Positions 1 through 53,728 of a DNA stretch of 53,728 nt are shown piece after piece (position 1 is the first letter of the stretch; every line of letters begins with the position of its first letter). The position numbers were made by a program, and so were the translations under genes. The notes below the pieces were generated by a model. That model had not been told where the DNA came from and did no database searches. It was given only the letters and a program-made list of their open reading frames with translations. The stretch is taken from assembly GCA_015711855.1 (NCBI GenBank), contig JACVJF010000008.1, positions 1 to 53,728 of the forward strand. The letters run 5' to 3'. Source of the DNA: Candidatus Solincola quzhuomuensis (GTDB lineage Bacteria > Actinomycetota > Geothermincolia > Geothermincolales > RBG-13-55-18).

Positions 1-248
1 ACGCCAGGCTGGCCGCCAGGCTAACTGGGTGGCGCATCGATATCCGTAGTGAATCCCAGACTAGGGATGACCGTAGGGCTTTCCTTGCCCAGGCGGGAAG
101 GGGAAGCGAAGTATGGAGGGCTTCCGGAGAGGGAGAAAGAGAGTCGGTGGCCGGTGGAGGCGAGGAGGGCGAGACTTTCTCCGGAGGAGAGGAAGACGAG
201 GACCGGGCGGAAAACGGAGGCGAAGCGGGAGATCCGGAGGAGGGATAA
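1..248 (+). CDS. nusA: Transcription termination/antitermination factor NusA, C-terminal fragment (5' truncated)
   Basis: Frame 3 translation ARLAARLTGWRIDIRSESQTRDDRRAF...DPEEG* matches the NusA KH2 C-terminus; directly upstream of infB. Not in the ORF track because the start lies outside the window. Confidence 0.85.
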   Translation, partial: ARLAARLTGWRIDIRSESQTRDDRRAFLAQAGRGSEVWRASGEGERESVAGGGEEGETFSGGEEDEDRAENGGEAGDPEEG

Positions 249-390
249 CCCAAAACAAGGCCCGTTTAAATTATCATATAAATGGTCGCGAATACGGCTC
301 GAGTATAGGTCTTCGTCCGGGTTTGGGACGTGACCCGGGGGTCAGGAAAAAAAGGGTATTAAGTGCCGAGAGCCTAGGAAGGAAGCGTAG

Positions 391-2751
391 ATGGCGGGGA
401 AAAGGGTTCATCAGCTGGCCAAGGAGCTGGGTGTGACCAGCAAGCAGCTGCTCGAGTTGCTACAGTCCATGGGCGAGAACATCCAGAACCCCCTTTCCGC
501 GGTCGACGAGAAACTGGAAAAAGCGGTAAGGCGCAAGCTGGAGAAAGTCAGTGAAAAGAAGCTCGAAAAGCCACCGGTTAAGCCCAAGGCCGGCCCTTCC
601 GACCGGAAGGAGAAGACGGCTTCGATGGAGCAAGCCCTGGTTAAATCCCTTGAGAAGGAACCTCCGGCAGGTCGAAGAGGCGTGAAGGAGGCGTCGCCTG
701 AGGCGTCGGTTAAGAAGGAGAAGAAGGAAGCGCCGCCATATCCTGAAAAGCTCCTCGCAGGAAAGGCGGCGGTCGAGGAGAGAGTAGAGGCCAAGGCAGC
801 TCCGGAGGAGAAAGAGGCTACTCCGCGCCATCCGATACGGCCAAGATCTGCCCCGGCGCGCGGCCGTCAACAGCTCTCGAGGACCAAGGGGACGACGGAA
901 GCCCCGCCGGCGCGGAGACCTATGGGCAGGGAGAGAGGGAGGCCGGTCGCGGAGAAAAGCATGCCGGAACCGGTCACCAAGCCCATGCGCAAGGCCCTGC
1001 GAGTACCCTCGGGGATTACGGTTAGGGAATTCGCCCAGAAGGTGGGAAGGACTCCGAAGGATATAATCCGCATGTTGGCTGGTCTTGGCGAGGCGGCCGA
1101 TCTCCATCACCCCGTCTCCGACGACGCCCTTCACCTCTTGGCCGAGGAGCTGGGGATCGAATTGGAAATAAAATCGAGGGGGATGGAGGAAATACCGGCG
1201 GTCGAGGACGCACCGGAATCTCTGCGACCGCGACCCCCGGTGGTCACGGTCATGGGACACGTCGATCACGGGAAGACCTCTCTCCTGGACGCCATCCGGC
1301 ACACCAACGTCACGGACAGGGAAATGGGTGGCATCACCCAACACATCGGGGCGTCGGTTGTGGAGTACCAGGGACAGCGCATAACCTTCATCGACACGCC
1401 GGGGCACGAGTCTTTCACCGCCTTGCGTGCCAGAGGCGCCAAGGTCACCGACATAGCCGTGCTGGTGGTGGCGGCCGACGACGGGGTCATGCCCCAGACC
1501 ATAGAGGCCATCGATCACGCCCGTGCTGCGGGCGTGCCCATCCTAGTGGCGGTGAACAAGATTGACAAACCGGAAGCCAACCCCACGCGGGTCCGCCAGC
1601 AGCTCACGGAGTTCAACCTGGTTCCCGAGGAATGGGGCGGGGATACCGTCTTCGTGGACGTTTCCGCCAAACAGGGGACCAATCTGGATCACCTCCTGGA
1701 GATGGTTCTCCTCCTGGGGGAGATACACGACCTCAAGGCCAACCCGGATGCCCCCGCCACCGGGTTCATAATCGAAGCCCGGCTGGACAAAGGAAGAGGC
1801 CCGGTGGCCACGGTGCTGGTGAAGCGGGGAACCCTCCGCAGAGGTGACGTTCTGGTGGCGGGCAAGGCCTACGGTAAGGTCAGGGCGCTTATCGACGACC
1901 GAGGGCGACAGGTGGACCAAGCGGGCCCTTCCACGCCCGTGGAGGTCCTGGGACTGAACATGGTGCCCGAGGCGGGGGATGAGTTCATGGTGATGGATGA
2001 CGAGAGAAAGGCCCGAGCGCTCGTGGAATCCAGGCTGGAACGCGAGAGGGCGGAGGCGGAATCCCGTCCGGTGCGGAAGTTGACCCTGGAAGATCTGTTC
2101 CGGCAGATCCAGGAAGGAGAGGTCCAGGAGTTCAACCTCATCATCAAGGGCGACACGCAGGGTTCCGTAGAGGCGGTAAGGGATTCCGTCCTGAAGCTTA
2201 AGGTGGGGGACATCACCGTCAATATAATCCATTCCGGGGTAGGAGCCATAAACGAGAACGACGTCATGCTGGCCAAGGCGTCGGAGGCCATAATTGTGGG
2301 TTTCAACGTGCGCCCCGATTCCAAGACCCAGGAAATGGCCAATCGGGAAAAAGTGGATATAAGGACCTATCGGGTCATATACCAACTGCTGGAGGACATC
2401 CAAGCCGCCCTGGAGGGCATGCTCAAACCGGAGTTCGAGGAGGTCAGGACGGGCCTTCTGGAGGTGCGGGCGGTGTTCCGCATCCCTCGGCAGGGCGTGG
2501 TGGCCGGTGCCCTGGTCAAGGAGGGGGAGATAACCCGCAACTCAAGGGTCCGGTTGTTGCGGGACGGAGCCATCATTTACGAGGGGAACGTCGCCTCGCT
2601 GCGCCGATTCAAGGACGACGTGAGATCCGTTTCCGCCGGTTACGAATGCGGGGTAGGTCTGGAGAACTTCCAGGACATAAAGGAAGGTGACCTAATAGAG
2701 GTGATCGAGACGCGGGAGAAGTCACGGGGAGAGGAGACGCCGCCGTCCTGA
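391..2751 (+). CDS. infB: Translation initiation factor IF-2
   Basis: [45 protein letters not shown]-motifs; K/E/P-rich N-terminal extension. Confidence 0.98.
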
Positions 2752-2764
2752 GGAGGTCGCCGCC

Positions 2765-3052
2765 ATGTACGTCGGGGCTCTGAGACTGGAACTGTACCTT
2801 CCGCAGTGCCGTAACCTTAAGGAGAAGAGGCAGGTCATAAAGAGCATCATCGACCGCACGCGCAGCCGCTTCAACGTGGCCGTGGCCGAGGTGGATAACC
2901 ACGACCTCTGGCAGCTCTGCAGCCTGGGGATCACCTGCGTGAGCAACAGCGAATACAATGCCAGGGAGACTCTCAATCGCGTGGACCGCAGCGTAAGGGC
3001 ACTGGGAAAGGCGGAGGTTCTGGACTCTCCCATCACCATATTCACCCCCTGA
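2765..3052 (+). CDS. ylxP: DUF503 family protein (YlxP-like)
   Basis: MYVGALRLELYLPQCRNLKEKRQVIKSIIDRTRSRFNVAVAEVD, typical DUF503, between infB and rbfA. Confidence 0.85.
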   Translation: MYVGALRLELYLPQCRNLKEKRQVIKSIIDRTRSRFNVAVAEVDNHDLWQLCSLGITCVSNSEYNARETLNRVDRSVRALGKAEVLDSPITIFTP

Positions 3053-3088
3053 TCTCCTCCAAGGCGAAGTTTCGCGAGGTGACCGCCC

Positions 3089-3445
3089 ATGATCCCGGAG
3101 CGCATGAAGAGGGTCAACGAGGCCTGCAAGGAAGCTCTGGGGGAGATACTCCACTCGGAGATGAAGGATCCCCGGGTGGGGTTCGTCACCGTCACCCGAG
3201 TGGAGGTATCCCCGGATCTCAGGGTGGCCCAGGTTTGGGTCAGCTTCCTGGGGTCGGAGGAGGACTCCGAATCCTCGCTGCGGGCACTGGAGAAAGCCAG
3301 GGGTTTCCTGAGGCGGGAGCTGGGCAAGAGGGTGAGGCTTCGTTACACTCCGAAGCTGATCCTGCACCGGGACAGGGGTGCGGAGACCAGCCAGAAGGTC
3401 CAGTTCATACTCCACGATCTGGAAGAAAAGGAGCCCGGCGTTTGA
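3089..3445 (+). CDS. rbfA: Ribosome-binding factor A
   Basis: RMKRVNEACKEALGEILHSEMKDPRVGFVTVTRVEVSPDLRVAQVWVS; operon context. Confidence 0.95.
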   Translation: MIPERMKRVNEACKEALGEILHSEMKDPRVGFVTVTRVEVSPDLRVAQVWVSFLGSEEDSESSLRALEKARGFLRRELGKRVRLRYTPKLILHRDRGAETSQKVQFILHDLEEKEPGV

Positions 3446-3659
3446 ACGAGGAGGCATCTCGGGCCCTGTGGTGGACCGGTGACCGAATTGGGCGGCGGGT
3501 TTCCGGAATGCCCGGAACGATCCCGACCGGGCATAAGGGAGGAAAGCCAAGACCCGGTTCCTTGACCGGAGGAGACCGCATCCATAAACATTTATGGGGC
3601 GAGGCAATCTTTTAGAGAAGCCAAGAAGCGACAAAGCAGGCCGGAGGAGATGAGGCAGC

Positions 3660-4631
3660 GTGGAAAGCCAACTGCAGGCGGTCATAGATGCCTTGGAATC
3701 CGCCGAATCCTTGGCGTTAACTTCCCATGTGAATCCCGACGGTGACGGGGTGGGATCCCTTCTGGCCCTCGCCCTGGTGCTCGAACGAAGGGGGAAGGAG
3801 GTATTCGCCTCCCTACCGGAGCCCGCCCAGTACCCTCCCCAGTACCTCTTTTTACCCGGTAGAGACCTTCTCTCTTCCCCGGATGAAATACCGCACGGAC
3901 CAAAGCTTTTCGTGGCCCTGGACTGCAGCAACTTGGACAGGCTGGGAAAATTGAGGGAGAAGGCGGAAGGGGCCGCCGTGCTGGTGAACGTGGACCACCA
4001 CGAGGACAATCGTCGTTTCGCCCACATAAACTTGGTGGATTCTCGGGCTTCCTCTACCTCGGAGTTGATTTATAAACTCATACGCCGTTCGGGATGGGAG
4101 ATGGACGCCCAGGTTGCCACCTGCCTTTATACGGGGCTGGTTACCGACACCGGTCGCTTCCAACACCGCAACACGGGACCGGAGGCGCTGGCCGTCGCCT
4201 CGCAGCTGGCCGCGGCGGGCGCCGACTTGGAACTTATTTCCAAGGAGGTCTACGAAAGCCAGTCCCTGGGCTATACGCGTCTTCTGGGGAGAGCTCTGCA
4301 GCGCGTTCAGGTCTTAGAGGACCTCGGACTGGTGTACAGCTACGTCACCCAGGAAGACCTGATGGAGACCGGGGCCACCCTTCCCGAGACGGAAGACCTC
4401 ATCGACCACCTGCGCACGGTGAGGGGAACGAGGATAGCGGTACTGTTCAAAGAACTGGAGAACGGGAAGATACGCGTCAGCCTCCGTTCCCGGGACGGCG
4501 TGGAGGTAGGGCCGGTGGCCAGGCTGCTGGGAGGCGGCGGACACGCCAACGCCGCCGGGTATACTTCGGACAAGGACCTTTCAGGAAGTCTTTCCCAGCT
4601 TCTGGAAACGCTGCGTAATACCCATGGCTGA
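3660..4631 (+). CDS. nrnA: DHH/DHHA1 phosphoesterase (NrnA-like oligoribonuclease / pAp or pApA phosphatase)
   Basis: SHVNPDGDGVGSLLAL, VNVDHHEDN, GGGGHANAAGY motifs; GTG start. Confidence 0.9.
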   Translation: MESQLQAVIDALESAESLALTSHVNPDGDGVGSLLALALVLERRGKEVFASLPEPAQYPPQYLFLPGRDLLSSPDEIPHGPKLFVALDCSNLDRLGKLREKAEGAAVLVNVDHHEDNRRFAHINLVDSRASSTSELIYKLIRRSGWEMDAQVATCLYTGLVTDTGRFQHRNTGPEALAVASQLAAAGADLELISKEVYESQSLGYTRLLGRALQRVQVLEDLGLVYSYVTQEDLMETGATLPETEDLIDHLRTVRGTRIAVLFKELENGKIRVSLRSRDGVEVGPVARLLGGGGHANAAGYTSDKDLSGSLSQLLETLRNTHG

Positions 4632-5538
4632 TGCGTCACCCAGCGGAATGATTCTTCTGGACAAACCTCCCGGGCCCACTTCGCACGACATGGTGGACGA
4701 GATAAGGCGGATCTCGGGTGCTTATCGGGTAGGTCACGGCGGTACCCTGGACCCCTCCGCTTCGGGGCTCTTGGTCATCCTGGTGGGATCGTCGACACGG
4801 CTTCTCCCCTTCCTCCCCAGCGACCCCAAGGTTTATGAGGGAACGGTCGTGCTCGGCCTGAGCACGGACACCCTGGATCTGATGGGTAGGGTGGTCTCGC
4901 GCGCCCCTTTCCGCGGGGGCGTGGAGGAAGTGAGGGAGGCCCTGGAGTCCTTGGTCGGCGAACTGGAGCAGGTGCCGCCCATGTACTCGGCCGCCAAGCA
5001 CAGGGGAAAACCGCTTTACGTATACGCTCGGAGGGGGCAGGAGGTACCGAGAAAAGCGCGGAAAATACGCGTCTATCGGGCGGAGATGACCGCTTTTCGC
5101 CGTCGGCGAGAGGAAGCTGAAGTCGATTTTCGGATATGGTGTTCTCCCGGTACCTACGTTCGGGAACTGGCCCAGCGCCTAGGGGAGAAGCTGGGATGCG
5201 GTGGCGCCCTCTCCCGCCTGCGTCGCATCTCCTCAGGGCCCTTCCGCGTGGAGGAGGCCGTTACCCCTGAGGAGCTGCGCCACCGTTGGAAGGGCGGAGA
5301 AAGCCCCCTGCTGCCGCCCCTGGAGGCCTTACGCGGATTGCCCATTGTCGAGGTCAGGGAGGAATGGGCTCGGATGGCCAGAAACGGAGCGCCCCTGGCC
5401 CCCCATATGTTGATCTCGGAGTGGAGGATCGGGTCGCCCGGGGACCTGGTGGCCGTCACCCAAGGAGGAAATCTGGTGGGCGTCTTTGAGGTCACGGGCG
5501 AAACCCCACACCTGAAGGCCAGGCGCATAATATTATAG
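4624..5538 (+). CDS. truB: tRNA pseudouridine(55) synthase
   Basis: GMILLDKPPGPTSHDMV, GHGGTLDPSASGLLVI motifs. Confidence 0.97.
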   Translation: MADASPSGMILLDKPPGPTSHDMVDEIRRISGAYRVGHGGTLDPSASGLLVILVGSSTRLLPFLPSDPKVYEGTVVLGLSTDTLDLMGRVVSRAPFRGGVEEVREALESLVGELEQVPPMYSAAKHRGKPLYVYARRGQEVPRKARKIRVYRAEMTAFRRRREEAEVDFRIWCSPGTYVRELAQRLGEKLGCGGALSRLRRISSGPFRVEEAVTPEELRHRWKGGESPLLPPLEALRGLPIVEVREEWARMARNGAPLAPHMLISEWRIGSPGDLVAVTQGGNLVGVFEVTGETPHLKARRIIL

Positions 5539-5747
5539 GAAGGTCATTGGGACCTCAGGAAAGGAAACGGCCATGGAGATAATTCCCGGCTTGGAGGCCA
5601 TTCCCGGGGATATCGGGGAGACGGTGGTGACCATCGGCATTATAGGAAGGTCATTGGGACCTCAGGAAAGGAAACGGCCATGGAGATAATTCCCGGCTTG
5701 GAGGCCATTCCCGGGGATATCGGGGAGACGGTGGTGACCATCGGCAT
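5532..5747 (+). repeat. Perfect tandem duplication, period 107 bp (5532-5640 identical to 5639-5747)
   Basis: 'attataggaaggtcattgggacctcaggaaaggaaacggccatggagataattcccgg...gaccatcggcat' occurs twice back to back; it contains the truB stop and the ribF RBS/start. Confidence 0.98.
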
Positions 5748-6621
5748 GTTCGACGGGGTACACCTGGGACACCGCCGGATCATACACATGGCCCACGAGG
5801 AGGCCAGGAGTCTCGGTTTGCGCTGCGTGGTCTTCACCTTCGACCACCATCCCCTGGAGGTGCTGAGGCCGGGGAACCATCCCAAGCTGCTCTCCTCGGG
5901 CGCCCAGAAACTCCGTCTCCTGGAGGAGATGGACGTGGACATGGTCCTTGTGGCTCACTTCGACAGGAGTTTTGCGGAGATTACCGCCGAGGAGTTCGTG
6001 TCCCGTCTCCTGGCGGAGCGGCTGCACGCCCGGGAAGTGGTCTTGGGAGAGAACTTCCGCTTCGGGAAGGGAGGCCAGGGGGATATCGCCCTTCTCGTCT
6101 CCCTGGGAGCCCATTACGGGATAGGGGTGACTCCGGTTCCTCTCCTCCGGGTGGATGGCGAGGTGATCTCCAGTACCGCCATCCGCAGAATGGTGGAGGA
6201 GGGAAAGGTGGAGGAGGCCGCCCGGCGCCTGGGATGGTTCTACCTCTTGGAGGGCGTGGTGGTGCGCGGGGAGGGAAGGGGCAGGAGGCTGGGGTTTCCC
6301 ACGGCCAACCTCGAGGTTCACGACGAACGTTGCATCCCCGCCGACGGGGTTTATGCCGGCGAGGCACACCTGGGGGGAAAGGCTTTGCCCGCCGTGAGCT
6401 ACATAGGTAGAGCCCCCACCTTCGAATCCGGCCAGGCGAGAAGGAGGATAGAAGTGCACATACCGGGTTGGGAAGGCGGGGACCTTTACCAACGTTACCT
6501 GGGGATATCCTTCCGCAGGAGGCTGCGCGGGGATATGGTCTTCGGCTCGCCGCAGGAGCTCAAGGAGCAGATAACGCGGGACATAGAAGAGGTTTTGAGG
6601 GAGATCCCCAAGAAGTGCTGA
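5680..6621 (+). CDS. ribF: Bifunctional riboflavin kinase / FAD synthetase
   Basis: VVTIGMFDGVHLGHRRII, FDHHPLEVL, GRRLGFPTANLE motifs. Confidence 0.96.
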   Translation: MEIIPGLEAIPGDIGETVVTIGMFDGVHLGHRRIIHMAHEEARSLGLRCVVFTFDHHPLEVLRPGNHPKLLSSGAQKLRLLEEMDVDMVLVAHFDRSFAEITAEEFVSRLLAERLHAREVVLGENFRFGKGGQGDIALLVSLGAHYGIGVTPVPLLRVDGEVISSTAIRRMVEEGKVEEAARRLGWFYLLEGVVVRGEGRGRRLGFPTANLEVHDERCIPADGVYAGEAHLGGKALPAVSYIGRAPTFESGQARRRIEVHIPGWEGGDLYQRYLGISFRRRLRGDMVFGSPQELKEQITRDIEEVLREIPKKC

Positions 6622-6701
6622 AACTTCCTTTTTTTTGACAAGCTCCGCTTCCTCGGCCTAATGAAACCCACACGCCGGGCGAACAGCCTTCGGATACTCG
6701 A

Positions 6702-6730
6702 TTTACCCCCGTCATCCGCTGTGCTATCAT
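6702..6730 (+). promoter_or_regulatory. Putative housekeeping-sigma promoter for rpsO (TTTACC-N17-TATCAT)
   Basis: -35 TTTACC 6702-6707, 17-bp spacer, -10 TATCAT 6725-6730. Confidence 0.5.
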
Positions 6731-6758
6731 CGATGGGAAGACGTGGAAAGAGGATGCT

Positions 6759-6835
6759 GGGCGACCTAGGTCGCCCTAACCTGGGCCTAGGCAGGGCGGT
6801 TGCCGCCCCCTGCTTGGGTCTATGGGGATCAAGGA
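6759..6835 (+). promoter_or_regulatory. Structured rpsO leader (18-bp palindrome plus second GC-rich hairpin), candidate S15 autoregulatory element
   Basis: GGGCGACCTAGGTCGCCC at 6759-6776 is a perfect palindrome; then GCAGGGCGG-TTG-CCGCCCCCTGC; then SD aaggaggtga before rpsO. Confidence 0.45.
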
Positions 6836-6845
6836 GGTGAAAGGC

Positions 6846-7115
6846 ATGACCCTCTCAAGGGAGGAGAAGCAGTCTATTATCGGGGAATTTCGAACCCACG
6901 ACAAGGACACGGGTTCCGCGGAAGTCCAGATCGCTCTTCTGACCAAGCGAATCGACGAACTCACCGAGCACCTCAAGGTGCACAAAAAGGACCACCATTC
7001 CCGACGCGGTTTGCTCAAGATGGTGGGAAAGAGGAGAAGGCTACTCAATTACCTGAAGCAGAAGGACGTTGAGCGGTACCGGCAGCTCATCGAGAGGCTC
7101 GGCCTGCGGAGGTAG
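6846..7115 (+). CDS. rpsO: 30S ribosomal protein S15
   Basis: [82 protein letters not shown] upstream of 6846. Confidence 0.97.
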
Positions 7116-7173
7116 CCTACCTTCCTCGCAGCTTGCGTACGGAAATGTTTAAGGGATTGGAGATGATAAAGGA

Positions 7174-9471
7174 ATGACCGAAGGACAAGTAAGGAGGTTC
7201 TCGACCGAGGTCTTCGGTAAGACCATCGAGTTCGAGGTGGGGAAGCTGGCCACCCTGGCCGACGGCGCTGTGGTTATATCCTGCGGAGGGACGGACATCC
7301 TGGTCACGGCCATGGGATCCAAGAACGAGGTGGACCGGGATTTCTTCCCCCTGGTGGTTGACGTAGAGGAGAGGATGTACGCCGCGGGTAAGATTCCCGG
7401 CGGTTTCTTCCGACGCGAAGGGCGCCCTTCGGAGAAGTCCATCCTCACCGCGCGACTGATAGACCGTCCCCTGCGGCCCAACTTCCCGGAGGGGATGCGC
7501 ATCGAGGTCCAGGTCATAGCCACCATCCTGTCCGTGGACCAAATCAACCATCCCGACGTGCTGGCCGTGAACGGAGCGTCGGCGGCCCTTTGCATTTCGG
7601 ACATACCCTTCAACGGACCGGTGGGCGCGGTAAGGGTAGGACTTTTCCCCGAGGGGCTGGCCATAAACCCCACCATACCGGAGATGGAAAGGAGCAGTTT
7701 GGACCTGGTGGTGGCCGGCGTGCTCAACCCGGAGAGTAACGAGGTGGACATAATCATGGTGGAGGCCGGGGCTTCCCAGGTGTCCGAAGCCGACCTGGTG
7801 GACGCCCTGGAATTCTCCAAGCAGGGCATCCGGGAGATGATCCGCATCCAGCAGCAGATGGCGCAGGAGGTGGGAAAACCCAAGCGGGAGGTCAACCTGC
7901 GCAAGTTCGATTTCGAGGCCGTGGAGAATCGTTTCCCGGAGATGAGGGAGAAGGTGGGAAGGCTACTCCACGATATCGCTCGCAACCAGCTGGACAAGCC
8001 GGAAAGGGACAAGGCCCTGGAAAACCTGCAGAACGAGTTCGTCTTGGCCGCTGAGATCGAGGGCACCACCGAGGAATTCCTCGCTTCCCTCAAGGAGTAT
8101 TTCGACCGACTGGTGGGAAAGACCATACGCCGCATGATCGTGGAGGAGGACCTGCGCGTGGACGGCAGGCGCCCGGAGGAGATCCGGCCTATAACCTGCG
8201 AGGTGGGTTTGGTCTCCCGTACCCACGGCTCGGGCCTCTTCGCCAGAGGACTCACCCAGGTGCTCACCCTGCTCACTTTGGGACCCATAAGCGACATGCA
8301 GCGCATAGACGACCTCTCTCCCGAGGAGAGCAAGCGTTTCATGCACCACTATAATTTCCCGCCATTCTGTGTGGGCGAGACGGGCATTCTCCGCGGGCCT
8401 CGCCGCAGGGAAATAGGACATGGGGCCTTGGCCGAAAGGGCATTGGTCACTCTCATACCGGACGAGGAAGTTTTTCCCTATACCATACGACTGGTATCAG
8501 AGGTGCTCTCCTCCAACGGTTCCACCTCCATGGCCTCGGTGTGCGCTTCCAGCCTGGCCCTCATGGACGCCGGGGTACCGCTGAAGGACAAGAAGGCCGT
8601 GGGGGGCATAGCCATGGGCCTGATAAAGGAGGAGGACCGGACGGTGGTCCTCACCGACATCCAGGGGATAGAGGACAAGTATGGGGACATGGACTTCAAG
8701 GTGGCCGGGACCGAGGACGGGGTCACCGCCCTCCAGATGGACATGAAGATTCCCGGCATCAGGGTGGAGACGCTGGAGAGGGCTTTGGAGCAAGCGCGTG
8801 AGGCCCGCATGTACGTGCTCAGAAAGATAAAGGAGACCATACCGGAGCCCAGGGCGGAGCTTTCGCCTTATGCTCCGCGGGTCATCGCCTTCGAGGTGCC
8901 CGTGGACAAGATACGCGAGGTCATCGGCCCCGGCGGGAAGGTCATCCACCGCATCGTGGCCGAGCACGACGTGGAGCTGGACATAGAGGACGACGGCCGG
9001 GTCTTCATAACCGCCAAGGACCTGGCCAGCGCCGAGGCGGCCAAACGCATGGTGGAGCAGATAATCCGGGAGGCGCAGCCCGGGGAACAGTACGAGGGCA
9101 CGGTGACCAGGACCACGAGCTTCGGTGCCTTCGTGGAATACCTTCCGGGCAAGGAAGGGCTCATACACATCTCCAAGCTCTCCGATCGCCATGTTTCCAG
9201 GGTTGAGGACGTGCTAAACGTGGGAGACAAGGTGAAGGTGGAGGTAATGGAGATCGACAAGCTGGGGCGGGTGAACCTGAGGGGCATCGGGCTTCAGGTC
9301 CCGGAGGGAGGCGAGGAGGCAAACGTCGCTCGTGAGGAAAGACGATCCAAAAGCGTCAAAGACCCCCGCCAGCAGCAGCGTTACGCCTCCGGCGCTCCCG
9401 GAAGACCGGGAGGACGGGAAAAGGGGAGAGGCGACACCAACCGTTTCAGGCAGGACAGGAGAAACTGGTAA
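7174..9471 (+). CDS. pnp: Polyribonucleotide nucleotidyltransferase
   Basis: RNase PH, KH ([15 protein letters not shown]) and S1 ([27 protein letters not shown]) motifs; follows rpsO. Confidence 0.97.
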
Positions 9472-9486
9472 AGGGCCTCCTCCTCC

Positions 9487-10752
9487 ATGAAAAAAGACGA
9501 GTTTCTGCGCACGGAAAACACCAATGGGATCCGGATCCTGACCGAGCGCATGCCCAACCTCCGGAGCGTGACCACGGGCTTCTGGGTAGGCGTGGGGTCC
9601 CGTGACGAACCCCAGGAGCTTTCGGGGATAAGTCATTTCATCGAACACCTACTCTTCAAGGGCACGGAGACGCGCTCCGCCCGGCGTATAGCCGAGGAAT
9701 TCGACGCTATGGGGGGCGAGCTCAACGCCTTCTCGGCCAAGGAATACACCTGCTACTATGCCAAAGTTCTTGACGAGAACATCGAGAAGTGCCTGGAGAT
9801 CATGGTGGATATGATCCTCCACTCGGTCATGTCCCCCAAGGACGTGGATGCCGAGAGAAAGGTCATCCTGGAGGAGATCGCCATGCACGAGGACTCCCCC
9901 GACGACATCATCCACGACCTTTTCGTTTCCGCCCTTTGGGAGTCCCACCCCCTTGGCCAGAGCGTCCTCGGGAACCAGACCGCGATACGAACCCTCACCA
10001 GCGAGGACATACGTTCCTTCTTCAGGCGTTTCTACTATCCGGAAAACATCGTGGTGGCGGTGGCCGGAAACGCCGAACACGAGCGTATCGTGGATCTGGT
10101 GAACGGGCTCATGGGCTTTGACGGGCAAAGGGAGAGGCATATACGCCATTGCATGGTCCCGGAGATAAGGCCCCATACGGTTGTCTACGACCGCCCCACG
10201 GAGCAGGCTCACATCGTTTTGGGAACACAGGGCCTATCCCGAAGACACCCCGCCCGTTTCGCCCTCGCCGTGCTCGACAACATACTGGGTGGGGGAATGA
10301 GTTCCAGGCTTTTCCAGAAGATTCGCGAGGAAAGGTCGCTGGCCTATTCCATATTCTCCTATCACTCCATGTACGTGGAAACGGGGCTGGTGGCGGTCTA
10401 CGCTGGAACCAGTCCACAGAACGCTTCCGCGGTGATGGAGCTGATCAAGGAGGAGATCGAGCTTCTCCTGGAGAGGGGGGTTACCGAGGACGAGCTCCAG
10501 AGGGCCAAGGGCCATATCAAGGGAAGCCTAGTGCTGAGCCTGGAGGACAGCGGAAGCCGCATGACGAGGTTGGGCAAAGCGGAGGTATGCGGCGGCGAGA
10601 TCCTTACCCTGGATGAGCTCATCCGCAGGGTGGACGAGGTAACCGCGGAGGACGTCCTTAGGGTGGCCAAGGAGGTTTTCGGGAGTCGGCGCATGGTGGC
10701 CGTGTTGATAGGTCCCTTCGGAGATCACGATATCCAAGGGCATCTTTTCTAG
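9487..10752 (+). CDS. M16 family zinc peptidase (insulinase/processing-peptidase-like)
   Basis: HFIEHLLFKGT (HxxEH), downstream Glu region; follows pnp as in many bacteria. Confidence 0.92.
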   Translation: MKKDEFLRTENTNGIRILTERMPNLRSVTTGFWVGVGSRDEPQELSGISHFIEHLLFKGTETRSARRIAEEFDAMGGELNAFSAKEYTCYYAKVLDENIEKCLEIMVDMILHSVMSPKDVDAERKVILEEIAMHEDSPDDIIHDLFVSALWESHPLGQSVLGNQTAIRTLTSEDIRSFFRRFYYPENIVVAVAGNAEHERIVDLVNGLMGFDGQRERHIRHCMVPEIRPHTVVYDRPTEQAHIVLGTQGLSRRHPARFALAVLDNILGGGMSSRLFQKIREERSLAYSIFSYHSMYVETGLVAVYAGTSPQNASAVMELIKEEIELLLERGVTEDELQRAKGHIKGSLVLSLEDSGSRMTRLGKAEVCGGEILTLDELIRRVDEVTAEDVLRVAKEVFGSRRMVAVLIGPFGDHDIQGHLF

Positions 10753-10868
10753 TACATGCAGGAGACACGCGACCGGTATTCGTCTTTCGACGCAAGGGTT
10801 CGGCAGTTACGGGAATGTTCGACGGCCGCACGGATGAAAACCTGTCTCCGAGATGGGGGTGAAAAGAA

Positions 10869-11642
10869 ATGAGAGTGGGTGTTTGCGGAGCGGGAGGTCG
10901 CATGGGTCGGGAAGTATGTCGGGCGGTGCAAGCGGAGGATGACCTCGTTTTGTCCTGCGCGGTCGACCCCCTTTTTGCCGGAAGGAACCTTGATGAGATT
11001 ATCCCGGAACTGAGGACGGGCCTGATCGTCGAGGAAGACGTGCATTGCATGAGGAAAGCCGGGGTGGAGGTGATGGTGGATTTCACGGTAGCTCAGGCCG
11101 CTCGTGTCAATCTCCCCAAAGCGCTTGAGGAAGGCATCCACTGCGTCGTGGGTACCACCGGCCTGACTCCCGAGGACCTGGAGGAACTTGACCGCCTCGC
11201 CCGGGAGCGCGGGGTGGGGTGCTTGGTGGCCCCCAACTTCGCCTTGGGTGCGGTGCTGATGATGGAGTTCGCCAGGACGGCGGCGCGTTTCTTGGAATCC
11301 TGTGAGATAGTGGAGATGCATCATCCCGCCAAGTTGGATGCTCCCTCCGGGACGGCTCTTCGCACGGCGGAGCTTGTTTTGGAGGCCAGAGGGTCGGCAA
11401 GAGAGGAGGTCAAGGAGGGGCCGCGGGGTCTCTCCTTGGGAGGGGTACACGTTCATTCCATCCGCCTTCCCGGACTGGTGGCCCACCAGGAAGTGATATT
11501 CGGGGGGCCTGGACAGGTCCTAACCATAAGACACGATTCCCTCGATCGGTCCTCCTTCATGCCCGGTGTCATAATGGCCGTGCGCAAGGTCGCTGGGATG
11601 AGGGGTTTGGTCCTGGGCCTGGAAAAGGTCATGGATCTGTAA
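10869..11642 (+). CDS. dapB: 4-hydroxy-tetrahydrodipicolinate reductase
   Basis: MRVGVCGAGGRMGREVCRAV, GTTGL, EMHHPAKLDAPSGTA motifs. Confidence 0.95.
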   Translation: MRVGVCGAGGRMGREVCRAVQAEDDLVLSCAVDPLFAGRNLDEIIPELRTGLIVEEDVHCMRKAGVEVMVDFTVAQAARVNLPKALEEGIHCVVGTTGLTPEDLEELDRLARERGVGCLVAPNFALGAVLMMEFARTAARFLESCEIVEMHHPAKLDAPSGTALRTAELVLEARGSAREEVKEGPRGLSLGGVHVHSIRLPGLVAHQEVIFGGPGQVLTIRHDSLDRSSFMPGVIMAVRKVAGMRGLVLGLEKVMDL

Positions 11643-11684
11643 GTAAGGGGCCCGCACTTCCTCGATATACGGACACAACTTGGT

Positions 11685-11738
11685 GACTTTCCCCGGAAAA
11701 AGTCGCGCTCGGACACCTTGCCGGGGCAAAAGGTCGCG
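11685..11738 (+). repeat. Two tandem imperfect hairpin units, each ending GTCGCG
   Basis: GACTTTCCCCGGAAAAAGTCGCG (11685-11707) and ACCTTGCCGGGGCAAAAGGTCGCG (11715-11738). Confidence 0.55.
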
Positions 11739-11866
11739 TCAAGCGCACATGCCGACCACGATACGCATTAATCTAAAGGTCAAGCGGTGTCTTCCGTGGA
11801 AGTTAACATTAGAGATAGTTGCGAAAGTGGATGCAGCTCGAGCAGCCCTAGACCGCGAGGTAAGAG

Positions 11867-14197
11867 ATGGCCGCTTCAGGCAGTGGAAAGAGAAAAGGAT
11901 CAACGGCCGGAAGGAAACCTTCCGCTGGCGGCCGCGAGGTGAGAGCCGGAAGAAAGGTGAAAGGTCTGCCCCGGAACCTACGGGAGATATACGGCGTTTC
12001 CCTGATCACCGTGGCCATCTTACTCTTTCTGGCCTTTTTCCTCTCCGCGCTGGGACCCGTGGGTAGGGGACTGGATAGTTTCTTCTCCTACCTGCTGGGC
12101 TACGTCCGTTTCGCCCTGCCCTTCCTGGTCCTGGCAATAGGAATGGCCCTTATGTTGGGACGCTTGGGCGATATGGGGAGAGAGGGTCAAGGCGGCTGGC
12201 GTTTGACCTGGGTGGAGCTATCCGGCGCCATGGTCCTTTTGATCGCCGTTTGCGCCCTACTCCATCTCAGGGTGGGAGGGGTCGAGGAGATGTTCGTGCT
12301 GGAGAACCTGTATCACGGCGGCGGTCTTTTGGGAGGAGCCCTGGCCTGGCCCCTGGTAAGGCTTTTGAGCCGGCCGGGGACCTACGTGCTCTTGATAGGC
12401 ATGCTCCTGGTGGGCTTTCTCCTTTTGAGCGGCCTCACCGTTTCCCACTACATGCAGGAGAGGGTGGAGAAGAGGCGCCGCGCCAGGCAGCTGAAGAGAG
12501 TGGCCCTGGTGGGTACACAGAAGCAGGGAAAGCGCGAAAAACCCGCGGTAACGGGGGGAGTTCGCAGCGGGCCAGAGAAGAAGGAGCCAACCGAGGAAGA
12601 ACCGATACCGGAAGTGATTCGGCCGCCCAAACCCCCGGTGGAGAGGAGCGTTCCGCCGGCGCTGGTGGTGGAGGATTCCGGACAGGTAGCCATGGGTGTT
12701 GAGGAGGATGCCCGAGACAAACCGTACCGCCTCCCCCCCCTGGAGCTCCTGACCCGTTCCCAACACGACTCCATCACCCACCGAAGCGTGAACGATAGCA
12801 TCGCCGTTCTGGAGAGGACCCTCCACGACTTCGGCGTGGACGCCGCGGTTACCAGAGTCACCCGGGGCCCTACGGTCACCCGTTTCGAGGTGGAGTTGGG
12901 ATCGGGGGTGAAAGTGAACCGGGTTCTCAGCCTGAGTGACGACATCGCCTATGCCATGGCCTCTCCGGACATCCGCATCATCACCCCCATTCCCGGCAAG
13001 TCGGCTATAGGGATAGAGATTCCCAACAGGGAACGGGATCTGGTGACCCTTGGAGATATACTCTCGACTCCCCGGGCAAGAAAGCCGACCTCTCCGCTTC
13101 GGGTGGGGTTGGGGATGGACGTTTCCGGCCAGCCGGTGCTCATAGACCTCCGGGAAATGCCTCATCTCCTGCTGGCGGGGGCCACGGGGACGGGTAAGAG
13201 CTGCTGCATCAACGCCATGGTCACCTCGGTTCTGATGATCGCCTCCCCTCAGGAAGTGCGCATGCTCCTGATCGATCCCAAGTACGTCGAACTCAGTCAT
13301 TTCAACGGCATACCTCATCTGCTGGCCCCCGTGATCACCGATCCTAAAAAGGCTTCCGGGGCTCTGGCCTGGGTGGTCAGGGAAATGGAATTCCGTTATC
13401 AGCTGCTTTCCCGTGCCGGGGTGAAGAACATAGAAGCCTACCAGGCTGCCCTCAAGGAAGGTCTGGGACGGGAGAAGGACGAGAAAGGTGAAAGGCAATT
13501 TCCCCCCATGCCCTATATCCTGGTGGTGATCGACGAGCTTGCGGATCTCATGATGGTGGCGCCGGCGGAGGTGGAGGATTCCATCACCCGGATCGCCCAG
13601 ATGGCCAGGGCGGTGGGGATACACCTGGTGGTGGCCACCCAGAGACCGTCAGTGGACGTGGTCACCGGGCTCATCAAGGCCAACATGCCCTCACGCATAG
13701 CCTTTACCGTGGCCAGTCAAGCGGATTCCCGGGTCATTCTCGACGTGGGGGGAGCGGAAAAGTTGGTGGGCCACGGGGACATGCTCTTCCTACCGGCGGG
13801 TAGTTCTAAACCGGTGCGTGTGCAGGGTGCCTACATCTCGGAACGGGAAATAGCGGCGGTGACTGGTTATATCAAGAGGCAGATGCAGGCGAATTATCGG
13901 GAGGATATCCTGGAGGAGGTATCCGGGGAGAGGAAGGAACAGGGTCGGGAGGACGAACTCCTCGAGGAGGCCATCGAGATAGTGGTGCGATCGGGAGTGG
14001 CTTCCGCGTCTCTCCTCCAGCGAAAACTGCGTGTGGGATACGCGCGAGCCGCCAGGCTTGTGGATATCATGGAGGATCTCGGCGTGGTAGGGGGTTTCGA
14101 GGGGAGCAAACCCCGCGCCGTCCTTATGACCTTGGAGGAGCTGGAGGAGAGGAAGCGCAGGCTTCGAGATCAGGAAGAGGAGGGAAAGGCGGGGTAG
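11867..14197 (+). CDS. ftsK: DNA translocase FtsK/SpoIIIE
   Basis: N-terminal TM segments, Walker A LLAGATGTGKSCCINAMV, VVIDELADLMM, ATQRPSVDVVTGLIKANMPSRIAF, C-terminal gamma winged-helix. Confidence 0.96.
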   Translation: MAASGSGKRKGSTAGRKPSAGGREVRAGRKVKGLPRNLREIYGVSLITVAILLFLAFFLSALGPVGRGLDSFFSYLLGYVRFALPFLVLAIGMALMLGRLGDMGREGQGGWRLTWVELSGAMVLLIAVCALLHLRVGGVEEMFVLENLYHGGGLLGGALAWPLVRLLSRPGTYVLLIGMLLVGFLLLSGLTVSHYMQERVEKRRRARQLKRVALVGTQKQGKREKPAVTGGVRSGPEKKEPTEEEPIPEVIRPPKPPVERSVPPALVVEDSGQVAMGVEEDARDKPYRLPPLELLTRSQHDSITHRSVNDSIAVLERTLHDFGVDAAVTRVTRGPTVTRFEVELGSGVKVNRVLSLSDDIAYAMASPDIRIITPIPGKSAIGIEIPNRERDLVTLGDILSTPRARKPTSPLRVGLGMDVSGQPVLIDLREMPHLLLAGATGTGKSCCINAMVTSVLMIASPQEVRMLLIDPKYVELSHFNGIPHLLAPVITDPKKASGALAWVVREMEFRYQLLSRAGVKNIEAYQAALKEGLGREKDEKGERQFPPMPYILVVIDELADLMMVAPAEVEDSITRIAQMARAVGIHLVVATQRPSVDVVTGLIKANMPSRIAFTVASQADSRVILDVGGAEKLVGHGDMLFLPAGSSKPVRVQGAYISEREIAAVTGYIKRQMQANYREDILEEVSGERKEQGREDELLEEAIEIVVRSGVASASLLQRKLRVGYARAARLVDIMEDLGVVGGFEGSKPRAVLMTLEELEERKRRLRDQEEEGKAG

Positions 14198-14420
14198 TCC
14201 CGCGTTCGCCCGTCACGAAAACCGTGACTCCTTGAACCCAAGGATAACGGGAAATTGTTGATGAAGTCGGTGGGCTTGCGCGGGGAAGGTTGACGGTAAG
14301 GGTAATTTTGCGGGACGACGGTATGCGGGAGGATTTGCTGGCGCATGTCGTTTGATATAATTTGCTATAATATTTGCTTGGTCAGCGGCATTTGCGAACG
14401 TTGACCGATGGCGCAGGGGA

Positions 14421-14693
14421 ATGTTTTGGGTGGGGAAAGGGAAAGGGCGGGAGGTCGAGTTGGCCAACAGGCTGGCGCAGGAGGTGGAGAAGATCCTTTC
14501 CGCGGCGGTGGGTGATTTTATCGCCAAGGCCACGTTGAAGAAGAATTGTGAGCTGATTGGTACCACCCCGGACGATCTCACAGCGGAAAAATTGCCGGAA
14601 CTGGCGGATAAAATAGAGAGGTCGGTTTCCTTTTTTTCCGGCAAGGAAGTGGGAAGCGGGGTGGCGGAGAAGATAAGGTCCATCAGGATATAA
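14421..14693 (+). CDS. Small hypothetical protein (90 aa), unknown function
   Basis: ORF in the ftsK-rimO gap: MFWVGKGKGREVELANRLAQEVEKILSAAVGDFIAKATLKKNCELIGTTPDDLTAEKLPELADKIERSVSFFSGKEVGSGVAEKIRSIRI; AT-rich TATAAT-containing upstream sequence. Confidence 0.6.
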   Translation: MFWVGKGKGREVELANRLAQEVEKILSAAVGDFIAKATLKKNCELIGTTPDDLTAEKLPELADKIERSVSFFSGKEVGSGVAEKIRSIRI

Positions 14694-14852
14694 CCCCACC
14701 GGCCGTCACCGGGTGCAAGACCGCACGTTTTGTAATCAGCGCCTGCGGGAGGAGAGGAAGCCCGGCGACAATCAAATTAAACCTTTAGATCGATGTAGGA
14801 AATTCCCCGAGGGTCGATCCTGCGGAGAGACTGCTGCGTCCGGGAGGCATAA

Positions 14853-16193
14853 ATGGATTTCTGTTTGATAACCTTGGGCTGTCCGAAGAACCAGGCGGAC
14901 TCAGACGCGGTCTCGACCTTGCTCAAGGATATGGGCTGGAGGGAGAGGGAAACGCCCGAGGTCGCCGATCTCATCCTCGTGAACACCTGTTCTTTCATCG
15001 TTCCCGCCGTGAAAGAATCCGTGGACGTGATCCTGGAGGTTGCGGACCTTGGGGAGGAAGGGCGTCGCATCGGCGTGCTGGGTTGTCTGGTTTCCAGGTA
15101 CGGAAAGAGGACTCTCCAAGACCTTCTCCCCGAGGTGGATTTTTTCCTCTCACCCCGAGAATATCATCTGCTTCCATCCTTTCTAAGACCGGCCTTGGGC
15201 GAGCTCAAAGAATCGGGCGAGATCTCCCTAAAGCGCAGATATGCATCGACCTTAAGAAGGGGTTACGTGTACCTGAAGATAGCCGACGGATGCCATAGGC
15301 GATGCGCCTATTGCACCATCCCCGCTATACGTGGCCGGTTAAGATCCCGACCCTGGCCGGATATCTTGGAGGAAGCACGATATTTTCTCCACCGGGGAGC
15401 GCGGGAGCTGGTCCTGGTGGCGCAGGACACGACCTCTTACGGGAGGGACTTGGCTGGAGAAGCGGATCTTCCCTTCCTCATCCGAAGGATTGCCGAATTG
15501 GACGGAGAATACCGCATCCGGATAATGTACATGCATCCCCAGGGCATGAACGAGAAGATCCTCGAATGCATGGATAACGCCCGCGTATATCCCTACTTCG
15601 ACCTGCCCATGCAGCACGTGGACCCCTCCGTACTGGAGGCCATGGGGAGGAAGGGGGACGCAGCCTCCTATCGTCGTCTGATCATGGAGATAAGGGAGAG
15701 GTTCCCGGAGGCTGCCCTGAGGGCCACGTTCATGGTCGGCTTCCCGGGAGAGGACGCCCGTTCCTTCCGCGGTCTGCTCGATTTCGTAGCCGAGATGCGT
15801 TTTGACTGGTTAGGTCTTTTTGGCTATTCTCAGGAGGAAGGCACGCCTGCTTTTGCCCTGGGACCCGGCTGTTCTCCCCGGGTAAGACGGGAGAGGTTGC
15901 AGCGGCTTTACCAATTGCAGGAAGAGATCATGCGGGAAAAGGCCCTGCGGATGGTGGGGAGAAAATTGAGGGTCCTCCTGGAGGGGGCAAGCGAGGAGGC
16001 GCCGGGCTACTGGGAAGCCCGCTCCTATCGAGAGGCTCCGGAGATCGACGGTGTCATTTTCGTTCCCGAAAGCGGGACCCTCAGGGCCGGAGAATGGTTA
16101 GAGGTTGTCGTGGAGTCTGCGGAGGGGATTGATCTAATTGCCGTTTCCCAAAATTTCCCGATGGTGGAGAAAAATAAGCTCGGAGGAGGATGA
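14853..16193 (+). CDS. rimO: Ribosomal protein S12 methylthiotransferase RimO
   Basis: ITLGCPKNQADSDAV, radical SAM CHRRCAYCTIPAIRGRLRSRP, TRAM-like C-terminus. Confidence 0.93.
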   Translation: MDFCLITLGCPKNQADSDAVSTLLKDMGWRERETPEVADLILVNTCSFIVPAVKESVDVILEVADLGEEGRRIGVLGCLVSRYGKRTLQDLLPEVDFFLSPREYHLLPSFLRPALGELKESGEISLKRRYASTLRRGYVYLKIADGCHRRCAYCTIPAIRGRLRSRPWPDILEEARYFLHRGARELVLVAQDTTSYGRDLAGEADLPFLIRRIAELDGEYRIRIMYMHPQGMNEKILECMDNARVYPYFDLPMQHVDPSVLEAMGRKGDAASYRRLIMEIRERFPEAALRATFMVGFPGEDARSFRGLLDFVAEMRFDWLGLFGYSQEEGTPAFALGPGCSPRVRRERLQRLYQLQEEIMREKALRMVGRKLRVLLEGASEEAPGYWEARSYREAPEIDGVIFVPESGTLRAGEWLEVVVESAEGIDLIAVSQNFPMVEKNKLGGG

Positions 16194-16755
16194 CAACTTA
16201 AATCTTCCCAATGCCCTCACCGTAGCCCGGATCTTATTGGCCCCCCTAATCGTCGCCCTGCTCCTAAGAGAATCTCCGAGGCGCAACCGCATGGCGGCGG
16301 CCGCTGTGGCGGCGGCAGCGGCCACGGATTACCTGGACGGCTTCGTCGCCCGCAAGCAAGGAAAGGAAACCCGCCTGGGACAGTTCCTCGACCCCCTGGC
16401 GGACAAGATATGCATATCCACCGCCTTCGTCATGCTCGCTCGCCGTGGACGCCTTCCCGTGTGGGTGCCTGTGGTGATCATGGGTCGCGAGGCCTTCATC
16501 ACCCTGTTCCGAGTCTATGTGGGCGCGCGGGGAGGATCTGTTCCGGCCAGCATATGGGGCAAGCTGAAGACCAACTCGCAGCTTGTGGCCCTTCTCCTGG
16601 TTATCATGGAGAAGGAAGGGGCCACCCACCGCCTACTGCGTAGGACGGCGGTGGCTACGGCCGTCTTTCTGACCCTATTTTCCGGCCTGGATTACGTGGC
16701 GAGATCGGAGCGATATCTGGTACCTTCCCAGAAAGGCGGAGCGCCGGATTCCTGA
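16138..16755 (+). CDS. pgsA: CDP-alcohol phosphatidyltransferase (PgsA-like)
   Basis: NLPNALTVARILLAPLIVALLL and DYLDGFVARKQGKETRLGQFLDPLADK (CDP-OH-P motif); start uncertain. Confidence 0.9.
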   Translation: MPFPKISRWWRKISSEEDDNLNLPNALTVARILLAPLIVALLLRESPRRNRMAAAAVAAAAATDYLDGFVARKQGKETRLGQFLDPLADKICISTAFVMLARRGRLPVWVPVVIMGREAFITLFRVYVGARGGSVPASIWGKLKTNSQLVALLLVIMEKEGATHRLLRRTAVATAVFLTLFSGLDYVARSERYLVPSQKGGAPDS

Positions 16756-16813
16756 GCGGTTAAACCGTTCGCGCGGCTCATGGGATTTACCGAAGTGGCG
16801 TAAAGGCGATGGA

Positions 16814-18055
16814 ATGAAGCGCTGTTGCTTGGTTGCCGTAGGGGACGAACTTCTCGACGGTCGGGTGACGGACACCAACACCGATTACCTCGCCAGGAAG
16901 CTCTCTTCCCGGGGTTGGGACATCGTTTTCCGCCTCACCGTCGGGGACAGGATGGAACTGCTGGCGGAGACCGTTTCCTGGGTTTGCCGCCGTTCCGATC
17001 TGGTGGTGATCACCGGCGGCCTAGGCCCCACGGAGGACGACTTGACCCGGGAAGCGGTATCCAGAGCGCTGAACCGTCCTCTCCGGAGAGATGGGGAGAT
17101 GGAGGCGCGGTTACGTTCCTACTTTTCCGCCTTGGGCAGGGAAATGTCGCCCAGCAACGCCCGTCAAGCGGACCTGCTGGATGGCGCGGATTGGATTGGA
17201 CCACGCCTGGGAACCGCTCCGGGACAGTGGCTTGAGCATGATGGGGTGATAGTCGTCCTCCTGCCCGGTGTACCCCGGGAGCTGACGGACATGATGGAAA
17301 AAGACGTGCTCCCGCGCCTGGAGGCGCGCTTCCCGGGAGCCGGCCTGGCTGTGGGGAGGTTGTTGGTGGCGGCTCGCCCGGAATCGGAGGTGGGGGAGGT
17401 GGTGAGCGCCGCCCTGAAGACTATGGAGGGCCTGCAGGTATCCTATCGTGCCCTGACCGGACAGATCGAGATCCGCGTCGCCTCCCGGGATGAGGAAAAG
17501 GTGTCCGAGGCGGTTCGGCGGTTGCGGGAGGCCTTGGGTTTATGGGTGGTGGCCCAGGGAGAGGAGAGCATGGAGGAGGTCCTAGGGAGAGAGCTTCGTT
17601 CCCGAGGCCTCACCCTCGCCGTGGCCGAATCCTGTACCGGAGGGATGGTGGGGGAGCGTATAACCGGTGTGCCTGGTAGTTCCGACTATTTTCGAGGCGG
17701 TTTGGTGGCCTATACCTACGAGGCCAAGGAACGTCTACTGGGCGTGGATCGAGGCCTACTCCGCAGGAAGGGAGCCGTAAACGAGGAAGTGGCCAAGGCC
17801 ATGGCCGAGGGGGTCCGCGAACGCTTCGGTGCCGATCTGGGGCTATCCGTCACCGGTGTCGCCGGTCCCGGTGGGGGAGGGGAGAGGGAACCGGTGGGAA
17901 CGGTGGCCTTTGGTCTCGCGGACGTTGAGGAGACCCTGGCGATGAAATACCGGCTTCCGGGAGACAGGGACACCGTGAGGCGGTTCGCCGCCAGCATAGC
18001 CCTGGCGATGGTCATTTTCAGACTGCGGGGTGTGCGGGTGGAGGAGGTCAGGTGA
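16814..18055 (+). CDS. cinA: Competence/damage-inducible protein CinA (nicotinamide-nucleotide amidohydrolase)
   Basis: AVGDELLDGRVTDTNTDYLARKL, ITGGLGPTEDDLTREAV, VAESCTGGMVGERITGVPGSSDYFRGG motifs. Confidence 0.96.
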   Translation: MKRCCLVAVGDELLDGRVTDTNTDYLARKLSSRGWDIVFRLTVGDRMELLAETVSWVCRRSDLVVITGGLGPTEDDLTREAVSRALNRPLRRDGEMEARLRSYFSALGREMSPSNARQADLLDGADWIGPRLGTAPGQWLEHDGVIVVLLPGVPRELTDMMEKDVLPRLEARFPGAGLAVGRLLVAARPESEVGEVVSAALKTMEGLQVSYRALTGQIEIRVASRDEEKVSEAVRRLREALGLWVVAQGEESMEEVLGRELRSRGLTLAVAESCTGGMVGERITGVPGSSDYFRGGLVAYTYEAKERLLGVDRGLLRRKGAVNEEVAKAMAEGVRERFGADLGLSVTGVAGPGGGGEREPVGTVAFGLADVEETLAMKYRLPGDRDTVRRFAASIALAMVIFRLRGVRVEEVR

Positions 18056-18063
18056 GGACGAAT

Positions 18064-18639
18064 ATGGCCGCGGAGAGGATGCGGTTGTTCGTTGCCTTGG
18101 ACATACCGGAAGAGGTCAGGGAGAGGATCGCCGTGGCCGTCGAGCGTGTGAGGGGAAGGTGCCCGGAGGCCCGTTGGGTGAAACCCCAAAACCTGCACCT
18201 GACCCTCAAGTTCATCGGATCCTTCGCCGTAGCCGAGATGGACAAGTTGGAGGGTGAGCTGAGCCGTATAGCGGAAAGATCGCGGCCTTTCACAGCCGCT
18301 TTAGCGGGTTGCGGAGGGTTTCCTGCCTCCGGGAAGGCGAGAGTCGTCTGGGTGGGGATGTCCCGAGGAGAGGAAGAAGCCTCCTTGATAGCGAAAAGAC
18401 TCGACGACGACCTGAAAAAATTGGACGTGAAGGCCGAGGAAAGACCATTCCGGGGACATCTCACCATAGCCCGCCTGAGAATCCCACGCGACTGCCGCGC
18501 CGTTATTTCCTCCCTGGAAGAGGAACTGCAGGGATTGGAAAAGATGCCCTTCGAGGTGAGGGAGATGACCCTATACAGGAGCATCCTGTCTCCTTCGGGC
18601 CCCGTCTATCATCCCCTGCAACGACTGTCCCTGGAGTAA
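18064..18639 (+). CDS. thpR: RNA 2',3'-cyclic phosphodiesterase (ThpR/LigT family)
   Basis: MRLFVALDIPEEVRERI, HLTLKFIG and HLTIARL HxTx motifs. Confidence 0.93.
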   Translation: MAAERMRLFVALDIPEEVRERIAVAVERVRGRCPEARWVKPQNLHLTLKFIGSFAVAEMDKLEGELSRIAERSRPFTAALAGCGGFPASGKARVVWVGMSRGEEEASLIAKRLDDDLKKLDVKAEERPFRGHLTIARLRIPRDCRAVISSLEEELQGLEKMPFEVREMTLYRSILSPSGPVYHPLQRLSLE

Positions 18640-18649
18640 AGGAGTGCTC

Positions 18650-19312
18650 ATGAGAAGGATCAAGCTCGCGCCCTCCCTTCTCAACGCCGATTTCAGCGAC
18701 CTGAGAAAGGCTCTTTCCTACATCGATGGTATCGCCGACGTAGTGCACCTCGACGTGATGGACGGCAACTTCGTCCCCAACATCACCTTCGGACCTCTTG
18801 TGGTGAGGGCGGTGAGGAACATCACTGATCTCCCTCTGGACGTCCACCTCATGATCGCCCATCCCGCGGAATTCGTGGAGGATTTCGTCTCCGCAGGCGC
18901 TGACTGGATAAGCTTCCATCTGGAGGTGACCAGGCGTCCGGAAGAGGTCATCGAGGTTATCCACGGCCTGGGAAGGAGGGCGGGACTGGTGGTCAATCCC
19001 CAGACGCCGGCCCCCTTGACCTTCGATTACCTGGAACTTGTCGACTACCTCCTGGTCATGACCGTGGTGCCCGGTTTCGGCGGTCAGGCCATGATCCCGG
19101 AGGCCCTCCCCAAGGTAATGGAGATCAAGAGGGAAGCGGAAAGGAGAGGGACCTCCCTGGAGGTGGAGGTCGATGGAGGGGTCAAGACGGGCAACCTCCG
19201 GGAAGTGGTGGAGGCCGGTGCGGACATAGTGGTTGTGGGTTCCTCCATATACGCGGCGCCCGACCCTCGAGGGGCGGCCGAGGAGATACGTCGTTTCCTG
19301 GACGGACGCTAG
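18650..19312 (+). CDS. rpe: Ribulose-phosphate 3-epimerase
   Basis: KLAPSLLNADFSDL, HLDVMDGNFVPNITFGP, VDGGVK motifs. Confidence 0.96.
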   Translation: MRRIKLAPSLLNADFSDLRKALSYIDGIADVVHLDVMDGNFVPNITFGPLVVRAVRNITDLPLDVHLMIAHPAEFVEDFVSAGADWISFHLEVTRRPEEVIEVIHGLGRRAGLVVNPQTPAPLTFDYLELVDYLLVMTVVPGFGGQAMIPEALPKVMEIKREAERRGTSLEVEVDGGVKTGNLREVVEAGADIVVVGSSIYAAPDPRGAAEEIRRFLDGR

Positions 19313-19362
19313 TTCCGTCCGGCTTTCGGGGGGTGAGGGAGTCTTTGGACTGGCGCCGGACA

Positions 19363-19391
19363 TGGACAGCCGGCATTTCTGTACTTATAAT
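19363..19391 (+). promoter_or_regulatory. Putative promoter of rib operon (TGGACA-N17-TATAAT)
   Basis: -35 TGGACA 19363-19368; -10 TATAAT 19386-19391; predicted TSS just upstream of riboswitch P1. Confidence 0.65.
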
Positions 19392-19401
19392 TTATAATTG
19401 C

Positions 19402-19517
19402 GAAGGTCTTCGGGGCAGGGTGGAAACCCCGACCGGCGGTGAAAGTCCGCGAGCCTAAAGGCAGAGCCGGTGAAATCCCGGCACCGACGGTGAAAGTCCG
19501 GATGGGAGAAGGCCTTA
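19402..19517 (+). ncRNA. FMN riboswitch (RFN element)
   Basis: gaaggtcttcggggcagggtggaaaccccgaccggcggtgaaagtccgcgagc...gccggtgaaatcccggcaccgacggtgaaagtccggatgggagaaggcctt matches RFN consensus; upstream of ribD. Confidence 0.97.
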
Positions 19518-19529
19518 CGGCGCTTGGAC

Positions 19530-19562
19530 GGCGCCGGGTTTTCTCCCGGCGCCTTGATTTTT
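19530..19562 (+). terminator. Intrinsic terminator of FMN riboswitch expression platform
   Basis: GGCGCCGGG-TTTTCT-CCCGGCGCC followed by TTGATTTTT. Confidence 0.9.
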
Positions 19563-19616
19563 ATCTCAGGGACGGATCGGCGCCGTCCCGGATAAGCAGG
19601 ACGGCGCGGAAACCCG

Positions 19617-20777
19617 GTGAACCGTGCCGGAAAAGTATGGAGGAAGAAGATCACGGTAAGTGACGTGTATTGGGACGCTGAGGACATAAAGTTCATGAAA
19701 CTGGCGCTTTCGCTGGCGGCCAGAGGAAGGGGACTTACACATCCCAACCCCATGGTGGGCGCGGTGGTGGTCAAGGACGGAAGGGTCGTGGGCAAGGGAT
19801 ACCACCGGGGACCGTTCACACCCCACGCGGAGGCGGTGGCCCTGGCCGAGGCGGGACCGGATGCGGAAGGCTCCACGCTCTACGTCACCCTCGAGCCTTG
19901 CAATCACCGGGGGAGGACCCCACCGTGTACCGAGTCCATACTCAAGGCGGGGGTGCGAAAGGTGGTGATAGCCTCACCGGATCCCAACCCGAACGTGACG
20001 GGCGGCGGAGCGGAGAGACTGGTTTCCTGCGGACTGGAGGTGGAGACCGGCCTTCTCCGAAAGGAGAGCGAGGAGTTGAACGCGGCCTACATCAAGTACG
20101 TCACCACGGGGCTACCTTTGGTGACCGTGAAGGTGGCCTCCACCGCGGACGGCAAAGTGGCCACTAGGGGGGGCGAGTCAAGGTGGATCACGGGTAAGGC
20201 GGCCAGGAGGCTGGCGCATGAGATGCGGAGGGCATGTGATGCGGTTATGGTGGGAAAGGGGACCGTGGAGACGGACGATCCTGAGCTCACCGTGCGGCAC
20301 GTGCCCTTGAAAGGTGCGATGCCGCCCTTGCGAGTGGTGGTCGATTCCCGGCTTTCAATCTCACTGGATTCCAAACTTGCCGCCGGCGGTCTGCCCAAGG
20401 TGATCGTGGCCACAACGCCGGATCACGACCGGAGTAAAGCCGAGGAGTTGCGCTCTCGGGGCGTGGAGGTCTGGGTCTTGAGCTCCGGCGGAGGAGGCGT
20501 GAATCTTCGTGAGCTTCTGGAAGCGTTGGGGAGGGCCGAGGTGGTCCACCTGCTCGTGGAAGGAGGCCCTACCCTCATCGCCTCCTTTTTCCGCGAGGGG
20601 TTGGTGGACAGGCTTTGCCTCTTTCTGGCACCGAGGGTCTTTGGGGACGCCCGGGCACGCTCTTGGATAGAGGGACTCAGCCCGGCCGAACCCTCGCAGG
20701 GTCAAGCCCTTCGCTGGACCAGACAACGTAGGGTAGGCGAGGACCTGCTGCTTGAGGCGGAAGTGGTGAAGTCCTGA
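19617..20777 (+). CDS. ribD: Bifunctional riboflavin deaminase-reductase
   Basis: HPNPMVGAVVVKDGRVVGKGYH, HAEAVAL, TLEPCNHRGRTPPC, C-terminal reductase domain. Confidence 0.97.
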   Translation: MNRAGKVWRKKITVSDVYWDAEDIKFMKLALSLAARGRGLTHPNPMVGAVVVKDGRVVGKGYHRGPFTPHAEAVALAEAGPDAEGSTLYVTLEPCNHRGRTPPCTESILKAGVRKVVIASPDPNPNVTGGGAERLVSCGLEVETGLLRKESEELNAAYIKYVTTGLPLVTVKVASTADGKVATRGGESRWITGKAARRLAHEMRRACDAVMVGKGTVETDDPELTVRHVPLKGAMPPLRVVVDSRLSISLDSKLAAGGLPKVIVATTPDHDRSKAEELRSRGVEVWVLSSGGGGVNLRELLEALGRAEVVHLLVEGGPTLIASFFREGLVDRLCLFLAPRVFGDARARSWIEGLSPAEPSQGQALRWTRQRRVGEDLLLEAEVVKS

Positions 20778-20796
20778 CGGCGGGAGGGCGAGACGA

Positions 20797-21468
20797 GTGT
20801 TCACCGGGATAATCGAGGAGTTGGGAACGGTCGCCGAGGCACGTCTCACTTCGCGGGGGGGCCGCCTGAGGATAGCCTCTCGAAAGATCTGGAAAGAACT
20901 GGAAACCGGCGAGTCGGTCGCCGTCAACGGTGCCTGCCTGACGGTGGTGGATGCTTCGGCAGGAACCTTCACCGTGGACGTCTCCCCGGAAAGCGTGGCC
21001 CGCACCAATCTGGGAGAGCTGCGGCGCGGCGACCCGGTCAACCTGGAAAGAGCCCTTACCCTGTCCACCCGCTTGGGAGGGCACCTCGTCCAAGGTCACG
21101 TGGACGGGACGGGTAAGGTAGCGGAGATAAGAAGGGAGGGGGAGGGTCGGACGATTTTCATCGCCGCGCCACCGGAGATTTCCGAGTACCTGGTGGAGAA
21201 GGGCTCCATCGCCGTGGACGGGATAAGCCTCACCGTGAGCGAGCTGCGAAAGACGAGTTTCGGCGTGGCCGTCATCCCCCATACCCTTGCCATGACCAAC
21301 CTGGGAGGACGGCGAGTGGGGGACAACGTGAACCTGGAAGTCGACCTCATTGCCAAATATGTCCGCATCTATCTGGAGAGAGGGTTCTCTTACCGCGCTG
21401 AAGAGGAGAGAGATGCGGCTGGGGATGAAGGGTTATGGCGGAAGCTCGCGGAAGGGGGGTTCCTGTGA
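20797..21468 (+). CDS. ribE: Riboflavin synthase, alpha subunit
   Basis: MFTGIIEELGTV, two lumazine-binding repeats (NGACLTVVD / DGISLTVSEL). Confidence 0.97.
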   Translation: MFTGIIEELGTVAEARLTSRGGRLRIASRKIWKELETGESVAVNGACLTVVDASAGTFTVDVSPESVARTNLGELRRGDPVNLERALTLSTRLGGHLVQGHVDGTGKVAEIRREGEGRTIFIAAPPEISEYLVEKGSIAVDGISLTVSELRKTSFGVAVIPHTLAMTNLGGRRVGDNVNLEVDLIAKYVRIYLERGFSYRAEEERDAAGDEGLWRKLAEGGFL

Positions 21469-21518
21469 GGCCGTAGAGAGGATGCGGACGTTTGCGCCGC
21501 CGACCGGGAAGATCGACG

Positions 21519-22811
<1,293 letters not shown>

Positions 22812-22826
22812 GGAAAGGAGAGTAAA

Positions 22827-23291
22827 ATGGCCAATTTCGAAGGGCACCTGGTGGCCTCGGGGCTCAGGTTCGCCATAGTGGTCAGCCGCTTTAACGAGTT
22901 CATAAGCCTGCGACTCCTGGACGGAGCCCTGGACGCGCTCAAAAGACACGACGCGGATATGGACAAAGTGGACGTGGCCTGGGTTCCGGGTTCCTTCGAG
23001 ATACCCCTGGTGGCCGCCAAGCTGGCGGAGTCCGGGAGGTATGACGCCATAATCTGCCTGGGGGCCATCATCCGCGGGTCGACACCGCATTTCGAATACG
23101 TGGCTGCCGAGGTGTCCAAGGGGATAGCCAGAGTAAGCCTGGAGAAAGGAGTTCCGGCCGCGTTCGGCGTCATCACCGCCGACAGCATCGAGCAAGCGGT
23201 GGAAAGGGCGGGTGCCAAGCAGGGCAACAAGGGCTGGCAAGCCGCCCTGACTGCCGTGGAGATGGCCAACCTCCTCAAGGAGATTCCTTGA
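22827..23291 (+). CDS. ribH: 6,7-dimethyl-8-ribityllumazine synthase
   Basis: [45 protein letters not shown] motifs. Confidence 0.97.
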
Positions 23292-23350
23292 CCCTGGCGT
23301 ATAAAACCGGGGTTTACCCGGCGGGCGGGTTTAAAAGAGCAAATATGGTA

Positions 23351-23387
23351 AAGATAGGACCGGGCGAGCTGGCCCGGTTCTCATCTT
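23351..23387 (+). other. Strong 15-bp hairpin (one bulge) downstream of ribH
   Basis: AAGATAGGACCGGGC-GAGCTG-GCCCGGTTCT(c)ATCTT; no clear U-tract. Confidence 0.6.
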
Positions 23388-23486
23388 GCCCGGTATACTA
23401 TTGCCGCACCCAGCGATTTCACCTCTTTTAGCATCTACGGTAGGTTCGACCGGTATACCCTGTATGCGTAAAAACGGGCCTCGGAT

Positions 23487-25511
23487 TTGCCGATACAGGC
23501 TTTGAGGGACGGAAACGACCAGCAAAATCCCGCGGAAGGCGACATGAACATGGAAACGGCGAAGCATCTTCCTTTGAGCCGTGTGGGTCCGGTCACCTCC
23601 GGAATTCCGGAGCCCGCCTCGCGGCATGAAAGGGAAGGAGGAGCCGCTTGGGACGCCGAAATCGACTCGCTCCTGGAAATGCTGCCCGGCGTCTTGTCCG
23701 CCGTGCGGAAGACGACCCGGAGGACGAGCGAGTTCATGGAGAGCCTGGTCGAGGAACTTTCTTACCGCCTACCGGGAGCCTGGAGGTATCTGGAAAGGAT
23801 AATGATGGCTGCCGCTCGCCCGGCAACCACGGAAGGGATGAGGGGAGATGCTATCCGCCTCGAGGACCAAAAACCATGGCAAGAGGTCAGACCACGGCTC
23901 TTGGAGGCCTGTCTGCGGGGGCAAGAAAGAAGGATTCGGGAAACATCCGACCGCATCAGGGATATGGGCCGTTTCCCGGACACGTTAGCGGCCACCGTGG
24001 ACCCTCTCACCCTGGTCAAGATGGGGATGGAGCGCCTCAAGAAGATGCTGGGTATGAGAAGGGCCGTCTACTTCCGAACGGATACCGGGAACGGACTGGT
24101 GGCCATTGCCGGGGATGGTAAGGACCGGATCCTGAATACCATAGAACTCGAGCCGAAGGAAAGAGCCGTGCTGGAGAGAGGGGAGCCTCTTGTGCCCTTC
24201 CCGGCGGAAGGAAATCGTGGAGGGAGTGGGGAAGCGCGAACTCGCATGTCCTTGCTCCTTCCCTTGATGGTCAGGGGACGCCTTGACGGGGCGGTTCTCC
24301 TGGAGGGAGAAGAAGGGGTGGATGTCGCGCGGCCGGTCGATCTGGAAATGGCCGTTGGCTTCGCCCACCGACTGGCGGCGGCACTGGAGAACGCTCGCCT
24401 TCATGCCCGGGAGCAACAGAAGATAAAGGAGATCGTGGCCCTCCTGGAGATGGCCCGGGTGGTCAACTCCACCTTAGACCTCAAGGAAATACTGGAACGT
24501 TTGGTGCGCATGAGCGTCGAGGTGTGCCCCGTGGTCCTGTGTTTGGTCTATATCCGAGAGGAAGGGATCTATCGACCGCGCGCCTGGTGCGGGTTCATCG
24601 AGGAATGTCTATGGGAGCTGGAAAAGAGGGACGGATTCCGGGAGGAGGAGCTGGGGGAGGAGAGGGGACGCCTCCTGGAGCGCGGTGAGCCGGTGACCCT
24701 GGACTGCAACGAGGCCGGCGTTCTGCTTCCGACCGAGCTTCTCTGCGAGAACGGCGTGGAGGGCGTGGACGTCTTCCCCCTCCTCTCCAGGGGAAGGCTG
24801 GTGGGGCTTTTCGCCCTGTTCTATGCGGGCAAGACCGGGGAAGAGGACCCGGGAAGGAAGCAGCTGGCAGAGACTATCGCCGCTCAGGCGTCACTGGCCA
24901 TAGAGAACGCATCCCTCTACGAGGATATCGAGAGGAGCTATTTTTCCACGGTTCAAGCCCTGGCCAAGGCCATAGAGGTAAAAGACCCCTACACGAGAGG
25001 CCACTCGGAGAGAGTGACCACCTACGCCCTGCTCATAGCCGAGGCCATGGGTTTGGATGAGAGAGAACGGCAGAAGCTCAAGTACGCCGCCACTCTTCAC
25101 GACATCGGTAAGATCGGCATAGCCGGTAGGGTACTAAACAAACCCGGGGCCCTAACCGAGGAGGAGTACACCCACGTGAAGACCCATCCCCTGTTGGGAG
25201 ACAGCATAGTGGAGCCTGTGGAATTCCTCCAGGAACCGAGACCCATCATCCTTCACCATCACGAGCGATACGACGGCAAGGGATATCCGGCGGGTTTGAA
25301 AGGGGAGGACATACCCCTGAGCGCGCGCATCCTGGCCGTGGCCGATGCCTTCGAGGCCATGCGCTCCGATCGGCCTTACCGCAAGGCCCTACCCATGGAG
25401 GAGGCCAGGAATGAACTGATCCGGAACGCGGGCACCCAGTTCGACCCGCGGGTGGTGGATGTTTTCCTAAAGATACTGGAAGAACACGGCGGTGATCCCA
25501 TAGAGAGATGA
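23487..25511 (+). CDS. GAF-domain HD-GYP protein (putative cyclic dinucleotide phosphodiesterase)
   Basis: GAF-like regions then HDIGKIGIAGRVLNKPG...ILHHHERYDGKGYPAGLKGEDIPLSARILAVADAFEAM (HD-GYP). Start may be ATG 23544. Confidence 0.93.
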   Translation: MPIQALRDGNDQQNPAEGDMNMETAKHLPLSRVGPVTSGIPEPASRHEREGGAAWDAEIDSLLEMLPGVLSAVRKTTRRTSEFMESLVEELSYRLPGAWRYLERIMMAAARPATTEGMRGDAIRLEDQKPWQEVRPRLLEACLRGQERRIRETSDRIRDMGRFPDTLAATVDPLTLVKMGMERLKKMLGMRRAVYFRTDTGNGLVAIAGDGKDRILNTIELEPKERAVLERGEPLVPFPAEGNRGGSGEARTRMSLLLPLMVRGRLDGAVLLEGEEGVDVARPVDLEMAVGFAHRLAAALENARLHAREQQKIKEIVALLEMARVVNSTLDLKEILERLVRMSVEVCPVVLCLVYIREEGIYRPRAWCGFIEECLWELEKRDGFREEELGEERGRLLERGEPVTLDCNEAGVLLPTELLCENGVEGVDVFPLLSRGRLVGLFALFYAGKTGEEDPGRKQLAETIAAQASLAIENASLYEDIERSYFSTVQALAKAIEVKDPYTRGHSERVTTYALLIAEAMGLDERERQKLKYAATLHDIGKIGIAGRVLNKPGALTEEEYTHVKTHPLLGDSIVEPVEFLQEPRPIILHHHERYDGKGYPAGLKGEDIPLSARILAVADAFEAMRSDRPYRKALPMEEARNELIRNAGTQFDPRVVDVFLKILEEHGGDPIER

Positions 25512-25571
25512 CGAGACCGAGGCGGGGTAGGAGATCCCTCCTTGTCCCTCGGAGTTTTTTGGAGGTCGAGC

Positions 25572-26555
25572 TTGTTCGACGAGATATTGAGGGGCGACCC
25601 TGATCTGCAGGGGAACGGACGCCGCAAGTTCAAGGTGCTAGTGGTGGACGACGACCCCAACATCAGGGAGCTTATCGTGGAGACGCTCAGTTCGGAACGC
25701 TTCCGCCCCATAGAGGCTCGGGACGGCAAGGAGGCTCTCCTTATCTGCGAGAGGGAAAGGCCGGACATAATCATCCTGGACGTCATGATGCCCGGTATGG
25801 ACGGGTTGGAGATTTGCCTGCGGCTTCGTGGGGAATTGATTACCAGTCATATACCCATAATCCTGCTCACGGCCAAGGGTATGTTGGAGGACAAGATTAA
25901 GGGCATGGAGACGGGCGCGGACGATTATATCACCAAACCCTTCGATCCCCTGGAGCTGGAGGCCAGGATAAACATGCACCTGCGACGCTCCATAAGGGAC
26001 AGCGAGGCCAGCCCACTCACCGGCCTTCCCGGAAATAGGGCCATCGAGGAGAACATCGAGTCGCGCATCCGGAAAGGGAGCAAATTCGCCGTTTGCTATG
26101 TGGACCTCGACGATTTCAAGGCCTATAACGACCGTTACGGCTTCGTGGCCGGGAGCGAGGTGATAAAGATGACCGCCCAATGCATCTTGGAATCCATGGA
26201 AAAATACGGCAATGAAACCGATTTCATCGGACATATCGGGGGGGACGACTTTATTTTGATCACGGAGATGGAGAGGGCGCCCCTCATGGCTCAGGAGATA
26301 ATCCGCCTTTTCGATTCCCGGATTCCCAACCACTACCATCCGGAAGATAGACAGAGGGGGTACATCGTGAGCACCGATCGTCAGGGGAACATCCAGCGCT
26401 TCCCCATAATGACCATCAGCATCGCCATAGTTCACAACACCTACCGGGTCCTGGACCATCCGGGAAAGGTGGCCCAGATAGCCGCCGAGCTGAAGAAGTA
26501 CGTGAAGACCATGCCCGGCAGCAACTTCGTCTTCGACCGTCGCCGGCGGGATTAA
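25572..26555 (+). CDS. Response regulator with receiver domain and divergent GGDEF domain (GGDDF)
   Basis: REC: KVLVVDDDPNIRELIVE...ILDVMMPGMDG...LLTAK...YITKPFDP; then YVDLDDFKAYNDRYGFVAGSEVIK...HIGGDDFILIT. TTG start after GGAGGT. Confidence 0.9.
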   Translation: MFDEILRGDPDLQGNGRRKFKVLVVDDDPNIRELIVETLSSERFRPIEARDGKEALLICERERPDIIILDVMMPGMDGLEICLRLRGELITSHIPIILLTAKGMLEDKIKGMETGADDYITKPFDPLELEARINMHLRRSIRDSEASPLTGLPGNRAIEENIESRIRKGSKFAVCYVDLDDFKAYNDRYGFVAGSEVIKMTAQCILESMEKYGNETDFIGHIGGDDFILITEMERAPLMAQEIIRLFDSRIPNHYHPEDRQRGYIVSTDRQGNIQRFPIMTISIAIVHNTYRVLDHPGKVAQIAAELKKYVKTMPGSNFVFDRRRRD

Positions 26556-26589
26556 CCGGGAGACGGTAAAGAGAGGGAAAGAAGAGAGC

Positions 26590-28812
26590 ATGCTCCAGAA
26601 TCTAGAAGCGGAAAGGGAGAAGCCGAACGGGAGGGGGCTCTTACCGTGGCATAAGGAGGAAATGGGCTCCGGATCCCGCAGGGGGGTAAGGGTGCTCTTG
26701 ACCTCCACTCGCTTCGTGGCCTCTCTTTTCTGGCTGACTATCGTGGTGGCCACCATGCTTTTCGTGATTCCCTACTCGGAACGGAGCAACTCGCCGGCTT
26801 TCTACTGGTTCCTCGCCATGTCCATTGCTGTCTACCTGGGACACCGCTTCTTCCCCTTCGAGGGCTACCACCCCTGGCTCTTCTCCCTCCTGCAACTGAC
26901 CACGGATGCCCTGATCGCCGTGATGGTCTACCTGACCGGGGGGAGCAAAAGCGGGCTCTCCCTGCTTTTCGTCACCGTGGTCATCTTTTCCTCGGCCTAT
27001 TTCGAGCTTCCGGAAAGCTTGCTGATCACCGCCATAACCTGCGCGGTCTATTTCGCTCCCGCTTTGTACGAAAACCTGGAATTCGGGGCCATCAAGGAGA
27101 TGGCTATGACCGTTCCCGTCTACTTCTTGGTATGTTTGAGCGGATATTTCGTCATCAGCAAGGCCAGGGAGCAGGAAAGGGAGAAGAAGGAACTGACCCT
27201 ACTTTATGACCAGGCAGAACGGAAACAACGGGAGCTATCCGCTCTTTACGCCGCCTCCCTGAAGTTCGCCTCCACCCTCAACGATCAGGAGATAGTGGAT
27301 ATCCTCATGGAGACGGCGGGAAAGTTGGTTCCGGAGGATGCTGCCCTGCTCTGCCTTTACGACGGGAGGGGGAAGCTGAGCATACGCGCCTCCCGGGGAC
27401 TTACCGAACCGGAGCGTTTCCTGGAGGGCGACGAGGAGCACAATCCGCTTTACGTGTCCGCCGCGGCGGTGTTGCCGGTCATTCTCAGCGAGTCCGATCC
27501 GGATCCGCGATTTTCAACTTATCTCCAGAAGTCGGGGTTTGCCTCCATGATAACCGCTCCTCTCTTTGCCAGCTCCAGCGTGATCGGGGTCCTTTCCTGC
27601 CTTTCCACGTCCAGCCGGACCTTTGACGATGAGGAGGCTCGTCTCTTGCTCACCCTATGCAGCGAGGCGGCCCTGGCTCTGGAGAAAGCCGGGCTATACC
27701 GAACCACCCTGGAGGATAAGAGCAAGATCGAGACCATCATCAACACCCTTACCGACGGGCTCTTGGTCATCAACCGCGACGCCCGCCTGCTCATGGCCAA
27801 CCCCTCGGTAGTCGGCATTCTCGGCTTGCCGGATGACCCCAAGGGAATACCACTGGAAAAGGTGTTCACGGGCGGTTCGACGCGCTTGGAATTCCGCGAG
27901 ATGCCTTTCGAAGAGGCATTACGCACCGTGCTCCGGGAAGGGAGATACGTCAAGAACGAGCTGTTGGCCGGGAATGGGCACGAAGAGGTCTATCAGGTTC
28001 TGTGGGTCCCACTGCGGGACGTGGACGGGACGGTATCCGGCGCGGTTATCCTCCTCCACGACGTCACCGACTTCGTGGAACTGGACCGGATGAAATCCAA
28101 TTTCATCTCCATAGTCTCCCATGAACTAAAGACGCCCCTGACCTCCATACGCGGTTTCGTGCGTCTCCTGGAGACGGGGAGGGTAGGCCCGGTGAACGAG
28201 AAACAGCGGCATTACCTGGACATCGTCCTTGAGCAGACGGATTCCCTGACCCAGCTCATCGAGGATCTACTGGATCTGTCGCGCATAGAGGCCGGAATTA
28301 TCGAGGTGCGCCGGGAAAAGGTCAATGTTCAAAAGGTGATCTCCGGTGTGCTGGACCGCCTGGAGAACTTGGCCAAGGAAAAAGGCGTTCGTGTGAGAGT
28401 ATGCGTGCCCGAGGATCTGCCTCCGGTTGCCGGGGATGCGGATCGCCTGGCGCAGGTCTTCACCAACCTCATCCATAACGCCATAAAGTTCACTCCCTCC
28501 GGTGGGGAGGTTAAGTTGGAAGCCGCCGCTGACGGTGAGGAATGTCTGTTAAAGGTGTCCGATACCGGCATAGGGATATCCCCCCAGGATCTCCCCAGGG
28601 TTTTCGACAAGTTCTACCAGGCGGACTCCTCTTCCACCCGCGAACAGAGCGGTACCGGCCTGGGGCTTTCCATAAGCCGAGAGTTGGTTGCCGCCCACGG
28701 CGGGAAAATGTGGGTGGAGAGCTCTCGAGGCCGGGGGGCCACCTTCAGCTTCACCCTTCCCCTTTGGTCTAGGCGGGTCGAGGAACCTGAGGAAGTGGAG
28801 AGCGGCGCTTGA
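26590..28812 (+). CDS. Membrane sensor histidine kinase (about 6 TM, GAF, PAS, HisKA, HATPase_c)
   Basis: N-terminal hydrophobic helices, GAF/PAS-like region, H-box FISIVSHELKTPLTSIRGFV, N-box NLIHNAIKFTPSGG, DTGIGI, GTGLGLSISREL. Confidence 0.95.
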   Translation: MLQNLEAEREKPNGRGLLPWHKEEMGSGSRRGVRVLLTSTRFVASLFWLTIVVATMLFVIPYSERSNSPAFYWFLAMSIAVYLGHRFFPFEGYHPWLFSLLQLTTDALIAVMVYLTGGSKSGLSLLFVTVVIFSSAYFELPESLLITAITCAVYFAPALYENLEFGAIKEMAMTVPVYFLVCLSGYFVISKAREQEREKKELTLLYDQAERKQRELSALYAASLKFASTLNDQEIVDILMETAGKLVPEDAALLCLYDGRGKLSIRASRGLTEPERFLEGDEEHNPLYVSAAAVLPVILSESDPDPRFSTYLQKSGFASMITAPLFASSSVIGVLSCLSTSSRTFDDEEARLLLTLCSEAALALEKAGLYRTTLEDKSKIETIINTLTDGLLVINRDARLLMANPSVVGILGLPDDPKGIPLEKVFTGGSTRLEFREMPFEEALRTVLREGRYVKNELLAGNGHEEVYQVLWVPLRDVDGTVSGAVILLHDVTDFVELDRMKSNFISIVSHELKTPLTSIRGFVRLLETGRVGPVNEKQRHYLDIVLEQTDSLTQLIEDLLDLSRIEAGIIEVRREKVNVQKVISGVLDRLENLAKEKGVRVRVCVPEDLPPVAGDADRLAQVFTNLIHNAIKFTPSGGEVKLEAAADGEECLLKVSDTGIGISPQDLPRVFDKFYQADSSSTREQSGTGLGLSISRELVAAHGGKMWVESSRGRGATFSFTLPLWSRRVEEPEEVESGA

Positions 28813-28896
28813 GAGGGAAGTAGGGGGAAAAAGGGCCCTTGGAATCATGGAATCGTTCTTCACAGAAAGCCGGGATTCTAAAAAAGTGCCGTTCTA

Positions 28897-28925
28897 TTGC
28901 CAACGTGCGGGGTTTATCTTATACT
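28897..28925 (+). promoter_or_regulatory. Putative promoter of infC-rpmI-rplT (TTGCCA-N17-TATACT)
   Basis: -35 TTGCCA 28897-28902; 17-bp spacer; -10 TATACT 28920-28925. Confidence 0.65.
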
Positions 28926-29010
28926 TTTTCTTCGAATAAATGATGATGAAGAAGGAGCGGTTTCGCTTCTCACCCGGCGCCGATAGGTTGCCAGGGTTGG
29001 AAAGGCCCGT

Positions 29011-29042
29011 GGATAGCGGGGAAACCGCTATCCTTTTCGTTT
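29011..29042 (+). terminator. Attenuator-like intrinsic terminator in the infC leader
   Basis: GGATAGCGG-GGAAA-CCGCTATCC followed by TTTTCGTTT. Confidence 0.8.
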
Positions 29043-29061
29043 GATACGGGAGGGATGCCAG

Positions 29062-29583
29062 ATAGAGAAAAGCGTGCGCGTCAACGAGGGGATCCGGGCC
29101 AAGGAGGTGCGCCTGGTCGGGCCCGACGGCAAGCAGATAGGCATCAAGCCGCTGGAAGAGGCCTTGCGCATAGCGGAGGAAATGGATCTCGACCTGGTGG
29201 AGGTCGCACCCCTGGCCGACCCTCCGGTCTGCAAGATAATGGATTACGGGAAATACCGCTATGAGCAGACGGTGAAGATGAAGGAGGCGCGCAAGAAGCA
29301 GGCGGTGGTCAGTTACAAGGAAATGAAGATGAGACCGAAGATTGACCGCCACGACTACGAGATCAAGAAGCGCCATATAGAGAGGTTTCTCAAGGCAGGC
29401 CACAAGGTGAAGGTGACGGTGATGTTCCGGGGCAGGGAGATGAGCCATACGGACCTGGGTTTCAACCTCCTCCAGCAGCTGGCGGAAGAGGTCTCGGAGC
29501 TGGGGACGGTGGAATCCGAGCCCAAATTGGAAGGGCGGAACATGCAGATGATTCTCACCCCTTTGCCTGCGGGAAAGAAATGA
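29062..29583 (+). CDS. infC: Translation initiation factor IF-3 (probable ATA start codon)
   Basis: [41 protein letters not shown]-like region; SD cgggaggg 7 nt upstream of ATA at 29062. The ORF-track TTG at 29041 lies in the terminator T-tract. Confidence 0.9.
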
Positions 29584-29621
29584 GGCCGAGATCGAGAAGG
29601 GCCTATGGAACGGAGGAGAAA

Positions 29622-29819
29622 ATGCCCAAGATGAAGACCCATCGGGGCGCCGCCAAGCGTTTTGAACTGACCGGCGGGGGAAAACTGCGGCGCCGCAAAG
29701 GATACGGAAGCCACCTCCTTGTGAAGAAGAACTCTCGCCGTAAGCGCACTTATCGGGTGAAGCAGGAGGTCTCTCCCCACGACGCGTCCAACGTGCGTAA
29801 GCTCCTGCGCTTGGGTTGA
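29622..29819 (+). CDS. rpmI: 50S ribosomal protein L35
   Basis: MPKMKTHRGAAKRFELTGGGKLRRRKGYGSHLLVKKNSRRKR. Confidence 0.97.
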   Translation: MPKMKTHRGAAKRFELTGGGKLRRRKGYGSHLLVKKNSRRKRTYRVKQEVSPHDASNVRKLLRLG

Positions 29820-29860
29820 GGAGCCTGTCTCACCCAAGGAGAAGGAAGGGAAGATGATTT

Positions 29861-30247
29861 ATGTCCAGGACCAGGCATAGCGTGGCCAGGAGGAAAAGAA
29901 GGAAGAAGGTCCTGGCCATGGCCAAGGGATATAGGGGTGCGCGGAGTCGGACCTACCGCAGCGCCCACGAGCAGGTTATGCATTCCCTGCAGTACGCGTA
30001 CCGAGACCGGAGGGCCCGGAAAAGGGATTTCCGGCGTCTGTGGATAGCGCGCATCAACGCCGCGGCCCGGATGAACGGCCTTTCCTATAACCGTTTCATA
30101 AGGGGCCTGAAACTGGCGGAGGTGGAGGTGAACCGCAAGGTTCTGGCGGACATGGCCGTGAGCGACCCCGCCTCCTTCTCGGAGTTGGCCAAGATCGCCA
30201 GGGAACACCTGGAAGCAAGCCAAGGGGGGAAGGAGGCGAAAGCCTGA
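29861..30247 (+). CDS. rplT: 50S ribosomal protein L20
   Basis: [68 protein letters not shown]. Confidence 0.97.
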
Positions 30248-30314
30248 TGGGGTTCGTGTCGAGGGCCTGATCGAAAGCCCGAAGAACGAGCGCATCAAGC
30301 GGTACCGCCGCCTT

Positions 30315-31067
30315 TTGAAGCGGAACTTTCGTTACCGGGAGAGAAAGTTCCTGGCGGAAGGCATGCAGGCGGTGGCGGAATCGCTTTCCTCACCCCATCC
30401 TCCTGAATGCATCATATGTGACCAGAAAGGACTCCGGGCTCTGGAGGCATTTGCCGACGTGCTTCGCCTCCGTTCCATTCCTTGTTTCCAGGCCGCCCCC
30501 CAGGTGCTGCAGATGCTCACCTCCACCGTGACGCCACAGGGAATAGTAGCCGTCTGCCCCATGCTGCACCTGTCCTTGAAAGAGCTGCTGGCTCTACAAC
30601 CGGAAGTGGTCCTGGTGGCCAACAGGGTTCGAGATCCGGGTAATCTGGGTAACATGGTGCGCATAGCGGACGCTTCCGGAGCCGGAGGCATGGTGGTATG
30701 CGCGGAAAGCGCCGACCTCTACAACCCCAAGACGGTGCGCAGCACCGCCGGCTCCATATTCCATCTGCCTTTGGTCGTCGGAGAAGAGGCGGCCTCCGCC
30801 ATGGAGGCTCTCCGAGGAGCGGGATATAAGATCTACGCTTCCGACGCCCGGGAGGGGGATATCCTATGGGAGGTGAGGTGGCCGGAACGGATAGCTTTGG
30901 TCATGGGCAACGAGGCCTGGGGGATCCCCGAGGGTGAGGAGATGATGGCGGATTCCCGGGTAAGAATCCCCCTCTCCGGAAAGGCGGAATCCCTCAACGT
31001 GGCTGTGGCTGCGGCGGTTATCCTTTTCGAGATATTGAGGAAGAGGAAGAAAGGGTTTTATGGATGA
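30315..31067 (+). CDS. TrmH/SpoU family rRNA (RlmB-like) 2'-O-methyltransferase; true 5' end probably upstream
   Basis: RVRDPGNLGNMVRIADASGAGGMVV, RSTAGSIFHLP, LVMGNEAWGI, IPLSGKAESLNVAVAAAVILFE; conserved-looking ESPKNERIKRYRRLLKR precedes the listed start in frame. Confidence 0.93.
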   Translation: MKRNFRYRERKFLAEGMQAVAESLSSPHPPECIICDQKGLRALEAFADVLRLRSIPCFQAAPQVLQMLTSTVTPQGIVAVCPMLHLSLKELLALQPEVVLVANRVRDPGNLGNMVRIADASGAGGMVVCAESADLYNPKTVRSTAGSIFHLPLVVGEEAASAMEALRGAGYKIYASDAREGDILWEVRWPERIALVMGNEAWGIPEGEEMMADSRVRIPLSGKAESLNVAVAAAVILFEILRKRKKGFYG

Positions 31068-31154
31068 TGGAATTCGGTGAGATGACTTCTCCGCGTTGGA
31101 AGTAAAAACGGTAAAGCGACTAAAGGGGTAGCGTGCCGATGACCGCGAAAGGAG

Positions 31155-32237
31155 ATGATGCGCCGGATGATACCGGATGAATTGGCCCGAGAGATGGAGT
31201 CTCATCCCGCGGTGGGACCCGTCTTCAAAAGACTGCTCTTGGAGCTGGAGAGGGCGGATGACGCCCGGTCCCTGGAGCGGGTCCGGATAGATTACCTGGG
31301 AAGAAAGGGAGCGATCAACGCGCTGCTTCAAGACATAAGGAACCTGCCAGCAGAGGAGAGGCGCGAGGTGGGCAGGCTGCTCAACCTTTTGAAAAGCCGT
31401 CTGGAGCAGGAGCTGGAGATCAGGCTGGAGAGGATCAGGGAGCGGGAGCTCGAGGAATCCCTCCGCCTACAGAAACTGGACGTTACCCTTCCTGGTAGGC
31501 ATATCCCTTACGGAACGCGGCATCTTATATCCACCATAATTGAACAGATAGAGGACATATTCTTGGGTCTCGGATACCGGGTGGTGGAAGGCCCGGAGGT
31601 GGAACTCGATTACTACAATTTCGAGGCCCTGAACACGCCGGAATGGCATCCTTCCAAGTCACTCCAGGACACCTTTTACGTGGAGGTTCCCGGCGGTAAT
31701 TACCGGGACGTGCTCCTAAGGACCCATACCTCCCCCGTCCAGGTGAGGGTCATGGAGTCCACGCCACCGCCGCTCTACGTGATCGCCCCGGGCAAGGCCT
31801 ACCGGCACGACGTTCCGGACGCCACCCATTCTCCTATTTTCCACCAGGTAGAGGGGCTGGTGGTGGACGAGGACATATCGCTGGGAGACCTTAAGGGCAC
31901 CTTGGAGAACTTCGCCAGGAGGATGTTCGGAGAGGACCGCCGCGTACGTTTTCGTCCGCATTTCTTCCCCTTCACCGAGCCCAGCGCGGAGGTCGATGTC
32001 TCTTGCAACATGTGCGGGGGCGACGGTTGCCGAGTGTGTAAGTGGACTGGATGGCTGGAGATCCTTGGTGCGGGCATGGTCGACCCCAACGTCTTTTCCT
32101 ACGTGGGCTACGATCCCGAGAGATGGAGCGGTTTCGCCTTCGGCATGGGGGTGGAGCGCATCGCCCTCCTGAAGTACGGGGTTCCCGATATACGCTATTT
32201 CTACGACAACGACCTTCGACTCTTACGTCAGTTTTAG
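31155..32237 (+). CDS. pheS: Phenylalanine--tRNA ligase alpha subunit
   Basis: RHLISTIIEQIEDIFLGLGYRVVEGPEVE, FHQVEGLVVDE, GMGVERIALLKYGV. Confidence 0.97.
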   Translation: MMRRMIPDELAREMESHPAVGPVFKRLLLELERADDARSLERVRIDYLGRKGAINALLQDIRNLPAEERREVGRLLNLLKSRLEQELEIRLERIRERELEESLRLQKLDVTLPGRHIPYGTRHLISTIIEQIEDIFLGLGYRVVEGPEVELDYYNFEALNTPEWHPSKSLQDTFYVEVPGGNYRDVLLRTHTSPVQVRVMESTPPPLYVIAPGKAYRHDVPDATHSPIFHQVEGLVVDEDISLGDLKGTLENFARRMFGEDRRVRFRPHFFPFTEPSAEVDVSCNMCGGDGCRVCKWTGWLEILGAGMVDPNVFSYVGYDPERWSGFAFGMGVERIALLKYGVPDIRYFYDNDLRLLRQF

Positions 32238-32250
32238 GGGGTAGTTAAGA

Positions 32251-34653
32251 ATGCGCGTTTCCCTGCAATGGCTATCCGATTACGTGGACCTGGTGGTCGA
32301 TGCGGAAGAGCTGGCGGATCGTCTTACCAATGCGGGAACTTCCGTGGAATCCGTGGAGAGGGTGACCGGAGGCTGGGATGGCTGCGTTGTGGGTAGGGTC
32401 CTGGAGGTTTTTCCTCATCCCCGGGCGGACCGGCTCAGCGTGTGCCGCGTGGACGTGGGCGGGGAGGTCAAGGAGATCGTGTGCGGTGCGCCGAACGTGC
32501 GAGCGGGCATGCTTTCGCCGGTAGCCCTTCCGGGGGCGCGGATCGCGGACGGTAAGTTGGTTGGGGAGGCGGAGATAAGAGGGGTGCGTTCTTGGGGTAT
32601 GCTGCTTTCGGAAAAAGAATTGGGCATCTCGGACGACGCCGAGGGGGTCATGGTTTTGGAGGAGGGGATGGAGCCCGGCACCGATCTCCACTTGGCCCTC
32701 GGACTGGAGGACACCGTGTTGATCCTGGAAATAACCCCCAACCGTCCCGACTGCCTAAGCATGCTGGGTATAGCCAGGGAGGTGGCCGCGCTCACCGGGC
32801 AAGCGCTGCGTCGGCCTCGCATTCAGGTCTACGAGGAAGGACCTCCGGCGGAGGAGGAGGTCCGGGTGGAGATCCTGGACGAGGAGAAGTGCTCGCGCTA
32901 CGTAGCCCGTCTCATAGATGAAGTTAAAGTAGGCCCCTCCCCCTGGTGGATGAGAAAGCGGTTGCGGGCGGCCGGCATAAGGCCCATCAGCAACGTGGTG
33001 GACGTGACCAACTACGTTATGCTGGAGATGGGCCAACCCCTGCACGCCTTCGACTATCACCTCCTTAAGGAAGGTCACATAATCGTGCGCCGCGCCGAAC
33101 CCGGAGACCGTCTGGTCACGCTGGACGGGGTGAAGAGGGACCTGCATCCCGAGGACCTTCTCATCTGCGACCCCGGCGGTCCGGTAGCTTTGGCGGGAGT
33201 GATGGGGGGCGAGCTCAGCGAGGTCAGTTCGAGGACCTCTAAGGTCCTCTTGGAGTCGGCTCATTTCGAACCGTCCGGCATCATGCGCACCTCCAGGAGG
33301 CACGATCTGTCCTCGGAAGCGTCTTACCGTTTCGAGAGGGGCGTGGACCCCGACGGATGCCTTCCTGCCGCGGATCGCGCCGCCGGACTCATAGCCGAGT
33401 TGGCCGGCGGCAAAGTAAGGCCAGGAGCGGTGGACGTGAGGGCACGCAGCGTGGCGCCGCGTCGCCTGGAGTTGCGCGTGGAAAGGGCGGGGAGGCTCAT
33501 TGGTATAACCCTGAACAAGGAAGAAGCTTCCCGCATCCTGGAGTCCCTAGAACTGAAGGTGGTTGGGATTTCCGAAGATAGACTACGAGTGGAGGTCCCT
33601 ACCTTCCGACCGGATCTGGAGAGGGAGATCGATCTGGTGGAGGAGTTGGCCAGGATTTACGGATACCAGCGTATCCCGGCGACCCTCCCTCGGACCTCAC
33701 ACAACGTGGGCTTCCTGACCCGCGAGCAGAGGCTCAGGAGGGAAATAGCTAGGGTCATGGCGGGTTGCGGCCTGCACGAGGCCATAACGGTATCCTTCGT
33801 CCCCGGTTGGTGGCTGGAGGTCCTGGACCCGGAGAGACGTCATCTACCCCCCCAGCCCCTTCGCCTGCGTAACCCCTTGAGCGAGGAGGCCTCCATGCTA
33901 CGTCCCAGTCTCCTACCGGGACTCCTGGAAGCGGTCCGGTTCAACCTGAACCGAAGACTCGTGGACGTCCATCTCTTCGAGATGGGGAGGGTGTTTCTGC
34001 CTTTGGAGGGAAGGAAACTCCCCCAGGAACCCCTGCGTCTGGGAGCAGTGCTCACCGGCAGGTGGCTCCCCAAGCCATGGGATGGCGAGGCGCAGGACTG
34101 CGATTTCTACACCATGAAGGGTATCCTGGAGGTCCTTATGCGGACCCTTCACGTGGAGGACTGGGAGCTGGAAAGCGGGGAGGGTCCGCCCTTCTTGCAC
34201 CCCATGAGGAGAGGCACGGTGATGCTGGAGGGGAAGGAAGCGGGCTATATGGGAACCCTTCATCCCCGCGTGGCTGAGAACCTGGATATACCCGGTGCGG
34301 AAGTGATGGAGGTGGAGGTAGCCGCCCTCGTGGAGGCGGCCAAGGACCTACCTCCCTTCAAGGAGATACCCCGTTTCCCCTCCGTGCAGGTGGACCTAGC
34401 TTTGGTGGTCGACGAGGAAGTGCCGGCCGCGGAGGTGGAGAGGGTTATCCGCAGCGCAGGGGGTGATCTCTTGAGGGAGGTTCGCCTCTTCGACCTGTAT
34501 CGCGGGGCCCAGATAGGGAAAGGCGAAAAGAGCCTGGCTTACAGCCTGGTCTTCTATTCCCTGGAGCGCACCCTCCGTGAGGATGAGGTCAGGGAAATAG
34601 TGGAAGGCGTGGTGGGGGCTCTGGCCGCCGAACTGGGAGCCCGTTTGCGCTAA
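32251..34653 (+). CDS. pheT: Phenylalanine--tRNA ligase beta subunit
   Basis: tRNA-binding domain, B3/B4, B5, FDX-ACB domains; follows pheS. Confidence 0.97.
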   Translation: MRVSLQWLSDYVDLVVDAEELADRLTNAGTSVESVERVTGGWDGCVVGRVLEVFPHPRADRLSVCRVDVGGEVKEIVCGAPNVRAGMLSPVALPGARIADGKLVGEAEIRGVRSWGMLLSEKELGISDDAEGVMVLEEGMEPGTDLHLALGLEDTVLILEITPNRPDCLSMLGIAREVAALTGQALRRPRIQVYEEGPPAEEEVRVEILDEEKCSRYVARLIDEVKVGPSPWWMRKRLRAAGIRPISNVVDVTNYVMLEMGQPLHAFDYHLLKEGHIIVRRAEPGDRLVTLDGVKRDLHPEDLLICDPGGPVALAGVMGGELSEVSSRTSKVLLESAHFEPSGIMRTSRRHDLSSEASYRFERGVDPDGCLPAADRAAGLIAELAGGKVRPGAVDVRARSVAPRRLELRVERAGRLIGITLNKEEASRILESLELKVVGISEDRLRVEVPTFRPDLEREIDLVEELARIYGYQRIPATLPRTSHNVGFLTREQRLRREIARVMAGCGLHEAITVSFVPGWWLEVLDPERRHLPPQPLRLRNPLSEEASMLRPSLLPGLLEAVRFNLNRRLVDVHLFEMGRVFLPLEGRKLPQEPLRLGAVLTGRWLPKPWDGEAQDCDFYTMKGILEVLMRTLHVEDWELESGEGPPFLHPMRRGTVMLEGKEAGYMGTLHPRVAENLDIPGAEVMEVEVAALVEAAKDLPPFKEIPRFPSVQVDLALVVDEEVPAAEVERVIRSAGGDLLREVRLFDLYRGAQIGKGEKSLAYSLVFYSLERTLREDEVREIVEGVVGALAAELGARLR

Positions 34654-34913
34654 AAGGCCCGGTTGAATTTGCGCATAATGCGCGACTTGCGGTTGGCGGC
34701 ATTGTTCTTATGGATGATGCCGTCCCCAGCCGCCTTGTCCAGGGCCTTGACCGCCTTCTTCAGATATACCTCGCTCTCCTCGCGGTCTCCACGCTGCAAA
34801 GCGGCCTCGAACTTGCGGATGTAGGTCTTAATCTCCGACTTGCGCGACCTGTTGCGCAAGCGCCTCTTGGCCGCTTGGCGCATGCGCTTCTCTTGCTGCC
34901 TGATGTTGGGCAA
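34650..34913 (-). CDS. rpsT: 30S ribosomal protein S20 (TTG start)
   Basis: MPNIRQQEKRMRQAAKRRLRNRSRKSEIKTYIRKFEAALQ...KAAGDGIIHKNNAANRKSRIMRKFNRAF; minus-strand SD AAGGAGGA before TTG. Confidence 0.96.
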   Translation of the reverse strand: MPNIRQQEKRMRQAAKRRLRNRSRKSEIKTYIRKFEAALQRGDREESEVYLKKAVKALDKAAGDGIIHKNNAANRKSRIMRKFNRAF

Positions 34914-34941
34914 AGAGTCCTCCTTTCCTCAAACAGCGCTC

Positions 34942-34970
34942 ATTTTAGCACAACCTTCCGGAAGGGTAAA
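34942..34970 (-). promoter_or_regulatory. Putative rpsT promoter (TTTACC-N17-TAAAAT) with a palindrome in the spacer
   Basis: Minus strand: TTTACC (34970-34965), 17-bp spacer, TAAAAT (34947-34942); CCTTCCGGAAGG at 34954-34965. Confidence 0.6.
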
Positions 34971-35086
34971 ATTCATCATCCCCGCGCGCAGGGTTTTACC
35001 GTCCAAAGCTCTAACGGCCTCTCCGCGATCTCCTCCCTACTTCGGAAGATGATCCTAAGAGCGGAGAAGAATTAGCTTCGCCGGCT

Positions 35087-35094
35087 GATATAAT
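35087..35094 (+). promoter_or_regulatory. Extended -10 promoter element of lepA (TGATATAAT)
   Basis: cTGaTATAATag, TATAAT 35089-35094, about 17 nt before lepA ATG. Confidence 0.5.
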
Positions 35095-35110
35095 AGCCTC
35101 GGTGTAAGAG

Positions 35111-36925
35111 ATGGAACGGGAAAGAATCAGGAACTTCTGCATCATCGCCCACATCGATCACGGGAAATCCACCCTGGCGGACAGGTTCCTGGAGATAACC
35201 GAGACCGTTCCCAGGCAGAAGATGGCCGACCAGTACCTCGACCGCATGGAGCTGGAAAGGGAACGGGGGATCACCATAAAGGCCCAGGCGGTGCGGATGC
35301 GCTATACCTTGGACCCGGATGGGGAGTACCGCCTGAACCTCATCGACACCCCGGGGCATGTCGATTTCTCCTACGAGGTTTCCCGCAGCCTGGCCGCCTG
35401 CGAGGGAGCCATACTGCTCGTGGACGCCGCCCAGGGCGTGGAAGCCCAGACGGTGGGCAATGCCTACCTAGCCGTGGAGGCCGGCCTGACCATCATACCC
35501 GTGGTGAACAAGATAGACCTTCCGGTCGCGGATCCGGAGGGGACGGCTATGGAGGTGGCCGACCTCCTGGGCATCGACCCCGGGGAGGTGATGCGGATAT
35601 CGGCCAAGACTGGGGAGGGGGTGGAGGAACTTCTACGGACGGTGATCCGGAGAGTGCCACCTCCCGCCGGCGATGCGGGACGACCTCTGCGGGCCCTGGT
35701 CTTCGATTCCGCTTATGACACCTATAGGGGAGTGGTAGCTTTTCTGCGGGTCGTGGAGGGACGGGTGACGCGGGGAGCCAAGGTGTCATTTATGGCCACG
35801 GGAACGAAGGCCGAGGTTGACGAGGTGGGTTATTTCTCCCCGGAAATGACTTCCTGCCCGGAGCTGGGAACGGGCGACGTGGGGTACATCATCACCGGCG
35901 TTAAGGATGTAGGTCTTATAAAGGTTGGCGATACGGTGACCGAGAGGGAGCGTCCGGCCGCCGAACCGCTGCCAGGATATCGGGAGCCCAAACCCATGGT
36001 CTTCGCCGGAATCTATCCGGTGGATTCCGACGATTTCCAGGAACTGGAGGACGCCCTGGGGAAGCTCAAGCTCAACGACGCCGCGCTAACCTATACCCGG
36101 GAGAGCTCCCGAGCCTTGGGATTCGGTTTCCGATGCGGTTTCTTGGGGCTCCTGCATATGGAGATAGTCCAGGAACGACTGGAGCGGGAATACGGTCTTG
36201 ACCTCGTGGTCACCGCCCCCAACGTGGTCTACGAGGTGGTCAAGCGGAATGGAGAGGTCGTCTACGTGCACAACCCCTCCGATCTTCCGGATCTGTCCGC
36301 AGTACGGGAAATAAGGGAGCCCTACGTGCAGGCGACCATCCTCTCTCCCCCGGATTACGTGGGGGCGGTCCTGGAACTGGTGAAGGAGAGAAGGGGCGTT
36401 TACCAAGATATGTCTTACCTTTCCAGTAGGCGGGTGGAGCTGCGTTGCCGGCTACCCCTGGCGGAGATGGTGGTCGATTTCTACGACCAGCTTAAGTCCA
36501 GAAGCCGAGGTTACGCCTCCCTGGATTACGAGCACATCGGGTTTCTCCCGGGAGACCTGGTCAAGCTGGACGTCCTCATAAACGGGGAACCGGTGGATGC
36601 CCTGTCCTCCATCGTGGAGAGGAGCCGTGCTCATGAATACGGTAAGCGGATAACCCGTAGGTTACGGGAGCTCATTCCCCGCCAGCTCTTCGACGTGCCC
36701 ATACAGGCAGCGGTGGGCAGCAGGGTTGTGGCGCGAGAGACCATAAAAGCCCGTCGCAAGGACGTCCTGGCGAAATGCTACGGAGGGGACGTGACGCGGA
36801 AGAAGAAATTGTTGGAAAGGCAGAAAGAGGGCAAAAAGCGAATGAAGATGGTGGGAAAGGTGGAGATCCCTCAAGAGGCCTTCATCTCCGCCCTCAGAAT
36901 GAGCCGGGAGGAAAGGGCGAGATGA
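35111..36925 (+). CDS. lepA: Elongation factor 4 (LepA)
   Basis: [40 protein letters not shown]; 604 aa. Confidence 0.98.
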
Positions 36926-38025
36926 GGCTCTACCTCCACTGGCCCTTTTGTGTCCGGCGCTGCCACTACTGCGATTTCACCAGCCGCGTTGCGGGCGTGA
37001 ATACGTGGCGAGCATATGCCTCTGCACTGCGGAAGGAGCTGGAGATGTGGTCCGGCATCCTTCCCCGGAACCGGGAACTGCGCTCCGTCTATATGGGAGG
37101 CGGGACCCCCTCCACCATGTCCGGGTCTGAGGTTTCCGGGCTCCTGCAATTGACACGCCGCCTCTTCGGGTGGAAACCGGAAGTGGAGATAAGCGTGGAG
37201 GTAAACCCGGCCTCTTGGGGAAGGTCCGATTACGCGGACGCCCGCCGGGGCGGGGTGAACCGGGTGAGCATCGGGGCTCAGGCCATGGACGATCGCGTCC
37301 TTTTTCTTTTGGGAAGGGCACACGATGCGCATGCGGTTTCCCGGGCGGTGAGCTATGCCCGAAGCGCGGGAATCCCCTCGGTTTCCCTGGACCTGCTTTA
37401 TGCGTTACCCCGGGAATGGGGAGCGGTGTTCCCCGAAACCCTGCAGAGGGCCTTGGATCTGGAGCCCCATCATATCAGTCTATACGCCCTGACCCTTTCC
37501 AGGGCCACAAGGTTGGGCAGGATGGCCGAAAACGGCCTTATAAACCTGCCCGGGGAGGACGAAGTCGCCGACGAATACCTGGAGGCCCGGGAGATGCTGT
37601 TGTCCGCGGGATACCTGCAGTACGAGATATCCAATTTTTCCCTTCCCGGCCATGAATGCCGGCACAATCTGGCCTACTGGAGAAGGGAGGATTATCTGGG
37701 AGTGGGGGCGGGAGCCCATTCTTTCCTGATGGGACACCGTTTCCGCAACCCGGACAGCGTTCTGGAGTATTGCCGGACGCTGCATTCCGGGGGGCTGCCT
37801 CTCCAGGACCTTACGCCCATAGATGCGCAGGAGGCGCATTGGGAGAGGATAATGCTGGGCTTGAGGATGAGTAGGGGGATACCGGAAAGGCTTCTAGCCG
37901 GGGAGGAGGCACTCGACCTTATGGTGGTTCACGGTCTCATGGAGCGGAGGTCCGGACGGGTCAGGCTGACCGAACGCGGCATGCTCCTTTCCAATGCCGT
38001 GCTGGTCTCTCTTCTGGACGCTTGA
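36922..38025 (+). CDS. hemW: Radical SAM heme chaperone HemW (HemN-like)
   Basis: [23 protein letters not shown] (CX3CX2C), [14 protein letters not shown] overlap with lepA. Confidence 0.94.
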
Positions 38026-38060
38026 CGCTCGTTCCCTGCAGCGGGTAACCTAATAATTAG

Positions 38061-38087
38061 GTAGCACTCTAAGGAGGAGAGTGCTAA
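38061..38087 (+). promoter_or_regulatory. CIRCE element (HrcA operator)
   Basis: GTAGCACTC-TAAGGAGGA-GAGTGCTAA versus consensus TTAGCACTC-N9-GAGTGCTAA. Confidence 0.95.
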
Positions 38088-39115
38088 TGTTGGACAAGAG
38101 ACAACAGAAGATCCTAAGGGCGGTCGTATATAAGTACATAATGACCGGAGTCCCGGTGGGCTCTAAATCGCTGGCGGAAAGCCTCAACTTGGGTATAAGC
38201 CCGGCCACCATCCGCAACGAGCTCAGCAAGCTGGAAGGGATGGGATATCTTTACCAGCCTCATGTATCCGCCGGCAGGGTGCCCACCCCTTTGGGGTACC
38301 GTTTTTACGTGGACAGCCTCATCGGGAGGACGCGCCTCCGCGAGGAGGAAAAGGAGGCCATCCTAACCCTTTTCTCCAATAAGGCCAAAGAGCTCGAGGA
38401 CCTCCTCCAGGAAACGAGCAACTTGCTCTCCCGCCTCACCAGCACGGCGGCCATAATCATAGCGCCCAGCCTACGGCGCAACCTTATCAAACACATAGAC
38501 CTGGTGAAGCTGAGCACGGACATGATCCTATTGGTCATCATCACCGATACCGGGAGGGTGGAGAAGAAAGTAATCGAGCTTCGGGAGGGAGAGCTCGACG
38601 TAGACTTGGATACCGTACAGTCCTTCCTCAACCGTAAGCTGCACGCCAAGGGCTACGACGCCCTCCGGGATTTCGATCCCCAAAAGGGGTTGCGGGATCA
38701 GAAAGCCTCCTCGTTGGCCGTCCGGGTGGTGGACGTTATCCGCGAGATACTCACCCGGGAAGAATACGAGAAGGTCTACGTAGGCGGGACCTTAAACCTC
38801 CTTCGCTACCTCGACGAAGAGGGCAGGGCCCGCATTGAGAACCTCCTCCGCCATTTCGAGGAGCAGTACTTCCTCCTCAATCTCCTCAGCGAGGTCATCC
38901 GGGCGAAGGAACTGACCGTACGCATAGGGGACGAGAACGTCTTCCAGGACCTGCGGCATTTCAGCCTGGTGGCCACCCCTTACGCCGTGGGCGAGGAGAC
39001 CATGGGAACGGTGAGCGTGCTGGGGCCCACGAGGATGGATTACGCCAGGGTGATCCCCACCGTGGACTTCATAGCCAAATCGCTCAGCCAGACCCTCGGG
39101 CTGCTGAGGGGATAA
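38087..39115 (+). CDS. hrcA: Heat-inducible transcription repressor HrcA
   Basis: MLDKRQQKILRAVVYKYIMTGVPVGSKSLAE...SPATIRNELSKLEGMGYLYQPHVSAGRVPTPLGYRFYVD. Confidence 0.97.
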   Translation: MLDKRQQKILRAVVYKYIMTGVPVGSKSLAESLNLGISPATIRNELSKLEGMGYLYQPHVSAGRVPTPLGYRFYVDSLIGRTRLREEEKEAILTLFSNKAKELEDLLQETSNLLSRLTSTAAIIIAPSLRRNLIKHIDLVKLSTDMILLVIITDTGRVEKKVIELREGELDVDLDTVQSFLNRKLHAKGYDALRDFDPQKGLRDQKASSLAVRVVDVIREILTREEYEKVYVGGTLNLLRYLDEEGRARIENLLRHFEEQYFLLNLLSEVIRAKELTVRIGDENVFQDLRHFSLVATPYAVGEETMGTVSVLGPTRMDYARVIPTVDFIAKSLSQTLGLLRG

Positions 39116-39135
39116 GGGGGTGAGCCCGGGAGAGT

Positions 39136-40245
39136 ATGAAGGACTATTATGCCGTGCTGGGCGTACCGCGTCATGCCGGGCAAGAGGAGATAAAGAAGGC
39201 CTATCGGCAGCTCGCTCGCCGCTACCATCCCGATGTGAACAAGGGCGATCGTGAGGCGGCTGAGCGCTTCAAGGAAATAAACGAGGCCTACGAGATCTTA
39301 AGCGACCCCGAGAAGAGGAGAAGGTACGACCTCTACGGCGAGGGGGCCATAACGACTTCGGTCTTCGACCGCGGGTTCCAAGGATTCGGAGATCCCTTGG
39401 GGGACATATTCGACCTCTTCTTTGGTCGCCGCCAGGCAAGAACCGCACGTATGCCCCGCCGGGGAAGCGACCTGATGGCCGTGGTGGAGATCGACCTGGA
39501 GGAGGCATATGCCGGGGCGAGGCGTACTGTCGAGATTCCCCGCCACGAGAGCTGCGCGGATTGCGGTGGTACCGGCTTGGAGAGCGGTTACAACCTAGAC
39601 CTCTGTCCTGATTGCGGCGGGGAGGGGAGGATAACCCGCACCAGAAGGAGTGCCTTCGGAACCTTCACGTCCTCCACCACTTGCCGCCGTTGCGGGGGCG
39701 TCGGCGAGATAAACACCCATCCGTGTTCGGGATGCGACGGCCGGGGTATCGTAGAGATAAAGGAAAGCGTAGAGGTGGACATTCCTCCGGGGATAGAGGA
39801 CGGGGACCGCCTTCGTCTGCCCGGCAAAGGGGAGGCGGGTGCTTTGGGAGGCCCCCCGGGTGATCTATACGTGGAGGTCCGGGTCGCGGAGCACGAATAC
39901 TTCCAGCGGGAGGGGGAGGACCTCCGGGCGATGGTGGAGGTGAGCATGGTGGAGGCCGCCCTGGGAACGGAGGTGGAGATCCCTACCCTCAACGGGACGG
40001 AGAGGCTGACCATTCCGGCAGGTAGCCAGCCGGGTCAGGTGTTCCGACTGCGGGGAAAGGGTATGCCTCGCCTTAATTCCCGGGGAAAGGGCGACCTTTA
40101 CCTGGTGCTCGACGTGCAGGTACCCGACGACCTGACCGCGGAGCAGAGGAGGCTTCTGGAAGAGTTTCAACGATTGGAAGCCCATAAGAACCGCGAGCGG
40201 GGATGGATGGCCCGCTTGAAGAAAGCCGTGAGGCCCACGACTTGA
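39136..40245 (+). CDS. dnaJ: Chaperone protein DnaJ
   Basis: J-domain [35 protein letters not shown]; CxxCxGxG zinc-finger repeats. Confidence 0.97.
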
Positions 40246-40964
40246 CGACCGCCAGATTTTTCCTGGAAAACCTGGACCCCCTATGTGGGCGGTTGGCCCT
40301 GGAAAAGGAGGAACACCACCACGCCAGCAAGGTGCTGCGACTGCGCCCCGGGGAAGAGGTCCTGGTGCTTGACGGAAAGGGGACGATATACCCGTCAGTG
40401 GTATCGTCCGTGGAATCCCGCCGCACCTGGTTGGAAATCCTCGGGAGCTACCACGAGGAGGAGGAGCTGCCGCGCCTCGTCCTTTATCAGGCCCTCTTGC
40501 CGTCGTCGAGGATGGAGGAAGCCATAAGGAGATGCGTGGAACTGGGCGTGAGCGAGGTGATACCCTTCCGATGTCGGCGTTCGCTGGGAAAGGATGCGGC
40601 AGGGCGGAGGGAAAGATGGCAACGTGTGGCCAGGGATTCCGCACGCGTGGCCGGAAGGTCATACCTGCCCCGTATAGGAGAGGTCTTGGAATGGCCGGAT
40701 CTGTTGCGCGAGGTAAGGGACAGGAAGGCAATACTTTTGGCCGACGAGCGAGGGGGGCTGAAGCCTTCACAGTCGATAGGAGAGGACCGTCCTCCGGAGA
40801 TCGCCCTATTGACTGGTCCGGCAGGCGGTTTCGAGGACGAGGAGAGGAGAGCGCTGCTTTCGGCGGGGGCGGTTTCCGTGACCTTGGGAAAGCTCAACCT
40901 GAGGGCGGAGTCGGCGGGAGCGGTCCTTTTGGCGGTCGTGAAGGCTCACCTGGGGTTAATGTGA
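40242..40964 (+). CDS. rsmE: 16S rRNA (uracil1498-N3)-methyltransferase
   Basis: [54 protein letters not shown] overlap with dnaJ stop. Confidence 0.94.
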
Positions 40965-41011
40965 AGATGGGGATGGCGATGCAGGCGGAGGAGTACCAGG
41001 GGTAGGAAAAC

Positions 41012-42301
41012 ATGGGCAAGGTGGCCATCTTCACCCTGGGATGCAAGGTGAACCAGGCGGAGAGCGAGGAGTTGGCCATGCGGCTTTCCTCTCGTGGCCA
41101 CGCTTTGGTGAGCGACCCGAGGGAATGCGACGTATGCGTGGTGAACACCTGTACGGTAACTGCGGAAAGCGACCGCAAGACGCGCAAGTTGCTCCGCCTG
41201 CTTCACCGTCGCGGATCGTCATGCTTGGTGGCAGCCGGTTGTTACCCCCAAGTGCATCCGGAAGCATGCAGGGGATTTCCCGGGGTCTCGCTCGTCATGC
41301 CCAATTCCCGGAAGGAAAGCTGGGAGGAGGAAATAGCCGGTTTGCTCCCGCCCCCCGAGGACGGGGACAAGCCGGCAAACCTGGAGGGTTTACGCACGCG
41401 GGGTTTCCTAAAGGTGCAGGACGGATGTGAAAAGGGATGTTCGTACTGTATAGTTCCGCTGGCTCGGGGACCGGAGAGGTCCCGTCCGGCGGATCAGGTG
41501 AAGGAAGTGGCCTCCGGGTTCCTACGACGAGGCTGCGCGGAACTTGTCCTCAGCGGAGTGAATCTGGGGAGGTACGGAGCGGGAACTCCCCACGATCTAG
41601 CGGCGCTGGTCAGGGATCTTCTGCACTGGGAGGAGGGTTTCCGATTACGGCTTAGCTCCATAGAACCGGATGACCTTCGCTGGGAATGGATCCGGCAATG
41701 GTCGGAGGAGGAAAGGGTTTGCCCACACCTCCACCTTCCCCTGCAGAGCGGTGACCCGGAGATACTACGGGAGATGGGGAGAGGTTATCTACCGGGCCGT
41801 TTTTTGGAGCTTACTGCGGAAGTGAAGAAATTATGGCCCCGGGCGGCGATAACCACCGAGGTCATCGTGGGATACCCCGGCGAAGACCGGGAGGCCTTTC
41901 GACGTACGGTGGAGGTCCTGGAGAGAGCGGGTGTGTCGCGCGTCCATGTCTTCCGATTCTCTCCCCGGCCTCATACCCGGGCGTGGAAGAGGAGGGAAGA
42001 GGTCGATCCCGCGGAGGCGGAGCGGAGATCGGCGCATCTCAGGCGCCTGGCGGAGAAGTGGAGATTGGGATACGTGGAAAGACACCTGGGCGAGACCCGG
42101 CAACTCCTCGTGGAGAGAAAGGCTTGTCGGGAAGGTCAAAGGATTGCCTTGGGAACCACCGAAGACTACATAAAGGCTTTTCTCGTCGAACCCCAGTCCG
42201 GGCTGGAAATAGGTCGTTGCCTCCAGGTGCGGCTGGAAGGGGTAAAGCACGGGCTGGCCCTGGCGAAACCGACAGGACGAGAGTGGGAGAGAATCGGCTA
42301 A
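41012..42301 (+). CDS. mtaB: tRNA t(6)A37 methylthiotransferase MtaB-like
   Basis: TLGCKVNQAESEEL, NTCTVTAESDRKTRK, radical SAM CEKGCSYCIVPLARG. Confidence 0.92.
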   Translation: MGKVAIFTLGCKVNQAESEELAMRLSSRGHALVSDPRECDVCVVNTCTVTAESDRKTRKLLRLLHRRGSSCLVAAGCYPQVHPEACRGFPGVSLVMPNSRKESWEEEIAGLLPPPEDGDKPANLEGLRTRGFLKVQDGCEKGCSYCIVPLARGPERSRPADQVKEVASGFLRRGCAELVLSGVNLGRYGAGTPHDLAALVRDLLHWEEGFRLRLSSIEPDDLRWEWIRQWSEEERVCPHLHLPLQSGDPEILREMGRGYLPGRFLELTAEVKKLWPRAAITTEVIVGYPGEDREAFRRTVEVLERAGVSRVHVFRFSPRPHTRAWKRREEVDPAEAERRSAHLRRLAEKWRLGYVERHLGETRQLLVERKACREGQRIALGTTEDYIKAFLVEPQSGLEIGRCLQVRLEGVKHGLALAKPTGREWERIG

Positions 42302-42329
42302 CGACTATCGGTATAAGAGGAGGTGTTTT

Positions 42330-42674
42330 ATGGAGGAGTGCATATTCTGCAAAATCACAAAGGGGGAAATGGACGCCGAGGTGGTTTATTCCGACGATCG
42401 CGTAGTGGCTTTCCGGGATATAAATCCCCAGGCCCCCGTACACGTTCTGGTGGTCCCCAGAAAACACGTGCGCTCCGTGTTCGATCTCTCCCCGGAGGAC
42501 TACGACCTGCTGGGCCGCATCTTCCAGGTGGCGAAAAGGGTTTCCGAGGAGGAGGGCATCGCGGGGTCCGGGGTTCGCATTCTGACCAACGTGGAGAGGG
42601 GTGCGGGCCAGAGCGTATTCCACCTCCATTTTCACGTCATGGGAGGGCGCCAGATGCACTGGCCGCCGGGATGA
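42330..42674 (+). CDS. HIT family protein (HINT-like)
   Basis: CIFCKITKGEMDAEVVYSDD..., HVLVVPRKHV, HLHFHVMGGRQM. Confidence 0.96.
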   Translation: MEECIFCKITKGEMDAEVVYSDDRVVAFRDINPQAPVHVLVVPRKHVRSVFDLSPEDYDLLGRIFQVAKRVSEEEGIAGSGVRILTNVERGAGQSVFHLHFHVMGGRQMHWPPG

Positions 42675-42699
42675 GGTTCGCGTCGAGGTGAATTATTAA

Positions 42700-43728
42700 G
42701 TGGACAAATCAAACGCGAGCGGAGCACAGGAGGGTCAACCCCGCCGAGAGTTGAAGATACTCGTGCCGGGCAATCAACCCATGGTCAATCTATTAGGGGA
42801 GAGAGACGAGCTCTTGAAGATAGTGGAGAAATCCTTCCGCAGTTCCATTTTGGTCCGGGGAAACGAGATAACCATCTATGGGGACGAGGAGGAGGAGCTG
42901 GAGGCCCTGGGAAAGCTCTTCGAGGAGCTGATCATGCTCCTCACTTCCGGGATAGACCTTACCCCGGAGAGCGTGGAGAGGGCCATCGACATGGTCCTGG
43001 CCGAGGAAGAGCTCAAGCCCAGCGAGGTCTTCACGGACATAATCATATCCCGCAGGGGGAAAGCCATCCGTCCCAAGACCCCGAACCAGAAACGCTATGT
43101 GGAGGCCATCCGGAAAAACACCATAGTATTCTCCATCGGGCCGGCGGGGACCGGAAAGACGTACCTGGCCATGGCCATGGCCGTAAAAGCCCTTCTGTCC
43201 AAGGAGGTAGGTCGCATAATCCTCACCCGCCCCGCGGTAGAGGCGGGAGAGAAACTGGGCTTTCTGCCCGGGGACATGTACCAGAAGGTCGATCCTTACC
43301 TGCGCCCGCTCTACGACTGCCTTTACGAGATGCTCGACGTGGAGAAATTCACCAAGTACATGGACCAGGGGGTGATCGAGGTCGCGCCCCTGGCCTATAT
43401 GCGCGGCCGCACCCTGAACGATTCCTTCATCGTTCTCGACGAGGCCCAGAACACCTCGCCGGAACAGATGAAGATGTTCCTAACACGCCTGGGTTTCGGC
43501 TCCAAGGCGGTGGTGACCGGGGACATAACCCAGATAGACCTCCCGGAGGGACAGCCATCGGGGATGAACGTGGTCCGGGAGATTCTCGCCGGGATAGAGG
43601 GCATAGAGTTCGTCTACCTGGACGAGAGAGACGTGGTGCGGCACAAGATAGTGCAGGAGATTGTCAGGGCTTATCGCCTCTACGATGCCCGCAGCGATAG
43701 GGAGGACAAAGCGGGAGGCAGGAAGTGA
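42700..43728 (+). CDS. phoH: PhoH family protein (PhoH-like ATPase)
   Basis: IGPAGTGKTYLAMAMAV, ILTRPAVEAGEKLGFLPGD, IVLDEAQNT; GTG start. Confidence 0.95.
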   Translation: MDKSNASGAQEGQPRRELKILVPGNQPMVNLLGERDELLKIVEKSFRSSILVRGNEITIYGDEEEELEALGKLFEELIMLLTSGIDLTPESVERAIDMVLAEEELKPSEVFTDIIISRRGKAIRPKTPNQKRYVEAIRKNTIVFSIGPAGTGKTYLAMAMAVKALLSKEVGRIILTRPAVEAGEKLGFLPGDMYQKVDPYLRPLYDCLYEMLDVEKFTKYMDQGVIEVAPLAYMRGRTLNDSFIVLDEAQNTSPEQMKMFLTRLGFGSKAVVTGDITQIDLPEGQPSGMNVVREILAGIEGIEFVYLDERDVVRHKIVQEIVRAYRLYDARSDREDKAGGRK

Positions 43729-43804
43729 CGGGAAGGGGTGACCGACAGATCCATATGTCTTTGAAAAACGAAACGGACCCGGCAGTGAGGTTCCCGCAGC
43801 GTCC

Positions 43805-45940
43805 GTGATCGGTATATTGTATAATGTCTCCGGAGCTGAGATGGAAGACAAGGAAGGCTCAAGACCGAAAAAGCCTCGAACAGACCTTCCCTTCTTAAAG
43901 ACGAGTAGGGGAAAGGCGCTAACCGTATCCCTCCTTACCCTGGTGGCGGTGACCTCTATCTTCGTCATGGAGTATTATCCTAGGCCTTCCCGCTTCGTGG
44001 TGGGCAAGCCGAGCACGGAGACGGTCATCTCCTCACGTGATTTTTCCGTCCTGGACGAGGAGAACACGGAACGCTTGCGCGAGGAGGAGAGGCGGAGGGT
44101 GATGGGTATTTTCCTGGACCGGGAGGCCTCACAGGAGGCTTTGTCGCGCGTGGAGGGCTTTTTCTCCAAGATTGAATACCTCCGCCAGGAAAAGGTGCGA
44201 CGGGAAGAAGGTATGGCCTCCTTGAGAGCCGAGACGGGCGATCGGGTCGGAGAGGGGACCTTGAACCTTCTCCTGGAAGCCAGCCCGGAGGATTCTCGGG
44301 TGCTCTTCGCCGCCTTATCCCAGCTGATAAGCGAGGCCATGTCCCGTCCGGTATCCTACGACAACCTTAATGCGGTTCAAGAACGAGCTGCGGAAAAGGC
44401 CCAGTCGCTTTCCCTGAACGAGGATTTTCGCCGTGCGGTGGCCGAGCTTTGCCGACTTTTTATAACCACCAATACCGCCTACGCAGCGGAAGCGGTGGAG
44501 AGGGACATGGAGGAGGCGGCCAACGCCATTCCGCCCGTATATGCTCACTATGTGGCCGGACAGAAGATAGTGGACAAAGGGGAGATCATCACGCCGCTCA
44601 TCCTGGCCTCTCTGGGGGAAGCGGGAGCGCTCTCTCCCATGGGTAGCTACCAGCAGGTTATAGCTGTGGCGCTCATCGCCATCCTACTTTATATCTTCGG
44701 TTTTCTGTTTCTCGTCCGCTTCCGGCGTGCGGCGGCCAGGGACTGGAAGGTGGTGGCAGCAATGTGCGTGCTCTTCCTGACCTTCGTCGTCCTGGGCAGG
44801 TTGTTCTCGCTCTTCGCCGACGAGAACCCCCTATGGGGTTACCTGGTTCCCCTGGCCCTCGTCGGTCTCTCCCTGGCGGCGCTCCTGGATAATCTCAGCG
44901 CTCTCGTTTTCTCCGTGCTGGGAGCAGCGGCTGCGGGCATCCTCCTCAAGGGCAGCTTCCCCTTGGCCCTCTTCGCCCTACTGGGCGGTGCAGCGGGTTC
45001 TCTCGTGATCGGGCGCCTCAACAAAAGAGAGACCCTCTTCAAGGCGGCCGTGCAACTTTCCCTTTTCTTGGGAGTGGGAGCCATGATAAGCTCCTCCCTC
45101 TTTAGGGAATGGCGTTTCGTTTTCTTGGCCGGAGCCCTGGGAGTGGGAAACGGGGTGCTGTGCACCCTCCTCACCCTGGGAATGCTTCCTGTGCTGGAAA
45201 GGATATCCGGGCTGACCACCCCCATGCACCTATTGGAACTCGCCTCTCCCGACCATCCCCTAATGAGACTGCTTATAAGCAAAGCACCGGGCACCTACAG
45301 CCACAGCATTGTGGTGGGGAACCTGGCGGAAGCCGCAGCCCAAGCCATTGGCGCCGATCCCCTGCTGGCCAGAGTGGGCTCCTATTACCACGACGTGGGC
45401 AAGGTGAAGAGGTCGTGGTTCTTCGTCGAGAACCAACCCCAAGGTTTCAACGGCCACGATAAGCTCAAGCCGAACCTGAGCGCCCTGGTGATCACCGCCC
45501 ACGTGCGGGAGGGCGTGGAGCTGGCTAGGGAGCATCGACTTCCCCGCGAGGTGGTGGACATAATACATCAGCACCACGGAACCTCTCTCATCCGCTATTT
45601 TTACGCCCAGGCGCTCAGGGAGAGGAACCCCTCCGAAAACGTAACCGAGTCCCGTTTCCGCTACCCGGGGATTAAGCCGCAGAGCAAGGAAGCGGCCATA
45701 GTGATGCTGGCCGATGCGGTGGAGGCGGCGGCCAAGGCTGTGGACCGCCCCACGCCGGTAAAACTGGAGCAGATCGTGAAGAACCTCATAAAGGAGAGGC
45801 TGGAAGACGACCAGCTCAGCGATTCCAACCTCACCCTGGGAGACCTGGACAAAATTACCACGGCCTTCACTCGAGTCCTGTGTGGTATGTACCACGAGAG
45901 GGTGGAATATCCGAGGTTGGTCAGGGAGGGAGGGGCCTGA
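43805..45940 (+). CDS. pgpH: 7TM-HD family phosphohydrolase (YqfF/PgpH-like, putative c-di-AMP phosphodiesterase)
   Basis: Extracytoplasmic domain, multiple TM segments, HD domain GTYSHSIVVGNLAEAAAQAIGADPLLARVGSYYHDVGK; next to phoH and ybeY. Start may be ATG 43841. Confidence 0.9.
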   Translation: MIGILYNVSGAEMEDKEGSRPKKPRTDLPFLKTSRGKALTVSLLTLVAVTSIFVMEYYPRPSRFVVGKPSTETVISSRDFSVLDEENTERLREEERRRVMGIFLDREASQEALSRVEGFFSKIEYLRQEKVRREEGMASLRAETGDRVGEGTLNLLLEASPEDSRVLFAALSQLISEAMSRPVSYDNLNAVQERAAEKAQSLSLNEDFRRAVAELCRLFITTNTAYAAEAVERDMEEAANAIPPVYAHYVAGQKIVDKGEIITPLILASLGEAGALSPMGSYQQVIAVALIAILLYIFGFLFLVRFRRAAARDWKVVAAMCVLFLTFVVLGRLFSLFADENPLWGYLVPLALVGLSLAALLDNLSALVFSVLGAAAAGILLKGSFPLALFALLGGAAGSLVIGRLNKRETLFKAAVQLSLFLGVGAMISSSLFREWRFVFLAGALGVGNGVLCTLLTLGMLPVLERISGLTTPMHLLELASPDHPLMRLLISKAPGTYSHSIVVGNLAEAAAQAIGADPLLARVGSYYHDVGKVKRSWFFVENQPQGFNGHDKLKPNLSALVITAHVREGVELAREHRLPREVVDIIHQHHGTSLIRYFYAQALRERNPSENVTESRFRYPGIKPQSKEAAIVMLADAVEAAAKAVDRPTPVKLEQIVKNLIKERLEDDQLSDSNLTLGDLDKITTAFTRVLCGMYHERVEYPRLVREGGA

Positions 45941-46374
45941 TGCGGGTTTTGGTGAACAAAAGGACCCGTTCCCCGGTGGAGGAGGCCCGGCTGCGTAGGG
46001 CTTGTCTACGAGCGCTGCGAGCCGAAGGCGCCGGCGAGGATTCCTTGGTCTCCGTAACGCTTCTCAGCAGGAGGGAGATGGAGGAATACAACCGGCACTA
46101 CATGATGCGTAAGGGATCCACGGATGTCCTATCCTTTCCCATGCAGGAAAGGGACGGCGACAGTTTTCTCCTGGGGGACGTTCTCATCTGCCCCGCCCAC
46201 GTGCGCCGTTACCGTCGACGCTATGGGGTCGAAGAGGGAAGGGAACTGGAACTGGTGGCTGTTCACGGCATCCTCCATCTCCTGGGTTACGATGATTCCG
46301 ACGAGGAGAAGGCGGCGGAAATGGACCGTAGGGCGAGGAAGATCCTGGGGTTGAGGGAAGAGGGGAGCTCATGA
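45940..46374 (+). CDS. ybeY: Endoribonuclease YbeY
   Basis: TDVLSFPMQ, GDVLICPAHV, HGILHLLGYDDSDEEKAAEM zinc motif. Confidence 0.95.
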   Translation: MRVLVNKRTRSPVEEARLRRACLRALRAEGAGEDSLVSVTLLSRREMEEYNRHYMMRKGSTDVLSFPMQERDGDSFLLGDVLICPAHVRRYRRRYGVEEGRELELVAVHGILHLLGYDDSDEEKAAEMDRRARKILGLREEGSS

Positions 46375-47681
46375 TAAACGAGATTCATCCGTTGACGGCG
46401 GTCCTCTCCGCCGCCGGCATCACTTGGCGAGTGATCTCGCTGGTGGGCATGCTTATATTAGCCGCTTTTCTCGCCGCCGCCGAGATATCTTTGGTCAGCG
46501 TGAACCACTTCCGGGTGCGTTCTCTGCGGGAGGGAGGCAACCGGCGAGCGGAATTGCTGGAGAAACTTCTGAAGAGCCCCAACCGTTTCCTCTCCACCAT
46601 CCTCATGCTCACCTTAATGGTTCAGGTGGGCGCATCGGCTTTGGCCACCGGCCTGGCCGTGGAGCTCGGACTACCGGGCCCCGCTGCGCTGGCCACCGGC
46701 GTCATGACCTTCCTCATATTCATCTTCTCCGAAATGGCCCCCAAGACCTACGCCACCAACCATCCGGAAAGTACGGCTCTGGCCCTGGCGCCCGCGGTAC
46801 GTATCCTCTCGCTGGTATTCTATCCCCTGGTCCACCTGCTCATACTCATATCCAACGGGATAATAAGGCTTTTCGGGGGCCAGACCATCAGGGAAGGGCC
46901 TTTCGTGACCGAAGGGGACATAAAGGCACTGGTCACTGCGGCGGGGGAGCAGGCAGTCATCGAGGAGGAGGAGAAGAAGCTCATCCATTCCATTTTCGAG
47001 TTCGGAGACACCTTGGTCAGGGAGGTGATGATCCCGCGCACGGACATGATCATGCTGGAGGAGAACGCCAGCATGGAGGAAGCCCTCGAGGTCATCCTTA
47101 AGTCGGGATTTTCCCGCATACCGGTTTACAGGGGTGATTTCGACCACATCGTGGGAGTCCTCTACGCCAAGGACCTGCTGCCCTATCTGAAACGAGGGGA
47201 GAGCGACGCGCGTCCCCGGGATCTCATGCGCGAGGCCTATTTCGTTCCGGAGACCAAAAGGGTGAGCGAGCTGCTCAACGAGATGCGCGCCCTGACCATA
47301 CACATGGCCATCGTCCTGGACGAGTACGGGGGGACCTCGGGACTGGTGACCATCGAGGACCTCCTGGAGGAGATCGTGGGGGAGATATTCGACGAATACG
47401 ACAGCGCCCGAGAGCTTTACGAAAGGCTGGCCGACGGTCGTTACTCCTTTGACGCTCGCATCTCCATAGACGACCTGAACGAACTACTGGGAACCAATCT
47501 GCCCGCCCACGAATGGGATACCCTGGGCGGGTTGATGTATAACCTTATGGGAAAGATTCCCAAACAAGGGGAGTCGGTAGAGTTCGAGGGCTTGCGCCTG
47601 ACCGCACAAAAGGTGGTGGGAAGGCGCATAAACAAGGTTCTTCTGGAGATCCTGGAGCGAAAGGAAAGTGAAGCCAAGTGA
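46371..47681 (+). CDS. CNNM/HlyC-CorC family membrane protein with CBS pair
   Basis: DUF21 TM region, CBS (MIPRTDMIMLEENAS...), CorC_HlyC C-terminal domain. Confidence 0.94.
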   Translation: MINEIHPLTAVLSAAGITWRVISLVGMLILAAFLAAAEISLVSVNHFRVRSLREGGNRRAELLEKLLKSPNRFLSTILMLTLMVQVGASALATGLAVELGLPGPAALATGVMTFLIFIFSEMAPKTYATNHPESTALALAPAVRILSLVFYPLVHLLILISNGIIRLFGGQTIREGPFVTEGDIKALVTAAGEQAVIEEEEKKLIHSIFEFGDTLVREVMIPRTDMIMLEENASMEEALEVILKSGFSRIPVYRGDFDHIVGVLYAKDLLPYLKRGESDARPRDLMREAYFVPETKRVSELLNEMRALTIHMAIVLDEYGGTSGLVTIEDLLEEIVGEIFDEYDSARELYERLADGRYSFDARISIDDLNELLGTNLPAHEWDTLGGLMYNLMGKIPKQGESVEFEGLRLTAQKVVGRRINKVLLEILERKESEAK

Positions 47682-48462
47682 AGTCGCCAGAGCGGAGTCC
47701 GGCTGGCTCGCGGCGGGGCATCTTCTGGGGCAGGGAAAGGCCCTTTTCTTTTCCGACCGCCACGGTGGGGTAAGCCCACATCCCTTTCGTTCTCTGAACC
47801 TCTCCCTGCGCGACGGGGATCATCCCGAGAATGTCCGCATCAACAGAAGGCTGGCTGCGGAGCGGCTGGGCGTGGAGGAACGGAATCTGGTCTTCATGCA
47901 CCAAGTGCACGGCGTGCGGGTTTGCCGGGTCGGAAAGCGAAATGCGAAGGGAGCGCAGATCGTGCCCAACGCTGACGGCCTCTACACCACCGAAGCGGGG
48001 CTGGTCCTGGTGGCCTTGACCGCCGATTGCTTGCCCATAGCCCTGGGTTTCGAGGATCCCCGGGGGGTGGCTATGCTCCACGCGGGGTGGAGAGGCACCC
48101 TCCAAAACATAGCCGCAGAAGCACTGGGCAGGATACGTTCCGCCTTGGGTGTCGCTGCCTCAAAGGTCAGAGCGGTTATTGGCCCGGGGATAGGGCCCTG
48201 CTGTTACCTAGTGGATGAAGGCAGGGCCCGCCTATTCGTCGAAAAATATGGCGAGAGGAGCGGAGTGGTCGTCGAAAGAGAAGGATACCACCTGGATCTG
48301 GAGAGCGCGAACCGGATGAACCTGGTTCGCGCGGGAGTGAAGGAGGATAACATTTACCGTGTCGGTGGGTGCACGTGCTGCCTGGAGGACTACTTCTCGT
48401 TTCGGCGAGAAGGGATAACTGGAAGGCAGGGCGCTTTCGTCTTTCTCCTGCCCGAGGGGTGA
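47668..48462 (+). CDS. pgeF: Polyphenol oxidase family / purine nucleoside phosphorylase (YfiH/YlmD)
   Basis: MHQVHGVRV, ADGLYTTEAGLVLVALTADCLPIAL, MLHAGWRGTLQNI, GPGIGPCCY. Confidence 0.93.
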   Translation: MKPSEVARAESGWLAAGHLLGQGKALFFSDRHGGVSPHPFRSLNLSLRDGDHPENVRINRRLAAERLGVEERNLVFMHQVHGVRVCRVGKRNAKGAQIVPNADGLYTTEAGLVLVALTADCLPIALGFEDPRGVAMLHAGWRGTLQNIAAEALGRIRSALGVAASKVRAVIGPGIGPCCYLVDEGRARLFVEKYGERSGVVVEREGYHLDLESANRMNLVRAGVKEDNIYRVGGCTCCLEDYFSFRREGITGRQGAFVFLLPEG

Positions 48463-48465
48463 GGA

Positions 48466-48774
48466 ATGCGGCCTGAGGGAGGAGGATCCGAGTTGAGGGC
48501 CAGAGCGCACGTATGGGTGAGCGGAAGGGTACAAGGGGTGTATTTCCGTTCCTATGCCCAGGACGAAGCGAGAAGGCTGGGCGTGCGGGGATGGGTTCGC
48601 AACAACCGGGACGGCAGGGTGGAGGCGGTCTTCGAAGGGGAAATGGAAGCCGTACGCGAAATGGTGGACTGGTGCTGGAAAGGCAGCCCGTCGTCGCGGG
48701 TGACCGACGTGGAGGTAAAGTGGGAGGAATATAAGGGCGAATTCGATGACTTCCGAATAACCTACGGGTATTGA
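48466..48774 (+). CDS. acyP: Acylphosphatase
   Basis: [45 protein letters not shown]. Confidence 0.95.
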
Positions 48775-48837
48775 GATTGGGACAGATATTATGTTCACGG
48801 CAAGGACAACTACCGGGAATAGGGTGGCGGGCAGGAA

Positions 48838-49497
48838 ATGAGAGAGGCGGAAATATTGCTACGGCTCCTCATGGCCGCGGCTTGCGGCGGTCTTATAGGT
48901 ATGGAGAGGGAGAGGGGAGACCGACCCGCCGGCTTCCGTACCTACATCCTGGTTTCCCTGGGAGCGGCGCTTTTCACCCTTCTCTCAGTAACCGCCTTTC
49001 CCGGGGCCGATCCGGCAAGGGTGGCGGCGCAGATCGTCGTGGGTATAGGTTTTTTGGGTGCCGGGGTCATCGTGGTCTATGGGGGCACCCACGTGGTGGG
49101 CATAACCACCGCGGCCACCATGTGGGCCACAGCAGCGGTGGGGATGGCGGCGGGAGCGGGCTATTTCGTCACCTCTGCCTACTGCACCGGAATCATCCTT
49201 TTGGTGCTGGTGGCCCTGCCCTGGTTCGAGAGCCGGGTAATCGTGCTCTTCCAGAAAAGAAGGCTGTATTTCACTATACGGGCCCTTCCCCGGGAAGGGC
49301 TGGTGGAGGATGTAAACGGGGTGTTCCGGTCTTTCCGTATCCCCTTCGTACTGTTGCGTTTCCAGAGCTGCCAAGAGGGAGAGGGGGAATGTTCGCTGCT
49401 CTTAAGAGCAAACGTGTCGGGTAAGGTGGACCTTCTCCGGGTGGTCAAAAGCCTGCAGGAATTGGCGGGAGTCACCTCGGTGGTCTTCGAGGAATGA
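48838..49497 (+). CDS. MgtC/SapB family membrane protein
   Basis: LIGMERERGDRPAGFRTYILVSLGAALFTL...QIVVGIGFLGAGVIV. Confidence 0.93.
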   Translation: MREAEILLRLLMAAACGGLIGMERERGDRPAGFRTYILVSLGAALFTLLSVTAFPGADPARVAAQIVVGIGFLGAGVIVVYGGTHVVGITTAATMWATAAVGMAAGAGYFVTSAYCTGIILLVLVALPWFESRVIVLFQKRRLYFTIRALPREGLVEDVNGVFRSFRIPFVLLRFQSCQEGEGECSLLLRANVSGKVDLLRVVKSLQELAGVTSVVFEE

Positions 49498-49498
49498 G

Positions 49499-50188
49499 GT
49501 GAAGCAAGGGTTGGGTATTCCCGAGAACCTCCAGGCGGTCCTGGCCCGTATAGAGAGGGCGGCGGCATCGGTGGGAAGAGACCCAGGCAGCGTTAAGCTC
49601 ATCGCGGTGAGCAAGGGAAGGACGGTGAACGAGATAAAAGAAGCGATCCGTGCCGGGCAGAGGGTCTTCGGCGAGAACCGGGCCCAGGAGCTCAAGGAGA
49701 AACAGGAAACCCTCGGCGAGGAGGTGGAATGGCATTTCGTTGGCCATTTGCAGAGGAATAAGGTTAATATGGTAGTGGGGAAGGTGAAGTTGATCCATTC
49801 CCTGGACAGTACGCGGTTGGCCGAGGCCATATCCAGCCGTGCGGTTGGGCTCGGGGTTTCGCAGGACGTGCTCCTGCAGGTGAACGTCTCCGGGGAGGAG
49901 AGCAAGTTCGGGGTGGCGCCGGAAGAGGTGGGGCGCCTCCTCAAAGAGGTGATAGATCTTCCCGGGTTGCGGGTGAGGGGCCTGATGACCATAGCCCCTC
50001 TGTGGGCTGAGGGCGAGTCGGCCCGGCCCTATTTCCGGCGCCTCAGAGAACTGAGGGATGAGTTGAGGAAGGCCTTTCCCCGGGCCGAGATAGAGCTGCT
50101 CAGCATGGGTATGACCCAGGATTTCGAGGTTGCGGTGGAGGAAGGAGCGGATATGGTACGGGTGGGAACGGCCATATTCTCCGGATAG
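49499..50188 (+). CDS. yggS: YggS family PLP-binding protein (YlmE/PLPBP)
   Basis: LIAVSKGRTVNEIKEAIRAGQRVFGENRAQEL, WHFVGHLQRNKV, LSMGMTQDFEVAVEEGADMVRVGTAIFS; GTG start. Confidence 0.95.
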   Translation: MKQGLGIPENLQAVLARIERAAASVGRDPGSVKLIAVSKGRTVNEIKEAIRAGQRVFGENRAQELKEKQETLGEEVEWHFVGHLQRNKVNMVVGKVKLIHSLDSTRLAEAISSRAVGLGVSQDVLLQVNVSGEESKFGVAPEEVGRLLKEVIDLPGLRVRGLMTIAPLWAEGESARPYFRRLRELRDELRKAFPRAEIELLSMGMTQDFEVAVEEGADMVRVGTAIFSG

Positions 50189-50209
50189 TCTGCGACGGGA
50201 GGTTTCGCC

Positions 50210-50656
50210 ATGGCGGGGTTCTTTCGCAAAGCCCTCATCTACTTAGGCCTGGTGGAGGACGACGAGTTCGAAGAACTCATGGAATACGAGGAGGCCGAGG
50301 TTCCCGAGTCACCGCCCTACCGGCGGTCCGCCCGCGAGGAGTCAAGGGTATCCAGCCTGCAGGCGGTTCCCAACCGTCAGGTTAGGGTCCACATGGTGGA
50401 GCCCAAGTCCTTCAACGATGCAGAGCAGATCGGCCAGAAGTTCAAGGCGGACATCCCGGTGATCATCAACCTCCAGCAGGCCGAACCGGAGCTGGCCAAG
50501 AGGCTCATCGATTTCGCCAGTGGTCTGACCTACGGACTGGACGGGGGAATCCAAAGAGTTGCCGACAAGGTCTTTCTGCTCACCCCGCACAACGTGGAGG
50601 TATCAGCGGAGGACAAACGCTGGCTCCGGGAGAAGGGGTTCTTCAACCAGTTCTGA
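50210..50656 (+). CDS. sepF: Cell division protein SepF
   Basis: VHMVEPKSFNDAEQIGQKFKADIPVIINLQQAEPELAKRLIDFASGLTYGLDGGIQRVADKVFLLTPHNVEV. Confidence 0.96.
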   Translation: MAGFFRKALIYLGLVEDDEFEELMEYEEAEVPESPPYRRSAREESRVSSLQAVPNRQVRVHMVEPKSFNDAEQIGQKFKADIPVIINLQQAEPELAKRLIDFASGLTYGLDGGIQRVADKVFLLTPHNVEVSAEDKRWLREKGFFNQF

Positions 50657-50785
50657 ACGCCGGATGGGGAGGCGGACCCCTGCGGCGGAATGCGGGGCGG
50701 CGGCATACGTGTCCCTTACGTCCCGATATGCGGAGGAAGCTCTCGAAGTTCGATGCGCGGTTAGGTTGGCGAAGGTAAGGGGTTA

Positions 50786-51583
50786 ATGGAGAGGATCGCT
50801 TTACTCGGGGGCGGAAAGATGGCCGAGGCCATCATCCGGAGGTTGATATCTTCCGGTTGGTGCCGGGGCGAGGACATGGTGGTCTCCGATATTGAAGGGG
50901 CGCGCCTGGAAGCGCTTAGGGAAAAGTACGGGGTCATGACCACCACCAGGAACGGGGAGGCAGCCGCCAGAGCGGAGTCGCTCATCTTGGCGGTCAAACC
51001 GCAGAACCTGGAGGAGGTCCTCCGCGACATAGCCGGGGTGGTCAAGCCGGGACAGACGGTGATCTCCATCGCCATGGGCAAGACCATTTCCTTCATAGAG
51101 GAGAGGCTTCCCCAGGGGATCCCCGTGATCAGGGTGATGCCCAACAACCCGGCCATGGTGGGCTACGCGGTGTCGGTCCTCAGTTACGGCAAGTACGTCG
51201 GCCAACGTGAGCGCTCCCTGGCCCTGGACATATTTCGCAAGTTGGGGGACGTCCACGAAGTGGAGGAAAAATACCAGGATGCGGTCATGGCCCTTTCCGG
51301 ATGCGGTCCCGCCTATTTCTATCTCATAGCCGATGCCCTGGGCGATGCCGGGGTCAAGCTCGGCCTGGACCGGCGACTGGCGCTTGATCTTGTGGCGGGG
51401 ACCATGCTGGGTGCGGCGATGATGATGCGCGAGTTCCCTGGGGAGCCGTCGCGCCTGAAGGACATGGTCACGTCCCCAGGGGGCTCCACCATAATGGCCC
51501 TGGAGGCGCTGGAGGAAGGGGGGGTGAGGGCGGCCTTTTTCCGGGCCGTGGAGGCGGCCTACCGTCGCGCCAGGGAGGTTTGA
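50786..51583 (+). CDS. proC: Pyrroline-5-carboxylate reductase
   Basis: IALLGGGKMAEAIIRRLI, VKPQNLEEVL, MPNNPAMVGYAVSVL, SGCGPAYFYLIADALGDAGVKLGL. Confidence 0.95.
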   Translation: MERIALLGGGKMAEAIIRRLISSGWCRGEDMVVSDIEGARLEALREKYGVMTTTRNGEAAARAESLILAVKPQNLEEVLRDIAGVVKPGQTVISIAMGKTISFIEERLPQGIPVIRVMPNNPAMVGYAVSVLSYGKYVGQRERSLALDIFRKLGDVHEVEEKYQDAVMALSGCGPAYFYLIADALGDAGVKLGLDRRLALDLVAGTMLGAAMMMREFPGEPSRLKDMVTSPGGSTIMALEALEEGGVRAAFFRAVEAAYRRAREV

Positions 51584-51584
51584 T

Positions 51585-51863
51585 ATGCGCATCCTGGGGG
51601 AGGTGCTGTATTGGATTCTTTTCATCTATACCTGGTTGATAATCTTCAGAGTGATAATAGGATGGCTTCCGGTGCGCTGGCCCGGCGGATTGCGCCCGCT
51701 TGTGGTTCTGGTGTACGACCTCACCGAACCGGTTTTGTCCCCCCTGCGAAGGGTTATGCCCACCTTGCGTTTGAGCCCGGAGATAGGTCTGGACCTCTCC
51801 CCGGTGGTGGCCATCGTCGTGCTTTCCTTCCTGCAATGGTTGGTGAAGCTCCTTTTTTATTAG
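51585..51863 (+). CDS. yggT: YggT family membrane protein
   Basis: ILFIYTWLIIFRVIIGWLPVR...YDLTEPVLSPLRRVMPTLRLSPEIGLDLSPVVAIVVLSFLQ. Confidence 0.93.
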   Translation: MRILGEVLYWILFIYTWLIIFRVIIGWLPVRWPGGLRPLVVLVYDLTEPVLSPLRRVMPTLRLSPEIGLDLSPVVAIVVLSFLQWLVKLLFY

Positions 51864-51941
51864 TGGTGGGAACCGAAAGGTCTTATACTTTAATGGGCAC
51901 TCGAGAGGATATCATGAGCATGCTGAGGGTAACGGCGAAAA

Positions 51942-52808
51942 ATGACGAAGGAGGCGGTTGAATTGGCTATCGGCCCCATGGACATCCATCATAAGGAATT
52001 CAGCACCGTGCGTGTAGGTGGATACAACAAGGAAGAAGTGGACTCTTTTCTGGATCTGGTAGCGGACGAGCTGGACAGGCTCCTGCACCGCAATCAAGAG
52101 CAGGCCGAACTCATTGAATCGATGCGGGAGAAGGTGAACCAATTCGATTCCATGCAGCAGACCTTACAGAACGCCCTGATCAACGCCCAAAAGAGTGCCG
52201 ACAACATCGTCCAGGAAGCCAAGCTGCAGGCCGAGGCGCAGATAAGGGAGGCGCAGGAGCAGAGCTTGCGCATCCTGGAGGAGGCTAAGGCGGAGAGGGC
52301 CCGGCTGCTGCAGGCTTATTCTGGGCTGAGGGAACAGATCAGGGCTTACCTGGCCACCATAGGAGAGATGCTGGAAAGGAACCAGGCGCTGGTCAGGGAG
52401 TACGAGGCTCGTATCTCCGCCGCGGAAATAGCTGAGGCCCAACCGGCGTCCGCGTCGACTTTTATGGAGGGTACGTCTTCCGCCTACGCCGCACCTACCG
52501 TAGGCGAAGGTCCCTTGGAAAAGCCGCTACCGGAACAACCTGTCGGAAGGCCTGCCCAGCAAACGGGCATCCCGACGCAACAGCCAGAGCCACCCTATTC
52601 GACCCAGCCGACCGTTGTCGGGGCGGAAATCGCTCGACCAGCTTCCGAGACGGTCCCGACTCCAGGACCTGCTGCGGAAGCCGGGCAACCTCGTGAAGCG
52701 AAGGGAAAGCCGGAGGCACCTACGGCTTTTGAGCGGGAGGAGGAGACGCCGGCCCCGGAGAAGAAACCGCCCATGGAGGAGAAGGAAAAACATTTCTTCT
52801 GGGAGTAA
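51942..52808 (+). CDS. divIVA: DivIVA domain-containing cell division protein
   Basis: MDIHHKEFSTVRVGGYNKEEVDSFLDLVADELDRLL, coiled coil, P/E/Q-rich C-terminal tail. Confidence 0.92.
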   Translation: MTKEAVELAIGPMDIHHKEFSTVRVGGYNKEEVDSFLDLVADELDRLLHRNQEQAELIESMREKVNQFDSMQQTLQNALINAQKSADNIVQEAKLQAEAQIREAQEQSLRILEEAKAERARLLQAYSGLREQIRAYLATIGEMLERNQALVREYEARISAAEIAEAQPASASTFMEGTSSAYAAPTVGEGPLEKPLPEQPVGRPAQQTGIPTQQPEPPYSTQPTVVGAEIARPASETVPTPGPAAEAGQPREAKGKPEAPTAFEREEETPAPEKKPPMEEKEKHFFWE

Positions 52809-52830
52809 AGGTAAAGCTCCTCGCGCGCGG

Positions 52831-52859
52831 GCGGGGTGTAATGCCCCGTCTTGCTTTTC
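52831..52859 (+). terminator. Possible terminator downstream of divIVA
   Basis: GCGGGG-TGTAAT-GCCCCGT followed by cttgctttt. Confidence 0.4.
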
Positions 52860-53025
52860 ACCTTGTGTCTTGCTGACGTTAACTACCGCCAAATGTTGAA
52901 AAAAATTTACGAGGTATTTTTTGTCGGGATTTCCAAAAAGCCAGCCTTCGCTCTGGGAAGGACTTCTAAAGGCTACGCAGGGAAGGGTGAATTTACGTGT
53001 ATAAAATAATTAACTATAAAATAGT

Positions 53026-53334
53026 TTAACGGAAACTAATTAAATTATTTAGGATATTCTCAAGGCTCTCCCGGTCGAGGTCTTTGACCAACACCGTCTT
53101 GTGACGAGAGGTAAGGCCGGAAGTAATTTCCAGCCGAGATACGGGGATTCCCAGCTGGTCAGCCAGCACCTTCAGCGCCTCACGGTTGGCCTTTCCTTTC
53201 TCCGGTGGGGAATGCACGGAGACTATCAAACTGTCGTCGAGGACACCAGAGATGCCCTGGCGCGAAGAGGAAGGCCGCAGCCTTATCCTGAGGACCATTC
53301 CCCGCGGTGAAAGATAAAACGGCTCCCTCTCCAC
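53026..53334 (-). CDS. yggU: DUF167 family protein (YggU-like), GTG start
   Basis: MVLRIRLRPSSSRQGISGVLDDSLIVSVHSPPEKGKANREALKVLADQLGIPVSRLEITSGLTSRHKTVLV. Confidence 0.88.
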   Translation of the reverse strand: MEREPFYLSPRGMVLRIRLRPSSSRQGISGVLDDSLIVSVHSPPEKGKANREALKVLADQLGIPVSRLEITSGLTSRHKTVLVKDLDRESLENILNNLISFR

Positions 53335-53439
53335 GCCGCATCCCCTCTCGTACGTCCGGTTATGCGAGATGCTCCGCCTATACGCTCCGCATAAAGTGCC
53401 GTTCCTCGCACCCTTGTTCCATATTATCCAATAAACGCA

Positions 53440-53455
53440 TTTGACGTACGTCAAA
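53440..53455. promoter_or_regulatory. 16-bp perfect palindrome TTTGACGTACGTCAAA, candidate operator between yggU and ileS
   Basis: Sequence equals its own reverse complement; lies in the divergent intergenic region. Confidence 0.5.
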
Positions 53456-53559
53456 GCCCCCATTTCGGGGCGGCGGAAGGGCGTGTTTAGGTTGCGCTAC
53501 CGCCTCCCGGCGTGCTAATAATGGAGCAAAATGACGTGGGGAGACGGAGTGAAAAGCGT

Positions 53560-53728
53560 ATGGATTATCGCCGGACTTTGAACCTGCCCAGGACGGATTT
53601 CCCCATGAAGGCCAACCTGCCCCAGCGGGAGCCGGATATCCAGCGTCTATGGAAGGAGATGGACATCTACAGTCGGGTGCTGGAGAAGACCCGGGGGAAC
53701 ACGTCTTTCATCCTGCACGACGGTCCTC
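53560..53728 (+). CDS. ileS: Isoleucine--tRNA ligase, N-terminal fragment (3' truncated)
   Basis: [56 protein letters not shown]; alternative in-frame ATG at 53521. Confidence 0.95.

Follow-up and report, generated by a model that had tools for sequence, protein, structure and literature searches.

A conserved Hypr-type serine in a receiver-GGDDF protein of Actinomycetota encoded beside a sensor kinase and an HD-GYP protein

Introduction

Can a receiver-linked GGDEF-fold protein that carries serine at the position of PleD Asp344, a GGDDF signature and unusual residues at several other diagnostic sites still synthesize a cyclic dinucleotide, and if so, which one? The question is raised by a gene on a 53,728-nucleotide stretch of DNA (the window), the genome of which probably belongs to the class Candidatus Geothermincolia of the Actinomycetota, with Candidatus Solincola sediminis of this class as the nearest named relative (80% identity).

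According to the Goldilocks model, the serine must pair with an aspartate at the third signature position; a serine by itself does not always change the product, as GSU3350 with a D-to-S exchange stayed a pure diguanylate cyclase (PMC6456294). Both features occur in GSU1937 of Geobacter sulfurreducens, a HAMP protein with the diagnostic serine and a GGDDF motif, without EAL or HD-GYP, which has many deltaproteobacterial homologues (PMC8835794). Deletion of GSU1937 lowers the output of a cGAMP reporter, and a GSU1937 fusion makes cGAMP and c-di-GMP, an activity abolished by mutation to GADDF; of the several fusions expressed in E. coli, a single one was active (PMC8835794). A third point of reference is the EAL-CBS-GGDDF protein PA3258, with apparent residual diguanylate cyclase activity once its EAL phosphodiesterase is disabled (PMC12900916).

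Results

The open reading frame is a real gene, as its TTG start with an upstream GGAGG, its Pfam domains (Response_reg, 2.7e-31; GGDEF, 1.2e-15, the latter a partial match) and its orthologues in other genera, aligning from residue 1 through to the end of the window protein, indicate (Table 1). The active site of the receiver domain is complete (D26, D27, D70, T100, K122), with the first four residues kept in all 23 orthologues with letters there and K122 in 24/24. The C-terminal domain is predicted to adopt the GGDEF fold: the AlphaFold models are confident, with a mean pLDDT of 86.9 for that of the full length and 88.9 for that of the domain, and diguanylate cyclases such as WspR and PleD head the list of PDB matches, on which GacA (6d9m) stands lower, at rank 35.

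Table 1. Features of the receiver-GGDDF locus (window positions)
Feature	Position	Strand	Basis
REC-GGDDF gene, 327 aa, TTG start	25572..26555	+	ORF, Pfam, orthologues
Shine-Dalgarno-like GGAGG, 6 nt 5' of the TTG start	25561..25565	+	sequence read directly
Receiver (REC) domain	25632..25970	+	Pfam, orthologue conservation
REC phosphoacceptor Asp70 codon	25779-25781	+	REC conservation
GGDEF-fold domain (predicted), GGDDF subfamily (SPLTGLPGN ... DRR)	26010..26543	+	Pfam, subfamily alignment, predicted structure
Ser195 codon AGC, PleD Asp344 / GmGacA Ser348 position	26154..26156	+	HMMER alignment, orthologues
GGDDF signature	26238..26252	+	sequence, orthologues
C-terminal K312...G316 S317...D322 R323 R324, where PleD has K442/R446	26505..26543	+	subfamily-conserved
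GAF-GAF-HD-GYP protein, HDIGKIG and HHHERYDGKGYP motifs intact; candidate cyclic-dinucleotide hydrolase	23487..25511	+	Pfam, motifs, module
Transmembrane-GAF-PAS sensor histidine kinase; candidate cognate kinase	26590..28812	+	Pfam, module

A preliminary description of this DNA had placed serine at the Asp344 equivalent by hand alignment, and HMMER bears this out, pairing 'ndrygfvagsevi' of the window protein with 'ndtfghdigdevl' of PleD without a gap. Its further readings also hold in the sequence, namely GGDDF instead of GG(D/E)EF, NETD at the RxxD I-site and replacement of the K442/R446 pair. Threonine and serine stand in the K442/R446 columns, and the I-site column is not conserved across the GGDDF subfamily. 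The window protein thus lacks Asp344, GG(D/E)EF, K442/R446 and RxxD of canonical diguanylate cyclases. Among the residues by which Hypr enzymes are recognized, it has the serine, an aspartate instead of glutamate at the third signature position and, in place of the cross-dimer arginine of the canonical LxNR motif, Asn155, which is not diagnostic, being usual in Asp-type GGDDF domains too; the fourth signature residue is Asp226 and not the glutamate general base. Both metal ligands, D178 and D225, are retained.

Alignment of 176 domains defines a distinct GGDDF subfamily to which the window domain belongs, with the consensus LPGN...GHxGGDDF...K...GS...DRR. Its traits are asparagine at the LxNR arginine site, GGDDF, a lysine in the column immediately preceding that of K442, Gly-Ser where R446 would stand and, as a rule, Arg-Arg at the end. 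The preliminary description was right that these residues differ from PleD, but had misread them as catalytic residues lost; since they are the consensus of the whole subfamily, they signal no decay of the window gene. Two EAL-CBS-GGDDF proteins (L006, L009) are members of the subfamily with aspartate at the Asp344 position, and, the HAMP family set aside, aspartate is found in all 66 GGDDF members compared besides the orthologues of the window gene. A paralogue in the same genomes (G000:C44) and relatives in other Actinomycetota likewise combine aspartate with GGDDF.

Within the class, an orthologue is present in 24/31 genomes, and all 24 combine serine, encoded by AGC or AGT, with GGDDF down to 54% identity; this invariance argues that Ser195 is not a matter of chance. 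The metal aspartates and the C-terminal K/GS/RR residues are likewise retained in essentially all orthologues. A DNA pattern for serine plus GGDDF was detected in 19/25 class genomes sampled and in 0/272 other Actinomycetota genomes sampled. Two pattern matches outside the class were discarded as off-target, one with an in-frame stop (G303), the other judged from the printed sequence only (G293).

The search for further members of the serine/GGDDF family recovered, besides the orthologues across the class, a HAMP-GGDDF family from genomes related to G767, which falls within the subfamily, shares its residues and has serine in 51/51 members. The pattern count of 2/395 is a lower bound, the pattern missing SD/TD or AS variants, and the protein search finds the HAMP-GGDDF family to be widespread beyond what this count showed. 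We infer that the family is of the GSU1937 type, by match to the published description of that protein and not to its sequence. Among the loci of this family (L185-L256), some members have serine, glycine or threonine at the position of the guanine-contacting Asn335, and their base reading may, to judge from these residues, be further changed.

Sensor kinase, REC-GGDDF and GAF-HD-GYP genes form a conserved module. The same kind of sensor kinase follows the gene in 14 of the 16 class loci with a readable flank, and a GAF-HD-GYP gene is nearby in 12 of the 16, including rearranged gene orders. An HD-GYP enzyme of Myxococcus, PmxA, degrades cGAMP (PMC8844925). The double-GAF HD-GYP gene is conserved with the cyclase gene across families and is missing beside it in L280, L282 and L288.

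With respect to potential receptors, a GEMM-I (c-di-GMP-I) riboswitch with G20 is found in the window genome (G000:C5:29291-29380; L258:1501-1590), and genomes throughout the order have roughly one such riboswitch each. The downstream open reading frame presumably encodes a CAP/SCP-like surface protein. With position 20 located by Vc2 numbering, which we take to apply to these aptamers, all nine GEMM-I aptamers aligned from the order have G20, and a cGAMP-type (A20) riboswitch was sought and not seen among these nine; according to the published A20G rule, G20 indicates c-di-GMP rather than cGAMP.

Discussion

The window protein is probably a signal-switched enzyme for the synthesis of a cyclic dinucleotide messenger, which may be cyclic GMP-AMP. 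The explanation we favour, to which we would give an even chance, is that of a receiver-controlled, phosphorylation-gated Hypr-type GGDDF cyclase opposed by an HD-GYP hydrolase. The adjacent membrane histidine kinase would phosphorylate Asp70 and thereby promote a GGDDF dimer, each half-site of which would bind Mg-NTP through D178 and D225. The purine would be read by Ser195 together with Asn186, such that ATP as well as GTP could be admitted, and Asp226 would replace glutamate as the general base. The product, most likely a mixture of cGAMP and c-di-GMP, would be of the 3',3'-cyclic dinucleotide type and be removed by the neighbouring GAF-HD-GYP protein; as an RxxD I-site is lacking, feedback through that site would be absent.

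Several lines of evidence argue for such a cyclase: serine in every orthologue as opposed to aspartate in the 66 non-HAMP domains, the match of the HAMP-GGDDF homologues to the description of active GSU1937, the residual activity of the GGDDF protein PA3258, the pairing of serine with a third-position aspartate as in the Goldilocks rule, and the complete receiver active site, the conserved kinase/HD-GYP module and the predicted GGDEF fold. Against it stand the aspartate in place of the general-base glutamate and the activity of GSU1937 in a single E. coli fusion. The altered nucleotide specificity proposed in the preliminary description is well supported as a hypothesis by the conserved serine, the third-position aspartate and the subfamily shared with the HAMP-GGDDF(Ser) proteins.

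The product is the point on which the most serious alternative turns, an active cyclase whose sole product in the cell is c-di-GMP, with the serine altering affinity and not product and the output feeding the c-di-GMP riboswitch. The G20 aptamers of the window genome and most of its order and the GSU3350 exchange speak for it and against cGAMP, and the D-type GGDDF protein PA3258 has apparent diguanylate cyclase activity. It is nevertheless unlikely, though credible, as the serine is strictly conserved over the class while relatives keep aspartate, GSU1937 and GacA, both with serine, make cGAMP, and c-di-GMP could already come from other sources in this genome, which encodes at least five GGDEF proteins that match Pfam strongly.

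We regard as rather unlikely that the domain is a catalytically dead GGDEF fold serving as a nucleotide-binding or protein-interaction output, for example to control the HD-GYP neighbour. A GGDEF fold can bind nucleotides while being catalytically inactive, and the change of the general-base glutamate to aspartate and the absence of the I-site and of the K442/R446 pair would fit; the same genome also encodes a more degenerate REC-GGDEF paralogue with the motif SYESF (L121, G000:C33:20877-21809), class relatives of which show similar motif decay. But essentially all orthologues preserve the signature, both metal aspartates and the K/GS/RR residues of the C-terminus, and activity is reported for members that carry the same replacements. 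The non-catalytic sensor considered in the preliminary description is accordingly weakened, the glutamate-to-aspartate change being conservative and functional in GSU1937 and the K-x3-GS...RR tail being conserved. Neutral drift, by which Ser195 would be a chance substitution without consequence, has nothing beyond general possibility in its favour and is virtually excluded, and refuted as a general explanation, by retention of the serine through synonymous codon change and by the two nucleotide changes required from aspartate (GAY) to serine (AGY).

Compared with known systems, the favoured Hypr-type cyclase resembles GSU1937 in its serine at the Watson-Crick position and its GGDDF signature, and shares subfamily and K/GS/RR tail with the HAMP-GGDDF proteins that fit GSU1937's description; unlike the membrane HAMP protein, it is a soluble response regulator with adjacent kinase and HD-GYP genes. 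With GacA (GSU1658/Gmet_1914) it has in common the REC-GGDEF architecture, the serine (347/348), the third-position aspartate and the fold match, whereas GacA possesses GGDEF with a glutamate general base, an I-site and a cross-dimer tyrosine, and the window protein GGDDF, no RxxD, a cross-dimer asparagine and a different C-terminus. GGDDF is also found in the EAL-CBS-GGDDF proteins (PA3258, RapA; DdpB of Bordetella), the architecture of L006 and L009, which differ in that architecture and in having aspartate; PA3258 is likened by architecture, not by sequence. PleD, WspR and DgcR share the REC-GGDEF fold and probable control by phosphorylation, but have the canonical Asp344, GG(D/E)EF, RxxD and K442/R446.

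GGDDF domains, often filed as degenerate, can thus be argued to form a coherent, partly active subfamily, a little-known one that appears to be active in Geobacter, and motif filters restricted to GG(D/E)EF overlook such enzymes. A Hypr-type serine is now found in Actinomycetota, within a kinase/cyclase/HD-GYP module. As a tentative and somewhat doubtful extension, there may be a full pathway for 3',3'-cGAMP, or another adenine-containing cyclic dinucleotide, in this phylum, with a Ser/GGDDF synthase under two-component control, an HD-GYP hydrolase dedicated to the pathway and encoded at that locus, and a further receptor, the serine having been gained on the class stem independently of the Geobacter-type enzymes.

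The serine may, as far as the domain trees tell, have originated once or twice, both being compatible with them, and the Ser-type and Asp-type paralogues in the same genomes offer a cheap, testable system for the evolution of GGDEF purine choice. When every column is used, the 74 Ser domains on the tree fall into one clade (support 98/84), a single origin that looked strong and fell away once the serine column was blanked (46/15). In a thinned set, the AU test does not reject a single Ser clade (p 0.40) and marginally rejects placing the window clade together with the Asp type of the Actinomycetota (p 0.026). Counting against such a separation, the Asp-type REC-GGDDF gene of two other Actinomycetota (L002, L003) adjoins a ribD-ribE-ribBA-ribH riboflavin operon, mirroring the window locus.
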